In this document: positions 1-64,000 of the stretch, piece after piece
Position numbering within the stretch: position 1 is the stretch's first letter
How the letters are laid out: each line of letters begins with the position of its first letter
Source of the DNA: Hesseltinella vesiculosa
Taxonomy: Eukaryota > Mucoromycota > Mucoromycetes > Mucorales > Cunninghamellaceae
DNA length: 64,000 nucleotides
Direction of reading: 5' to 3'
Assembly: GCA_002104935.1 (NCBI GenBank)
Contig: MCGT01000001.1
Coordinates: forward strand, 558,001-622,000
Position numbers and translations under genes: made by a program
The notes under the pieces: model-generated
Databases searched by the model: none
The model's input: only the letters and a program-made list of their open reading frames with translations
Told to the model about the DNA's origin: nothing

Positions 1-1707
1 CTTTGCTGGTTCATTTGTTTGGTATTTCTTCCCTGGTTTCATCATCCCTGTGCTGACCAGTATTTCCTGGATATGGTAAGCATAAAAAAAAAGGCGGAGG
101 ATTTTTTTTTCTCACCTGTTCCCCAGTTGGATCAAAAAGGATTCCATTCTTGTGTCTCAACTTGGCAGTGGTCTCAATGGCCTTGGCCTTGGGTCGTTTA
201 CGTTGGACTGGGCCACCCTGTCAGCTTGGTACCCTAGTGCATTGGCGATTCCTTTCAGTGTGGAAGCCAACATGTTTGCTGGTTTTGTGTTGTTTATCTA
301 CATCCTCGTGCCGGCCGTCTACTACACAAATACCTGGGATGCCAAGCTTTTCCCCTTTTACAACACCCACCAATACGATGAATTCGGCAACAAGTTCAAT
401 CGCTCCCGTGTCCTGACACCCGATCAATACCTGAATGTCACAGCCTACGAAGACTACTCGCCTGTGCGCATCACCTCCTTTTTCATTATCTGTTATGGCC
501 AAGGTCTGGCTACGCTTGGCGCCATCATTACCCATACGCTTCTTTATGACGGCAAGGACATCTGGAACCGTCTGAAGAGCGCTCGTCAAGACACGGACGA
601 CGTGCATGCCCGTCTGATGGACAACTACAAGGAAGTGCCTGGCTGGTGGTACCTTGCCTTGTTTGTCATCACCTTGGGCATGGCTTTTGCCACGGTTGTC
701 TGTTTCCCATCGGACATGCCTTGGTGGGCTCTGATCGTCGCCCTCGCCTTGGCCTTTGTCTGGCTCGTGCCTATGGGCATCGTGACTGCCATCACTTCTC
801 AGGCTCCCACCATCTCCATGATCACCGAGTGGGTGTATGGTGTCATCGCTCCTGGCCACCCGATCGGCAACATGATCTTCAAAACCTATGGTTATATCAC
901 TGTTCGTCAAGCCTTGCTGTTTGCTCAAGACCTGAAGCTTGGGTAAGCCCACCCTTGCACGCCCGACACAAGATCACTGACTTTTTTTCATAGTCACTAC
1001 ATGAAGATTCCTCCCCGTGAAATGTTTATTTTCCAAGTGGTTGGCACTATCCTCGCCTCGTTTGTCTGTCTCGGCACAACGGATTACTTGATGAATACCA
1101 TCAGCAACATTTGCGACAGCTCGGCTTACCCCTGGACCTGTCCCAACATGAACTTGTAAGTGACAGGGTGACACAAAGAGAACAACCAGGAGGCAGATCA
1201 ATGACGTGTTTTTTTTTTTTTCTTTCCAGGTTTGGTGCTAGCAGCGTGATTTGGGGTCTTGTTGGACCCGATCGATTCTTCCACAAAGGATCGCTCTATG
1301 AATTTCTGCCTTATTTCTTATTGATCGGGTTCTTGCTGCCGATCCCTGTTTACATTGCCTACCGCTTGCGCCCCAATTCTTGGCTGCGCCATGTGTCTGT
1401 GCCTGTGATCATGATGGGTCCTTTGCCTTATCCTCCTGCTCCCACCTCGGCGGCCCCCACCTGGTTTGTGGTCGGCTTCATCTTCAACTACTTTATCAAG
1501 CGTCGCTACGTGGCCTGGTGGAAGAAATACAACTATGTGCTCAGTGCCGCCCTTGACTCGGGTGTAGCTGTAGCCGCCATTGTGATCTTCTTTGCTTTCC
1601 ACTACTCGGACATCAACTTCCCCGAATGGTGGGGCAACAGCTCCGATTCCGTCGACCAGTGCCCCTTGGCCACTTCCAACTTTTACGGCTTCGATGCCTA
1701 TGCTTAG
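1..1707 (+). CDS. OPT-family oligopeptide transporter, C-terminal part (5' truncated by window edge)
   Basis: Proton-coupled oligopeptide transporter of the fungal OPT family, a polytopic plasma- or internal-membrane protein importing small peptides. Exons read as 1-75, 127-942, 994-1155 and 1230-1707, each joined by GT-AG introns of 51-74 nt with phases that match, giving about 510 residues of the C-terminal part. Recognition rests on the hydrophobic segment pattern and OPT hallmarks: a conserved block around GHYMKIPPRE (across the 942/994 junction), SVIWGLVGP near 1250, and the final FIFNYFIKRRYVAWWKKYNY segment followed by a last membrane span and a short tail. The stop is TAG at 1705. The N-terminal half lies upstream of the window. 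Family assignment is firm; the substrate is not determined by sequence. Confidence 0.93.
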
Positions 1708-4001
1708 ACGCATTACCTTTCATATATCCCCAGTCAAGTGCATCCTTTTTTCATTCCTGTATGTAATAATAAATAGTTCATCATCCACTGATCCATTTTC
1801 TTTGGGTGAAATATCTCATTGGCGCTGGCCTATTCTTTCCACGTATGGACTTGGCAACCAATAACAATCGACGTGCTTTTTTTCAGAATCTATCTAAACT
1901 GTAAGCGATCAACCTACATCAGAATATCGCACCGATCTTGTGTTTTTCAACCCCAAGGCATGTTGATCCAAAAAACCCTGCCTTTTTTGGCCATTGCCAG
2001 CTCTATGACTCAGGCTGACGCTGACTCTCTGGTCTTTCGTCCGTTGCTGCCCAATGAACGGACAAGCCAACAAAGAGCTGAGACGCGGATCGCAGGCCCG
2101 ACTGACAGCGAATGACATGGCGGGGGGGGGGGGAAGCACACACTGGACGACAACGACTTGAATGTTGGAAAGGCGCCTTTCAGTTGCACAGATTTTGACT
2201 GGGCGCCCTGGAGCAGGTTTGATTGTCAACAGTTTGGCAAGTGAAAATAGATCCATTCTTCTCAGGCATTCATCTCGGTCTCTCTTTTTCAACTTTTATG
2301 TTCCTTGGTAGAAGAACTCGATGGTGTGCAACTAAAAAACATCGAGAAACTGCCCTGATGTTCCAAACTCTGTCTTCTTTTTCTGCATTGGTCAGCAGAT
2401 GGATGTCATTGTGTTGAAACAACGTGGTTGTGAGCCATGCTATCTGACAGATGGAACGAAGGGATTGGAGGCTCAAGGTTTTTTTTTTTTATGCCTCATT
2501 CCACGTGGGGAGAGTGGGCTCTTCTTGTCAGCCGTCACCAAAAGAAAAGAGGGGGTACAACGCTCAGCCGTCCGAAGATGAAAGAAAAGACCTTTCCAAC
2601 ACAAAGTCACTTTTGGTTGGGTAACTTTGATCGCGGGGAAGTTGCCCGAAGTCAATGCCACCAAGATCCTTTTGTGTTGTGGCAAGAGAGAAAACGACAT
2701 GGACTGGAGGTCTCGTTTTTCCTTGGTGTCACAAAAGCGCTCGTAAAAAAAAATATAGCCTCGCTGAGGCAATTTTTAGTCTTAAAAGATTTTTTTTTTT
2801 TTTTTTCACTCGATCCATCGTTATAGGAATTTTTAACGGCGGGGCTTGATTCAGCCTCTGGTTGACTTGGAGCGTGGTGCCGAACAGATGAATTGAAAGA
2901 AAGAGACCCCATTGTTGAGGTGTGGCGTGTGGGAAAATCAAATCGGCTGTGTCTGTTTTCTTATCGATCAGTTCCTTAGCTCAGCAATGGAGCAAAATAG
3001 AAAGAGTCATTTTTGGAGGGCTGTGCACCCAAGCTTTCGGTTTAAAAAAAGGACCAGTGCCTCGTGATTGTACAAAAAGAATGAACTTTTTTTGTCATTT
3101 TTTTTTTCTTGAAAGGCTTGATGGATTGAATGGATGCGCGAGTCACCGTGTTGATTTGAAATCAAATGGGGCTCGCTTGAAATAAGATAAGATGATCTTC
3201 GGATTGATTGCATCAAAAGCGAGAGCACGGAGAACATGGACGCCAATTGCACGTGTAAACTTTTGGCAGACGAGCTGTGATTACCAAAATTGGAAAACGG
3301 TGAACAAGGAAGAGACATGAGGACATGGAATGGGCGAAAAAAAAAGTGTCTCACAGACTCTCTAACCTTGTTTGGCAAAAGATAGTCCGCCAAGAGCCAG
3401 GAGCAAGAAAATAAAAAGAGGATGCTTTGGGCATCCTTCCTTCTCCTTTGACACTTTCAATAAAGAAAAGGGACGCAGACAGGTGACAACAACCATGGCC
3501 TTCAGGAGTTGGTTGACACTTTCCCAGCTAATTTTGAAAGAGAAGAGATCGTGCGAAAACTAGAAGAAAAGAAAATACCAAGTTCCCACGAGGGGAAGGG
3601 CCACACGGTCTCCCCCAAATTTTCAAGGGGGGAGGGGGGAAGAGAGAATCTTGGAATGCGGGTGTTCAAAGTTGGTCATCCAATCAACGATCGTTCAATG
3701 CATGATTCATATGCCCAAATTGATTTTCAACCTGTGGATCATTTCAAATTACCAAAGCATTTCTTCAAAAAAAAAGGTTCCCACGAAAAAAAAAAACCCG
3801 CCTTCTGTGAGATGATGGAAAAAGACGAGCCAAACAAACAACGGTTCTATTTTGACATGAGAATGGGTCACCTTTTTGTTTAATTTGAATCATGATGGCA
3901 TAAGAAAAAAAGGGAAGGGGGGTGGAGGTATAATCAAATAAGAGAGGGGAAGGGGTCGAAAAAAAAAAAAAGGGAGAGCGTGCGGGGAGCAAAAGAAAAA
4001 A
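1708..4001. other. Intergenic, no gene recognised
   Basis: 2.3 kb between two convergent genes. It holds the 3' UTR of the transporter (an AATAAA-like sequence lies near 1768), a 12-G run near 2121-2133, many A/T homopolymers and G-rich stretches near 3600. Short open frames here show no recognisable domain, no codon pattern and no conserved motif, so none is called. Confidence 0.6.
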
Positions 4002-5969
4002 CTATTGCTTGACATCCAATACAGACCAACGACCAGCATCAGAATTGACAAGCATTTCGCAATAGAGGACTTTGCCAGAGTGGTAGACGACCCCGTCTTG
4101 TCGTACCAGGTACAGCGGGAGTTCAAGGCTTCGGCGACCCTCGCGAGTGACAAGGCGATCATGGTTGGCGACCAGCAAGTCTTGAGTGCTTGGGAGATGG
4201 ATGAGAAGATGGGTTTGATGGGGCTGTTGGGGTTGAGGTTGGATGGTGGTCTTGAGGGGACCATGGTGAGAGCCCAACCAGAGATCGAGCAGTTTGGGGG
4301 AGGGGACGGCCTGCATGAGATGTTGGCCAACGATGTCCAAGGTATGCTTTTCATGTTGATAATGAACGGAGGTGATGATGGGGAATGGCGTGATGCAGCG
4401 AGGCAAAGGACGTCCAGGTGAGTCGTTGGAGAGGCGTGGGGAGGAGGAGGGGGATAAGGATGCTCGTTGGCTGGACAGAGGTGGGGATGACAGTGGGGAT
4501 GCAGAAGACGAAGAGGCGGGTGGGGATGCAGGCAGGGAAGGGCGGACGGTTGGATAGGATGGCGAGGGCGACGACCGCTGGCTGTCGTAGAAGCTGTATT
4601 CAAAAGTGGAGACGCCGACAATGGTCCAGCACAAAAAGTCATCGACCTTTTCGTAGACGTCGAGCCCTTCAGGGATCATTTTTGAAGGCGCAAAGTCGAG
4701 GATGGTGGCGTGGTTGACGTCGTGGTTGGTTTCGTTGGTGGGTGAAGAGGCAGCCATGGCGCTGAGGTACATGGGAGGACCAGGGCGGGAGGAGGCCAGC
4801 TGGAGAGCGACTTTTTGCATCTGGCTGACGGGGCCATAGGCGCCAGCGACAATGCGGCCTTTGTCGACCTTGTGGATGATGTAAGGAGCAGAGCGAAGAC
4901 CAGTGCGGGTGTTGCGAAGGACAATCTGGCTGCCGTAGATGAGAGGCTGGGAGGCAGAAGAAGTGGTATCGGCGCAGTCGTCTTGGGAGGTGCGAGTGTG
5001 GTATTGAGGAGGCTGGCTAAGGACAAGGACATCAAAGGGGGTCCAGGAACTATTCTTGGCGCAAAGATGGCTGTCGGTGGAGGTCATGTACTTTGTGCGG
5101 ACGGTTTGGGAATTGATGCGGTTGAACAAGGACACAGGCTGGTTGACAAGAATGCAGCTGGAGACGTTGCGAGCCTTGGCCGTCTTTTTTGAAGGCTTGG
5201 AGATGATGGAGATGGGGTTGGAAAGAAACGTGGCATAGGGTGGGTGATGGGCGTCCTTGCCCTCATAGGCAGAGGAGGACAGGTCGACCCGCAAAGAAAA
5301 ATGCTTGGCTTTGGCTGTGCCGGTGACGTGAAGGTACTTGAATGTGCATTGATGAAGCTCATCCACAGGCGCATGCTGTTCTAGGCGTTTTTCACCGGTT
5401 TCGCCAACCACAGACATGGTCATGGCATGGACGGGGGACGAGGCAGCCTCGCCGGTTTGTAAGAGAACGACCGGAGGAGGGCAAAGGAAGCGTTTTTCGG
5501 AGCCGTAGGACTTTTGAGCGACGGCAGCGTGGTAACAGGTCACGGTGGTCATGCGGGAAGCAGCCAAATGGCTGGGCTGTTGGTGAAGAGGGGTGGTATC
5601 GGGGTTAGGCAGGACAGCAGGTTCGTCTTGTCGAGGAGCCAAGCGAGTGTGTTTCAATACAGGTAAAGGCGACGAATAATCAGTGTGGGCGAGCCGGCGT
5701 TTCATACTGATCGTGGTGTGTGGGTTGCCGGTATCGCCGTTGGAATCCAGCAGCGATTCAATAGACATGGTGGAGCTGGCTCGTTGCTGATGTTGGTGTT
5801 GGTCAATAGCAGATAACAAGGAGTCCATGGGAGAAGGTAGACTGATCAGTTGAATACGTTTACTGGAGCCGTAAACATGTTGGGAAATCACATGTGAATC
5901 GCGATGCTGATCGTCCTGTGGAGACTCTTTATGCTGTGCTTGATTTCGAGACGTTGATGACATTGGCAT
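4002..5969 (-). CDS. CSL (CBF1/RBPJ/Su(H)/LAG-1) family transcription factor
   Basis: Single-exon gene, 655 aa, ATG at 5969, stop at 4002. Sequence-specific DNA-binding protein of the CSL family, nuclear. Visible family signatures in order: the N-terminal Rel-like block with VAQKSYGSEKRFLCPPP (about residues 150-165), then FSLRVDLSSS, SNPISIISKPSKK, VSLFNRINSQTVRTKYM (the DNA-contacting region), then the beta-trefoil block with YGSQIVLRNTRTGLRSAP and IIHKVDKGR, and a C-terminal Rel/IPT-like part ending near residue 650. The first 130 residues and the stretch around 470-520 (Ser/Pro-rich) are low complexity. Fungi have CSL proteins but no Notch receptor, so in fungi these act as Notch-independent regulators (known from fission yeast Cbf11/Cbf12). 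Fungal class (Cbf11-like or Cbf12-like) cannot be set here. Confidence 0.93.
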   Translation of the reverse strand: MPMSSTSRNQAQHKESPQDDQHRDSHVISQHVYGSSKRIQLISLPSPMDSLLSAIDQHQHQQRASSTMSIESLLDSNGDTGNPHTTISMKRRLAHTDYSSPLPVLKHTRLAPRQDEPAVLPNPDTTPLHQQPSHLAASRMTTVTCYHAAVAQKSYGSEKRFLCPPPVVLLQTGEAASSPVHAMTMSVVGETGEKRLEQHAPVDELHQCTFKYLHVTGTAKAKHFSLRVDLSSSAYEGKDAHHPPYATFLSNPISIISKPSKKTAKARNVSSCILVNQPVSLFNRINSQTVRTKYMTSTDSHLCAKNSSWTPFDVLVLSQPPQYHTRTSQDDCADTTSSASQPLIYGSQIVLRNTRTGLRSAPYIIHKVDKGRIVAGAYGPVSQMQKVALQLASSRPGPPMYLSAMAASSPTNETNHDVNHATILDFAPSKMIPEGLDVYEKVDDFLCWTIVGVSTFEYSFYDSQRSSPSPSYPTVRPSLPASPPASSSSASPLSSPPLSSQRASLSPSSSPRLSNDSPGRPLPRCITPFPIITSVHYQHEKHTLDIVGQHLMQAVPSPKLLDLWLGSHHGPLKTTIQPQPQQPHQTHLLIHLPSTQDLLVANHDRLVTREGRRSLELPLYLVRQDGVVYHSGKVLYCEMLVNSDAGRWSVLDVKQ

Positions 5970-6615
5970 AAAAGTAAATGAACAAAAGAGAATGGAAAAG
6001 CGAGAACGATAAATAAATAAAAAAAAAAAGGAGAGAAAACTAAGTGGGAAAAAAAAAGAATGCTTCTTATAAAGACGCCCTTGCGGACTTTGAATGAGTC
6101 AGAGTGCACAGTCAATGGCATGCCTGGATTGAAGACTGGATACATCACATGGTTAGCCAATCATTTCTATGAAAGACCTAGTAACATTACTATACGCTCA
6201 CTTCCACCCTTCCTTTCTTTACAAGACTCTCCATGTCCAAGCTTAAAAAAATAAAAAGGAAATAAAGCAAGCCATCGAATGGGCAAAAAAAAAAAAATAA
6301 TAACCGATGTCTCCTTGATTTTTCTTTATTTTCTCACCGTTTGTTCCCACACTTGATCATTATCAAGGAGAATCCTTCTCCTTTTTTCTTTGTCTTGTCT
6401 ACGATTCACAGCCAATCAATAGGCGAAACGGGCACGAAATTTTGACATTTGCTCATTTGGCAATTCTCCTCTTTTAGGTTTTTCTGTCCCCCCCCTTTTA
6501 TTTTTCATACTCCATCCATTGTCACGTTCATCCATGATTCTTTCCGTCAATAAGGTTGGATTACCAAATAAAGACCCGTGTGAAAAAAAAATGGATCCCA
6601 AAAAAAAAAAAAAAT
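5970..6615. other. Intergenic: CSL gene promoter side and 3' end of the Sec7-PH gene
   Basis: About 650 bp, A/T-rich, with poly-A runs on the + strand near 6020 and 6290. It must contain the promoter/5' UTR of the CSL gene and the 3' UTR of the upstream minus-strand gene. I see no further gene or distinct motif. Confidence 0.5.
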
Positions 6616-9600
6616 TCATTGTTCGTCAATGACTTGTTGGTATGCTTGGTATTTCTTGACCTCGAGTTCCAAGTACATTTTCTTTTCATGCCAATTCCCA
6701 AGAGGCCATTGAGACAGTTGCTGTAGTAAATGATAGGACAAGTCTTGTTGAAGCACAGTGAGATGTTGGTCAATGGCTTGTTGTTGTTCCTTTTTGTCCA
6801 ACAGACTGGATCCAGCTGGAGGTGGTGGTCGTTTCCATAATGTACACACGTCTTCGTGGCCCGAGTGTTTCGTGACAATTTTGGTTTCGCACGCAGCCCA
6901 ATAGTTGCACACACGTACCCAGACATCCACTTGGGGCTCTGACCCACAATCAAACAAGTAAGTGTTGCCGTTTGCCAACTGCAAAATCAGACTGTGCGTG
7001 TCCAATTTTTCACAAAGGGTGTTGCCAAGATAGATATCCACCTCTTGATAGGGAACCTGTGGGGAACGACGTTTAGAAAAAGTTGGGGGGGATCCACCGT
7101 TTAAAAAAAAGCCCAGTTGCCTTTTTCATCACTGATAATCTTTCCATCTTGTATTACCTTCTTCACCTGATCATGGCTGGAGTTGTGCAGCATAAAAATC
7201 TTCTTTTTCTTCTTGTCAGAGTGAAGTGAGCCAGCCGCCGTTGGGTCGGGTGGTCGCATGGGCTGACCCAGACTGGCATGGAGATCGCGATAATAGATTT
7301 TCAGATAACCTTGATGCAGAATGACCCAACAGGCTTTCCAATCTTCACGATTCCATTGGCACGAAAGCGGGCCTTCTTTGTAAGGTCCCACCTTTGTACG
7401 GTAGGTATCTCGTCGTTTGACCTTTGTCCAGGAACCAGGGGCCAAGTGGTTATTTCGGAACGGCAGCTTCGATTTGGCCTGTCGAGTGGGAGGGTCAGGT
7501 GCAGTTTGAGGAATGGGTAAGGACGAGGTGCGAAGCAAAGGCTTGGTAGGGTCGGGTGCTTGCTGTTTGGACGTCGATGGTTGGAATTGCCTTGGCACGG
7601 CGACATGTTTCTTGCCTTTGGTTGCCTTTGATCGGTCAATAAAAAAAAGGTGAATTTCTTGTCATCGGGATGTTTCCTTTTTTTTTTTTTTTTTTTCATT
7701 TCACCTGTTGCGGGGACAAGTAGGTATTTTCAAGTGCTTCATCCAAGCTAACTAAACTTTTGCGCATCACCGATTTGTAGAGCATCTGAATAATAAAAAA
7801 GTGAATCGATTGGAATATGCAAGGCCCCGCGCATACCTTGAGCATATTGTCCATGCCTTCACGCCAGGTGACCTGTGTATCATCTTGTGAGATCATGATC
7901 GGGAAAGACGAGTACTTGTTGATGATAAATTCAATGGTCTCTTTGCAGAATTCCTCCATGGTCAAACAATCCTGTCCCACATGAATGTCGGTATTGAGTT
8001 TGAGTAATTGGTGAATCACCACAAACACCACCTCTGGTGAAAGAAGCAGAGAGAGGTTTGATCAGCAAAAAGTCATGGGTCCATTGCGCTTAAGAATACC
8101 TGCACAACCAAACAGACGAGATGGGTTGCTTTCCCAGTACAATTGAGCAAACATTTGCAAGGCCTGGTCGATTTCTTCCACACTGGCACGCCCATAATCC
8201 ACCCGGGTACTATAAGCTCTGTAAAAGAAAGACGGGATGAGACCTACACATTTGGAGCGAACGGCGCAGCCAAACCTAAAGGCTTTGTCCATGGGCACAC
8301 TCTTGAAATCCAAACTGATGATGCTGGTGGCAATGGAGATATGTTTGGCATCTTCGGTAGGAGGCAGCATTGGGAAGACCGTCGAGTGGCGCCACAGATC
8401 CGTGTTGACCGAGAACAAGTTGACCCAGTCAATCTTGAGTAATGACTTCCTGCGCCAGTCCAAGAGAGCTTGAGATACCTCGGGATCCATCACACGAAGC
8501 ACCGGGTTGGAAGGCAGACCGAGATGGTGGTCCGAGACCGAGCCATGCACATACAATTCGCCATGGCCCTGCTGATGGAGTTCCTCTAAATAGTCCACAA
8601 ACAGCGATTCGGCGGTCGTCCCATGGTCGTCCAGACCGTCACGATAATACACGCTGGCACTTGAGTTGTCGTTGACTTCGTCCAGCAACTGATCTAATCC
8701 ATCGTCCTCTTGAGGTGCATCATCATCGTCGTCGTCGTAAACGTGGCGCACAAAATCAAGGCTGTGGAACCGCTGCGTGTCGTCGGTTTGATCGGCAACG
8801 CCATCTTCTTCGTCGACGTTGCTGCTGTGCGCTGCACTGGCAGTTTCAAATGTGTCGTCGTCACTATCGCTTGAGTCAGCCGGCGTCAATGCCAGCTTTG
8901 GTAGCGGAGGAGCAAGGGACGTGGTGGGTGAGGGCGATAGCGAAGCTTGTTGGGGCGGACGGTTTTCCAGAGCCATGAGCATCGTATTGTCGGTAGGAGC
9001 TGAGCGCTGTCGACCTGCACTTTTCAAGGGTATCGTAGGTGGGTGGACCAAGTCGGTCATATAGGGATCGCCATCAAAAGAGGAAGCCATGGCTGGTGAC
9101 GTTGGCGGCAGGAGGGAAGGGTCGATTTGCCTGTCCTCTCCACGTACAGGGCCAATCGGATCAAGAGACGAGTCGCCCATGGTGAAGTTTTGATAAAGCA
9201 TTTGGGCCGTAGGAGACGCAGGTGAGCTGGACGATCGTTTCCTTCCCTCATAAACGGACGACACATGGGACACCACAGACACGCTGGCTAGGGTCGCAGT
9301 ATCATGATCATCCGCTTGAGAGGCGCTGACGTGACTCTGCCGTTGGAACTGGTCAAACTGCTGACTGAGCCATTGTGATAGTCGGGACCGCTTGTGATCC
9401 ACAGTGTGTATTGATGTAGGCGATCTTGGTGGCTCTAACGTCGAGTTGGGTCCCTGGCCATCCTAATAAAGAAATGGTGCAACGCAAGAGGGGAAGTTAA
9501 TCCTTGGTCATCTACATGCACCCTCGTACGCTATGCATCTCGATGGTTAAAACGTTCTTACATTAATAGCCAGTCGAACTGAACGCCATTTGGGACGGCG

Positions 9601-9717
9601 GCTATATCGCTAGGACCATAAAAAAAAACGAGTGAGGTGGTGTCTGTGGGAATCGATGGCTTCTTTTACTCTTTCAAAAGCATGGGTATGAAGGTTAGCA
9701 GACTGGTTAGCATTCAT
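6616..9717 (-). CDS. Sec7-PH domain protein, putative Arf guanine-nucleotide exchange factor (EFA6/Yel1-like)
   Basis: Putative activator of Arf GTPases at membranes. Minus-strand exons: 9717-9670, 9609-9562, 9462-8276, 8218-8100, 8033-7837, 7785-7705, 7625-7158, 7056-6616; about 862 aa. The start at 9717 and the first two exons are the least certain. The N-terminal half is Ser/Asp-rich and disordered. The Sec7 core (about 370-560) shows a QALQMFAQLYWESNP helix and the diagnostic LNTDIHV motif. A PH domain (about 600-760) contains WVILHQGYLKIYYRD, and a Gln-rich helical tail follows, the Sec7-PH-helix order of EFA6/PSD proteins. The 57-nt segment 8275-8219 keeps frame if retained; removing it gives the better Sec7 alignment. 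The usual FRLPGE loop carrying the catalytic Glu reads about VDYGRASVEEID here, so exchange activity is uncertain. Confidence 0.82.
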
Positions 9718-10595
9718 GAGTTAAAAAATAAAGTAGAATGAAGGAGGAATACAGAGATGGTATACTAGTACACAAAAGGCATGAAATGGCAAAGACGACG
9801 AAGCAAAGGAAAAAAAAAAAAGCAGGTGAGAAATTTTATCTCGCACGAAAAAGTGTTGGTGCTGTGGTTGCACAGACACTCATGAAAATGGTGATCTTGC
9901 ATCTATCCAAGTTCAAAAGGAACGTGCTATTTTTTTACACCCACATTCCGTGCCTCATGCGAGGGAAAAAAGAACTTTGCCCATCAGCCTGGACCCATCC
10001 TTTTCACACCCCACCTTTCAAAATTTTTATTTTTTTCGTTTACCGTCCCCCTCATTGTCCTGTGCTTGTCAGTTCAGTCCAACGTATATAGCAATGTGTC
10101 AAAGAAACGCAAAACGTCAGCATCCCGCTTGCCATGCATCGTTTCTGTGTGTGTTATAGAGTTGGGTCTTGACCAGGTGGCCAAGCTTAGAATTGTAAAA
10201 AGTTGGACCTATTGATCTAGGAGAGTGAATGACTTTTCCTTGAAACCACCAATAGAAGATATATTTTTTTGTTCACAGCCCGATTTTCAGAAGGATTGAA
10301 TAGCAACTGCAAGCTTTTACCCATGGCAACGGTGAAAGGGACAATTCCCGATTTGGAAAGAAAAAGTCGACAGAAAGAATGGTATAGTGAGCGAATGGCG
10401 AGAGGTTAAACGGAGTATATGGCTGGTCAACGGCAGGGCGAGTGAGAAAAGACATAGTTTTACGAGGGTTGTACAATGACTGGTTGAGGAGATATGGTAG
10501 GAAAGGCTGTGGGCTTGTAAGCGGAGGAAAGAGCAAAATAGGTTGGTCAGAGCTTGTGGCTCTGGTTGATTATCTGTTTTACAACCGGCCCTCTT
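9718..10595. other. Intergenic, promoter side of Sec7-PH gene
   Basis: About 880 bp with no recognisable gene. The sequence is A/T-rich with poly-A and poly-T runs. It ends where the GGTGAC-type repeats begin. Confidence 0.5.
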
Positions 10596-11240
10596 GCTTT
10601 GTCGCCGATGTTAAGAAAAACATGTTACCTACGTTTTAAAAAAAAATAAACATCGGTGACAATTTCTAAGTTAGGTTAGTCAGCAATGTTTAGTTTTTAT
10701 TCTAAACGTAGGGACATTTTTGTTTAGGTTTGTCACCTCTGTTAAGAAAAAAAACTAAAATCGATGCTAAGAAAAAGAACGAAACATCGGTGACAAACCT
10801 AGAAAAAAATGTCACCTTTGTCACCGATGTTAAGAAAAAAAACTAAACATCGGTGACAAACCTAGAAAAAAATGTCACCTTTGTCACCGATGTTAAGAAA
10901 AAAAACTAAACATCGGTGACAAACCTAGAAAAAAATGTCACCTTTGTCACCGATGTTAAGAAAAAAAACTAAACATCGGTGACAAACCTAGAAAAAAATA
11001 TCAATTTTTTTTTTTAAATGTTTTTCTTAACATCGGTGACTACGTTTAAAAAATTTTTTTTTCCTAGGTTGCCACCTACGTTTAAAAAATTTTTTTTTTC
11101 GTTTGTCACCTCTGTCACCGATGTTTAGTTTTTTTTCAAGTGTGACATTTTTTCCTAGGTCACCTTCGTTTAGAAAAAACTAAACAGCGGTGACAGAGAA
11201 CGGTGACTGGTTTTTCTTCTAGGCGCGTCACCGATGTTAA
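10596..11240. repeat. Hairpin repeat array with 63-bp tandem units built on CATCGGTGAC / GTCACCGATG
   Basis: Three perfect head-to-tail 63-bp units lie at 10785-10847, 10848-10910 and 10911-10973, with a fourth partial unit from 10974. Each unit contains a 13-bp perfect inverted repeat, CATCGGTGACAAA and TTTGTCACCGATG, around a 19-nt loop, so each can fold as a hairpin. Diverged single copies of the same arms, often with TTAAGAAAAA or GTTTAG next to them, occur from 10596 to 11240. The core decamer appears about a dozen times in either orientation. The array ends about 200 bp before the start of the nuclease-like gene. Confidence 0.93.
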
Positions 11241-11454
11241 GAAAAATAAGAGAAAAACCACGTTTAGAAATAAAAACTAAATGGCGGTGACAGAGGTGAC
11301 AAGCCTCCCGCGAAAAATGGTCACCGAACCCCTGGCACCGGTGTCATTGTTTTGTTTACCCTGTCACCTCTTCTTTTGACACCGGTGTTGTTGTTTTGTT
11401 TGTTTACCCTGTCACCTTCTTCCTTTGACACCGGTGACATATTGCTCCTATAAA

Positions 11455-12908
11455 ATGTCCGACATGATCTCCAAACTTATCCTGCAAGAAAAACAAATCC
11501 TTAACCTGATCGTGCAATATCTAATTGGTACTTTGGAAGATCAAATCAGTACATATTCATCAGCTTTTTTCTTTTGCTAGGAACCGAAGCCGAGGATATG
11601 TACAGAACCAGTCCAACCGAATGGTTTAACGGCACGAGGTCTGATGTATTGTTCACCTGCGATGCTGATCCTTCCATGCCACCCATCCTCATAGAGGTGC
11701 AACAAGTTGTCGATGATACGTTTATGAGACGTCTGATCGGTTACTGTGTCTCGTTGGAGAAACAATACAGCATGCTCCCAATTGTCTTGGTTTTTCCTAT
11801 CAAGTCCATTCGATTTGAGGTGCTGAACAGAGTCAGAAAGCGTAAAGCCCATCCCTTTCTCATACATTACCCTTGCCATCCATGGGCGCAATCTTGCTTT
11901 CTTGTTGATCGAAATGTTTTTGAACAAGAATTACAACAACCTTTAGCCCCTTTTGCTAGCTTATGCCTCTTTTTGATGCGACAGGATCTGTCTCTCCACA
12001 GCTCGCCATACCGCTCTGACTCAACAATGCAGCTTTTGTACAGCCTGGCTCAGCATCATGTCGGCACTACCATCTTGAACCATGAAAATATCACTGACGA
12101 CGTTTTGAGATTTTGCAACAACCTGGAGGCTCGACTGGAGCAACTCTCACGTCTCATTCAGGATAATGATGACAGTGCTGGAGTACAAACAGCTTTGGAA
12201 GACATGACCGTGTTGGTGAAGTCATGTTATGCAAAGTACGAGCAGGAGTCCTCCCTTGCTGATGCCCACCCTGGACCATCTGTTGCTGCTGATACTCGCC
12301 ATGAACCATCCTCCCATGCTGATACCCGCCCAGAACCAGCCACTGTCACCGATGCCCACCCTGGACCATCTGTTGCTGCTGATACTCGCCATGAACCATC
12401 CTCCCATGCTGATACCCGCCCAGAATCAACCACTGCTGCTGATACTCGCCATGAACCATCCTCCCATGCTGATGCCCGCCCAGAACCATCCTCCCATGCT
12501 GATGCCCACCCAGAACCATCCTCCCATGCTGATGCCCGCCCAGAACCATCCTCCCATGCTGATGCCCGCCCAGAACCATCCTCCCATGCTGATGCCCGCC
12601 CAGAACCATCCTCCCATGCTGATGCCCACCCAGAACCATCCTCCCATGCTGATGCCCGCCCAGAACCAGCCACTGTCACCGATGCCCACCCCGAATCCGA
12701 ACAATCATCGCTTGTTGATGCCCACCCCGAACCATCTTCGCAAGCAAATTGGCGCTTCGTCGACTCCTGTGTTAATGATGATGGCCCTGTGTCTTGGAAT
12801 GCAATTTATAGACGAGGGAAACTCCAAGGATTGTTCAGCTCTTATTCCAATGCTGCGTCCGTAAAGCGAGCGTATTACCGAAAAATAGCCAAAAATAAAA
12901 AAAATTAG
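11455..12908 (+). CDS. PD-(D/E)XK nuclease-like protein with C-terminal 10-residue repeats
   Basis: Exons 11455-11527 and 11581-12908, 466 aa; the ATG follows TATAAA directly. The N-terminal region (about 1-200) has a restriction-endonuclease-like arrangement: a helix, GTEAEDMYRTSPTEWFNG, then SDVLF and a strand ending ILIEVQQ. The D...E-x-Q spacing resembles PD-(D/E)XK/Rpn-type nuclease cores. From memory, similar multicopy proteins of unknown role occur in Mucorales genomes; I cannot verify this here. The region from about 225 to 390 is a 10-residue repeat (HADARPEPSS and variants) coded by a 30-bp minisatellite, followed by a short unique basic tail. The gene sits between two patches of the GGTGAC hairpin repeat, which suggests it belongs to a repeat-associated or mobile unit. 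Function is unproven. Confidence 0.72.
12258..12735 (+). repeat. Coding minisatellite, 30-bp units
   Basis: Around 15 tandem 30-bp units inside the nuclease-like gene, each coding a variant of HADARPEPSS. The central units (about 12470-12660) are almost identical, while outer units carry variants such as DTRHEPSS and PATVTDAHP. Frame is kept throughout because the unit length is a multiple of three. Such arrays vary in copy number between strains. Confidence 0.95.
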
Positions 12909-13235
12909 GGGCATGTTTTATTGATCCTTCAAGTTAGTAACAAAAAAAAAAAGTACCGCATTCAGGTTCGAAACCAAAAATCCAAACCCGAGCCCCTAGG
13001 ATCCACCTTCAACTGTTCAGCTTGGAGTCGTCTTTGGTGACCTTTGTCCAGTATCCAAAATTGTAAGCCTCCCCGTACCAAACTCTGACCATCTCCCAAC
13101 CTTTCATTTTTGGAAAGGGTCACTTCTCTTGGACCGAAAAAAATGTAATTGTCATCTTCTCCTCTGTTTGGAAACATCGGAAAACTACAATTGAAGGAAA
13201 TCGAGATAGGGAAAGGCGACATTTCAAAAAAAAAA

Positions 13236-13330
13236 AAAATAAGTAGCAGTGACAATTTCCATGTAAGTCAGTCACCTCTGCCACCGCTGTCAAGGTTTTT
13301 TTCTTAACATCGGTGACAGAGGTGACACAG
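13236..13330. repeat. Second patch of the GGTGAC/GTCACC repeat, downstream of the nuclease-like gene
   Basis: Contains AGCAGTGACAATTTCC, GTCACCTCTGCCACCGCTGTC and TTTTTTCTTAACATCGGTGAC followed by AGAGGTGACAC. The first part resembles 10640-10690 in direct orientation, and the last part is the inverted counterpart of the left-hand edge at 10596-10615. The gene and its flanks are therefore enclosed by the same repeat. 12909-13235, between gene end and patch, holds nothing recognisable. Confidence 0.8.
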
Positions 13331-13552
13331 AGTATATCTTCTATTTGTGCATTCAAGGAAAAGCTCTCCTAGGTCAAAAAGTCGATGTTTTTGCAATTCT
13401 AGGCCTGGCCACCAGGTCAAGGCTCACCTAAGCCATCTGCGAATAAAAAACTTGCCACACAGTTTCTTTTATTCACATCTCCTTCAACAATGATCTCCAA
13501 GGTTTCGCTCCAAGTACACGTCTTTTTGATTTTTTGAAAATGAATTTTTAAT

Positions 13553-14805
13553 AAACTAGCTGCAGCACAGCAGGAAGGGTGGACTTTGCGGCACGTTCGA
13601 TTGCAGATCGTTTTATATATCCAGGCGACCTCTCACCAGTTTTCTCGCCAGTGTCGCCGGGCTTTTAACGTCAATCCGAGGGTTCTTCTTGGACGCGGGC
13701 GATTGAGGACTCTACTTGGAGGAGATCTGGAAGAAGTAGGGAGCGGGACCGGGGGGATGCTTTGGACAGTCTCAAGAGCTGATTGCGTCGGGATTGCAGG
13801 TGGCGAAGGGATCGTTGTAGGAACGGTGTGCGTTTACGGCCGATTTGTTGTGCAGCTTTTTTGGTGATCTCCTTCACATCGTCCCATTGTTCCTGGGGTG
13901 AAACTATGGTGGACGCACTTCAGCTGGCGGTCCAGCAGTCCAGCGCTTTGTATAGGTGGGACTGGAAGGCAGGGAGGGCCGCTAGCTGGGGGCGGGCTCG
14001 CCAGTAGGGGCTGGTTCGACGGGGCTTAGTGGTGAGGTGGATGGACAGAAGGGCATGGTCGGTCCACGATGCCGAGACATATTCAACAGATGCTCTAGAG
14101 ATCAACGGTGCTAGATCGGGAGAGCAAAATATGAAATCGATCACTGAAGACGAAGAGCCGCGTCGGAAGATGGGGAGGACTTGAACTTCGGGTCGGCACG
14201 CCAGAGTGTTGTAGAAGGAGGTTGCCAATCGAGTGAACCATGAGCGTGACCAGGCTAAGTTGTCCAGGGACGGAACTGGTTGGTTAAAGTCGCCTAGAAG
14301 GAAGGTTCGTCCTTGCTCCAGTAAGACTTCTACAGGAAAAATCTCTGTCAGTGAACTGAAGAAGGCTTTGCGAGGGGAGTATGTCGCTGGAGCATAGATC
14401 ACAAAAACTTGAATTGGGTCAAACAGATCGTCCTTGTGAGAAACGGTGGCCGCAAGTACCCGGTCATCTAGCTGGGAAGGCACTGTCATGGGGATGAGTT
14501 GAATATTGGGCGACATCCAGTGGCTCGATGGTGGTGGATGGCGTCGAGTTGACGATCAAAGTGAGAAGATCTTTTTTCGTAAAACCTGAAACGTTAAAGA
14601 AAACAGTGTGACGTTCATTGCCGCGGATCCAGAGGGATCGAGTGGGTAGTGGGTTGATGTTCTGTGCAGGGGGAGGTGAGGCCGAAACCATTTGCGCAAA
14701 GGTGGGAGATGGAGGAGTGTCTTCTCCATCCGAAGGTGCCGGGGTGGGGGGAGTGGGAAGACATCTGTGACAAGACACAGAATAAAAAGAATGCATCTGC
14801 ACGGA
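13553..14805 (-). pseudogene. Degenerate non-LTR retrotransposon (LINE): ORF1 fragment joined to ORF2 endonuclease fragment
   Basis: On the minus strand, 14802-14464 codes an ORF1-like start (PTFAQMVSA, then SLWIRGNERHTVFFNVSGF). At about 14520 the frame changes and 14516-13920 codes the C-terminal part of an apurinic-type endonuclease: FLLGDFNQPVPSLD, then SSVIDFIFCSPDL and SWTDHALLSIHL, motifs of LINE ORF2 endonucleases. Further fragments in shifted frames (13877-13671, a basic linker; about 13650-13560, with ERSPGYIKRSAIER) match the region before the reverse transcriptase. The reverse transcriptase itself is absent. ORF1 sequence meets mid-endonuclease, so a large internal deletion occurred, plus frameshifts and stops. 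The copy is dead. Confidence 0.85.
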
Positions 14806-14936
14806 AGTTGAATTGTGCCAATCCCTTCACCTCGTAAAAAAAAGCTAACATTACCCAGCCCTTTTGGGTGATCCGATTGATGTGAAATTATGCAAAAGTG
14901 TACAAAACAATGAATGATAATGACACTGAAAAAAGC

Positions 14937-15172
14937 ACGTCGATTGATGAAGATCGCTCAGCCAACTTTTGATCACTTTCGTTTTGACACCTCCGATCCA
15001 CCAGCTAAAAAAAATGAAAAATTGGGCCATTTCCCTCAGGGGACCCCTGGGCCATCTGATCAAAAATTGCAGCGCAAAATTGATCAAAATAATTTCACGC
15101 CAAATTTTGCATGCTATTAAAAAATGGTGAGAAATGACCATTGTGAAAATTGTAACTCTCTCAGACAACGCA
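14937..15172 (+). repeat. Dispersed repeat family, copy A
   Basis: About 235 bp related to 61728-61970 in the same orientation and to both arms of the foldback at 29.0-30.0 kb. Shared blocks include TTTTGACACCTCCGATCCAC, CAGCTAAAAAAAATG, CCTCAGGG, CCAAATTTTGCATGC, GAGAAATGACC and AACTCTCTCAG. No open reading frame is conserved, so it looks like a non-coding short element. Confidence 0.8.
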
Positions 15173-15962
15173 GGGAAGCCACAAGCTGAAGGTTCTTACG
15201 GCTGAAGATCCCAGGCTCAGCCCTCCTATTGCTTTCCAGGAAAAAAAATAAAGGACTTCATGGGTGTTGTCTGGAAGGAGATTGGAAGGGAGGTGACTGG
15301 CAAGGCTTTTGTCTTGCCTCGTAGTTGGATGGTTATGTCCTTCTCCAAGTGGCGTATTTTTCTTTCCCTTCCCTCACACTCTTGGAGGGTTAGCCAATCC
15401 ATTCCACGTCACACCTGGTGGACAGACGTGCAATTGAGATAAGTATCGGCAGTTCTCACTTTATTTTGAGCGTTTTTGTGGACTGCATTTTTTTGGGTGG
15501 TTTTTGCACAAAGCTCTCTTTTCTTCCAAAGGTTCACGCTTTGATCTCCTTGGCTCCAGTAACCCCGCAGACGGCCTTTTCTCCTGAGCCAAGGTTGGTG
15601 GCGACGGATTTGGGTAACGACAGGTTGGAAACAACAAACAGCCAGGCGGTTTACCTTTTTGGCATTGAATAGTTACAGTATCATCGTGTTCTCCCATTTT
15701 ACTCTGCTGTTCCTATTGCTCGTGCTCCAAACTGACAGTGAAGCTCATGTAGCGAATAGGTTGGCTTGTAAAACGGAACAGGATGGCTGGGCGAGGATTT
15801 TTCTTATTGTGGATTTTATTTTACGTTGTCTCTAGTGTATCGACAAGGGGGATCAGTGGTGATGAATAAAGTAAAGTGGTGGTTTGGGGGGGGGTAAGAA
15901 AAAATGACATGGTTGATGTTGGAGAGAGAGAGTGAGATGCGGGAGTTTGGATGTTGTCATAT
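15173..15962. other. Intergenic, no gene recognised
   Basis: About 790 bp downstream of dispersed repeat copy A and of the 3' end of the Mic26/27 gene. There is a G run at 15886-15895. No coding signal was recognised. Confidence 0.5.
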
Positions 15963-17194
15963 CTAGTCTTTCTTTAGAGTTTCTTCAACGCCAGGCTACA
16001 AAAAATAAAGGAGAAGTGAGGATCAACTTTGGATTTTCAGGAGTTGGCAGTGGGGCATTACGTTTGATCGAGTCGAGTACATGCTTTCAACCTTTTGCTT
16101 GGTGTTGGCAAAGGCAGCATCGGTAGATTCCTTGACTTGCTTACCAAACTGTCCCGTTAAGGAGTCGAGGGTGTCGTCGATTTGCTTGCGAGCATCGTTG
16201 ACGGCATCGTTGACGGAAGAATGAGCTTTGGCGAGTTCAGGGTATTTTCGTTCCAGCTTTTCCAATTGAACGCACAAGTTGTGAGTGGTCTTGGGCAACA
16301 AATAGTGTGCCGTACCGGCAGCCAGGGCAGTGGATGTCAGGAATCGGATCACGATATTGCCTTAAGAGTTGAGACGGGTCGGTTAGCCACTAGGCTTTCT
16401 TCGGTTTTTGCACCGCATTCGGTTCAATCTCGATTTATACTTACGCTTGCGAGCAATAATGGTACCGGCCAAAGCAGCCACACCAATGTACATGGCGTTG
16501 GGAAGGATGTCTTCGTCCTCAGCAACGATACTGTTGATGGTGCCTAAGAGAAGCAAATAAAAAAAAAGTGAGTCTGGGACTCGAATGACCAAGACGCTAA
16601 AGGATGTACCTCGAATGTCACTTTCCACAGAACGCACTTGGCTGTGCAAATTGTCGACGTGGGACTATAGGGAAGAAGAAAAAAGTGAGCATGGAAAGGG
16701 ATCGAAAAGACCTGGCTTTCATCACTTTACCTTTCCTTCGTCCAAGGCGCCATCAACATATTTCTGAGCATAGGCAACATGTTCTTCCAGCTTGGTGGGT
16801 GACTCGATCACCACACGTTTAGGTTCAGGTTCATCATAAATGCTCAACTGTCAAAAGAGATCCAAAGCTTAATCACTGTGCAAGTGGCATCCACTGCCTT
16901 TCATTCTGCTGTTGTCCTTCCTCGACACACGCCCTCTCTTCTTTTGCCACGGTCAACAATACCTTTGTACGAGGTGCTTCTTCAGCATAGGCAGTAGGTA
17001 AAGAATGGAGAGCCATAGCGCCAGCGGCAGCCACAGTCAACTAAGAAAAAAAAATAAACAAAGAAATCAGACAGCTGAACAATGACGAGGGTTGTCCTAT
17101 TTTTTTTTTTCAAGGGAGGTCGAGCAATGGACCAATCACATGGCTAATCAAGAGAAATGCTACTTACAGACTTCTTCAATACAGGAGAGAACAT
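15963..17194 (-). CDS. MICOS complex subunit Mic26/Mic27 (apolipoprotein O-like)
   Basis: Mitochondrial inner-membrane protein of the MICOS complex that shapes cristae junctions. Minus-strand exons: 17194-17168, 17040-16963, 16847-16731, 16664-16610, 16543-16445, 16360-16062, 15995-15963; 235 aa. The last junction (AAC|GTAATG to GTAG|CCTGG) is inferred; without it the frame reads on to a stop at 16023 with a less natural tail. The N-terminus looks like a mitochondrial presequence plus hydrophobic stretch ending AYAEEAP, then LSIYDEPEP, the usual Mic26/27 entry motif. A first membrane segment, NAMYIGVAALAGTIIARK, and a second, RFLTSTALAAGTAHYLLP, surround a short loop, followed by the helical CVQLEKLERKYPELAKAH region. 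Family length of roughly 200-270 aa fits. Confidence 0.87.
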
Positions 17195-18348
17195 GGTGGA
17201 AAGGAAAGAATGAGTCACTGAAGAGAAAAGAAAAAAAAAAAAAAAAGCAAACCCTCGCTTTGTTTTTTTTTGTTGGTTTCTGTCCCCGACGCCCACAATA
17301 GGGGACCATGATTGCTTTTTTTCCAGGTGCACTCTGAGCATTGCAGATACTGTATGAAACAGCACATACACACGCCTTTTTTTCATATTGAACAGACAGC
17401 TATTTCTGTTCAGATAGCATTCGGCAGGACGGTGGAACACTTGGGCGTAGGGTGTGGTGGAAAGGATTCTGAAGTCGAGCATAGAGACCAAAACGGAGGG
17501 GGAAGTGTCCTCGAGATGGACGAGGAAGCATGTTTGATAATGGGTAGATGCGGAGGAGACTGGTAGTTCTGTTCGCAGTCCCTCTTGGCAAGCAGCTCAA
17601 TGATCCCCATGGCTTACGATGCCGCATCACTCACTGAATCGCAAATTTGCCAGGCGAGCTAAGCATCTCTCTTTATTTTATCTCGTTTTAAAAAGAAGAC
17701 CGAACAACAGCCCTGGTATGCATAGAGTGTATTCGTAGATTATGTTACGGCGGTGTATCGAAACTATCCAAGCGTACACATTTAAAAAAAGGTGCAAGGG
17801 TCAGGCAAGAAAGAAAGCCATGGACGAAACCAAGGCTGCTGCAGTCCACTTTCATTTTTGAATGACCGCCAAGTTTTAGTGGTGTAGGGACTTGCCAGTT
17901 GGGAGGCGATCGTGCTGCATGATTTTCGTTGACACCTCACTTTTTTTTTTTTACCCCCCACATGGAGCTTCTCATTTAGGTTATCTTTTCCCTCCTAAAA
18001 AAAGGATGGTAAAATGTTTGCCTGGTGATAAAACACCACGCTCCTTTTTTTGCCTACTTGAAAGGGCCTCCTTAAACCCACACTTGTTTTTTGAGGTGTT
18101 GTTCTTGTGTTTCCCCCCTCTCTGTTTTCCTCTTCTTCTCATATTTCTGCTTGTTTATATTTTCTGTCTTTTTTGCTGCCTGATCCTAAATAACCACCGA
18201 CGACAAGAAAAATTAAAAATCATCCTCACCCATCTTTTTGATTCCCGAACTCCCAAGGAAACCAGTCTTTGAGCCGAGGCTGCATCCACCCCACAAATTC
18301 AGAAAACGAGAAGAAAAAAGCTTTTTTTTTTTTTTTTTTTTGCCATCG
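17195..18348. other. Divergent promoter region between Mic26/27 and the type I membrane protein gene
   Basis: About 1.15 kb. It includes poly-A/T tracts (17231-17247, 17941-17951, 18321-18341) and pyrimidine-rich stretches near 18100-18180 typical of fungal 5' flanks. No gene recognised. Confidence 0.5.
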
Positions 18349-19642
18349 ATGCTTCGGAATCTTCAGCCTTGCCTATGGATCCTTATCATCAGCCCGATCC
18401 TCGGTCTGGCTTCACAAGAAAGTAAAGAAACACTTGAAAAAAAGTGACGCAGAGATGCTGATTTTTTCTTTGATGAAAGACACCACTTGCGGCAGCATTG
18501 GCAATGCTGACAATATCTGTTCCCCTAAAACAGACGAAGTATGGAAAGAAAATGAGGGGCCTTATTTGGCAGTGTGGAACCATGAATACCCAACCTATGC
18601 TGCCTCTGTAAGTGCACCACCGACTAGCCGGCAAAGTTTCTCTGACTGTTTTCCAGGACACGCTCTCGATTTACATTTACTTTGTGGAGCAGTTTGAGAA
18701 GAAGCCGATCGCCGAGTTCCATAACCTAGCAAATGATGGGCAATACCCCATTCGTGTGAATCGAACGTGGTTCGATCCTTCTCTCGTCAATAGCACGAGT
18801 GGGTCACACCATGCTCTCTTCTATCTCATTGAAACAGGAGTCAACCCTCTCAAGGAAATGAACAATTTAAAGTCCGTGTGGCCCCCTCCTATTTCTTTCT
18901 TGGTTGCTGGTAACCAAAACCAGGATCACCCCCTTTTTTATGTCTTGGTTGACCGTTCTTTTTTAGAATCCGCTGGCAACCATAACAGTATCAATCCAGC
19001 CAACAATCCTACGTCCATCGACACCAGCTTCACCATCTGGCTAATACCAGTGATTGTCCTCGGCAGCATCATCCTCTTTGTCCTTCTTTGTTTTGCTGCT
19101 TATTTTGCCTATCGAGTGCATCGCCAACGACAATCAACCTACCCCGATGAAAAAGGGCCTCTTGGTAAGAAGCCTGCGCGAGAAAACAAAAGGCTCACTC
19201 CTTTTTTTTTTTACAAGATGACCATCTGAGCTGTAACACCATATACCCAACCATCCCCGTCATGCCATTGAAACATGGTCAGCCCACCTATTCGTCGTCG
19301 CTGCAAGACATACCAGCCGCCTACATCCCTGCTAACCTACAGAGCGTCAGCAATATTTCATGTCGGTCCGATCCCCCTCTCACCTCCAATGATGCGCTTC
19401 TGATCGCCGACACATTTCGTCAACGGATGCGGCGGCCGGAATGGCCCCATTGCCATGACATTGTCCAACCCCTTGCCGACCCACCGCTTGTCACTGACCA
19501 AGAGGAGGAGCAACAACGTCGGCTGGCAAGCGAGCTACTGTTGAAAAAAGAACTCGAGGCCGAAGGCACCCTGATGAAACAGGTGGGCAAACGGCCGCAT
19601 CTCCTCAGCACCATCCCATTCGACCGGCCGTCGTCTGCATAG
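18349..19642 (+). CDS. Type I single-pass membrane protein with fungal-type extracellular domain (Psg1-like, tentative)
   Basis: Exons 18349-18421, 18480-18607, 18657-19164, 19218-19642; 377 aa. A signal peptide (MLRNLQPCLWILIISPILG) leads into an ectodomain with TTCGSIGNADNICSPKT, YLAVWNHEYPTY, LSIYIYFVEQFEKK and NRTWFDPS, a beta-rich fold with Asn-linked glycosylation sites. A single transmembrane helix (about residues 220-245, IWLIPVIVLGSIILFVLLCF) is followed by a basic stop-transfer and a 120-residue cytosolic tail with a charged QEEEQQRRLASELLLKKELE helix. The ectodomain pattern resembles fungal proteins related to yeast Psg1 (a Golgi protein needed for Pma1 stability), but this is from memory and weak. 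The last exon acceptor (ACAAG at 19217) was picked because it alone keeps frame. Confidence 0.75.
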
Positions 19643-20153
19643 TTTATATTCTACCACTCTCTGTATTAGTTATCCTCGCCTCTGATCTGTTTTAATGAAA
19701 AAAGCCATTCTTTTTCCCTGTCGCACAGCCATCTTTCTTGACATCTTCAGTCGAAGGAAGATGAATCCATTGCATTTGTTTCTTGTTTGTAGTACAATGC
19801 TTTTTTCCTGTTTCGGAGGTGGCCATGGCAGAAAAAAAAAAGGTTGAAACGAAAAGAAAAGGAAAAAGAAAGCGACGCTCCCAGAAAGGCAGGTTATTAT
19901 CAGTGAAAAAAAAAAAGGGAGATCTTGCTTTCAACGAAGCAAAAGAAAGATCCAAAGAAGAATACCGAGAAAGCAAGAATTCATGCACTTGATGGATCAA
20001 AACCCAATCAATCTCCCATCGCCGTTCATTCCAACAAAATGGATTGGACCAAAAAAAGCAATAAAAAAAAATCAGCCTGAAACCCTTTGCACCCGCCCTT
20101 TTTCTCTTCGTTGTTCCCCTACTTTTTTCTCTTCTTCTCGTATCAAAAATAAA
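19643..20153. other. Intergenic
   Basis: About 510 bp between tandem plus-strand genes, with A-rich stretches and no recognised gene. A pyrimidine-rich leader (20095-20140) precedes the calcipressin ATG. Confidence 0.5.
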
Positions 20154-21001
20154 ATGACCACCACCATAGCAACAAATACATTGATTATCCCTGACATTCC
20201 CAGCCTATTTTTTACGAGCGACATGGCCATGACCACCATCGAAGCCCAGTGTGCATCGTTTGGCGACCTCCATCGGTTTATCCCTATGAAAGGGTTTGGA
20301 CGTTTCATGGTGATTTACAAGGACACCCAACGAGCCATGGCAGCCAAAAACACCATTGATCGTGCCCATGTCTACTGGACCCACATCCATGACAAAGCCG
20401 TCATCTACAAGGTCAATGACCAACTGATCCAACCTGCTCCCCTCCACTTGATCATCCATGACTTGGAAATCCGTGCTTACTTTGGTCAGGTAAGACACTG
20501 AAACGCATGGCAATGTCAACCCTCATTCTTTTTCTGCAGCATAACCCTATTGAGCCTGACCAGTCAAAACTCTCCCTGCAAGTACCCGACCCTGGCCGCA
20601 ACTTCCTTATCTCACCCCCAGGCGAACCCTTTGACGAATGGAAACAGCGAGAAGAATCGCCTCCAAACAAGGCTGTGATGGCCTCGGATCTCCTGCGGGC
20701 TCTGACCATGGTGGAAGACAAGGATGACATGGATCTGGACAGTCTGGACGGGTTCCAGCTAGAAGGAAATCTGCAGCCCGATGACGATCTTCCAGGTCTG
20801 GATGCAAGCGCCATCAGCACCAGTCATTCAGAATTAGCCACTCCCACTTTACAGCTCTCCTTTGATCACGATCATTTGGAATTACCCACCATCCTCATTC
20901 AAGACATGGATGGCTCTGTTCTGGCCCAACACGAGGAAAAAATCGGCAAGTCCGCTCGGCCCATGCCAACGGCCCGGCCACCTGTCTTTTCTTCTTATTG
21001 A
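20154..21001 (+). CDS. Calcipressin (regulator of calcineurin, RCAN family)
   Basis: Binds and modulates the Ca2+/calmodulin-dependent phosphatase calcineurin. Exons 20154-20489 and 20540-21001, 265 aa. The N-terminal half is an RRM-like fold (LIIPDIPSLFFTS strand, GFGRFMVIYKDTQRAMAAKN). The family signature follows: LQVPDPGRNFLISPPGEP (about residues 125-145), whose phosphorylatable Ser lies in the FLISPP box. An acidic middle (KDDMDLDSLDG) leads to PTILIQ near residue 227, positioned like the PxIxIT-type calcineurin docking site of RCANs. The length is close to the 200-270 aa expected. Calcineurin-calcipressin signalling controls stress growth and morphology in Mucorales. The start codon follows an A-rich AAAATAAA context and no better upstream ATG exists in frame. 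Confidence 0.93.
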
Positions 21002-21224
21002 TTTGCTTTTCCTCCTTTCTCCCTTTGCTCTTCCCAGTCTGAGTGGTCTATTTCTTCATTTGATATCACCCTTGTTGACGTCAAAGATACCCACAAAAAT
21101 AAAAAAAAAATAAAAAATTAAGAATCTTCCTGCTCATCTCGCCCCTGCCTTTTTACCTTTTTTTGTTGATGCATTCAACCCCGCTCGTTTTTTTCTTTTT
21201 TATTTTATTTTTCTTGTCAAGCCC

Positions 21225-22677
21225 ATGTTCCATTTTACCAACATGTCCCGAGTGGCATTGATCAAATCAAGATGCCCAACAGTCACTCGTGCTCTTCCTC
21301 GCTCAGGATCTTCTCTGCAACGAATCGCAGTGCCTCTGCCTCTGCGATCTTGTCCCATTCGCCCGTTTTCGGCCAGATCACCCTCTCGCACCATCAAGAT
21401 CCCTCCTGTCCCCATGGCTATGATTGGCTTTGGCCTGACCTGCCTTGGTTTGGGACTGTATTACCATTTTTCATCCGACATTCAGAAATACCCTCCCAAA
21501 GTACGCTCACCTCTGCGCCGGGCACTCTACTATGAACAAAAGGACCCTACCCTGGCCCTCCCCTACTTTGAACAAGCCTACAAAGAGGCCCTGGACCCTG
21601 AGAACGGCTTGGCTTCGGATGGTGCCCCTCTGACAGGTATCTTGATCCAGTGGGCCACCGTTTTGGAACGACTTGGCCGTATGCCTGAAGCTCGCAGCAC
21701 ATTGATCCTGGCGCTGCGTCACCTGTTTGGTCTGGAGGCTGCCGAAAACAAACTACCGGACCATACTCTCTTTGCACTGGACTGGCACACATGGCCTGTG
21801 CTGGAACAAAAGAAGGCGGTGGGCATCTGTCTCAAGCTGGGCGACATCAACAGTGCCTTGCATCGGGACAAAGAAGCTGAAAAATACTACGTGGCAGCCG
21901 TTGAACATTTGCTGGCCACCACCCACGACAAGAACAAGGCCAAGTCGTTGCTTCCCCATGATCAGCAGAACGCCCACACTGACAGCTCCGCTTACAGCCG
22001 CGACCTGGCCATCGCCGAGCAGCACGCTTCGGCTCGCCGTGAACAAGAAGACCAAGACCCGGTCCTGTTTAATCAAGACCATCTACCCGACTGGCTGACG
22101 CACCATGACGTCGGTGCTGCCTTGGCCACTCTAGGCCAGTTTTACGCCTCGAGAAGCAACTACAGGTAAAGGCGGGCAAGAAATCAAAATCACAAGGACG
22201 TGACTGATCTGATGGTTTTTCTGACGTTAGTTACGCCATCCATCTTTACTTGCGCGCTCTTGGATTGAATGGCATGGCTAATTGCCAGGCCACAGCCCTC
22301 ATGAACAATTTGGCCGAGTCCTATGTGGCTATGAACGAATTCAAGGAAGCCCAGCAATGGTTGGAAACGGCCATCAACCTGGCCGACAACCCCAATACTG
22401 GCAAGCAAAATAACGACCAACAAATTTGTGATGAAACCTGTGGCGTGCTGCTTTTCAATATGGGCATGGTCTTCGAGGTAAAAAAGGATACAACAACCGA
22501 AGCAAAGGACTGACGTTTCCCCCTGATTAGCAAACAAATGAAAAAGTAAAAGCGGCTCAAATGTACAAAATGGCAATGGAGCATGGCCGACAACACGAAC
22601 ACATGGCGACGGTGCAGCAAGCACTAAAGGCAAAGAAACGGCTAGATTTTGAAAAGGCTCGAAGTGGATCAATTTAA
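21225..22677 (+). CDS. TPR-repeat mitochondrial inner-membrane protein (Mgr3/TTC19-like)
   Basis: Exons 21225-22165, 22231-22477, 22531-22677; 444 aa. The N-terminus is basic and Ser/Arg-rich, typical of a mitochondrial targeting sequence, followed by one membrane helix (about residues 65-85, MAMIGFGLTCLGLGLYYHF). The rest is helical with tetratricopeptide-like repeats: RALYYEQKDPTLALPYFEQA, WATVLERLGRMPEARSTLIL, then NNLAESYVAMNEFKEAQQWL, and a final AAQMYKMAMEHGRQ. The layout of presequence, one span and TPRs facing one side fits Mgr3, the adaptor that feeds substrates to the yeast i-AAA protease, and related TTC19 proteins. The ATG at 21243 (MSRVAL) is an alternative start. Orthology is plausible, not proven. 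Confidence 0.8.
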
Positions 22678-22976
22678 CCAAGTTTCACAAGAAAATAAAC
22701 AATAGACTCTTCTTTTTTTAGTGTGACATCATCAGAAAAAAAAATAAAAAAAGATCCATAACAAAAAAAAAAAAATGAAGGGATGGTATTTACGGATGCC
22801 TAGCATAGAGTAAAATCAAGAGCGGGTATGAACAAATACAAGAGGAGAAGAAGAGATAGGATATACTTAAAGGGGAGACATGGGGCTATGTTCAACATAA
22901 AAAAAAATACACAAGGAAAATGGGGGGAGGAAATAAATAAAAAGAGAGGCCATGAAAATGTGTGAAAAAAAAAAAA

Positions 22977-24298
22977 TCAAGACAGCATAGACCACATGGA
23001 GGGATCCAAAAAGGTGGTATCCACAAGAAATTCGTTGGGTAACGTAGAATCAGGGGCCAAATCCTTTTCGAGCAAGGTGATAGCATTGACTGGTAGGAGT
23101 GGTGGCGAGGTGGAGAGGGAACTGGAAGAGGTGGAGGAAGAGGAGGACAAGGTGGACGGTTGGGAGGCCATCATGCAGTGAAAGTGTTCGTATTCGTCGT
23201 CTTTCATCAATTCAAAGGATTGATCAAGGCTGGCAAGAGGGATTTCTGTAGTGGGCGTGAGGTTAGGTTCGACAAGATGAGCCCAAGCCTTGGCGTCAGG
23301 GTTGGTAGAGAGAAGTGAGGCCATGTCTTGCCGCATGGTCAAAGCATCACCACGCAAGGTATGCTGGAGCACTTGTGACGCCTGTTGATATTCGGTAAAG
23401 TCGCTGCATGGCATCCATCCAGAGTCGGCATGCTTCATGAAGAACGAAGGAGCTTGGTTCAGTGTGAGCGTGATCATGCCTTGGGGACCGAGGACGGTGA
23501 GGACGAAGCTTTGGATGTCGGCAACAGGCATTTCCATCTTGAACTGGTGAGCGCCATCGACAATGTACCAGCACAAGCTATCGGTTTCCTTTTCATAAAT
23601 GCAATCCAGATCACGTTCGCACATCTTGATTCGATGCCATTTGCCCACCGTCAACGCTGACACGCCAAATGTTTGACGCTCCGATTTGGACAATTGGTGA
23701 GGATCAATGGTCGAGCCATTTTCTATAAAAGGAAGAAAAAAGTTAAGTTTCCCATCGCCTGTTTTTTTTTGGGGGGGGGGGGTGGACTACCTTGCATGTG
23801 GACGGAGCCAGCCGCCGGTAACCATGGATACATGGTCACGTCAGGATAGGAAGGAGAAGCCGTGGTTAGGGGAAGGCTTTCAGAAGGAGCCGGAGCCAGA
23901 GTGGGAGGAACGCTTTGGCGTTGTTGAGAAGAAGGCCAGGTGGAGCGAGGTTGTTGATGGTAGGAATCGGCACTTTGGGTGCGATAATGGAGGCCGCTAG
24001 TGCCAAATTTTTGCTGAAGATAAAAGTGTTGTTGTTGATAATGGTGCAACTGAGCCTTGAGGGCCGCTTGATGTAGCTGCAGCTGGGCCTTTTTTTGCAT
24101 ATGTTTGACTTTGGCTCGTCGGTTTTGGAACCAGATTTGGATGGAACGGTCCGTCATCTTGAGCTTGGCAGCCAGTTCTTTTCGAAGTTTGCTACTGGGA
24201 CTGACATTGACGGCAAACATTTCTTCCAATACAGCAAGCTGTTCAGCAGTGGCTCGCGATCGTTTACGAGGAACAGCAATAGATTCATCCAAAGACAT
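22977..24298 (-). CDS. Homeodomain transcription factor with conserved fungal C-terminal domain
   Basis: Exons 24298-23791 and 23722-22977 on the minus strand, 417 aa. A typical 60-residue homeodomain lies near the N-terminus (about residues 9-70): KRSRATAEQLAVLEEMF in helix 1 and SIQIWFQNRRAKVKHMQKK in helix 3 with the invariant WFQNRR. A Gln/His-rich and Pro/Ser-rich linker follows. Exon 2 codes a second conserved block, WYIVDGAHQFKMEMP, DIQSFVLTVLG, ITLTLNQAPSFFM and DFTEYQQASQVL, a pattern I associate with homeobox proteins of filamentous and basal fungi (Phx1-like), then a Ser-rich acidic tail. The intron contains a 12-bp G/C homopolymer (23771-23782), a likely hotspot for sequencing or slippage error. 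Confidence 0.9.
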
Positions 24299-26461
24299 GT
24301 TTTTTAGGAAGAGTAGAAAGGCGCAGTAAAAAAAATAGGACAAAGAGGTGCAGGACGAAAAGAGAATGTAAATCCACCCACTTGTATTTATATCAAACAA
24401 AGGAATGAAAGGGGAGAGTCAAGGGATGAGGTGGGCTAAAAAAAAAAAATCAAGGAGAGCCAAGGGAAAAGGAGAGGTGGAGAAAAATAGTAAAAGAAAA
24501 AAAAAGAGAAAGTCAAAAAGCTCGTCATATTTTATGCCTGACCCCGACCAAAAAAAAAAGAACGAGGACAATGCGTTGATCCAAAAAAAAAAAATTAGCT
24601 TATTTTAGAGTGAATAGATCCAATTAATCTTATGAAATAAGAAATCCCATTTTTTTCCAATAGAACCCCATATTCAAGTTCTGTAAAAACCTTCTTTTTT
24701 TGTTAACAAACAGCAATAACATAACCGCAGGCTTACCGTTGGCACCTCCCTGAAAAAAAGGTGCACGCGCTGAGTGCGGTATTTGAAACCCCATTCGCCG
24801 GATCTCCTTTTTTAGGCCTGTCAGGATTGGAGTCTTCTCCCTTTTTGCAACCCATCTTTTTTTTCTTTTTGCCACAAAAGATGACAAGGTCAAGGTTTTC
24901 TTTTGGGTACTTGACAAGGGAGACAAGGAGTGGGAGATGATCCTGCCCCCTTCACGTTGACAGTTTCCATTTTCAGTGGGCTCCGATTCCGATAAAAAAA
25001 AAAAGGACTGTCGAGGTCTCTCGGTGTCACACTTGGATGGGCCATTGGCCCATTGACCAATGGGCATTCCTGTTTTTTGATTTTTTTTCTAGACTCTCAC
25101 CCCAGTTCCTATAATTTGGTAATATGTTCAATTAACTGTGGAACACGTCAGCTTGGAGGCACAAATTATAAAATAGGGTGGAAATGGAATCCAAGCCATC
25201 CATGACCATCGTGTTCAAAAAAAAAAAAAATCACCCGCCCCGAGAGGCAAAAAAAAAAAAACGAAAACCTCCTAGAAAGAATAAAGTGAACATGATTCCA
25301 CTTCTGTCAAAGATCCGGGTATTTCATTGCACCATTTTTTTCATCAGTGCACATCCATCCGCATAAAAAAAAAAGATAGGAGCGTTCATACCAAAACGGA
25401 TAAAAAAAAGGGTTCTCTTCTTATTATACCGAGGGTTAAGAAAGCCCACACGTGTTTTATCTCTTTTGACAGGCTTGCAATTTCTCGGTACCAAATCGGT
25501 CGAGATGGTGAGGCCGATCCCCATACGTCGCTCATATTCTCCTTGAAAGTCTCAGGTTCATGATCACACCGTGTGACAACTATGCGTCCCGATGTTTTTT
25601 CCACTCTTGTCGATCACTTGTCAAATTGGTTGGAAAAATAGCACTCGTATGTAAACAAAAGAAGTTTAAAAGAAAAAATGGGCCATCCCTCTACTGCCTT
25701 CATCGTTTTGCGTTGGGTGACCATCTTTTTCGGCAGCGGACCGTGAAAACCAAGGGTTTCCACCAATCCTATTCAAGACAGCTCTTCCCCTTACGTTGCC
25801 CCAGCATTCTTGATCTCGTTGCATTGCAGCTGCAAGTAGAAAGAGACGCTTCAATGCTGAGCCATTCTCTATTTATTGGCTCCTCAAAGGAATAAAATTG
25901 CACGAGACTGTGAGTCATCCCTATGCATCTCCATCTCTTCATTTTTTTGCATTGGCCAACTTTCTCTTCATCCACAGACACGTGGCCTCATGTTACCTGA
26001 CCCAATGTCCACCACTTACAGCTTTGGGTCAAGAAGTATTGGCAAATTAGTCCGACAGCGCTGGCACAAGAGGATCTGTGTTCACGGCGCTTTGACCTTG
26101 GTGGAACGGAAGAAACTGATTATCAGAGGAGACGCACAAAAAGCCTTGTATTCGCTTACACAGCATGAAAGGAAAAAAAAAAAAATAGATTCCCAAGCCA
26201 AAGAAGGAAGACGGGAGGCGGGAAAAAGCTTCACGTGAAAAATCGACGGATGACTCTTCTCAACTTTCGCAATCATATCAGCTGTAGTTTTTTTATTGAA
26301 ACTCATGGTATCATGTGCAGAAAAAGAGAATAATAAATAGATGATTATACAGTAAAGAGTGTGGATGAAATGGATGAGAGAGGGAATGAAGGAATGACAG
26401 GACGGTGAAAAAAAAAAGGCTAGGCCAATTTTTTTTTCCCATGGGCGCAAGGCTTTTTTTT
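24299..26461. other. Intergenic, no gene recognised
   Basis: 2.2 kb upstream of the homeobox gene and downstream of the PH gene. It is dense in A/T homopolymers. A CCAAT-rich near-palindrome, CCATTGGCCCATTGACCAAT, lies around 25044-25063. Open frames of 60-145 codons have no recognisable domain and are not called. Confidence 0.55.
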
Positions 26462-27532
26462 CTACATAGGAGGTACAGGAGGAAGAGATGACGTTGGAGG
26501 AGGCAAAGCTGGTGGCAGCTCAGCAGGTAACCTTGAATAAGAACGGATAGAGCCAGGGCGGGAATGCGTAGGTGTGGAATGATGCGGGGTTGGGAAATAC
26601 GTGGGTTGTTGCAAGGGTAACGGAGGAGGAGGCGATTTCGTAAAGGGAGGAGGGGAGGTGGACTGCAATTGTTGCTGTGCATAGTATTCGCCATCGGGAG
26701 GTAGCATTGTTGTTGGTGAACGTAGACTGGGGGCAGTGAAGGAATGACACATGGCAACGGGTGACATGGGAGGGCTGGTATACATGCCATTGCTGCTGAG
26801 GGTAGAGGAAGGATCGCTGCTGCCGCTCCAATGAGTGGCGTCGCTCTGTCGCCAGAGACTGGTATCAATTTCGGGTTGGGATGAGCGGGGGGTTGGGGTG
26901 CTGACATGGCCATTGACACTACTGCTGCTACTGCTTCCATGCAAACTGTTGTTGTCGCCGTTGGTCAGGAGATCATCCGAGAGCAGGAGGGCCAGCTTGT
27001 CTTTTTGAATGGCGGTGGGGTCGTTGGGGTGATCAGCCATGTACTGGATCGTTTTCTTGATGCGTTCAAGCCAGACCTTCATGGACGCAGCATCATCCGC
27101 TTGTAGGTACCAGGGGTTGCTTTCCAAGCTGGGCTTGCGCACTTCGATGCAATAGAGGACGCCATTCAGGTGATCTGTCACAAACGCTTGGGTCTCGGCC
27201 GTCAGTTCCAGGAATTCGCGGTACCGGGCCTGAGGCTGGTCGGTCTTGAAGGCATACAAAAACCGATCAGCCAATACAAAGTAGCGCCGTTTTCTCGTTT
27301 TCGTGAAAGAAAACGTCGGAGGTATATGTTTGGTCAGGTACCCTCTCATGGTGCAATGAGGCCAGACAAACTGATGGTAACAACCCGAGGCATGGGGCCG
27401 GTAGGCTTCAGGCTTGTCAAAGTTCATGCGATCAAGCCGTTCTTGCTGTTGCTGGCGGTATTGTTGTCGTTCGGTGGTTTCAACATCGACGGGGAATGAG
27501 AATGACAATGGAGACACTCCAGGATTAAACAT
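26462..27532 (-). CDS. PH-domain protein
   Basis: Single exon, 356 aa, ATG at 27532. A pleckstrin homology domain occupies about residues 58-160: MRGYLTKHIPPTFSFTKTRK forms the first strands with a basic loop suited to phosphoinositide binding, then RRYFVLADRFLYAFKTD, and the C-terminal helix SMKVWLERIKKTIQYM with its invariant Trp. The tail (about 195-356) is Ser/Pro-rich and disordered, with proline runs (LPPALPPPTSSLPPVPP) that could bind SH3 domains. Likely a membrane-associated adaptor. I cannot name an orthologue. The stop at 26462 lies in a poly-T/poly-A setting shared with the 3' UTR. Confidence 0.85.
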   Translation of the reverse strand: MFNPGVSPLSFSFPVDVETTERQQYRQQQQERLDRMNFDKPEAYRPHASGCYHQFVWPHCTMRGYLTKHIPPTFSFTKTRKRRYFVLADRFLYAFKTDQPQARYREFLELTAETQAFVTDHLNGVLYCIEVRKPSLESNPWYLQADDAASMKVWLERIKKTIQYMADHPNDPTAIQKDKLALLLSDDLLTNGDNNSLHGSSSSSSVNGHVSTPTPRSSQPEIDTSLWRQSDATHWSGSSDPSSTLSSNGMYTSPPMSPVAMCHSFTAPSLRSPTTMLPPDGEYYAQQQLQSTSPPPFTKSPPPPLPLQQPTYFPTPHHSTPTHSRPGSIRSYSRLPAELPPALPPPTSSLPPVPPM

Positions 27533-29052
27533 TGCGTTTGTTAAATTTCAATAAATAGAAAGCAAATAGAAAAGCAAATAGAAAGAAGAAAGTAAAGGTG
27601 GTATTAAAAAAAGAAGACAGAAAAAGGACACGAAAAAGAGGAAGAAGAGGAAAAAAAAAAAAAACGGGTCACTTGCTCATAAAAAAAAAAAGTTTTTGTG
27701 CGAAATTCAGGCACAGTGAAAGTGAAACCAAGCCTATGGTGGCCTCCAACGATGGAAAAAAGCGGAGATCGACCCTCGTCACTTTATGAACTTTCTTGCT
27801 GATCATTGTTTGGGACTTGCCACTGCTTTCAATTTTGTGGCAGCACAAAAGAAAACCTTAACAAATTGAATAACACTTGAAAATAGGCACATGTCAGCAT
27901 CCTTTTTGCCATGGTTTCTATTGTTCATACCATCTTCCCTTGCAAGTCAAACACGAGGGATACGGGGGATCGTTTTTGCCCCTTCCAAAAAGAGAAAAAG
28001 TCATGCGACCTCACTTTACCTCGAGGAGAATCAAAAAGCATGCGTCTATGCCTTTCACTGGAATCATTGGGCAAAAAGGCTTGGCCTAGTGACACCGGCG
28101 TGTGAACTTTCCGCCTTTGCTGCAGTCTGCTCTTTTTGTCATCAACGAAATGATTTTCTCCAAACTTGGCCACTGAAGTTGCTCTCCTTGTTTCAAATCC
28201 CCAAACTAGCCCTAAAATGATCATATCGATCGGAACCAGCGGACTTTGTTGAACTAAAAAAAAAAGTATTTTTACTGTCCTTCCAGCCAACTCTTTGCCT
28301 CCAAGAAAATCTTGCCCTTCTTTTGACCCAATATCTTGCTTATAAACACTGAACGCAAAAAAAGAAAAAAAAATTGCCTTGCTTCGAGAATTTTCTTTGA
28401 GGCACGACCTTGTTCTGTGTCAAAAGGCTTTCTGATTTTTTTTCTACATCGTCGAATATGGGTATTGCGTAGGAAAGCGTGACCGACTGAGGGTTTTTTG
28501 CCTCATTTTTTACACACGCCATTGGGAAGCAAAAAGTTCAAGATCGACCTCTTTTTTTGAATGGACTGGATTCACCCCAACAAGGCACCCTGCCTCGTTC
28601 TATTTTTGTTCCGATCGCCATCCACCACTCCGCCGATGACAAAAAGAAACCTAGTGCATTCCCCAGTTCCTGGTGTTCGAAGAGGCAATACGGGTTGCCA
28701 CATGGCGTCCATGCCTTTAGGACTTCGGAAGAAAAAAATGAACCGATGTCCCACAGCGTCGTTCGCCACGTATTCATATGCACACAAATGACAAAGTGAG
28801 GCTCGGCTTCATGCTCACACTTCTTTTTTCAATAATTAAAACCCAGCTGCCTGAAGTGCTGATCTGAAAAAACCGGAATTCATTAAATTCTTACACTTGC
28901 CCAGTAGGATGGCATCCGCAAGTTTTTGCTCTGCTGATCTACAATACTCCTGCTTTTTTAAGAAATGCTGATTTTTGGCAAGAGCAAGTCGCCTCCCGCT
29001 TGGGGTCATTCGAGACACGTCAAACATTCGTCCTCTCTATACCTGCAAAAGC
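27533..29052. other. Intergenic, no gene recognised
   Basis: About 1.5 kb. It holds the promoter side of the PH gene followed by sequence without convincing coding signal. Short open frames around 27890-28290 and 28540-28800 overlap each other in several frames, which argues against a real gene. Confidence 0.5.
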
Positions 29053-30043
29053 TGGTAATGTAAGATTCAACTTGCCTAGCGCAGACACCGAGTCACCAGA
29101 CATGTCTGTGCTTTTAACCATGAACATCCATGATCATTATGTACTCGCATGCAAAATGTGGGGCAAGTCGATTTTTATTGATATTTTGGCCACATGACCA
29201 AGGGGATGCCCTGAGGAAAATGATAAGATTTTGGCTGGGGATTCAGAGGCGTCCAAGGGACCATCATGCACACTAGGCTGGGTGACCATCGCCAAATGGC
29301 TTGATTTTTTCACTATTGCTGTTGTTTATGATTCTCTAACCTCATGCCAATTTTCTCACCCATCCAGTCGTTCAAAGGCAATGTGCTTCATGTAATTTTT
29401 TTTTTCAAAATCGTTAAAAAAAACAGCGGCAAAATCAAGCCAACTGCCAATCTCCGCTGGCTGGGGTGGGTGCGCTCACATAATCCATGAGTTCAAAAAG
29501 GCTGGGCAGCGTACGTCATGATTTTTCAGAGTGTATATTTTGAGCACAGTTGCCATCCACCCAACCCAGTAAGTATGACGAGAGAGAGGCCCACACCAAG
29601 CATGCGAATGGCGAGAATCCTAGCCAAACAAGTCTCAAAGGGGCGGCGGAGATTGATTTCGCCACCCCTCTTTTTATTAATTGATTTTGAAAAAAAAAAT
29701 TACATGAAGCACATTGCCTTTGAACGACTGGATGGGTGAGAAAATTGGCATGAGGTTAGAGAATCATAAACAATAGCAATAGTGAAAAAATCAAGCCATT
29801 TGGCGATGGTCACCCAGCCTAGTGTGCATGATGGTCCCTTGGACGCCTCTGAATCCCCAGCCAAAATCTTATCATTTTCCTCAGGGCATCCCTTGGTCAT
29901 GTGGCCAAAATATCAATAAAAATCGACTTGCCCCACATTTTGCATGCGAGTACATAATTGCCATGGATGTTCATGGTTAAAATCACAGACATGACTGGTG
30001 ACTCGGTGTCTGCGCTAGGCAAGATGAATCTTACATGGCAGGC
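29053..30043. repeat. Long near-perfect inverted repeat (foldback), ~362-bp arms around a ~266-bp spacer
   Basis: The left arm 29053-29414 and right arm 29681-30043 are reverse complements with only scattered mismatches and a few indels. For example CTTGCCTAGCGCAGACACCG in the left arm is mirrored by the sequence at 30006-30025, and TTACATGAAGCACATTGCCT (29700) mirrors 29377-29396. The spacer itself shows weaker mirror similarity (GGCTGGGGTGGGTGCGCTCA against the region at 29545-29570). Parts of each arm belong to the dispersed repeat family also found at 14937 and 61728. It could be a foldback transposon or two head-to-head copies of an older element. No coding capacity is seen. Confidence 0.92.
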
Positions 30044-31112
30044 GTAGAGGCTGTTGACTGGAGAAAAGGGGATGGACTGTCGCCAACTCTTGGTAGATGG
30101 ATGTCAAAAGGCACAGCACTGCACAGAGAATGAACAGATTGCAAAAAGCGCAGATGATAAGAATGCTTTTGTGAGCGAAAACGCAAGTTCCCGAGATGGC
30201 ATTGGCGGCGGTCTAGCGTTCAACGCAATGATACAGGGTTGGCTTGTTAGCTTGATACGGCGTGAGAGAAGGTGGTTTTCTTAGACTTTCCGAGACCTGG
30301 GATGCGGTTCCTGAACCATGCGAGAACTGGGCTTTTTGTAGCAGGTGCTGTCAAGGCTGAGACGGGGCCATACCTCCCATTTTCGATTATTGAAACACAA
30401 TCTTTGAGCATGCCTGTCCAGTGAAACCATAGTTCATGGCTAGTGTTATCCCCTGAGCAGGTAGGGTAGACTTGCAAAGCAGTAAAATTCGACTGTTCCA
30501 AGAGCATTACTGCCTGTGTTGTACGATAGGTACAGTAAAAAAAAAAGTAAATGATGACGCCTGGGGTTAAAATTTGACCCGAATGAGAAAATGAAAGAAA
30601 CTTCATCGAAAGGCCAGCAACGCAGTGGCAGATGTTGGGTATGGTTATACGCTGTCTTTTGAAAAAAAAAAAAAAAAAAAAAGTCGCATTTCAAGTATTC
30701 GATCAAGATGGCTCCTATTTTTTTCTTAATTTAAACCATTTTTTTTTCTGACGCTGCTACTGTTCTTCATCATGCACAAGCTTGCGTTTTTCTTGGAAGA
30801 GCAAATTCGTAGCTCCAGCGAGAGTTTGATTGGGCACAAAACGCTAGGCTATTTTTGTCAGCCAATGAAGCAAGCGGACGTCTTCTGGCCACCTGGCAGC
30901 TTCAAAGCGGCAGGCCAAACTTTTAAAAAAAAGCGCCTGGTGTTTCTCTTCTTTTTTTTTTTCTTCACTTCATATCCTCCTGTTTTCAATTTCATTTAGT
31001 TTTTAACGAATTAAAACGTAAGCCATGCACCACCACGATGCAGATGAACATTCATAAAATCTCAAATAATATTTGGCTGACGTACATGTTTCTTGGGTAT
31101 AGAGGCAAAAGG
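30044..31112. other. Intergenic, clathrin gene 5' flank
   Basis: About 1.07 kb of A/T-rich sequence with long homopolymers at 30661-30681 and 30951-30965. The pyrimidine-rich part near 30945-30990 probably lies near the clathrin transcription start. No gene recognised. Confidence 0.5.
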
Positions 31113-34100
31113 ATGGCTGATCAACTACCAATTCAGTTCCACGAGCATGCTCAGGTAATTATTGACAGTGATGAAGAGACAACAAGAGGATGGACATCCG
31201 TTACGTGCAAGGGAGAAAATAGAATAACAACAACACGCGGATTGGTTGGTAACAAGTTGCCATGAAAAAAAAAAAAGCTAGGGCACAGCAGGGATGGGAT
31301 GAGGCTCGGCTGTTTATTTGATGATGAAAATAAGAGCACGAAGAACCTGACAGAGAAAAAGGGTAGAAAAAGGACAATGGTACTGATGTCGTTGTATTTA
31401 TTATTTCCTGCACTTAGCTACAAACGCTGGGCGTCAATGCTGCCAGTATCGCATTCAACACCCTCACCATGGAATCCGATCGCTATATTTGTGTACGTGA
31501 ATCCAACAATGGCAAGAACGAAGTCGTTATCATTGATATGCACAACAATAATGACGTGATGCGTCGACCTATTTCTGCCGACTCGGTTATCATGCACCCC
31601 ACCACCAACTTAATGGCCCTCAAAGGTAAATAAACAAAATAGCTAGTCCGTGCCAAGACCCAGCCGCTTCAAAAACGACATGATGATTCACTTTTTATGT
31701 CTTTAGCGCAACGCACCCTCCAAGTGTTCAACTTGGAACTCAAGTCGAAGCTCAAGGCTCATAGCATGCATGAGGACGTCATTTTCTGGAAATGGATTAA
31801 CCTCAAGACCTTGGGTATTGTCACTGCCACCGCTGTGTACCATTGGTCTATTGAAGGCGATAGCCCACCTGTCAAGATGTTTGACCGTCACGCCAACTTG
31901 GCTGAATCGCAAATCATCAATTACCGTGTGTCCAGCGACGACAAATGGATGGTCTTGGTCGGCATTGCTGGCCAGGATGGCCGTGTTGTCGGCGCCATGC
32001 AACTGTACTCCAAGGAACGCGGGGTCAGCCAACCCATTGAAGGCCATGTTGCTGCCTTTGCCGATCTCAAGCTGGAAGGCGCCGCCTCGCCCACCAAACT
32101 CTTTGCTTTTGCCGTTCGTGCTGCCACTGGTGCTGGCAAGGTATAGATAAAAAAATAGAGCGACGTCCTTCTTTGCTCACTTTGTCTCTCGGTTAGCTGC
32201 AAATCATTGAGGTCGATCATCAAGACCCCAACCCACCCTTCCAAAAGAAGGCTGTCGAAGTCTATTTCCCTGCCGACGCACCCAACGACTTCCCCGTCTC
32301 CATGCAAATCAGCAAAAAGTACGGCGTCATCTACTTGGTCACCAAGATGGGCTACATCCATCTGTACGATTTGGAAACAGGCGTTTGTATTTACATGAAC
32401 CGCATTACTGCCGACACCATCTTTGTCACTGCTGAGCGCGAAGAAAACGGAGGCATCATTGGTGTGAACAAAAAGGGCCAGGTAAAAAAAAAAAAAAAAA
32501 TAGATGGACATCGAAAAACGCCTTGGCACACTAACGCTTTTGTCTATCTATGATTTAGGTCTTGTCCGTCACCTTGGACGAAAACGTCGCCATTCCTTAT
32601 ATTCTCAACACGTTGAACAACACACAATTGGCCTTGTCGTTGGCCTCGCGTGCCGGCCTTCCTGGTGCCGACGACTTGTACGTATCCCGTTTCAACGAAG
32701 TCTTCAACTCTGGCAACTACCAAGAAGCCGCCAAAGTTGCTGCGAACTCCCCTCGCGGCATCCTGCGCACCACCCAGACCATTGAGCGTTTCCGCCAAAT
32801 TCCTGGCCAACCCAACCAACCCAGCCCCATTCTCCAATACTTTGGTATGTTGCTCGATAAGGGTGGCCTGAACAAGTACGAATCTCTGGAGCTCGTCAAA
32901 CCGATCTTGTTGCAGAACCGTAAGCCCCTGTTGGAAAAGTGGCTCAAGGAAGACAAGCTAGAATGCACCGAGGAATTGGGTGATCTTGTCAAACAACATG
33001 ACTCCGTCCTGGCCTTGTCCGTCTACCTGCGCGCCAGCGTGCCCAACAAGGTTGTGCTGTGCTTTGCTGAAAGCAAACAATACGACAAGATCGTCACCTA
33101 CGCCAAGACCGTCGGCTTCACCCCTGATTATCCCTCGTTGCTCTACAACATTGCTCGCACTGACCCCGATAAGGCTGCCGACTTCGCCACTGCCTTGGCG
33201 AATGATGAAAACGGTCCCTTGATTGAACCTGAAAAGGTAGCCTACTCTTACATCAATGGAGAGCACGACACTGACGTTCATGTTTGACATTTTTTAATAG
33301 ATTGTCGATGTGTTCCAATCCCAAAACATGATTCAGCAGGCCACATCGTTCCTATTGGATTATTTGAAGAGCAACCGTGAACAAGATGCTGCCTTGCAGA
33401 CACGTGTCTTGGAAATGAACTTGATCCATGCTCCTCAGGTCGCCGATGCCATCTTGGGCACTGTCCAATGGACTCACTATGACCGTGCCACCATTGGCTC
33501 CTTGTGTGAAAAGGCCGGCTTGTATCAACGCGTACGTTTCTCCTTCGCCAATCCTTTCTCCATCACGAACAAAGCTAACTCTTTTTATAGGCTTTGGAAC
33601 ATTACACCGATATCAAAGACATCAAGCGCATCATTGGCCAAAGCCATCAATTGACCCCTGACTGGTTGGTCACCTACTTTGGCAATCTTTCTGTCGACCA
33701 ATCTTTGGAATGCTTGCGTGAAATGCTGCAAGTCAACCTGCGTCAAAACCTCCAAGTCGTTGTCCAAATCGCCATCAAGTATTCGGAGCAGCTCTTGCCT
33801 CACAACTTGATCGACCTCTTCCAATCCTTTAAGAGCAACGAAGGTAAGCCTCCCTTTCTTCACATAGGCTGAATGGCCCGTTTCATTTTTTCTTCTTCTT
33901 CTTCATCAGGTCTTTACTACTATTTGGGTTCCATCGTCAATGTCAGCCAAGACCCCTTGGTCCACTTTATGTACATCCAGGCCGCTTGTCACACCGGCAA
34001 TGTCCGTGAAGCTGAACGTATCTGTCGTGAAAGCAACTATTACGATGCTGAAAAAGTCAAGAACTTCCTCAAGGTAAGCACCGAAAAGTGCTACGCAATA

Positions 34101-37100
34101 TCCTCATTGACCCATCCCCACCTTTCTTTTTTTTTTTTTTTTCCCTTCTGTCGACATGCGACTACAGGAAGCAAAGCTTAGCGACCAACTGCCTTTGATC
34201 ATTGTGTGCGATCGTTTCAACTTTGTCCACGACCTGGTGCTGTATCTGTATCATAACAACTTGCAATCGTTCATTGAAGTTTATGTGCAAAAGGTCAATC
34301 CCTCACGCACTCCTGAAGTCATCGGTGGTTTGTTGGATGTCGGCTGCGATGAAGATGTGATCAAAAACCTGTTGATGTCTGTGCGTGGTGATCTGAACGT
34401 TGGCAAGCTCTGTGAAGAAGTTGAGCAGCGCAACCGCCTCAAATTGCTCTTGCCCTGGTTAAACCTCCGGGTCACGGAAGGCAGCCAAGATCCTGAAGTC
34501 TATAATGCCCTTGCCAAGATCTACATTGACACCAACAACAACCCCGAGCCCTTCTTGAAGGAAAATGAGGCAAGTTGAATCATTTGATATTGAGGCAACA
34601 AACCTAAGAAGCTTACGTGCCTTTTTTTTTTTTAATTCCTTAGTTGTATAATCCTCGCGTCGTTGGCAAGTACTGCGAAAAGCGCGACCCCTACTTGGCC
34701 TATATCTGTTACCAAAAGGGACAATGCGACGACGAACTGATTCAAATCACAAACGAAAACTCCATGTTCAAGCACCAAGCCCGCTACCTTGTCAAACGCC
34801 GTGACCAGGACCTCTGGGCCACTGTCCTGCAAGAAAACAACGAGCACCGTCGTGACTTGATCGATCAGGTGAGAAAGTGAAAAAAATACAAAGTATCCAA
34901 ACCAGGGAGTTTGACCTCTTTCCTGTTTTGGCTGTCTAGATCGTGGCTGCTGCTCTCCCTGAAAGCACTGATCCTGATGATGTGTCTGCCACCGTCAAGG
35001 CTTTCATGGCTGCCAATCTGCCCAACGAACTGATCGAACTGCTGGAAAAGATCGTCTTGGAAAACAGTGCCTTCAACGACAACAAGACTCTTCAAAACTT
35101 GCTTATTTTTACCGCCGTCAAGGTAAAAAGGAGATGACCAAGGGAGATCCTCTTTATTCACCCTTCGTTTTATTTTTCATTTTTCTCCTTTGAATACGCT
35201 GTAGGCCGATCGTCCTCGTGTCATTGACTACATTTCTCGCTTGGACAACTATGATGCCAACGATGTGGCTGAAGTGTGTGTGGGTGAAGGGCTGTTCGAA
35301 GAAGCCTTTGCCATCTACAAGAACGGCAGCATCAATGGTAATGCTATGGATGTGTTGATCGACAAGATCAAGGATCTGGACCGTGCCTATGAATATGCCA
35401 ACCGTGTTGACCAGCCCGAAGCCTGGAGCAAACTTGCCAAGGCTCAACTAGCCGACATGCGTGTCAAGGAAGCCATTGGTAAAGAAAAGTCAGAGACTGA
35501 CCGGCTTACGTAAAACTCATCCTTTTTTTTTTTATCAGACTCTTATATTCGTGCTAACGATGCCAGCAACTTTATGGAAGTGTCGCGCAATGCTGCTTTG
35601 GATAGCAAGTTCGAAGACTTGGTGCGTTACTTGCAAATGGCCCGCAAGCAGTCACGTGAACCATTCATCGAAACCGAGTTGTTGTATGCTTATGCCAAGA
35701 CCAACCGCTTAGCCGATCTCGAAGACTTCATTGCTGCTCCCAACATTGCTCAAATCCAAGAAGTCGGCGACCGCTGTTATCGTGAACAACTGCTTGAAGC
35801 CGCCAAGATTCTGTACAGCAGTATCTCCAACCACGCCTGCCTCGCCTCGACCTTGGTTCTGCTCAAGGACTACCAGGCCGCCGTCGACTGTGCCCGCAAG
35901 GCCAACAGCACCAAAGTCTGGAAGGAAGTCAATGCCGAGTGTATCCGCCAAAAGGAATTCCGCCTTGCCCAGATCTGTGGTCTCCACATTGTCGTGCACG
36001 CCGAGGAATTGGATGCCCTGGTCAAGACGTACGAATCCAATGGCTACTTTGAAGAACTGATCCACCTGCTGGAAGCCGGGTTGGGCCTGGAACGCGCTCA
36101 CATGGGTATGTTCACGGAACTGGCGGTGCTGTATGCCAAGTATACCCCCGAAAAGATGATGGAGCACCTCAAGTTGTTTGTCTCGCGTGTCAACATCCCC
36201 AAGGTCATCAAAGCCTGTTCCGATGCTCATCTCTGGCGCGAACTGGTCTTCCTGTATGTCCACTATGATGAATTCGACAATGCTGTGATCGCCATGATCG
36301 ACCATGCCGCCGACGCTTGGGAACACTCTGCCTTCAAGGACATCATCACCAAGGTCTCCAACATTGAAATCTACTACAAGTCGCTCAAGTTCTACCTCAA
36401 CGAACATCCTCTTCAAGTCAACGATCTCTTGGCTGCTCTCCAATCCCGTGTCAATCACACCCGCGTGGTGCAATTCTTTGAAAAGTCCGACAACGTCCCC
36501 TTGATCAAGCCCTACTTGCTTTCCATCCAAGAGGTGATTTTTCAAAAACAACACGAGATCACCAAGTCGCTCACCCTTTCTCTGCCTCTTTTTAGGTCAA
36601 CAACAAGGCTGTCAACCAAGCTTTGAATGAATTGTTCATTGAAGAAGAAGACTTTGACGCTCTGCGTCAATCCGTGGATAGCTACGATAACTTTGATCCT
36701 CTGGATGTTGCCCAACGTTTGGAAAAGCATGATCTCCTGGAATTCCGACGCATTGCTGCCCATCTGTACAAGCGCAACCGACGCTGGCGCCAATCCATTG
36801 CCCTGTCCAAAGAAGACCGTCTGTTCAAGGATGCCATGGAAACCGCTGCCGAGTCCAAGGATGCCGAGGTTGCCGAAGAATTATTGCAATACTTTATCGA
36901 AGTCGGCAAACGCGAGTGCTTCTCAGCTATGCTTTACACCTGTTACGACCTGATGCGACCAGACGTTGTTATGGAACTTGCCTGGCGACATAACCTCACC
37001 GACTTTGCCATGCCCTACATGATCAACACCATGAAGGAGCAATTCCAAAAGGTACTCCCCTCAAAAAAAAAAAAAGAAAACCATTGCTCACTCGCTATTT

Positions 37101-37315
37101 TACTTTCAGGTGGAACTCTTGGACAAAGAAGTCAAGGAGCTGAAGGAAAAACAAGCCAGCCAACAACAGCAAGATGAAAGTGGTAAGTTCCGGGTTTTAA
37201 GAAATACATGACATTGTGCCTGACCGTGCACTTTTCTTTCTTTTTTTGTCTCTTAGCTGCCGCCATGCCTGCCATCACCGGTGGTGCTTTTGGCCATTTG
37301 CGCATTGGCATGTAA
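31113..37315 (+). CDS. CHC1: Clathrin heavy chain
   Basis: Structural triskelion leg of clathrin coats at plasma membrane, trans-Golgi and endosomes. Sixteen exons: 31113-31154, 31418-31625, 31707-32140, 32197-32481, 32559-33236, 33301-33531, 33591-33843, 33910-34073, 34168-34569, 34644-34868, 34940-35122, 35205-35478, 35539-36533, 36596-37051, 37110-37182, 37257-37315; 1,653 aa, matching the usual 1,650-1,680. The N-terminal beta-propeller starts [14 protein letters not shown] and contains [14 protein letters not shown] and [20 protein letters not shown]. The linker and alpha-solenoid repeats follow (for example [20 protein letters not shown]). A Gln-rich trimerisation/tail segment ends [11 protein letters not shown]. 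Exon phases are consistent throughout. One intron (34570-34643) uses a GC donor. The long first intron (263 nt) may carry regulatory sequence. Confidence 0.97.
34570..34643 (+). other. GC-AG intron in clathrin heavy chain
   Basis: Exon 9 ends AATGAG and the intron begins GCAAGT, the standard non-canonical GC donor. It ends in a T-rich tract and TTAG. Splicing here joins LKENE to [15 protein letters not shown], which matches the conserved clathrin sequence, whereas read-through meets a TGA seven bases past the junction. Confidence 0.88.
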
Positions 37316-37757
37316 ATGTCTCCGCCCTTGCTCCCTTTTTTTTTTCTTTCTCCCCTCCATTACCTCTCACTATCTCAGTTTGTCATCTCACCGTCCTTCT
37401 TTTTTATAACTTTATATTTCCCCCCTTTTCCCTGCCGCCTTGCTTAAAGTTGTTTTTACACCAATGATCAAAATAAAAAAAAGCCCAAAATTCACGATTT
37501 GTTCAGCCCTGTTTGCCCACCCCCCTATTGGTCACTCCGAAACTTTCTGCGCTGGCCAAAGTTTTTCCTGCAGAATCTTGAAAACCCAGCCTTGGAGCTT
37601 TTTTTCTCTTTATCATTGCTTTTCTTGTCCAATTTTCAATGACTTCAACACGATCAGCAACGAAAGAAGCAAATACTGTAATCTACCTGGTCACAAAAAA
37701 AAAAATAGTGTAACTGATCCTCATTTCCCCTGCCAGTTTACAAGGCATGAGAAGCAA
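37316..37757. other. Intergenic: clathrin 3' UTR and FHA gene 5' region
   Basis: About 440 bp, pyrimidine-rich at first. The FHA gene frame is open upstream to 37440, so an earlier, possibly spliced, start cannot be excluded. Confidence 0.45.
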
Positions 37758-39202
37758 ATGGGCTTGCACCTGCTCACGATGCCTGAGAGCCCTGTCCATG
37801 TTCGCTCAACACCTGTGCCTGAAGAAAAATGCCATCTATACCCCAAACTTGTGGCATCCAACTGGAGCTGTTACATCACTGGCGACACCATCGTGCTTGG
37901 TCGAGCCTCCGTAGACGGGCCATCGCCCAAGGTCGATGTCGACTTCCATACGGATATGCGCATCTCTCGTAAACATGCCGTGATCAAATACAACAAAAAG
38001 AAATCCGCATGGGAACTCCATGTCTTTGGCCGCAATGGTGTCAAGGTGAATCATACCCAATTCAATCGATCGAGCCGCGTGCCTCTCACCACCATGTAAG
38101 ACCTGGCTACCCATTGTCTTTTTGCCCTGACTTTTTTTTTTCTTTTTTTCAGGACATACTTGAACGTTGGCGATAATGAGTTCATCTTTGTCTTACCAGA
38201 GAGTACCGCAAAGCCCGAACAGATACCATCCAGAAACGTCAACACTACGGCAACAGCCAGCACGAATGTGATCGCTCGACCCAAGGAGCAACAGCCTACT
38301 GAACAGAAGCTTTTAGATCTCATCCTCCAAGTCTATCAAACGAATCGCAAACCCTCTCTGACCACCCAAACAATCCTAAACGCTGTGATGGCCTTGTGCA
38401 AGCACCAGGGCCTTCCCAATGAATATACTTTAGTAAGGCAGGACCCTTTTTTTTTCCGAGGTGTCGGGCTGAATCATTTACCTTTTGCAAACAGGAGACC
38501 ATGCTGCGTGCCTTGGTGATGGATGAGCAGTACCAAGTGGCAGAGTCCAGTTTTGATTTGACAGCAAAGCAAGCGCCTGAAGTCCAATGGCTGCGACCAG
38601 CACACTTGCCTCCTCTGACCCCTGAAACCAGCGTAAGCAAGGGTCACGACGACAAGGCCTCCAATGACGGCAGCATGAAGCGTCGATTACTAGATGACGA
38701 TGATGATTTTGTGATGGTGGGTGATGACGATTTTGATCAAGGATCGGTAGGAAGTTGGGTTGACCCATTCTGTGGCTCACTGCCATCGGTGTCGTCGTCG
38801 TGTGACAAACTCCCAGCCGCAGCATCGGCAAAAAAGGCACCGAGGACCCTCTTGCCTGCACCTTCACAGGCTCCACCTTCTCAATCGACAATCTCGCCTG
38901 CAGGCCGCACCCTTTCGACCTTGTCCAGCTCGTCTTATCCTGGTGACCGATGGAACCAGCCTGGGCCGACGGACGCCGGCGTTCAATGCGACTACTCACC
39001 TTTCTGGCAAGGCCCATTACTTAGCCGTGGCCAGTCCCTCATGAACATGTATGAATGTGTCGTGTCCAATCGCCAGCAGCATTCCCAAGAAGCCAGCCAG
39101 CCCGACGCCGGGCTCTCACCCGAGCCATTGCATCCATCCACCTCTGGTAAAATTCGATCTCCACTGGCCAGCACTTTCATTCGTGATGCTATTGACAATT
39201 GA
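37758..39202 (+). CDS. FHA-domain protein (Fhl1-like FHA, no forkhead seen)
   Basis: Exons 37758-38095, 38153-38432, 38495-39202; 441 aa. The FHA domain (about 20-135) recognises phosphothreonine peptides: YITGDTIVLGRAS, then the core ISRKHAVIKYN (Ser-Arg-x-His), ELHVFGRNGVKVN and LNVGDNEFIFVLPES. The FELxVxGKNG...EFVFLLP layout resembles the FHA of yeast Fhl1, a ribosomal-protein gene regulator. The following helical block (LLDLILQVYQTNRKPSLTTQ to EYTLETMLRALVMDEQYQV) is not a forkhead fold I recognise. The C-terminal half is acidic then Ser/Pro-rich (DDDDDFVMVGDDDFD). Probably a nuclear scaffold or transcription regulator. Start chosen at ATG 37758; ATG 37779 is also possible. Confidence 0.82.
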
Positions 39203-39499
39203 TTTTCTCTTCTTCGGTTAGGTCTGGATAAGGTTTGGAAAGCATGGCGAACAACCAACTGCGCCAAGACTCTCGGGGCATCTCAATCCTCTGAAGCTTG
39301 AAACAAAAGATGCCCATCGAAAGAAAATAAAAACGCCAGGGAAAACACCGCCCGTGTCCCCCCCCTTTTTTTTTTGCAGTGGGTATCTTCCGTGAGTTCT
39401 CAAAATCTTTCACAGCAAGTCTACCCCAATCACGCAAAATGAGGACAGTAATCACCTCAAACGTGAACGAACCAAAGTGTTACCCAACAGTTGGGTAAT
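39203..39499. other. Intergenic: FHA gene 3' flank
   Basis: About 300 bp after the FHA gene stop, with a C/T homopolymer stretch at 39359-39376. No gene recognised. Confidence 0.45.
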
Positions 39500-40160
39500 A
39501 CCATTCTGGTGCAAGACATCAGTGACGCCCCGGAGCATTGGCCGAGCTCGATTTGTTCAAGATACAGTATCATCACGAATCACCCTAACAACATGCCATT
39601 GATGCAACCACATGACACGCGCTGCCAACAAGCATTGGTATGTATAAAGCTATTTTGTTGCAATCACCGGATGGTCAATCCGGTGCCGACGAACAAGGCA
39701 TTACTCATGCCTTCCGGACGCTCAAGGATACTGAAAGCCACTGTGCCCTTACACATTTGGAAGCATTAGCCATCATTTGGGCTACCAACCCCTTTCAGCA
39801 TTACTTGCTTGGCAAGGACGAGCTCATCGCCGTATTCGAGCTTGTGCTCCAACAGCACCGCTTACCAATTGACAGTCACCGGGAACGCTGTTTGATCACG
39901 TCCGCCAAAAACTCGTCCAACAAAGTGCCATGGTACAAAAACTTCAACACCAAGGCTTCAACTGGACACAAGCCGAATGTGTGCGCACACGGCACTCGCT
40001 GACTTCAACAATCCCAGAATCAGACCCGTTGCAATTCATCAACCGGCTCGAAACAGCCAGAAGATAGGCACATGCATGCTCGAAAATGGTCAAGCTCCAA
40101 ACATCATCATGGACACCAGCCGTCAGAGCTCTGTTGATATCTGCAAATGTCACGTATGTT
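39500..40160 (+). pseudogene. Ty3/gypsy retrotransposon remnant (RNase H region)
   Basis: 39640-40002 codes YKAILLQSPDGQSG, then GITHAFRTLKDTESHCALTH and LEALAIIWATNPFQHYLLGK, the RNase H segment that follows the reverse transcriptase in gypsy-type Pol proteins. Right after YLLGKDE the similarity stops. A different frame downstream (about 39888-40067) reads QKLQHQGFNWTQAECVRTRH, which looks gag-like, so the copy is rearranged and dead. No LTRs were identified nearby. Confidence 0.75.
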
Positions 40161-41034
40161 GATCAAGGTGATAAGCATGCCATCATCCATGAAGCTACTA
40201 TCTGATCTCACCAAATGTTAAATAAATTATATTTTTATGCAAGTCATTGGGTCTCAAATCATTCCAAATCAGGTCGATGACGTCGGTTCTTTCATTTCTT
40301 TTTCGGGCTGACTTCTTCATCGATCTGATGCACTATGGCTGGCTCGAGTTTAATAAGGTCAAGTGGATCCCCTCATTTAAAGCAAGGTGAAAATAAAAAA
40401 TGAGCCAATGAGAGCTTAAGAAATCTCAAGGCATGGGCCATCATTGAAAAGAGTGATTGTGAAAAGTCATGGAGTCATTTTGATTCCCGTGATACATTTG
40501 TTTGTGAGAAACCAATGGCTGACATGAACATCCATCCCCCTAATCGATTAGCTTTCATGCGGGCAGTGAGCACGACAAACGAAGCGGGAGAACTGGCCCC
40601 AGCAACAATTTTTTTTAAGGTTTTTGTGATATCCGGAGCATGGAAGAAAAATAGTGTTTGGGTAATTTCCCATTGGCCTAAAGGGATCTTTTTATTTTGG
40701 CTGACATGAATGACTCCCTCATTTAAAAATAACCTTTCGTCGATAAGCAACACACGTGGAACGACCGACTAGCTACTGCACTGTCGCAGTCATAAACTGG
40801 AGCAGTAGAAAGATGAATAAAAGAATCTTTGGAAAAAGGATCAAAGAACAAAGACGAGTTTGTGCAGTGCCTTTACCAGGTGGCAACATTGGGCAAAAAA
40901 AAAAAAAAAAAGAAAAAAGCGTTGGACCCCCGAGATGGCTGCATTAAAAATAAAAACTCAGGCCCTTCTTTTAACGTTACGCTTCTTTTTCCTACTTTTT
41001 CAAACGCTATTTTTTTTTTCCAAACAAATTTTAT
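40161..41034. other. Intergenic, Tps2 gene 5' flank
   Basis: About 870 bp, A/T-rich, with a poly-A tract at 40896-40911 and pyrimidine-rich sequence just before the next ATG. No gene recognised. Confidence 0.5.
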
Positions 41035-44000
41035 ATGTCCAACGTTGAAATCCTCACAGCTGAAAAGGTAGCTCATTACTTACCATTTTCTGGCCAAACG
41101 CCCACCGTTCAAGGACGTATCATCAATGTCACCCATCAAATCCCGTTCAACATTCTGAAATCGCACGATCTTCGACCTGATGCGTTTTTGCTCTCGCCTC
41201 CCCGCTCACCTCCATTGCCACAGCCTGTTGATGTCCAACCTACCAGTGACGAGCCATCTCAACAAGATGTTGCCGCTTGCACCAGCCCAACCTCACCCAT
41301 TGAAAAAAGGGATCCTGTGGCAGCTGCTCCCGTGTCCAAACTTGCTCGTCATCACCAACGGGGCCATACTCTTCGCGCTAAGTTCCATGCTGCTGATTGG
41401 ACTGTGGTACAACGTCGTGGTCATGCTGCCTTGTATGCAGGTGTCCAGAGCCTCTCGAAGGATTATGAAACGATTCATATTGGCTGGACCGGGCCCATCC
41501 GTGTCAAGGGAACGAAACAGCCTGTGAGGCAGATCTATCAAGAAGACAAGGTCAAGCTAGAAAAGCTGCTCTGGCACACCGATCACATTATTCCCATCTT
41601 TTTGGACTCCAAATCACACGGCCATTACGAAGGGTATTGCAAGCAAGGTATTGAAAAAAACGGGTCAAGGTGGTTCAGACGTTTCAAGTTTTTTTTTTTT
41701 TAAATTACTAGTCTTGTGGCCCTTGTTTCATTACATCGTTGGTGTTACGGCATCTGATGGCCGCAAGGAAAAAAAATATTGGGCCGATTATGAAGCTGTC
41801 AATCAACAATTTGCAGATGTCATCATTGAAAACTACCGAGAAGGTGACATCAGTAAGCAGAGCTGAAATTATTTTTTTACGCTTTTTGGTCCATAGCTCA
41901 TTTTTTTTTTTTTAGTTTGTATTCATGACTACCATCTGTTGCTTGTGCCTGAAATGATCCGGTCCAAAATCCCAAATGCTGTCATTGGCCTCTTCTTCCA
42001 TGCTACCATGCCCAGTTCGGAAATCCTTCGCTGTCTGACGACCCGAAACATCATCTTGCAAGGCATGCTCGGCAGCACTTTGATTGGCTTCCAGGTACTG
42101 ACTTGTTACTCTCTTTAACCAGACCCTCCTATTTATTTTTTATTTTCTGGAACATAGACGTACTCGTATGCCCGTCATTTCATCTCCTCATGCACACGTG
42201 TGCTTGGCTGTGAATCAACACAGGTGGGTGTCAATTACAACGGTCACATGGTCGCTGTGGGTGCTTTCCCGATTGGGATTGATAGCGATCGTGTGCACAC
42301 CTACTGCAAGCAACCCGGTGTCCAGCCCAAAATGGCAGCCATTCGCGACATGTACAGCGACAAGAAGATTGTCATTGGCCGCGACAAACTCGACTCGACG
42401 AAGGGCGTGCTTCAGAAGCTCAACGCTTTTGAACAACTCCTAGAGCGATACCCTGAATGGCGTAACAAGGTGGTCCTCATCCAAGTAGCCACCCCAACCT
42501 TTGGTGACCACGGCAAACTCGAAACCAAGATCTCCGAGGCCGTCAGCCATATCAACAGCACCTATGGCTCACTCGAATTCACGCCTGTCCACTATTTCCA
42601 CCAGGACGTCGACCGCGACGAGTACTATGCGCTTCTGTCGGTGGCCGATGTCGGTCTGATCACATGTATTCGCGATGGCATGAACACTACCTCGTTTGAA
42701 TTTGTCGTGTGCCAAAACGAGCGCCATAGCCCATTGATTCTGTCGGAATTTGCTGGAACCGCCGGCTCGCTCAGCGCTGCCATTCATGTCAACCCTTGGG
42801 ACTATGCTGGCGTTGCCAAAGCTCTCAACGACGCCTTGAACATGCCCGAGGAAGATAAGCTGACTCGCCACCAGGTAACGCTCTTTTGACCTGCAACGGT
42901 TGCCTGGACTCACTTTTTTTTTCTTTTCTTCTTGACATCAGCAATTATATCGTCATGTCACTTCTCATACGGCAAGCTTCTGGGCCCACTCGTTTGTGAA
43001 TCAATTGATCAGTGTTAGCGAACAGCAATCTCTTCAATCCCACGCGACCCCTGCTTTGAATATACCAACCTTTTTGGAGGAATATCGACTTGCTGGAAAG
43101 CGACTCATGTTTTTTGATTATGATGTAAGATGTCACAAAAAAGCACGTGAATGGTTGGAAAAATAACCTGACCCGGTCTGTTTGTTTTTAGGGGACGCTG
43201 ACCCCTATCGTGTCGACACCAAGCGAAGCTAAACCATCTGCAGAGCTCTTGACCTATTTACAAACCTTATGCGATAACCCCAGGAACTCGGTGTGGGTGG
43301 TCTCTGGCCGCGATCAGGCAACACTGGAGGAATGGCTGGGAAATGTCCGTGGCCTTGGCTTCTCTGCCGAACACGGCTGTTACCTGAGACCGCCCTTCTC
43401 TAGTGATTGGACCAACATTGTTGATGGTGTTGATATGAGCTGGAAGAACGATGTGAAAGAGATCTTTGCTTATTATACCGAGCGCACCCAAGGCAGTTTT
43501 ATCGAATACAAAAAGTCCTCCATCACCTGGCATTACCGACTTGCCGATGTAGAATATGGGTAAAGAAAAGAACAAGGCCATCAGCTTCCTGATTTTTTTA
43601 AATTTCATTTTCATTTAGCGAATTCCAAGCCAAAGAATGTCAAAACCATTTGGAAAATGCCATTGTGTCAAAGCTACCGGTGGAAATCCTGGTAGGGAAG
43701 AAGAATCTAGAAGTACGGCCAATGTCGATCAACAAGGGCGAGATTGTCAAGCGGATTCTATCGCAGCACATGGATGTGGACATGGTGATCTGTGCTGGTG
43801 ATGACAAGACAGACGAAGATATGTTCCGCATGCTAAATTCCATCCACCTGGCCTCCAAATTCCACCGAGCAAAACAAAACGGATCCCCCACCTTTGCCGC
43901 GCAACCCTGCCCACCCACCGATTCTTCCGGCAGCTCCCCTACCAGTCCAACACCCACACGCACCCGTCGCTCCCCCTCCGTCGCCTTGTCATCAGCATGG

Positions 44001-44129
44001 TCTGATATGAACATGGAACTCTTTTCTATCACTGTGGGTCCTCCTGAAAAGAAGACCCTGGCCAACTGGCATGTGCGATCCAGCGCTGACATTGTGGGTT
44101 GCTTGAAGGCTTTGACCGAGACTGCTTGA
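41035..44129 (+). CDS. TPS2: Trehalose-6-phosphate phosphatase with N-terminal synthase-like domain (Tps2-type)
   Basis: Makes trehalose from trehalose-6-phosphate; stress protectant and carbon store. Exons 41035-41647, 41712-41852, 41916-42094, 42158-42874, 42942-43124, 43192-43559, 43619-44129; 903 aa. The GT20 synthase-like domain (about 90-560) has LLWHTDHIIPIF, WPLFHYIV, IHDYHLLLVPEMI, RDGMNTTSFEFVVCQ and LSEFAGTAGSL. Its donor-site motif reads GRDKLDSTKG where active synthases have VDRLDYIKG, and FFHATMPSSE replaces FLHTPFPSSE, so this half is probably regulatory, as in yeast Tps2. The HAD phosphatase domain has the catalytic FFDYDGTLTP (near residue 610, split by an intron between Asp and Gly), VVSGRD and ICAGDDKTDEDMF near 790. 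A Ser/Pro/Thr insert (about 830-860) lies between motif and end. Confidence 0.94.
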
Positions 44130-44304
44130 TCTCTCTGTGTTGATTTTTATTTGACTTTGCTTCTTTTATTTTCTTGACTTGCATGAACGAAATAAATTAT
44201 TTTTATTATGTATTTAACGAATGCCGGAGCAGAGGCGAACAAAAAAAAAAAAAGAGATTTTGCCCCGCTTCATTCATTTTTTCTCTTTCTTTTCCTTTTC
44301 CCAT

Positions 44305-46900
44305 ATGATCATCCTGCTCGCTTACGTTCATGTCTTTACAGCATGGTTGACATGGGCAGCAGGTCAGTCCATGACCATTGAAGCAGCATTGGATTGACAA
44401 AGCATGCATCTCATTTCCTTTTTTTTCTCTTTGTTCTAGGTCAGGATATGGCAGGCACGGTGAACCCCATGATATATACAGACATGATCAACTGGCCATG
44501 CTCCCGTTTGCTTAATAGTACTAGTACCATCGGATGCAGCAGTAAGCGATTTGCATCTCTGCTTTATCACCGGCATTCTTACTTTTCTCTTTTCTTTTGT
44601 GCAGCTCGCCAAACTGGGAGCGGTGTTCTCTTCCTAGTCAACAGCCAAGTCGACATTGACAGCTTTGTAGAAATGTCGCTGGACGACTCATTTGCCCTTG
44701 TTATTCCTTACCCTCTATTGACCATGTAAGCTTCATTGCCCTGCTTGTGATCATTCTTTTTCAACTAATGCGCCTTCCCCTCTTCAGGGACAATATCGCC
44801 AACTTGGAGAAGACAGGTCGCGTTACAGGGCTACTTGCTACTTTTGGAACCGCCCCCATCACCAACGCAAACATGCACCAATCACCGGACGAGAACAATC
44901 CTAACCATGCCTTTGGGCTGTATGCATCCGATCCAAATGCCTACGTCTGGAATCCTCAGGTAAAAGAAGAAGACGCGTCGCCAATGCTGATCCGACTGAA
45001 ATATTGTAGGGTACAGCCTTGGCCCACACCAACTTCCCATTTCCAATTTTTGGTGTGGAGCCTTACGATACCAACTCAACCATCATTTACAACAATATCA
45101 TGACAGTATGGTCAAAGGGGCGGGGTTGCGCAGATGGCTGATCGACCTTGTCTCTCTTCTCTGCTTTCGATAGGCCGCGCAGCAAAACCAACAACGCCAG
45201 TACAGCCAATACCCATTGCAAGCTGTGGATTTTAGTGCGTTTATGTGGGCAGCCATGGATTCCTCAACATGTTTGCGAAGAGGATGGTGTATGCCGGTGG
45301 GAGGGATGTCTGTTTATTCCACACCGTCTCTCAATTTACAAGCCGATGACCAGAAGCCTATTGTTGTCTTGACTGCTGCCATGGACAGCAACTCCTTGTT
45401 CCATGATTTAACTGTTGGTGTGGGGACGGCTCTGTCGGGTCTTGTTACACTGCTAACCGTAGCTGACACCCTCAGCAAGGTAAGAAATCAACTGCACAGC
45501 GAAAAGATGGGGTCTGACCTTTCTTATGGATTTCATCGTCGAGCAGCAACCTGCCATTGCCAATGGAAACAAACACGTATTGTATACCGCCTTTGCAGCT
45601 GAGCCTTGGGGGTTTGCAGGGTCAAAGCGCTTTTTACAAGATATCACTCAGCCGTTCGTGTGCACGAATGGCTCCCGATCAACCTCATGCCCGTACGATA
45701 ACTCGCCATGCTCATTGCCGTGCGTTCAAAACCTCGACTTCAAACGCATCAATGTAAATCAAATCGACACTGTGATCGAGTTTGGCTCGCTCGGCAATGG
45801 CCTGCAGGATACTGGCCTTTGGGCACACGTGGATGATGAGAATCTCAGCGGCCCGTTGGTCCAGCATCTCCAGTCTTACAACAACCAGACCAACATCTCG
45901 CTCCAGCCTGCTTATGCCGACGGTGTACATCGACGCCTTCCTCCAAGCAGTGCGATGTCCTTTTTGAGCCACAAGTCCAATATCAAAGCCGCGGTTTTGA
46001 CTGAATACCAATCACAGCTTCCTAGGTAATGAATGTGTCCATGAAAAAGGAGCGGCGAGCACGAATTTATTTTCCTTTATAGCTACTACAATAGCGATAT
46101 GGACGACCAAATGAACCAGCAGACATTGTCCCTCAAGATTTGTGGACTTGCATCCTTGGTATCTCGAGCCGTGTTTGACGACATTGTTGGCAACTCGACC
46201 AATACTACTTCCTCGACACTCGCCGCCAATTGCACCTTGGTCCAAAATCTGCTGGGCTGTCTTGCCTCCAACTTTTCTTGTCCATTTATGCAGCACTATT
46301 TCAATGGTAAGAAGGACGAACCAACCTAGGATTTAGTGTTACTCACTCACGTGGGTCTTTAGTGTCCGACTTGGGCCGTGTCAGTCATTATTCATCCGTG
46401 TATACCTATAGCAACCCTCAGCCTCAATATATCCCTCGATTTGTCCACAGTTTCCTGGCACAAGTCACTGGCAGCGTCCCCAACCGAGCTGCCACCTGTT
46501 CCAGCATCTCAGATTGCCCAGCAGGCCAATACTGCCTTCTTCACCAGTGCACCGAGTCTCTGACAACCTACCACCCTGCGTATGGCACTGGTCTTGCCAT
46601 CGATGAAGCGTCTGGATCAACCTATATTGTTGACCCCACACAAGGCACTTACACTGAAAGCACGTATGTTTCTGAAAATGTTATAGCTGCAAAAGCGGTG
46701 ACTAACCACCCAATCCACTTTTCTTTTTTTTTTTTATCTATGCATGTAGATGGGACACGCCTGGGCTTCGGCTGTTTTTGGTGGTATCTCGAAAGCAGCA
46801 ATACGCAGAGATGGTTGTAGGGGTGTTGTGGACTCTTCTTAGCCTTGCGGTAGTGTTTACCAGTAGACGTTTTGTTAAGCGACGGTTCAAGCAAGAATAA
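44305..46900 (+). CDS. NCSTN: Nicastrin, gamma-secretase complex subunit
   Basis: Type I membrane glycoprotein and ectodomain gatekeeper of the presenilin gamma-secretase protease. Ten exons: 44305-44362, 44440-44541, 44605-44725, 44788-44959, 45010-45105, 45174-45479, 45547-46025, 46083-46306, 46363-46663, 46750-46900; 669 aa (human about 709). Signal peptide MIILLAYVHVFTAWLTWA. Nicastrin marks: PCSRLLNSTSTIGCS near the N-terminus, VLFLVNSQVDIDSF, then the aminopeptidase-like core with PIVVLTAAMDSNSLFHD and LYTAFAAEPWGFAGSKRF, matching the animal region around GEAFDYIGSSR. There are many N-glycosylation sequons and a Cys-rich late ectodomain. A single C-terminal transmembrane helix (VVGVLWTLLSLAVVFTS) and short basic tail close the protein. 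Exon 1 uses a weaker GTCAGT donor; the acceptor of exon 7 could be 3 nt earlier. Confidence 0.92.
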
Positions 46901-47164
46901 AAAAGCTGCCTGTAACAGGGGGGCCCTGTCAAAAAAAAAAAAAATAGGAAGATCTCGTCAACGGACTGGAATGACACAGACAGTGGAACTTTTCCGCAAC
47001 GCTTCTTGTGGGTTTCGCGTTTTGATTGGTGTGCAGACGATTTTCTTCGGATAACGTGACTGAATGCACATTGCCATCGTGAAGACGGCAATAGCGAGAT
47101 TCTCATTAGAGATGGAAATGGGAGGAGTTCGCCTGAATGGTCCAATGAGGAAGGCAGCCTGGCC
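46901..47164. other. Intergenic: nicastrin 3' flank up to transposon insertion site
   Basis: About 260 bp of A/T-rich sequence without a recognised gene. It ends at the left target-site duplication of the TIR element. Confidence 0.5.
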
Positions 47165-47174
47165 AACTCTCGCA
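47165..47174. repeat. Target-site duplication, left copy
   Basis: AACTCTCGCA directly before the left TIR, identical to 49173-49182 directly after the right TIR. Confidence 0.93.
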
Positions 47175-47366
47175 AAAAAGAGTAGGCACAAGACAGAATT
47201 CACGGGAATTCATGTTACGCAGAGCCAAAAATCACCCAATAAAATCATTCTCCTCTTTTTAGTAATTTCATCTATCCTCACCTCCCCGGGTTTCTTATCA
47301 ACCAATGCCCATTTATCCATTTATCCTCACCTCTTCAATTCTTCTTTTGTCATCTGGCTATGAATC
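47175..47366 (+). repeat. Left terminal inverted repeat
   Basis: 192 bp, mirrored by 48981-49172. Differences seen: T for A in GAATTCACGG versus GAATACACGG near the outer end, and CTATGAATC versus CTTTGAATC at the inner end. Confidence 0.93.
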
Positions 47367-47435
47367 GTAAACAAAAAGCCAAAAAAAAAAAAACAAAAAA
47401 AAAGCGATTTCCCCTTTTCTTTTTTTTATGAACAA

Positions 47436-48861
47436 CTACATTTGCATGGTATACCTTGAGCTACCGTTCCAGGTACGTGGCGTATTGTTCGCTCTCCTTG
47501 AGCGTCGAACTTCTTCTAAATAGCGATCAATGTCATCAGACGCCAAAGCTTCATCGAATGGAGAGACTTGATCGCTTGGCAGGTGCTGTCGCATTTGACG
47601 AGACAATCTTTCGAAGTATGTGTCCTCGCTACGCTTGCGCTCATTGATCCGATCTTGCTCCTGCTGGATTTGCCTTTGACGTTCTCTTGATTCACGCATT
47701 GAAGTTTCGAGTCTCTCAACTAACTCTTCGTTGCTGGGCTGCCTTGGCTCGACACGTCGGCGCGTTCGTGGAACTGGGCTTGTCGATTCACCACCATCGT
47801 CATCAGTATCATCTATCACAATAACGTTGCTCGCTGGTGAGCTCGGGTGTGGTCGCCTATGTAGTTGAGGAGACTGGTGTAACAAGGTGCTAGGAGAGAC
47901 AGTGATGGAAGAAGGGACGTAAGGCCGACGACGCGGTGGTATGACAAGGACATCATCATCGACGTTTGGAGATCTCAAAGGAAGGGGCGGCTGGTTGGGA
48001 GATGTGCGAGGCGAAACAGAGATTCGATGAGTCGGAGGACTTGGAATGGCTCGGAAGTCGACTGGTGGCGACCTTGGTCGAGAAACCTCAAGATCTGCGG
48101 CTGGATTAACTAAAATATCAAGGTTGCCGATTTCAATGAACATAAATCGAGGGGCACTGTCATGCTGGAAATAAAAAGAAGCGCTTGAGTTTTTTTTTTT
48201 TTTAAGGGTATTTCTTACGGGAATGAGCTTAACATAAGGCGCGGAATGGTTTCTGGTAATGACATATCTTCTAGGAGTTAAGTGTCCCTGAGAATTTCCT
48301 AGATGACGGCTACGGTGCACGAGATGCTTGCACAGAAGGAAGCGGCTATGTATAAAGTAAGGGCAGCCGCATACCCAGCTAGCAGGGTCCGTTTGGTAAA
48401 GGGCATATCGATTGTTTTGCACCGGCCTTGACATCAAGTCCTTCCATTCATTTCGAAATTGGCCCTCCCATTCTGGAAGTACTTGGCGTGTAGCAATCTT
48501 CTGATTGAATGGGAAGGTGCATGTTGACAGGTAGAGTTCTGTTTTCGCTGAATTGGGAGTAAAAATCAGAAAAGTCGTCCCAGTCAAGCATAGCTTCAGG
48601 AGGAGGAGTACGCTGATCGGTAGCCTTGTTTCGACAGCGGATGCAAGTACGATACCAGCACCTACGGCCTTCAAACTCGATCAAGGCTCGCTTACTTTTG
48701 CAATCAGAACAATGAGCAAGTGGTGCTGCTGCAGAGGTTGACTGAATCAAGCGTGGATGAGGTTCAGTTAGAGGAAAGTTGTTGTTTCCATCTGTATTTT
48801 CATGTCGAATGAATCTTTCAATTGTAGAGTTAACTAAGCGTCCAATGTTGCGAGAAGTCAT
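47436..48861 (-). CDS. SWIM zinc-finger protein of the TIR element (apparent frame change)
   Basis: Minus strand from ATG 48861 to the stop at 47436. The first part (to about 48500) has a Cys-x2-Cys...Cys-x2-Cys cluster in HCSDCKSKRALIEF and RTCIRCRNKA, a likely zinc ribbon. After a one-base frame change near 48500-48515 the protein continues with RQVLPEWEGQFRNEWKDLM and a SWIM finger, CGC-x10-CKH (WVCGCPYFIHSRFLLCKHLV). A GT-AG intron at 48218-48165 follows, then a Pro/Ser/Arg-rich stretch, an acidic IVIDDTDDDGGE motif and a Glu/Arg-rich coiled coil ending near YTMQM. The frame change is either a one-base indel that breaks the gene or an unusual 28-nt intron. SWIM fingers bind DNA or protein; a role in recognising element ends is inference. 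No DDE transposase core is visible. Confidence 0.75.
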
Positions 48862-48980
48862 TTAAAGAACTGCTTGTTTAAAATTATTGGGAAGAAAAAA
48901 GAGTAAACGATTCAGCTAGTTTGAAAGTATTGGGAAGAAAAAAAGTAAACGATTCAGCTTGTTTCAAAAAAAAAGTAAAA

Positions 48981-49172
48981 GATTCAAAGCCAGATGACAA
49001 AAGAAGAATTGAAGAGGTGAGGATAAATGGATAAATGGGCATTGGTTGATAAGAAACCCGGGGAGGTGAGGATAGATGAAATTACTAAAAAGAGGAGAAT
49101 GATTTTATTGGGTGATTTTTGGCTCTGCGTAACATGAATTCCCGTGTATTCTGTCTTGTGCCTACTCTTTTT
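48981..49172 (-). repeat. Right terminal inverted repeat
   Basis: 192-bp counterpart of the left arm. Just inside it (48885-48990) lie about three imperfect copies of a short repeat containing AGTAAACGATTCAGCT. Confidence 0.93.
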
Positions 49173-49182
49173 AACTCTCGCA
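49173..49182. repeat. Target-site duplication, right copy
   Basis: AACTCTCGCA, identical to the left copy. It lies 132 bp before the ACADSB start codon, so the element sits in that gene's promoter region. Confidence 0.93.
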
Positions 49183-49314
49183 TGTGATGGCCACTAATGT
49201 TTTTTTTTCCAAATCAGCGCCGCTTGTTTTTTTCTTTTGTTCCTGGTTTTTTTTTTTTTTTCTTCTCTCTCAACTGTTTTTTCTCTCCACCCCTCTCAGT
49301 AATCAGATTCAATC

Positions 49315-51240
49315 ATGTTCCGCTCTGCCCTTCGTGCCTCCAACATTGCTTCTCGTTCTTTCACTAAGAGGTAAAGTCATTGATGTCCAATTTTATGAAT
49401 TACAAGAGATGCATCCCTTTAATGTGGAACGTGGGAAAGAATTAGCTGAATTCACACGTCAAACTCACGTCTCCCTCTTTTAAGAACCTTTACGCAATCG
49501 ACCATTGCCCGCGCTATTGCCCCAGCTTCGCTGCGCAACTTCACTGATGAAGAACTCATGCTGAAGGATGCCGGTAAGTGCCAAAAGATGCTGCATGTAG
49601 AGTTTTCTAGCGAGATGGCTGACATGAAACGTGATTGCTCTCCTCTCTTTATATGACAGTGGCTCGCTTTGCTCAAGATGTCATCAAGCCCAAGGTTGCT
49701 GAAATGGACGAAAAAGAAGTCATGGACAAAGCTGTCATTGATGGTCTGTTTGAACAAGGTGTAAGTTTTGAGGCTGTGTCCGCGGCTTTGCGGGTTGGAA
49801 GCTCATTCGTGCTTTTTCTTGTAGCTGATGGGGATCGAAACTGAAGATGAATACGATGGTGCCAACTGCTCCTTTACCTCTGCCATTATCACCATCGAAG
49901 AATTGGCCAAGGTTGATCCTTCTGTCAGTGTGATGTGCGATGTCCAAGTAAGCAGCCATACTCGATCGAATGCCATGCAGAAGCTCATCTTTCATTTGTA
50001 TTTCATAGAACACTTTGGTTGGCACTGTTGTGCGCAAGTATGGTAGCAAGGATCTGAAGGAGCGCATCTTGCCTCGCTTGGCCACTAACACCGTTGGCTC
50101 CTTCTGTTTGTCCGAAGCTGGCTCTGGTACCGACGCCTTTGCTCTGCAAACCCGCGCCGAAGACAAGGGCGACCACTACTTGTTGAACGGTTCAAAGGTA
50201 AATCAGTCAGCGCCAGAGCCTGGTGTATTAGTTGCACGTTCATGGAATTGCTTTATTTTACTGTGTAGATGTGGATCACCAACTCTGGTGAAGCTGATGT
50301 CTTTTTGGTGTTTGCCAACGTGTACGTATCTACCGGATAGGCGTAGTGAAAAGCCGGCCTTTCTCAACTCACCCTGTCTTTTTTTTTTTTTGTCAAGTGA
50401 TCCTTCCAAGGGCTACAAGGGCATCACCTGTTTCGTTGTTGACAAATCCATGGGTGTCAAGGTTGCCAAGAAGGAAAGCAAGGTAAACTGAGGAGCTAGC
50501 GGAGATCATAATCGAGCTCCGATATTGACGACCGTCTTTCACTTTGACTTGATTCCAGCTGGGTATTCGCGCTTCCTCTACCTGCGTCTTGAACTTTGAC
50601 GATATCAAGGTGCCCAAGGAAAACGTTCTCGGTGAAGTTGGCAAGGGTTACAAGTATGCTATTGAAATCTTGAACGAAGGTCGCATTGGTATCGCTGCTC
50701 AAATGCTTGGTTTGGCCCAAGGCTGTTACGACATTGCCATGCCCTACATCTTTGAACGCAAACAATTCAACACTCGCATTGCTGACTTCCAAGGCATGCA
50801 GCACCAATACGCTCAAAGTAAGGGAACGGGACAAGCGGAAACCTGTCGGCTTACAGTTTTTTTTTCTTTGATTCTTTGTGATAACCAGTTGCCATGGAAA
50901 TCGAAGCTGCCCGTTTATTGACTTACAACGCTGCCCGCATGAAGGAAGAAGGTCACAACTTTGTCAAGGAAGCTGCCATGGCTAAGCTGTATGCCTCTGT
51001 TGTCGCTGAAAAGGCTGCCAGCAAGGCTATCGAATGGTGCGGTGGTGTTGGTTTCACTCGCGAACTCGGCGTTGAAAAGTTCTACCGTGATGCTAAGATC
51101 GGCGCTATCTACGAAGGTAAAAGAGTCAGCAAAAAGCAGGGAAGCAGAAGCCTCATATTATTATTCTTCCCCTCGAATCAGGCACCAGCAACATTCAACT
51201 GCAAACCATCGCCAAGTTGATCGCCAACGAATACAAATAA
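49315..51240 (+). CDS. ACADSB: Short/branched-chain acyl-CoA dehydrogenase, mitochondrial
   Basis: FAD enzyme oxidising 2-methyl-branched and short-chain acyl-CoAs in the mitochondrial matrix (isoleucine breakdown). Ten exons: 49315-49370, 49485-49573, 49660-49760, 49825-49947, 50009-50197, 50269-50321, 50398-50482, 50559-50817, 50889-51116, 51182-51240; 413 aa, the usual length. It starts with a basic Ser/Arg presequence ([19 protein letters not shown]). Family marks: [24 protein letters not shown], the FAD-contact [46 protein letters not shown], and the [16 protein letters not shown] block whose Glu in IYEG is the catalytic base. The close match along the whole length to animal ACADSB makes this assignment specific within the ACAD family. 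The 5' flank is cut by a transposon 142 bp upstream. Confidence 0.96.
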
Positions 51241-51649
51241 TTCCTCTGCCTCTAGATTTGTAAAAAAAAAATAAAAAATGTTATATAATAAATAGTGTGA
51301 CCCTTGGAAAGCATCATCTACGTGCCTCCAAATGAACATCTGTTAGGTTTGACTCCTTTCATTCACTCTGCCAAAATTCCATTGCTCATGATTGGTCCTT
51401 GCCTTCAGCCCACTGTTGGCAAGGGGAACTCGACTTGAAACGCCGCACGCTGAGAATCATCGCGCCTTTTTGATTCCAATTTGTCCTAGAGTTTGCTACA
51501 GCGGATAGATTGACATGGCACATCCTATGCCTCTCAAATTTTTGGAGATGCGACTGTTTCTTGATTATTCTGGGTGACGAGAGCAAGGGCAGTGCCAAGG
51601 CGATCGGGGTTCAGCAGAACGCTACTTTATTTTTGTCAAGTGAGGAAAT
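51241..51649. other. Intergenic between convergent genes
   Basis: About 410 bp holding the two 3' UTRs. AATAAA-like signals lie near 51288. Nothing else recognised. Confidence 0.5.
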
Positions 51650-54600
51650 TTAGCTTGGAGGAGCGAGGGTCAACTGTTGTTGCCGCCATTGTATTTGTTT
51701 GGTGTATTCATAAAGACAGATAGATCCAGTGACATGCACATTCAGAGAACGGGTAATGCCATATTGCGGAATTTCGATGCATTGATCCAGCAACCGCAGC
51801 AGATGAGCAGGCACGCCTTCTTTTTCTTTGCCGAGCAATAATACACACTTGTCAGGGAATTCGTACTCGCCAAGCTTCACGCTGTTGGTGGTTTGCTCCA
51901 TGCCGCACAAGACGTATCCTTCTTGCTTCTTTTCCAAGAGGAATCCTTCTAGGTCATCCGTCCTGACTTCCGACATGGGCATCCATTTCTATAGCATCGA
52001 GAGAGGAAGTGAGAAAAGTTCACCGGAGTAATTTTATTCCATACCTCTGACGATACGCTGATGGATGCAAAGTAAGGGTCATCCTTGACCTAGTTCAATC
52101 AGTCCGAATAAAATAATAAAAGTCAGCAAGATCAGCGTTCTTTTTTTTTTTTTTTTTACCTTCAACGAGTGAACCACTAATTCGGAAGCATTAAAGATTT
52201 CACAGGTTCGACACAGACCAGCCAAATTGGGGATGCGGTCAACCAAGCTTGCCACCACAATGATTTCATTACGTCGTTTCTAACCAAGACAAGAAAAAAA
52301 AATCAGTCTCGAGTGGCTCTTCGGCATTGCCCTGGTAGCCAACCTTTTCGGTCACCAAAGCTTTCGTCAAGTCAATGTCAGTTTCCAGCATCACTTCCCA
52401 AGGCGTAATTTTCTTTTGGTAGGACTCGTCCAGGATGTCTTTCCCTTCTTCGCTAGGTTGCATACCAGGGAGCTGTTCTACAGGATCGGCCGAAGAATAC
52501 AGAGATTGACGGTCAGGGTTACTAAACGGACATTGGGCAATAGGCTCTTTGTTCACGCGCAAGAAGGCCCTCTAAAAAAGTGACGCATGAGTGTCATTGT
52601 ATTCTTGTGGAACGACTGGACTTACCGAGCCAATACGTTCATTATGAGCAATGCTAAAGACGTGCAAGAATTCTCGGAAGATAAATTCCAGGTTGAAGTC
52701 TTTGACGGGGTCAAAGTGGGCAAGGTAGTACTGTTCCTGCATCCTGTCCTTCATTTTCACATAATCCGGGTGCACTTGTGCAAAGCGGTTGATGCCTTGG
52801 ACAATTGGGTTACTGTCCAACCCATGGGAGTACCCTCTAAAATAAAGGAGGTGTTAGCTAGCTTTCATTGACAAAGTACCTGGTCACTTGCCTTTCCTGG
52901 CACATCTGCCAATTCTTTTCCCAAGCTGTAAAAGCATACAGCCGCACAGTGTAATGATTTGGAATCAGCCAAGGGGCAAGCAAAACAAAGATCTAAAAAA
53001 AAAAAAATCGGAACAGCGGCATGAGGGATAAGACCAGACACAAAAATTTCATGCTTGTACCTTGTCAAAGTATTCGCCAGCGACCGCTTGATCTAAATGG
53101 GCACCAAGTGATATACAAACTGTCAAGATCGAGACAGCTAGAGAAGGTTTGTTGTCAGCCTTTTCCAGTTCGCGGTAAAGTATAGGAAGCTGTTCAGGGA
53201 AGATCAGGAAGAGACGCATGATAATCCACTTTCAAAAAAAAATAAAAAAATAATGGTGAGCGTCAGGGTCTCCGCTGAACTACCTGGCAGGGTGTGGCAA
53301 GGTAGACTTACTTCCATATAAACTCTGACAGAGATATTGGTTTCCTTATGAGTAAAGACCAGGATGCGGTTGATGTAATCGGCAGCTTGGTCACTGTTGA
53401 CAAATCGGAGGAGGAGCAAAATGGACATCCAAGAGCGCACTTTGAACCTGTACACGGCGGTGTTGATGTAAACAGTCTCGTAGTATTCAGGTTTATCATT
53501 CATTTCCATCAGGTCGTTCATGATCTTGATGGCAATTTCTCTATGCTGTTCATTGTCGATATCCAATCGTAGAATCAGATCATTCATCATCACACGGACA
53601 ACGTAGTCATTTTGATTCAGGAGCATGGCAGCCGATCTGTTCCAAAGAGATAATGGCGTTAAGTGTCCAGCGTTTGTAGGTCAACTGCCTATGTGCTTAC
53701 CCATCCGTCTTGGCAAGGGTCTCTGGTGAGGCTAGTTTACGATACATGGCGGCATCAAGCTTTTGGTCTTCCCTATCACGTAGCGGGCCAAAGGTCAAGA
53801 GCCTGGCAATTTCCTTGGTATAGAGCAGCATCGAGGCATTTGCTTGAGGAGAATGAGAAGACCAAAATTCATGCAGCACAACTGTCATGTCATGGACAAT
53901 AAAGGGTCGCCAGTCACCAATATCTAAAATTGTGTCAATGACCTATTGGAAGAGAAGCAGGTGAGTGTGTTTTAGAGTGTCACAGCGCGCTGTACCTTTT
54001 TCACTGGACCATCCTTGCGGTTCAGCTCGGGATCACACAGGAGACGCGGTTGAATGATCATGTTGATAATACCACGAATCAAGACAGGGAACACCTTGGA
54101 GCTCTGTAGGTACTCATTCAGAACAGTGCTTGCATAGGTTACAGCCATGTTGATCACTTCCACGTCCTTTTCCCAAGGCAGACTCAGCAACACACCCATG
54201 CAGTTGATGATTGCCTCGGCGCCAATGTCCGACGCGCTTTCCAGCTGGTCAAGAGCTTCGGAGAAGACAGCCGAAGGATCAAAAGGTAGCTTGTCTTCTT
54301 TGTCTTTGTATCCCTATGATAAAGTGGCCAATCAATATCAAGTAGTCATGCTTGCAATCTGCATTTACCTGGATCGTGTACCGCACCATCGCTTCCAAAC
54401 ATTCCCATTTGTAGCGCATGAAATTAGACATGGAGTCGCCCCAGATCCGGAGTCGGACCAGATCAGGCACACGCTTCAATGGCAGATTGGCCACAAAGTC
54501 AAGCGAGGGAGAAACCAACGGAAGGCAGTCCACATTCAATTCCATCGCCAGCTTGTAGACATATGCCAGGGTTCGCAAGTGCGTCACTTTAGCCAGTTCC

Positions 54601-57563
54601 TTGTTGGGGTTTTTTTCTGATAAACAAAAGAAGTCAGCAGCGTTCCCACTCGTCCGTCACCGTTGCTCCTAATGATACCTTTATTGCTTAAAGCAAGCAG
54701 GACAGAAAGACGTTCATGGTAGGTTTTGAGAAGCTCGTCCCGGCTGGAGTCAAGTGCCAGGGCATTTCGCTTCAGTATGCCGGCCATGAGAGAGAGTAAG
54801 CACTGCAGCAGCTTGTCATCGGTGGCAGTGTCGTCCTCAGAGCTGAGGATCTCGGATTCAATTCTCTTGAGTAAGTATTGATAGGTTGCTGGTGGCCAGG
54901 ACAGTAGCGTGGTGATATCCAATGCCGAGCCGCCTCCTTGCTTATAACACTGGCAAGCTTCGTTTGAGAAGGCAGAGAGCAAAACCAACAATCGATTAAA
55001 GGTGGCCAGCGGTATTTTGTCATTTTGGATCTTGAGCGAAAACGTCGAGAGAAGGCGATTCAGCTTGTTCTTGTCGACGGCCTTTGTATTTTCATCGAGA
55101 ATAAAGAAGAGGGCCGATCGAGTCAAAACGAGCGCTTGGTTGTCAAGGACAGTAAAAGGAATGTCTAAAGTGAATATGAAAAAAAAAGGGTCAGCCACCG
55201 TTCACACCACGTTGTTTGCAAGGTGTACCTGATCCCATATCTCCATTCACGTATGCATTCATGCGCTCCAAGAGGTTGTTCTCCATGTCTGCAATGGGCA
55301 TGGCGTGGCTTGCCTTAGTATTTAACCATGTATGGATGCCCTTGAAGGCAGGGTCATCAACGGTCATGCCTAGGTCTGACACCAAGGAAGACACTGTCTT
55401 GGCTATATCGGAAAAGCTGAGGGCTGCTGGATCAGTGAAGCGGACAAAGTTGGCCAGACCGAGCTTTCGAATAAAGCGCTTGCGGCTGGGTGTTTCAAAG
55501 CGGTGGTGGCGATCCAACAGATGGCGCAGAGATTTGAGTTCTTCAGTGCCCCAGCATGCACAGTCGTCACATTCAGCTAGACCTTCCAGGGTGTACATAA
55601 TCAGGATATGGCTTGTCACAACATGGGCCAGGTGGTGAATCATCTGCTGGAGGAAGTTTTTCTGAAAAGAAAGGGGTGACTTAACGCTGCCTGCCTCTAG
55701 GCTCGGATCTTACCCTGACATTGCTCTCTTTTATACTGGGCACCAGTCGCGCGATAAACGTTTTGACATGCTCACCAAAGGCACTGACCATCAGACCAAG
55801 ACCGGAGACAGCAAACAAGGCGGTGCTATCTAAGCATTTCCAGAGGGTGTTGAAGAAGAAATCCAGCTGCGACCCAATGCGATTCAAGGTGTCGGGTTGC
55901 TTTCTAGTGAAAATGTATTCCCAGATGGCTTTTTGAGAACTGTTACAGTCGCCATGAAAACCACGGTAGATCAGCAGGTTCCACCAGGAAGAATGCAGCG
56001 ATGGCTGTGCACTCATCAGATGTTCGAGGCGAGGCAATACAGGCGTCACCAAATGCACCTCCGTTTCATGCATGACGTCGTACAGCAAGAACCATTCGTC
56101 CCACACTCGGTCATAATCGTCAGCCATGGCATTGTCCCATTCAAAGTAGACTGTCCACGCAGGCTGTTCAGGAATACTTGATGGATATGTTTGACAGAAA
56201 TCGAGGACGCGCTTTAGGAGAAAGGTTGTGTACTTGCGGGCTAATGAATCGTCGCTACGGAGGCCGCTCTAGTTTACCGAAAAGTGGAGGGTGAGTCGAA
56301 CCGCGATAGACCACGCTCATACACTTTTTTTTTTTTTTGTTTTACCTGCAAAATAATAAAAAAGTCGGTGTTGAAGCGAAGATCCAATGCGATATGAGGC
56401 TGGCCAGTGGCGAGCACGGATTCGTCCAGACCAAAGAACAGATCAAAGAACTTGGCAATCAACCCATACGTTTCCATACGCAGGAGATTCGTGGCTGGTA
56501 ACCCAAAGATCTGCAGAACGCGCTTCCATAGCAACTGAAGTAGGACGGGGGTCAGTCAACTGCCAATGACTTTTCTCTCTCTCTCTCTCTCTCCCTTTTT
56601 TTTTTCTTAGTTGGCGTCGTGTACCTGGCAAGCATTTGCGTAGGTGGTGTCATCGTGTCGCCGACGTTGCCATTCCAAGACCAAGGGCAGCAACACGTTC
56701 ATCAGCTTGGCGCGCACAGCCATGTTTGTACAAGGAAGCATGGCTATGGCAACAATCATGATCAGCTCTATCCAAGCATCGGCTTGGTCCAATTCTTGAT
56801 CCTGAGAGTCTAGCGCGTCCTGAATAAATTGAATCAGAGTATCCAAGCAGGCATCCAGATCCAACAAGCCCAATTGGCTGAAATCAGACAAGGTCATTTT
56901 TGTGGCGCCAATGGTTGACATGGTGTTGAAGCTGAAATCCGTGGCAATGCTCTCACCATCATCACTGGAACCGTCGTCATCGTTGTCGTCGTCTTGGAGC
57001 ATTGAAATGCGAGACTTGTAGCGTCGCTGGCAGGTTTGTTTGAGCTTGGTCACGTCGGCTTTGATATCAGCGTAAAAGGGAATATCCATCTCGTTGGCGA
57101 GATTGTCCACAAACGTCAATGGCGATAAATCAACAAAGTCAGGTTCGATATCCATCACTAAGATCAGCTGGCCAAGTAGCGTTCGGAGCAAGCCATGGCC
57201 AACGCACATGTCACTGTCGTTTGTTGGAGTAGTGCCGGTCACAAGCGAAGTCAAAGCAAACTGACTGGCGGCCTTGATCACCGCGGCCAAACTTTCAGTG
57301 GAGATCAATGCATTGTGAGCAAGTGTGGATAAGACGATGGGACGAAGGATAGTTGATAGACATTCGTCTTTTTCTTGAGGCGTGGGTAGTTGATTCAAAT
57401 AAGCCTTGAGCATAGGGAACAGCACTTGGAGAGTGCCATATCGGGTTTTCTCGTCCGTGGCAAAATCAAACTGCTGCGCAAGCTGATCCACATACGTTTT
57501 CAACTGAGAGCTGTCAGTGTGATCGACAATAAGAGACTGGAGCGGAGCAGTTGCAAACTCCAT
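51650..57563 (-). CDS. TRM3: tRNA (guanosine-18-2'-O)-methyltransferase, Trm3/TARBP1 type
   Basis: Methylates the ribose of G18 in the tRNA D-loop. Sixteen minus-strand exons: 57563-56625, 56534-56346, 56268-55714, 55661-55229, 55164-54679, 54616-54369, 54313-53996, 53942-53701, 53636-53312, 53228-53061, 52992-52892, 52836-52626, 52571-52344, 52279-52160, 52089-52045, 51988-51650; about 1,648 aa, close to TARBP1 (about 1,620) and yeast Trm3. The first 1,450 residues are a helical-repeat platform. The C-terminal 160 residues are a SpoU/SPOUT methyltransferase: motif 1 IPNLAGLCRTCEIF, motif 2 CVLLLGKEKEGVP, motif 3 IPQYGITRSLNVHVTGSICL, which form the knotted SAM site. Exon 11 ends at a GC donor (AG|GCAAGT) or, 12 nt further on, at a GT donor; both keep frame. 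Confidence 0.93.
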
Positions 57564-57802
57564 TGGGTGTAATCAGATCAAGGAGAGAGACGTTTCGCGA
57601 CAAAAAGGAGGTATGAAAAAAAAAAAGGCTTTTTTTGTCACTCACTGACTGTTGCTGGTAATTGTCTCATTTTAAAAGGCCGATGCCACCTTTTTTTTTT
57701 TCAGTTTGCCGGTGGAGAACGCTCACAAAAAACACGCTTGTTTTTGTTCCTGGTTTTTTTTTTTTTTTTTTTCCTCACTCTCAACACTTGCAGCTTTTCA
57801 TC
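57564..57802. promoter_or_regulatory. Bidirectional promoter region (TRM3 and kinesin genes)
   Basis: 239 bp separate the two divergent start codons, so both promoters must lie here or overlap the first exons. The strip has poly-A/T tracts (57616-57626, 57691-57701, 57756-57772) and a pyrimidine-rich segment just before the kinesin ATG. No specific factor site is claimed. Confidence 0.6.
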
Positions 57803-60800
57803 ATGGCAAAGTAAGAAGATTTCTTTAAGCACTCTGTTCTCAATTTGGCATTGTTGTATAGGGGCAGGCACGTTGTTACGAAACACGCTTTCAGCAAAAC
57901 CAAAGCGAAATCGAAACCTGTAGCCAGCAGCAAACAAGCTGCCAAAAAGCAGAAACCCAATCAGAACGCCAGCATGCCATCTTGGATTGAGCAAGCTGGA
58001 GAACCTGTCAAGGTATGGCAGGCAGCTTCTACTGCACCCATCCATGATGGCCCTTGATTTTGTTACTGACATGCCATCCATTTAGGCTTATTTACGTATA
58101 CGACCTCATGCCACCACTGGCAAATTCTCCTCGTCTTATTTTACAGTCATGAGCGATAAAACAGTTTCTCTTGTCCCTCCAGAGGTTAGCCATCGGTCAT
58201 TGATTGAAAGAGTCCATTTCTCACGTTTTTTTTTTTTCGTTGCATTTTGTTATAGGACTCATCAGCCTACCGATCGCGCAACGGGGCCGCTGAGCGATAT
58301 CATTTCAACACAGTCTTCCAGGAAACCGACCAGAAGCAGGTATTCAAGGAAACCATGGCCCCTTTGATCCAGACGTTTTTGAACGGGAGCAATGCCTTGA
58401 TTTTTGCTTACGGTGTCACCAACTCGGGCAAAACATACACGATGCTCGGTCGACCGGACGATCCTGGGTTGGTCTACCGAACTCTTGGCTCCCTTTTTAC
58501 TGCCCTCCAGGGGCGTATGAGCGAGGCAAAAGTGAAGCCATCCATGCATAGCCAAGTCAAGGTGTACGAAGACCCTGCTGAAGAAAATGCCACCCTGATT
58601 GCTCAACAGGACAGCGAGTTTGCCATGGTAAAGCCCGCCAACAAATTTATCATTTGCGGAAATCTGATCTTTTCATTCTTCAATAGCCTGATCTAGGGTC
58701 CACCCAAGATGACCGCAAGTTTAACATGAAAAACAACTGAGTGGAGCTTACTTTTTCATTTTCTCAACTTTGACAGTGTCGTTTGATGTGATTCCTAATT
58801 TTGAGTTTGGCATCTGGATCTCGTTTGCGGAAGTGTACAATGAAAAGGTGTACGATCTGCTAGCCTCAGACAAAGACAGGGGCAACCCTCTGCGGCTGAC
58901 GTATGAATATCGAACTGGCTACAAATATATCGCTGGGATCACCCAAATTAAAGTCAAATCCCTGGAGGTAGAACAAAAATAGGCAAACGTTTGGCGGTCT
59001 TGATCTCACGCTTTGCTTCTTTGCTTTGCGATGATGTAGGATGCATGCAAAGCTGTAGCCAGAGGTCAAAAAAACCGTGCCGCATTTGCGACCTTGCTGA
59101 ACCACGCCAGCAGCCGTAGCCATAGCATTTTTACTGTCAGCCTTGTACGATGCCCTGTCACCAAGGGTGACTTTATAGTCGAGGTAACAACAGCATCCAT
59201 TGAGTGCAGACCAGCACTGATCCACATGCATTCCTTCGTTTTAGGATCCGGCCTACACCATTGTTTCAAGACTGTCGTTGGTTGACTTGGCCGGCTCAGA
59301 GCGACACAGAAACACCCAGAGTGAAGGTAAAAAAAAAAAAATAACCCCGAAAGCGCGGATGCGAAGAACTGGACTCAATATTTCGCTTGCAATGGACAGG
59401 TGAACGACTGAAAGAAGCCGGCAATATCAACAAATCGTTAATGGTGCTGGGCTTGTGCATGGACGTGCTGCGTGCAAACCAGATCAACCTCCAAGCTGGA
59501 AGAGTGAGTCGTAGAGTCAAATAGAGAATGGACGTGCTCACCTTGCCTTCATGTCCATGAAACTAGAAACCATCCGTTGTCCCCTACAACCAAAGCAAGC
59601 TCACCGAGCTGTTTAGAGAAATGTTTGACGGTCATGGATCCGCTGTAAGTGCTATCCAGCTACCCCCCAAAAAAAAAAGAAAAAAAAAGGCTCATCGTCG
59701 TATTTTCCCTTAGTCTATCATTGTGAATATCAACCCATTTGATACGGGCTACGAAGAAAACTGCCACGTTATGCGATTTGCTGCCATTGCCAAGGAGGTA
59801 ACAACAACTCAAAGGGAGTTGACCCCAATGGATCTGGACAACCTCGATGATGCTGGTAATCTTTCTGAGCTTTAACTTTGTAGCATGCCCTGATCTCTCC
59901 TTCATTCCCTTAGCTGTCAGACAAACCACCACGGACAGCCAGAGAGGTAGGCTTACCCCTTTGCATGCACGCTCTTATGGTTTTTTTTATAGCCAAGGAA
60001 CTGCAAGCAGAAATCGAAAACTTGAAAATGCAATCACAATTTTTGAAGGACAAGGTAAATTCAAGGTATCGATGCCAGTTGTGTTAGTCTCATTGCGCCA
60101 TTTTCATTACTCAGTGGCTTCAAGCTGAAGCAAGATGCGACCTATTTGATCAACTGATGTATAACCACGCTGTCTCAAAAGCCGATTCTGACCGCCAAGT
60201 GAACATCTGTCTGGGCAACTTAGGCAGCAAGGTAATATAACCGTAAGCGCGAGGTATCATCGAATGCTAAACTATGCCCTTGATTTTATAGATTTCGTCC
60301 TATGAAGACGAAGTTCGCCACATTAGTGAGAGTGAGTAGCCTGAAATTAGTCGGTGCGGCTTGACCATTCCTGACCTTTTTTTTTTTCTATGTTTAGGCG
60401 ACTGGGAAAAGTACGCTTATTCTGAGCAAGAATCAGACGTCGAAGAAGAGTATGAGGACATCGCGTCGAAGAAGAGTATGAGGACATCGCGTCCGGTGTA
60501 AGTTTAAATGTACCCGTGCTCGTTTGTGCTAAATCCTTCTTTTTATGTGATATAGAACGAAAAATATAGAATGCAGCTCAACACAGCTTTCGAGAATTTG
60601 GAAAATCAAATCAAGCTCTCACAAACCCCGTTGGTCATACCAAGCGTAAGCTTAAATAGAAATAGCAGGAGGGAGCGAGTTCCTTGTCAGTCGGGGACGT
60701 TTGCTCAAACTTTTTTTGTTTGGTTATGCTGTGGCGGTAGACAAGCACCATGCCATCTCACACAGCTTCTACAACCGCCACACCTATCGATTCATCGCTC

Positions 60801-61611
60801 GGACAGACGCCAATAGCATGTACTTCTGGTCAGCACATACAGTCAAGTTACAATACCTTTTTCCATTTACGGAAGCAGCTTCGTCGCTATACGGACAAGC
60901 AAACCACGGTAAAGAGCGGAAAACCTGAAGTTTAGAATGGGATGTGCCTGCTGCAGTGGTGGCTGACCGATTTTTTTTTTACTGGTTAGCTCAACCAAGA
61001 CGCTCACGTTGTCATGAATCTTATTGAACAAGAACAACATGTGACCTTTGATGTTGTGAGGGTAGGCTGGCGATGCAAAACGTGTTTTTATGCCGCCGTC
61101 TCACCTAGTCTTTTATTAGGATACCAAAATGGGCAGAGTGCTGAAGATGATCACTGAATCCACCTACAAATCTGACCGTTTTTCTGTCCAATCTCGAGCC
61201 CTTGACCTTTTGAAACAATACATACGCCTTCCTCGAGCCCACCCTTCCAGCAATGAGCCCGAGCAGGAGCTTGTCGATCAGCCAGAGGACGACGTCATTA
61301 ATGTAAGCGATAAAAAATAATGAACTGTGCGACTGATTTATGCTCACCGTTATACTCTATTGATCTAGACTGACACCCCCAATGCTCATGTAACTCATTC
61401 CAATTCTAGCCCGCCGGCGGCTCATCGGTATGGTATTCCGGTAAGTACAAAGAAACAAAAGCATAGGGACAGCTACATTTTTTTTTTTTGATAGAGTGAA
61501 GTAAGCTATGCATTGAGCCGGCCCCATCCTGGATCTCCACATAGTCCATCACCCAGTCCGTCCTTGTCGATCCCACGAACGCCAAGCAGGAAACGTCAAC
61601 GGCAAGCGTAG
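57803..61611 (+). CDS. Kinesin motor protein, kinesin-6-like (MKLP/KIF20/Klp9 group)
   Basis: N-terminal plus-end-type motor, probably acting in anaphase spindle or cytokinesis. Twenty-two exons: 57803-57810, 57862-58012, 58086-58184, 58256-58627, 58697-58718, 58777-58967, 59040-59183, 59245-59326, 59400-59503, 59567-59644, 59714-59855, 59914-59946, 59993-60054, 60115-60231, 60292-60331, 60398-60495, 60556-60645, 60741-60908, 60990-61061, 61120-61302, 61369-61440, 61495-61611; about 814 aa. The 8-nt first exon and 22-nt fifth exon are tentative. Motor motifs: AYLRIRP, P-loop [11 protein letters not shown] (about residue 137), switch [12 protein letters not shown], switch [11 protein letters not shown], and [11 protein letters not shown] long variable insert before [11 protein letters not shown] is typical of kinesin-6. 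A coiled coil ([20 protein letters not shown]) and Ser/Pro basic tail follow. Exon 16 carries a 26-bp duplication. Confidence 0.86.
60439..60490 (+). repeat. Perfect 26-bp tandem duplication in kinesin exon 16
   Basis: GTCGAAGAAGAGTATGAGGA plus CATCGC occurs twice back to back (60439-60464, 60465-60490). 26 is not a multiple of three, so frame is shifted unless splicing compensates. Just downstream are two overlapping donors, GTGTAAG (intron starting 60496) and GTAAGT (starting 60498). The first keeps frame with the duplication present; the second keeps frame only without it. Confidence 0.95.
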
Positions 61612-61727
61612 AAGAATCAACTGTGTACGACCTGCGAGTGGCATGAATTATTTTCCCGATGACTTCATCGCGCCAAGATGTGCAAACCTATAAATTATCC
61701 CTATAGCTTCCTTTTAATTTTCATCAA

Positions 61728-61970
61728 ATTTTCCAAGTAAACACATGCAATCTCCCATTTCCTACAAATCCCATCAGCACCTTTTTGATCCGTTCCGCTT
61801 TGACATCTCGGATTCCCAGCTAAAAAAAATGTAAAATCGGTCATTTTCACTGTGCAACCCTCAGGCATTCTGCAAAACAGCTCTAAACTATTCACACCAA
61901 ATTTTTTATACCAGTTCAAAATGACGAGAAATGACTATGATTAAAATGACAACTCTCTCAGGTAAGGGGG
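61728..61970 (+). repeat. Dispersed repeat family, copy B
   Basis: Same family and orientation as 14937-15172: GCTTTGACATCTCGGATTCC, CAGCTAAAAAAAATG, ACCCTCAGGCATTC, ACCAAATTTTTTATACCAG, GACGAGAAATGACTATG, GACAACTCTCTCAGG. The two copies are diverged by substitutions and small indels. It lies just past the 3' end of the kinesin gene. Confidence 0.85.
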
Positions 61971-62153
61971 CGAAGAGCTAGAAGGCTGGCAAACATGCAT
62001 TAAAAATGATTTCGCAAGCACTTGGTTTTGCTTCCTCGCCATGTTGCAGGCCGCCCTGGTCAAAAATGCCCTCACAGTAGCCGTAGATCAAAACATATTC
62101 TATATGCTTTGCTGCCATTGTTGACAGGGACCTGCATTGCAGAAAAAAAGTAG

Positions 62154-62184
<31 letters not shown>

Positions 62185-62604
62185 CAGTAAGCGTATACAT
62201 GTAGAAGAATCAGCGCTGTCAATGCTTGTGCGAATGTGCACCAGCCACATGCTTTTTTTACGGCGTATTATGTTCACTCACATCGCCCTTTCGTGTCAAG
62301 AAGAAAATAGGTAATTCATGCAAAAAGGGGAGACAACTCAACAGCAGTCGAAAGATAACAACGTCGAGGCCAACATGGGCTGCTTCATCAACGTCTAAAA
62401 AAAATGCGGAATTAGAAAAAAAGTAGCGACCCACAATTTGCGAGGAACAAGTTTTTCTGGGGTTTATAAGGAATTTCGACAGTATAATTTTGTAAGGAAC
62501 ATAAATTCGGGCAATGTTAGGCTGTGTTTGGACTCAGCAGTGAGGTGGGGGAAGAACTGTTGGGGCCTACGAGCCCCATGGTTCCATTCTTCTCCCTGGT
62601 AAGC

Positions 62605-62635
<31 letters not shown>

Positions 62636-62992
62636 CCAAACATTGAACAGTTCCAACCCCCTTTTTTATTGTTTTCATGCTGTCTTTTTTTTTCTTTGGA
62701 GGTCAAGTCAGTCGTGGTTTGAATCCTGTCCTACTCAACCATTGTTACAGTAAATACACCTTGTCGCTGATACTGTAAAAATAAAAAGTTCTTTTCTTCC
62801 TGGCTTCGATCTGGCTCTGACCTCGAGTATTAGAGCAGGTTTATTTTATCATTCTAAAATACGACAAAGTCTTAGAAGCCAAACTCTTTTGCTTTCATTA
62901 ATTTTTTTTGATCGACAATAACAAGAGGTCAAGCTCTTTGTGCCTTATTCTGCGGAGAGTTCAATGGGGAAAAACGTGTTGTTGTTAAAAAA
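61971..62992. other. Intergenic, no gene recognised
   Basis: About 1 kb. It contains the GA microsatellite and a 29-bp A run (62603-62631). No coding region or RNA gene is recognised. Confidence 0.5.
62153..62179 (+). repeat. (GA)n microsatellite
   Basis: About 13 uninterrupted GA dinucleotides followed by an A-rich tail. Confidence 0.95.
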
Positions 62993-63551
62993 AGCGAATG
63001 GAAGACCTGAAGAATTTTGAAGTTTGCTACGAAAACGATCCAAAAAAACCTGTCGTTCTTCCTCTGCTAAAACTCTATAAGATGGTGCACTAATCGCAAG
63101 TTAGACTTAATGCAAGCAAATGGCAAAAGCAAGCGCTCGAAAGTTGAATATGGATCATTCATCAGATACCGCACTCTTTACGTGATGAAAAGGAATAGCA
63201 TGGTACGCCAATGGTCTTGATCAGGTATAATGAAGTATAACAGTATGTTTTTGCTATCAACAAAATGAAAACAGAAGGCATTGAGGACATCCGATATGCA
63301 CGAAAATCTGTCGGCGATGGCAAATCCATGAAGTCATTATCCACTTGGTGTGGGAATCAGAAGCTGAATTTCATGATGACCGAACCGATACACAAAGCCA
63401 TCAGACCAAGATAATCAATATCTCCCTGCTTGTTATGTATTTATGATAATGATGGGGGTTATCGTATTGTTTCAAAAAAGCAAGACAGATTTTTTTTGGA
63501 TCGTTTTCGTGGCAAACTTCAAAATCCTTCAGGTCTTCCATTCGCTTTCTT
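62993..63551. repeat. Short inverted repeat, ~62-bp arms around ~430 bp
   Basis: 62993-63054 (AGCGAATGGAAGACCTGAAG..., ending CGATCCAAAAAAACCTGTC) is the reverse complement of 63485-63551 with about four mismatches. The right arm lies 44 bp downstream of the stop codon of the FRA10AC1 homologue, so it may be in that gene's 3' UTR. The spacer has no recognised gene. Confidence 0.85.
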
Positions 63552-63594
63552 CAAAAAAATAAATAAACTGTGGGTATTCAAACTTATCAAAAAA

Positions 63595-64000
63595 TCACTG
63601 CAGCAGATCAGCAAAGTAATCTTCAAATTCCTCTTCCTTTGTCTTTTCGCGGCGTTCTTCCAAAGGCTTGGTCCAGACCGAGGAGGAGGCTAAGACAACA
63701 AAATAAAAAGAAGAGATGGGTGACGGGGTTAGCCCATTGCTATCAAAAATGCTTGTGATCCGCCTCCCTCTTCCATTACTTTGGTCTTGGTCGTCATGCT
63801 CATTGTCTTCAGAGTAAGGGGTCTTTTTCTTCTTGGTAGCGTGACTGATGTCATCACGATCGCTGTTATCGCTGCTGGACTCGTCCTCATCGCTGATACG
63901 CTTGCGCTTTTTGCTGGGCGCTGAGTTTGCTAGCTTCTTGATAGAGTTGTGATTCAGTTTGTTGGAGCAAGTTGGGCACAGTCGGACCTTGACCAGCTCG
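63595..64000 (-). CDS. FRA10AC1: FRA10AC1-family protein, C-terminal end (5' part beyond window)
   Basis: Minus-strand exons (window edge) 64000-63780 and 63689-63595, joined by an intron at 63779-63690; about 104 residues visible. ELVKVRLCPTCSNKLNHNSI matches the conserved LVKxRLCxxCxxKLN block with its zinc-type Cys pair. A lysine-rich and acidic linker follows (KKRKRISDEDESSSDNSD, nuclear-localisation-like), and the family's end motif EEEFEDYFADLLQ closes the protein before TGA. FRA10AC1 is a nuclear protein linked to splicing complexes in animals and plants. The N-terminal domain is outside the window. Confidence 0.88.
   Translation of the reverse strand, partial: ELVKVRLCPTCSNKLNHNSIKKLANSAPSKKRKRISDEDESSSDNSDRDDISHATKKKKTPYSEDNEHDDQDQSNGRGRRITSIFDSNGLTPSPISSFYFVVLASSSVWTKPLEERREKTKEEEFEDYFADLLQ

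What the first reader, a model, noticed from the sequence alone, without database searches (positions are those of the whole stretch)
47165..49182. Recent Mutator-like TIR element whose only gene is a SWIM zinc-finger protein without a transposase core
The element has 192-bp near-identical TIRs and a perfect 10-bp target-site duplication (AACTCTCGCA), so its ends are exact. The TSD length and long TIRs point to the MULE superfamily. Instead of a DDE transposase it codes a protein with an N-terminal C2C2 cluster, a SWIM finger (CGC-x10-CKH) and a coiled coil. It could be a non-autonomous element that kept only the DNA/protein-recognition part of a MULE transposase, or a two-component family whose catalytic protein is supplied in trans. 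I know of no described fungal element with this layout, but could not search.
Basis: partly seen in the sequence, partly recalled or inferred. Interest (0 to 1): 0.85.

Follow-up and report, generated by a model that had tools for sequence, protein, structure and literature searches.

The report
Internally deleted fungal MULE transposon
This is a shortened, non-autonomous copy of an ordinary Mutator-like transposon of a mucoralean fungus that lost the catalytic middle of its transposase gene in one deletion and was copied on, presumably by its intact near-identical relatives elsewhere in the same genome.

Summary
The gene is not. In the same genome the TIR finds four 3.9-kb copies and another 2-kb copy, each with its own perfect 9-10-bp duplication. 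The long copies code a predicted six-exon, 1011-aa protein, open in 3 of 4, with a Pfam MULE transposase domain (E 4.6e-9), a DDE triad, a C2C2 cluster and a SWIM-type motif. The window copy lacks one 1.94-kb stretch: residues 118-671, with D, D and E. The join is out of frame, so the supposed protein 47436-48861 is two ORFs in different frames. Both short copies share the junction and a private base change, so the derivative moved after forming, most simply by transposase in trans. PMC6446971 tabulates Mucoromycota MULEs with 10-bp TSD and SWIM finger. New member of a known kind. A second derivative family of about 0.74 kb, from a related MULE group, has at least 28 places.

The parts
47165..47174 (.). 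left target-site duplication AACTCTCGCA
   Evidence: identical to 49173-49182
47175..47366 (+). left TIR, 192 bp (3' side of the transposase gene)
   Evidence: 190 of 192 bases complementary to the right TIR; same TIR on 4 long and 1 other short copy
47436..48511 (-). retained 3' part of the transposase gene: rest of exon 5 (SWIM-type motif), intron 5 and exon 6, stop at 47436-47438
   Evidence: matches the long copies from their base 2600/2601 on
48165..48218 (-). intron 5 of the intact gene (predicted, GT...AG)
   Evidence: no transcript data
48324..48371 (-). SWIM-type motif CxCx10CxH (CGCPYFIHSRFLLCKH)
   Evidence: aligned in 10 of 11 homologues; Pfam SWIM not called in this protein
48510..48511 (-). 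deletion junction (about 1.94 kb lost; base 48511 fits both sides)
   Evidence: window copy keeps long-copy bases 1-662 and 2600/2601-3935; same junction in L013
48448..48861 (-). truncated ORF: 117 native N-terminal residues of exon 1, then 20 out-of-frame residues and a stop
48634..48711 (-). C2C2 cluster (CSDC...CIRC), transposase residues 51-76
48981..49172 (-). right TIR, 192 bp (5' side of the transposase gene)
49173..49182 (.). right target-site duplication AACTCTCGCA

Best explanation
The element is a non-autonomous internal-deletion derivative of a 3.9-kb Mutator-like (MULE) DNA transposon of a mucoralean fungus. Shown by sequence: one deletion of about 1.94 kb, with 1 base of ambiguity at the junction, removed transposase residues 118-671 with the DDE triad and left both TIRs, the N-terminal C2C2 segment and the SWIM/C-terminal segment, the latter out of frame. 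Shown by sequence: the deleted form exists at two sites with different flanks and TSDs, the same junction and a shared private base change. Inferred: the deletion arose once, perhaps by interrupted gap repair after excision (recalled as the usual proposal); the derivative then transposed because transposase from the intact long copies acts on its TIRs in trans. The retained coding remnants need no function.
For:: the TIR finds the long copies; 6 of 6 copies examined (4 long, 2 short) have perfect, site-specific 9-10-bp TSDs; junction; 1011-aa model open in 3 of 4 long copies. Pfam MULE PF10551, 4.6e-9, 37.1 bits against a cut-off of 27.6; only 2 positions with base differences in the alignment of 6 copies (gaps apart), one of them private to the two short copies. 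D386, D465 and E635 aligned in 11, 10 and 11 of 11 homologues; the DDE exon differs from those of two related families with dN/dS 0.18 and 0.17; two related repeat copies show the uninterrupted target of long copy L011.
Against: No transcript or transposition assay. Trans-mobilisation is inferred from two copies. The gene model's introns are predicted, and intron 2 has an unusual donor (GTTGAC). No empty site for the window copy itself was found (only its own two flanks). The L011 empty sites are paralogues at 81% and 76% identity. The gap-repair origin is not tested. Pfam does not call SWIM in the protein, and of two homologues scanned, P0001 and P0008, the MULE match is below the cut-off in both.
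Confidence: 0.96

Rival explanations
1. The short element is an active repressor unit, like the KP deletion derivative of the P element (recalled comparison): its 137-aa C2C2 stub, or a protein restored by splicing over the junction, binds the TIRs and dampens transposition.
For: The C2C2 segment and the TIRs survive in both derivative families looked at in this genome. In a scan of donors near the junction and introns of 38-129 nt, two GT-AG pairs (64 and 88 nt, one donor) could on paper put exon 1 in frame with the SWIM part.
Against: The frame is broken at the junction. The shared candidate donor GTCAAC is a poor one. In the second family the retained ORF drifts without sign of constraint: 62 synonymous, 211 missense, 16 nonsense changes against 74.1, 200.3 and 14.6 expected. 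With two near-identical copies, selection cannot be tested in the 2-kb family itself.
Confidence: 0.05
2. A distinct two-component transposon: this element's SWIM protein is the DNA-recognition subunit and a separate gene elsewhere supplies only the catalytic subunit.
For: The short copy alone has no DDE domain (0 Pfam families at E up to 1 for either ORF).
Against: The long copies code all parts in one predicted gene; the window copy differs from each of them by 1 base in 1976-1996 aligned bases outside gaps; its frame is broken.
Confidence: 0.01
3. Assembly artefact: a collapsed long copy.
For: Copies are nearly identical, which invites misassembly.
Against: Two loci with different flanks and TSDs carry the same junction and a base not seen in the 4 long copies.
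Confidence: 0.02

Closest known systems
MULE-Mucorales (group 5 in Table 1 of PMC6446971; passages read)
   Same: Mucoromycota host, one ORF, SWIM finger, 10-bp TSD
   Different: TIRs listed as 40 bp there, 192 bp here; TSDs here are 9 or 10 bp; sequences of that group were not aligned here, so membership in it is not shown
MULE protein of Absidia glauca (P0008); PMC6446971 lists a Mucoromycota group MULE-Ag, which I did not link to it
   Same: 41% identity over 39% of the searched part; DSTFKTN and ESHWRVLK motifs
   Different: catalogued protein is shorter (680 aa), has gaps where D465 and the SWIM motif lie, and its Pfam MULE match is below the cut-off
Hop of Fusarium oxysporum (described in passages of PMC9168764)
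   Same: fungal MULE, active, with a single transposase gene
   Different: not compared by sequence here
MuDR deletion derivatives of maize (title seen in the reference list of PMC9168764; paper not read)
   Same: deletion derivatives of a MULE
   Different: plant; MuDR has two genes

Membership tests
Mutator-like elements (MULE superfamily) | 8-11-bp target-site duplication | tested here: met
   6 of 6 copies examined have perfect 9- or 10-bp TSDs; range from PMC6446971
Mutator-like elements (MULE superfamily) | long terminal inverted repeats | tested here: met
   192 bp, 190 of 192 in the window copy
Mutator-like elements (MULE superfamily) | MULE DDE transposase domain in the autonomous copies | tested here: met
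   PF10551 at 37.1 bits, cut-off 27.6; D, D, E aligned with homologues
Mutator-like elements (MULE superfamily) | DDE transposase in the window copy itself | tested here: not met
   deleted; 0 Pfam families for either ORF: hence a non-autonomous member, not an autonomous element
MULE with SWIM finger | CxCxnCxH after the DDE domain | tested here: inconclusive
   motif present and aligned in 10 of 11 homologues, but the Pfam SWIM model is not reached at E up to 1; in P0001 it is at E 0.059, below the cut-off
MULE-Mucorales clade (PMC6446971) | phylogenetic placement with that clade's transposases | not tested
Non-autonomous deletion derivative | collinear with an autonomous copy except for internal deletion(s), both TIRs kept | tested here: met
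Non-autonomous deletion derivative | mobilised in trans by the autonomous copy's transposase | not testable with these tools
   two short copies with different TSDs imply movement after deletion; no assay

The most novel reading that the evidence does not exclude
The deletion derivative codes a C2C2 stub, or a spliced C2C2-SWIM fusion, that binds the TIRs and acts as a dominant regulator of the MULE, a fungal counterpart of the KP repressors of P elements.
Probability: 0.05. Interest if true: 0.5.

Novelty: new member of a known kind. Interest (0 to 1): 0.2.

Why it matters
It explains an apparently odd element layout by a common process. It also shows a MULE family that looks very recently active in a mucoralean fungus: across the six copies only two positions carry base differences, 3 of 4 long copies have an open transposase gene, and a deletion derivative has moved. 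That makes it a natural candidate for ordinary transposition assays with an element from an early-diverging fungus.

Tried and rejected
Distinct SWIM-only transposon: rejected because long copies with the same TIRs code a DDE transposase. Selected stub protein: tested on the larger 0.74-kb derivative family as a stand-in and not supported. That count treats each copy as independent, so inherited changes count repeatedly, and codons with gaps were left out. The same count in the two other frames gave 71 synonymous, 209 missense, 6 nonsense (expected 80.6, 195.2, 10.2) and 77, 177, 32 (expected 76.3, 195.0, 14.7), so the true frame shows no more constraint on amino acids than its controls. Empty site of the window copy: searched, only its own two flanks returned. 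Empty site of L011: two related repeat copies at 81% and 76% identity run through the site; they support the insertion boundary but are paralogues, not alleles. Literature searches: Mutator-like element + SWIM + transposase + fungi, 6 papers; at least 3 of MULE, Mucoromycota, DNA transposon, terminal inverted repeat, 130 papers, 20 listed; Gongronella + transposable element, 2 papers; at least 5 of 6 terms on Hop and deletion derivatives, 15 papers; at least 4 of 5 terms on MuDR, internal deletion and gap repair, 17 papers, 10 listed; Mucorales + MULE + non-autonomous + transposase, 1 paper. Only passages of PMC6446971 and PMC9168764 were read; the rest were seen as listings. No structure prediction was run.

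Full report
Observation. The window has an element at 47175-49172 with 192-bp TIRs (190 of 192 complementary) inside a perfect 10-bp duplication AACTCTCGCA. The 25-base end motif is found twice in 64 kb, mean 0.00 in 100 shuffles. The ends are real. The described protein is not one ORF: 48448-48861 (137 aa) and 47436-48434 (332 aa), both on the minus strand, are in different frames, and neither has a Pfam match at E up to 1.

Relatives in the same genome. The genome held for the window has 27.05 Mb in 85 contigs. A search with the TIR gave 26 matching pieces. Among them are the ends of four long copies, L009 (3935 bp), L010 (3930), L011 (3930), L012 (3914), and of one further short copy, L013 (1999 bp). 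All six copies examined, the window's included, have perfect TSDs of 9-10 bp, all different: AACTCTCGCA (window), TAGGTTAAGG (L009), GACAAAAAT (L010), AGGATGTCCA (L011), TTTGAAAGT (L012), AATACATTT (L013). The other pieces belong to truncated or diverged relatives and were not dissected one by one; I fetched 11 such places (L014-L024) and used them in the BLAST, and L017 and L021 also. L011 lies in a repeat that I take for a LINE from a reverse-transcriptase-like ORF (recalled label); two related repeat copies run through the site without the element.

The intact gene. The long copies have six predicted exons and a 1011-aa product, open in L009, L010 and L011 and frameshifted in L012 by one base in exon 3. 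Pfam finds the MULE transposase domain at 37.1 bits against a cut-off of 27.6. A protein search with residues 300-800 gave 11 homologues; the two with organism names are from Absidia glauca and Coprinopsis cinerea, and 5 of 11 carry a precomputed MULE domain. In an alignment with all 11, D386 and E635 are matched in 11 and D465 in 10; the CxCx10CxH motif at 719-734 in 10; the C2C2 cluster is complete in 6 (read by eye from the printed blocks; the triad is assigned by motif). The Pfam SWIM model was not reached, so 'SWIM' rests on the motif and the homologues. Introns are predicted; intron 2 has an unusual donor.

The deletion. The window copy follows the long copy L009 to base 662 and again from base 2600/2601, 1 base fitting both sides. 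Residues 118-671, with the triad, are gone. The join enters exon 5 in another phase, so 117 native residues are followed by 20 foreign ones and a stop. L013 has the same junction. Over all six copies the alignment has two positions with base differences, gaps apart: one is private to the two short copies, the other separates L009 from the other long ones. Length differences in gaps, several of them in homopolymer runs, are more numerous. The short form therefore most simply arose once and moved at least once afterwards. No date is given, as I have no substitution rate for this fungus.

Mechanism. PMC9168764 states that non-autonomous transposons mostly contain internal deletions or mutations and are moved by their autonomous partners (passage). 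That is the reading here. Interrupted gap repair is the usual proposal for such deletions (recalled) and is not tested. Between L010 and the related elements at C1 (L017) and C41 (L021) the DDE exon has dN/dS 0.18 and 0.17, as expected if these lineages kept working transposases.

Is the remnant protein useful? A second, separate derivative family gives a test. Exon-1 hits (125 match rows) outnumber DDE hits (41 rows). Following 6 of those without a DDE hit led to elements of about 0.74 kb with TIRs of about 76-88 bp, whose protein match covers residues 31-180 of the transposase at most. One search gave 28 places with 794 bits or more, a lower bound because 40 of 110 candidates were scored. 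I fetched 26 loci in all, 25 of these 28 and one split copy, L069. A script found credible 8-9-bp flanking duplications in 5 of 26 (L047, L053, L064, L068, L070); a sixth hit, L051, was an artefact inside the TIR, and 20 gave none within the narrow margin searched. A likely parent group, with TIR pieces 93-94% alike, is at C2, C10, C13 and C80, where DDE and SWIM matches also lie. In the retained ORF, changes against the majority sequence are 62 synonymous, 211 missense and 16 nonsense, against 74.1, 200.3 and 14.6 expected from the family's own mutation spectrum; 16 of 26 copies have at least one stop in that frame, some through indels. This looks like neutral decay. It speaks against a selected C2C2 stub there, and only by analogy in the 2-kb family.

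Host and setting. The window's LAG1/CSL-type protein at 4002-5969 (Pfam) has its best named match in Gongronella butleri (72% identity over 66%), so the host is most likely a Mucorales fungus near Gongronella, family Cunninghamellaceae. The element lies upstream of an ORF piece, 49653-49844, with a match just below the cut-off to the acyl-CoA dehydrogenase N-domain.

Known or new. PMC6446971 tabulates MULE-Mucorales: Mucoromycota, 10-bp TSD, 40-bp TIR, one ORF, SWIM. The family here fits the kind, with longer TIRs; clade membership was not tested. The finding is a new member of a known kind and its strange layout is explained.

Noticed in passing
L045:1002-1745, L046:1044-1776, and L047-L070 (genome G000): A second non-autonomous MULE family of about 0.74 kb with TIRs of about 76-88 bp and only part of the C2C2 exon; 28 strong places; its ORF shows no sign of constraint.
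   Followed up: yes
G000 C2:571012-573803, C80:3861-6653, C13:89528-92318, C10:206446-209235: Related MULE copies with DDE and SWIM matches that look like the parent group of the 0.74-kb family.
   Followed up: partly
L010 flanks (G000 C12 near 1156633 and 1160562): This long copy seems to lie inside another MULE: the flank resembles the TIR of the 0.74-kb family (by eye), and exon-1 matches lie beyond it at 1160928-1162154.
   Followed up: no
window 11598-12908 (+): 436-aa ORF with no Pfam match at E up to 0.1 and a run of near-identical repeats of the type HADARPEPSS in its second half.
   Followed up: no
L013:138-500: The second short copy is inserted beside a long tandem tract that reads as CRK-type repeats.
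   Followed up: no
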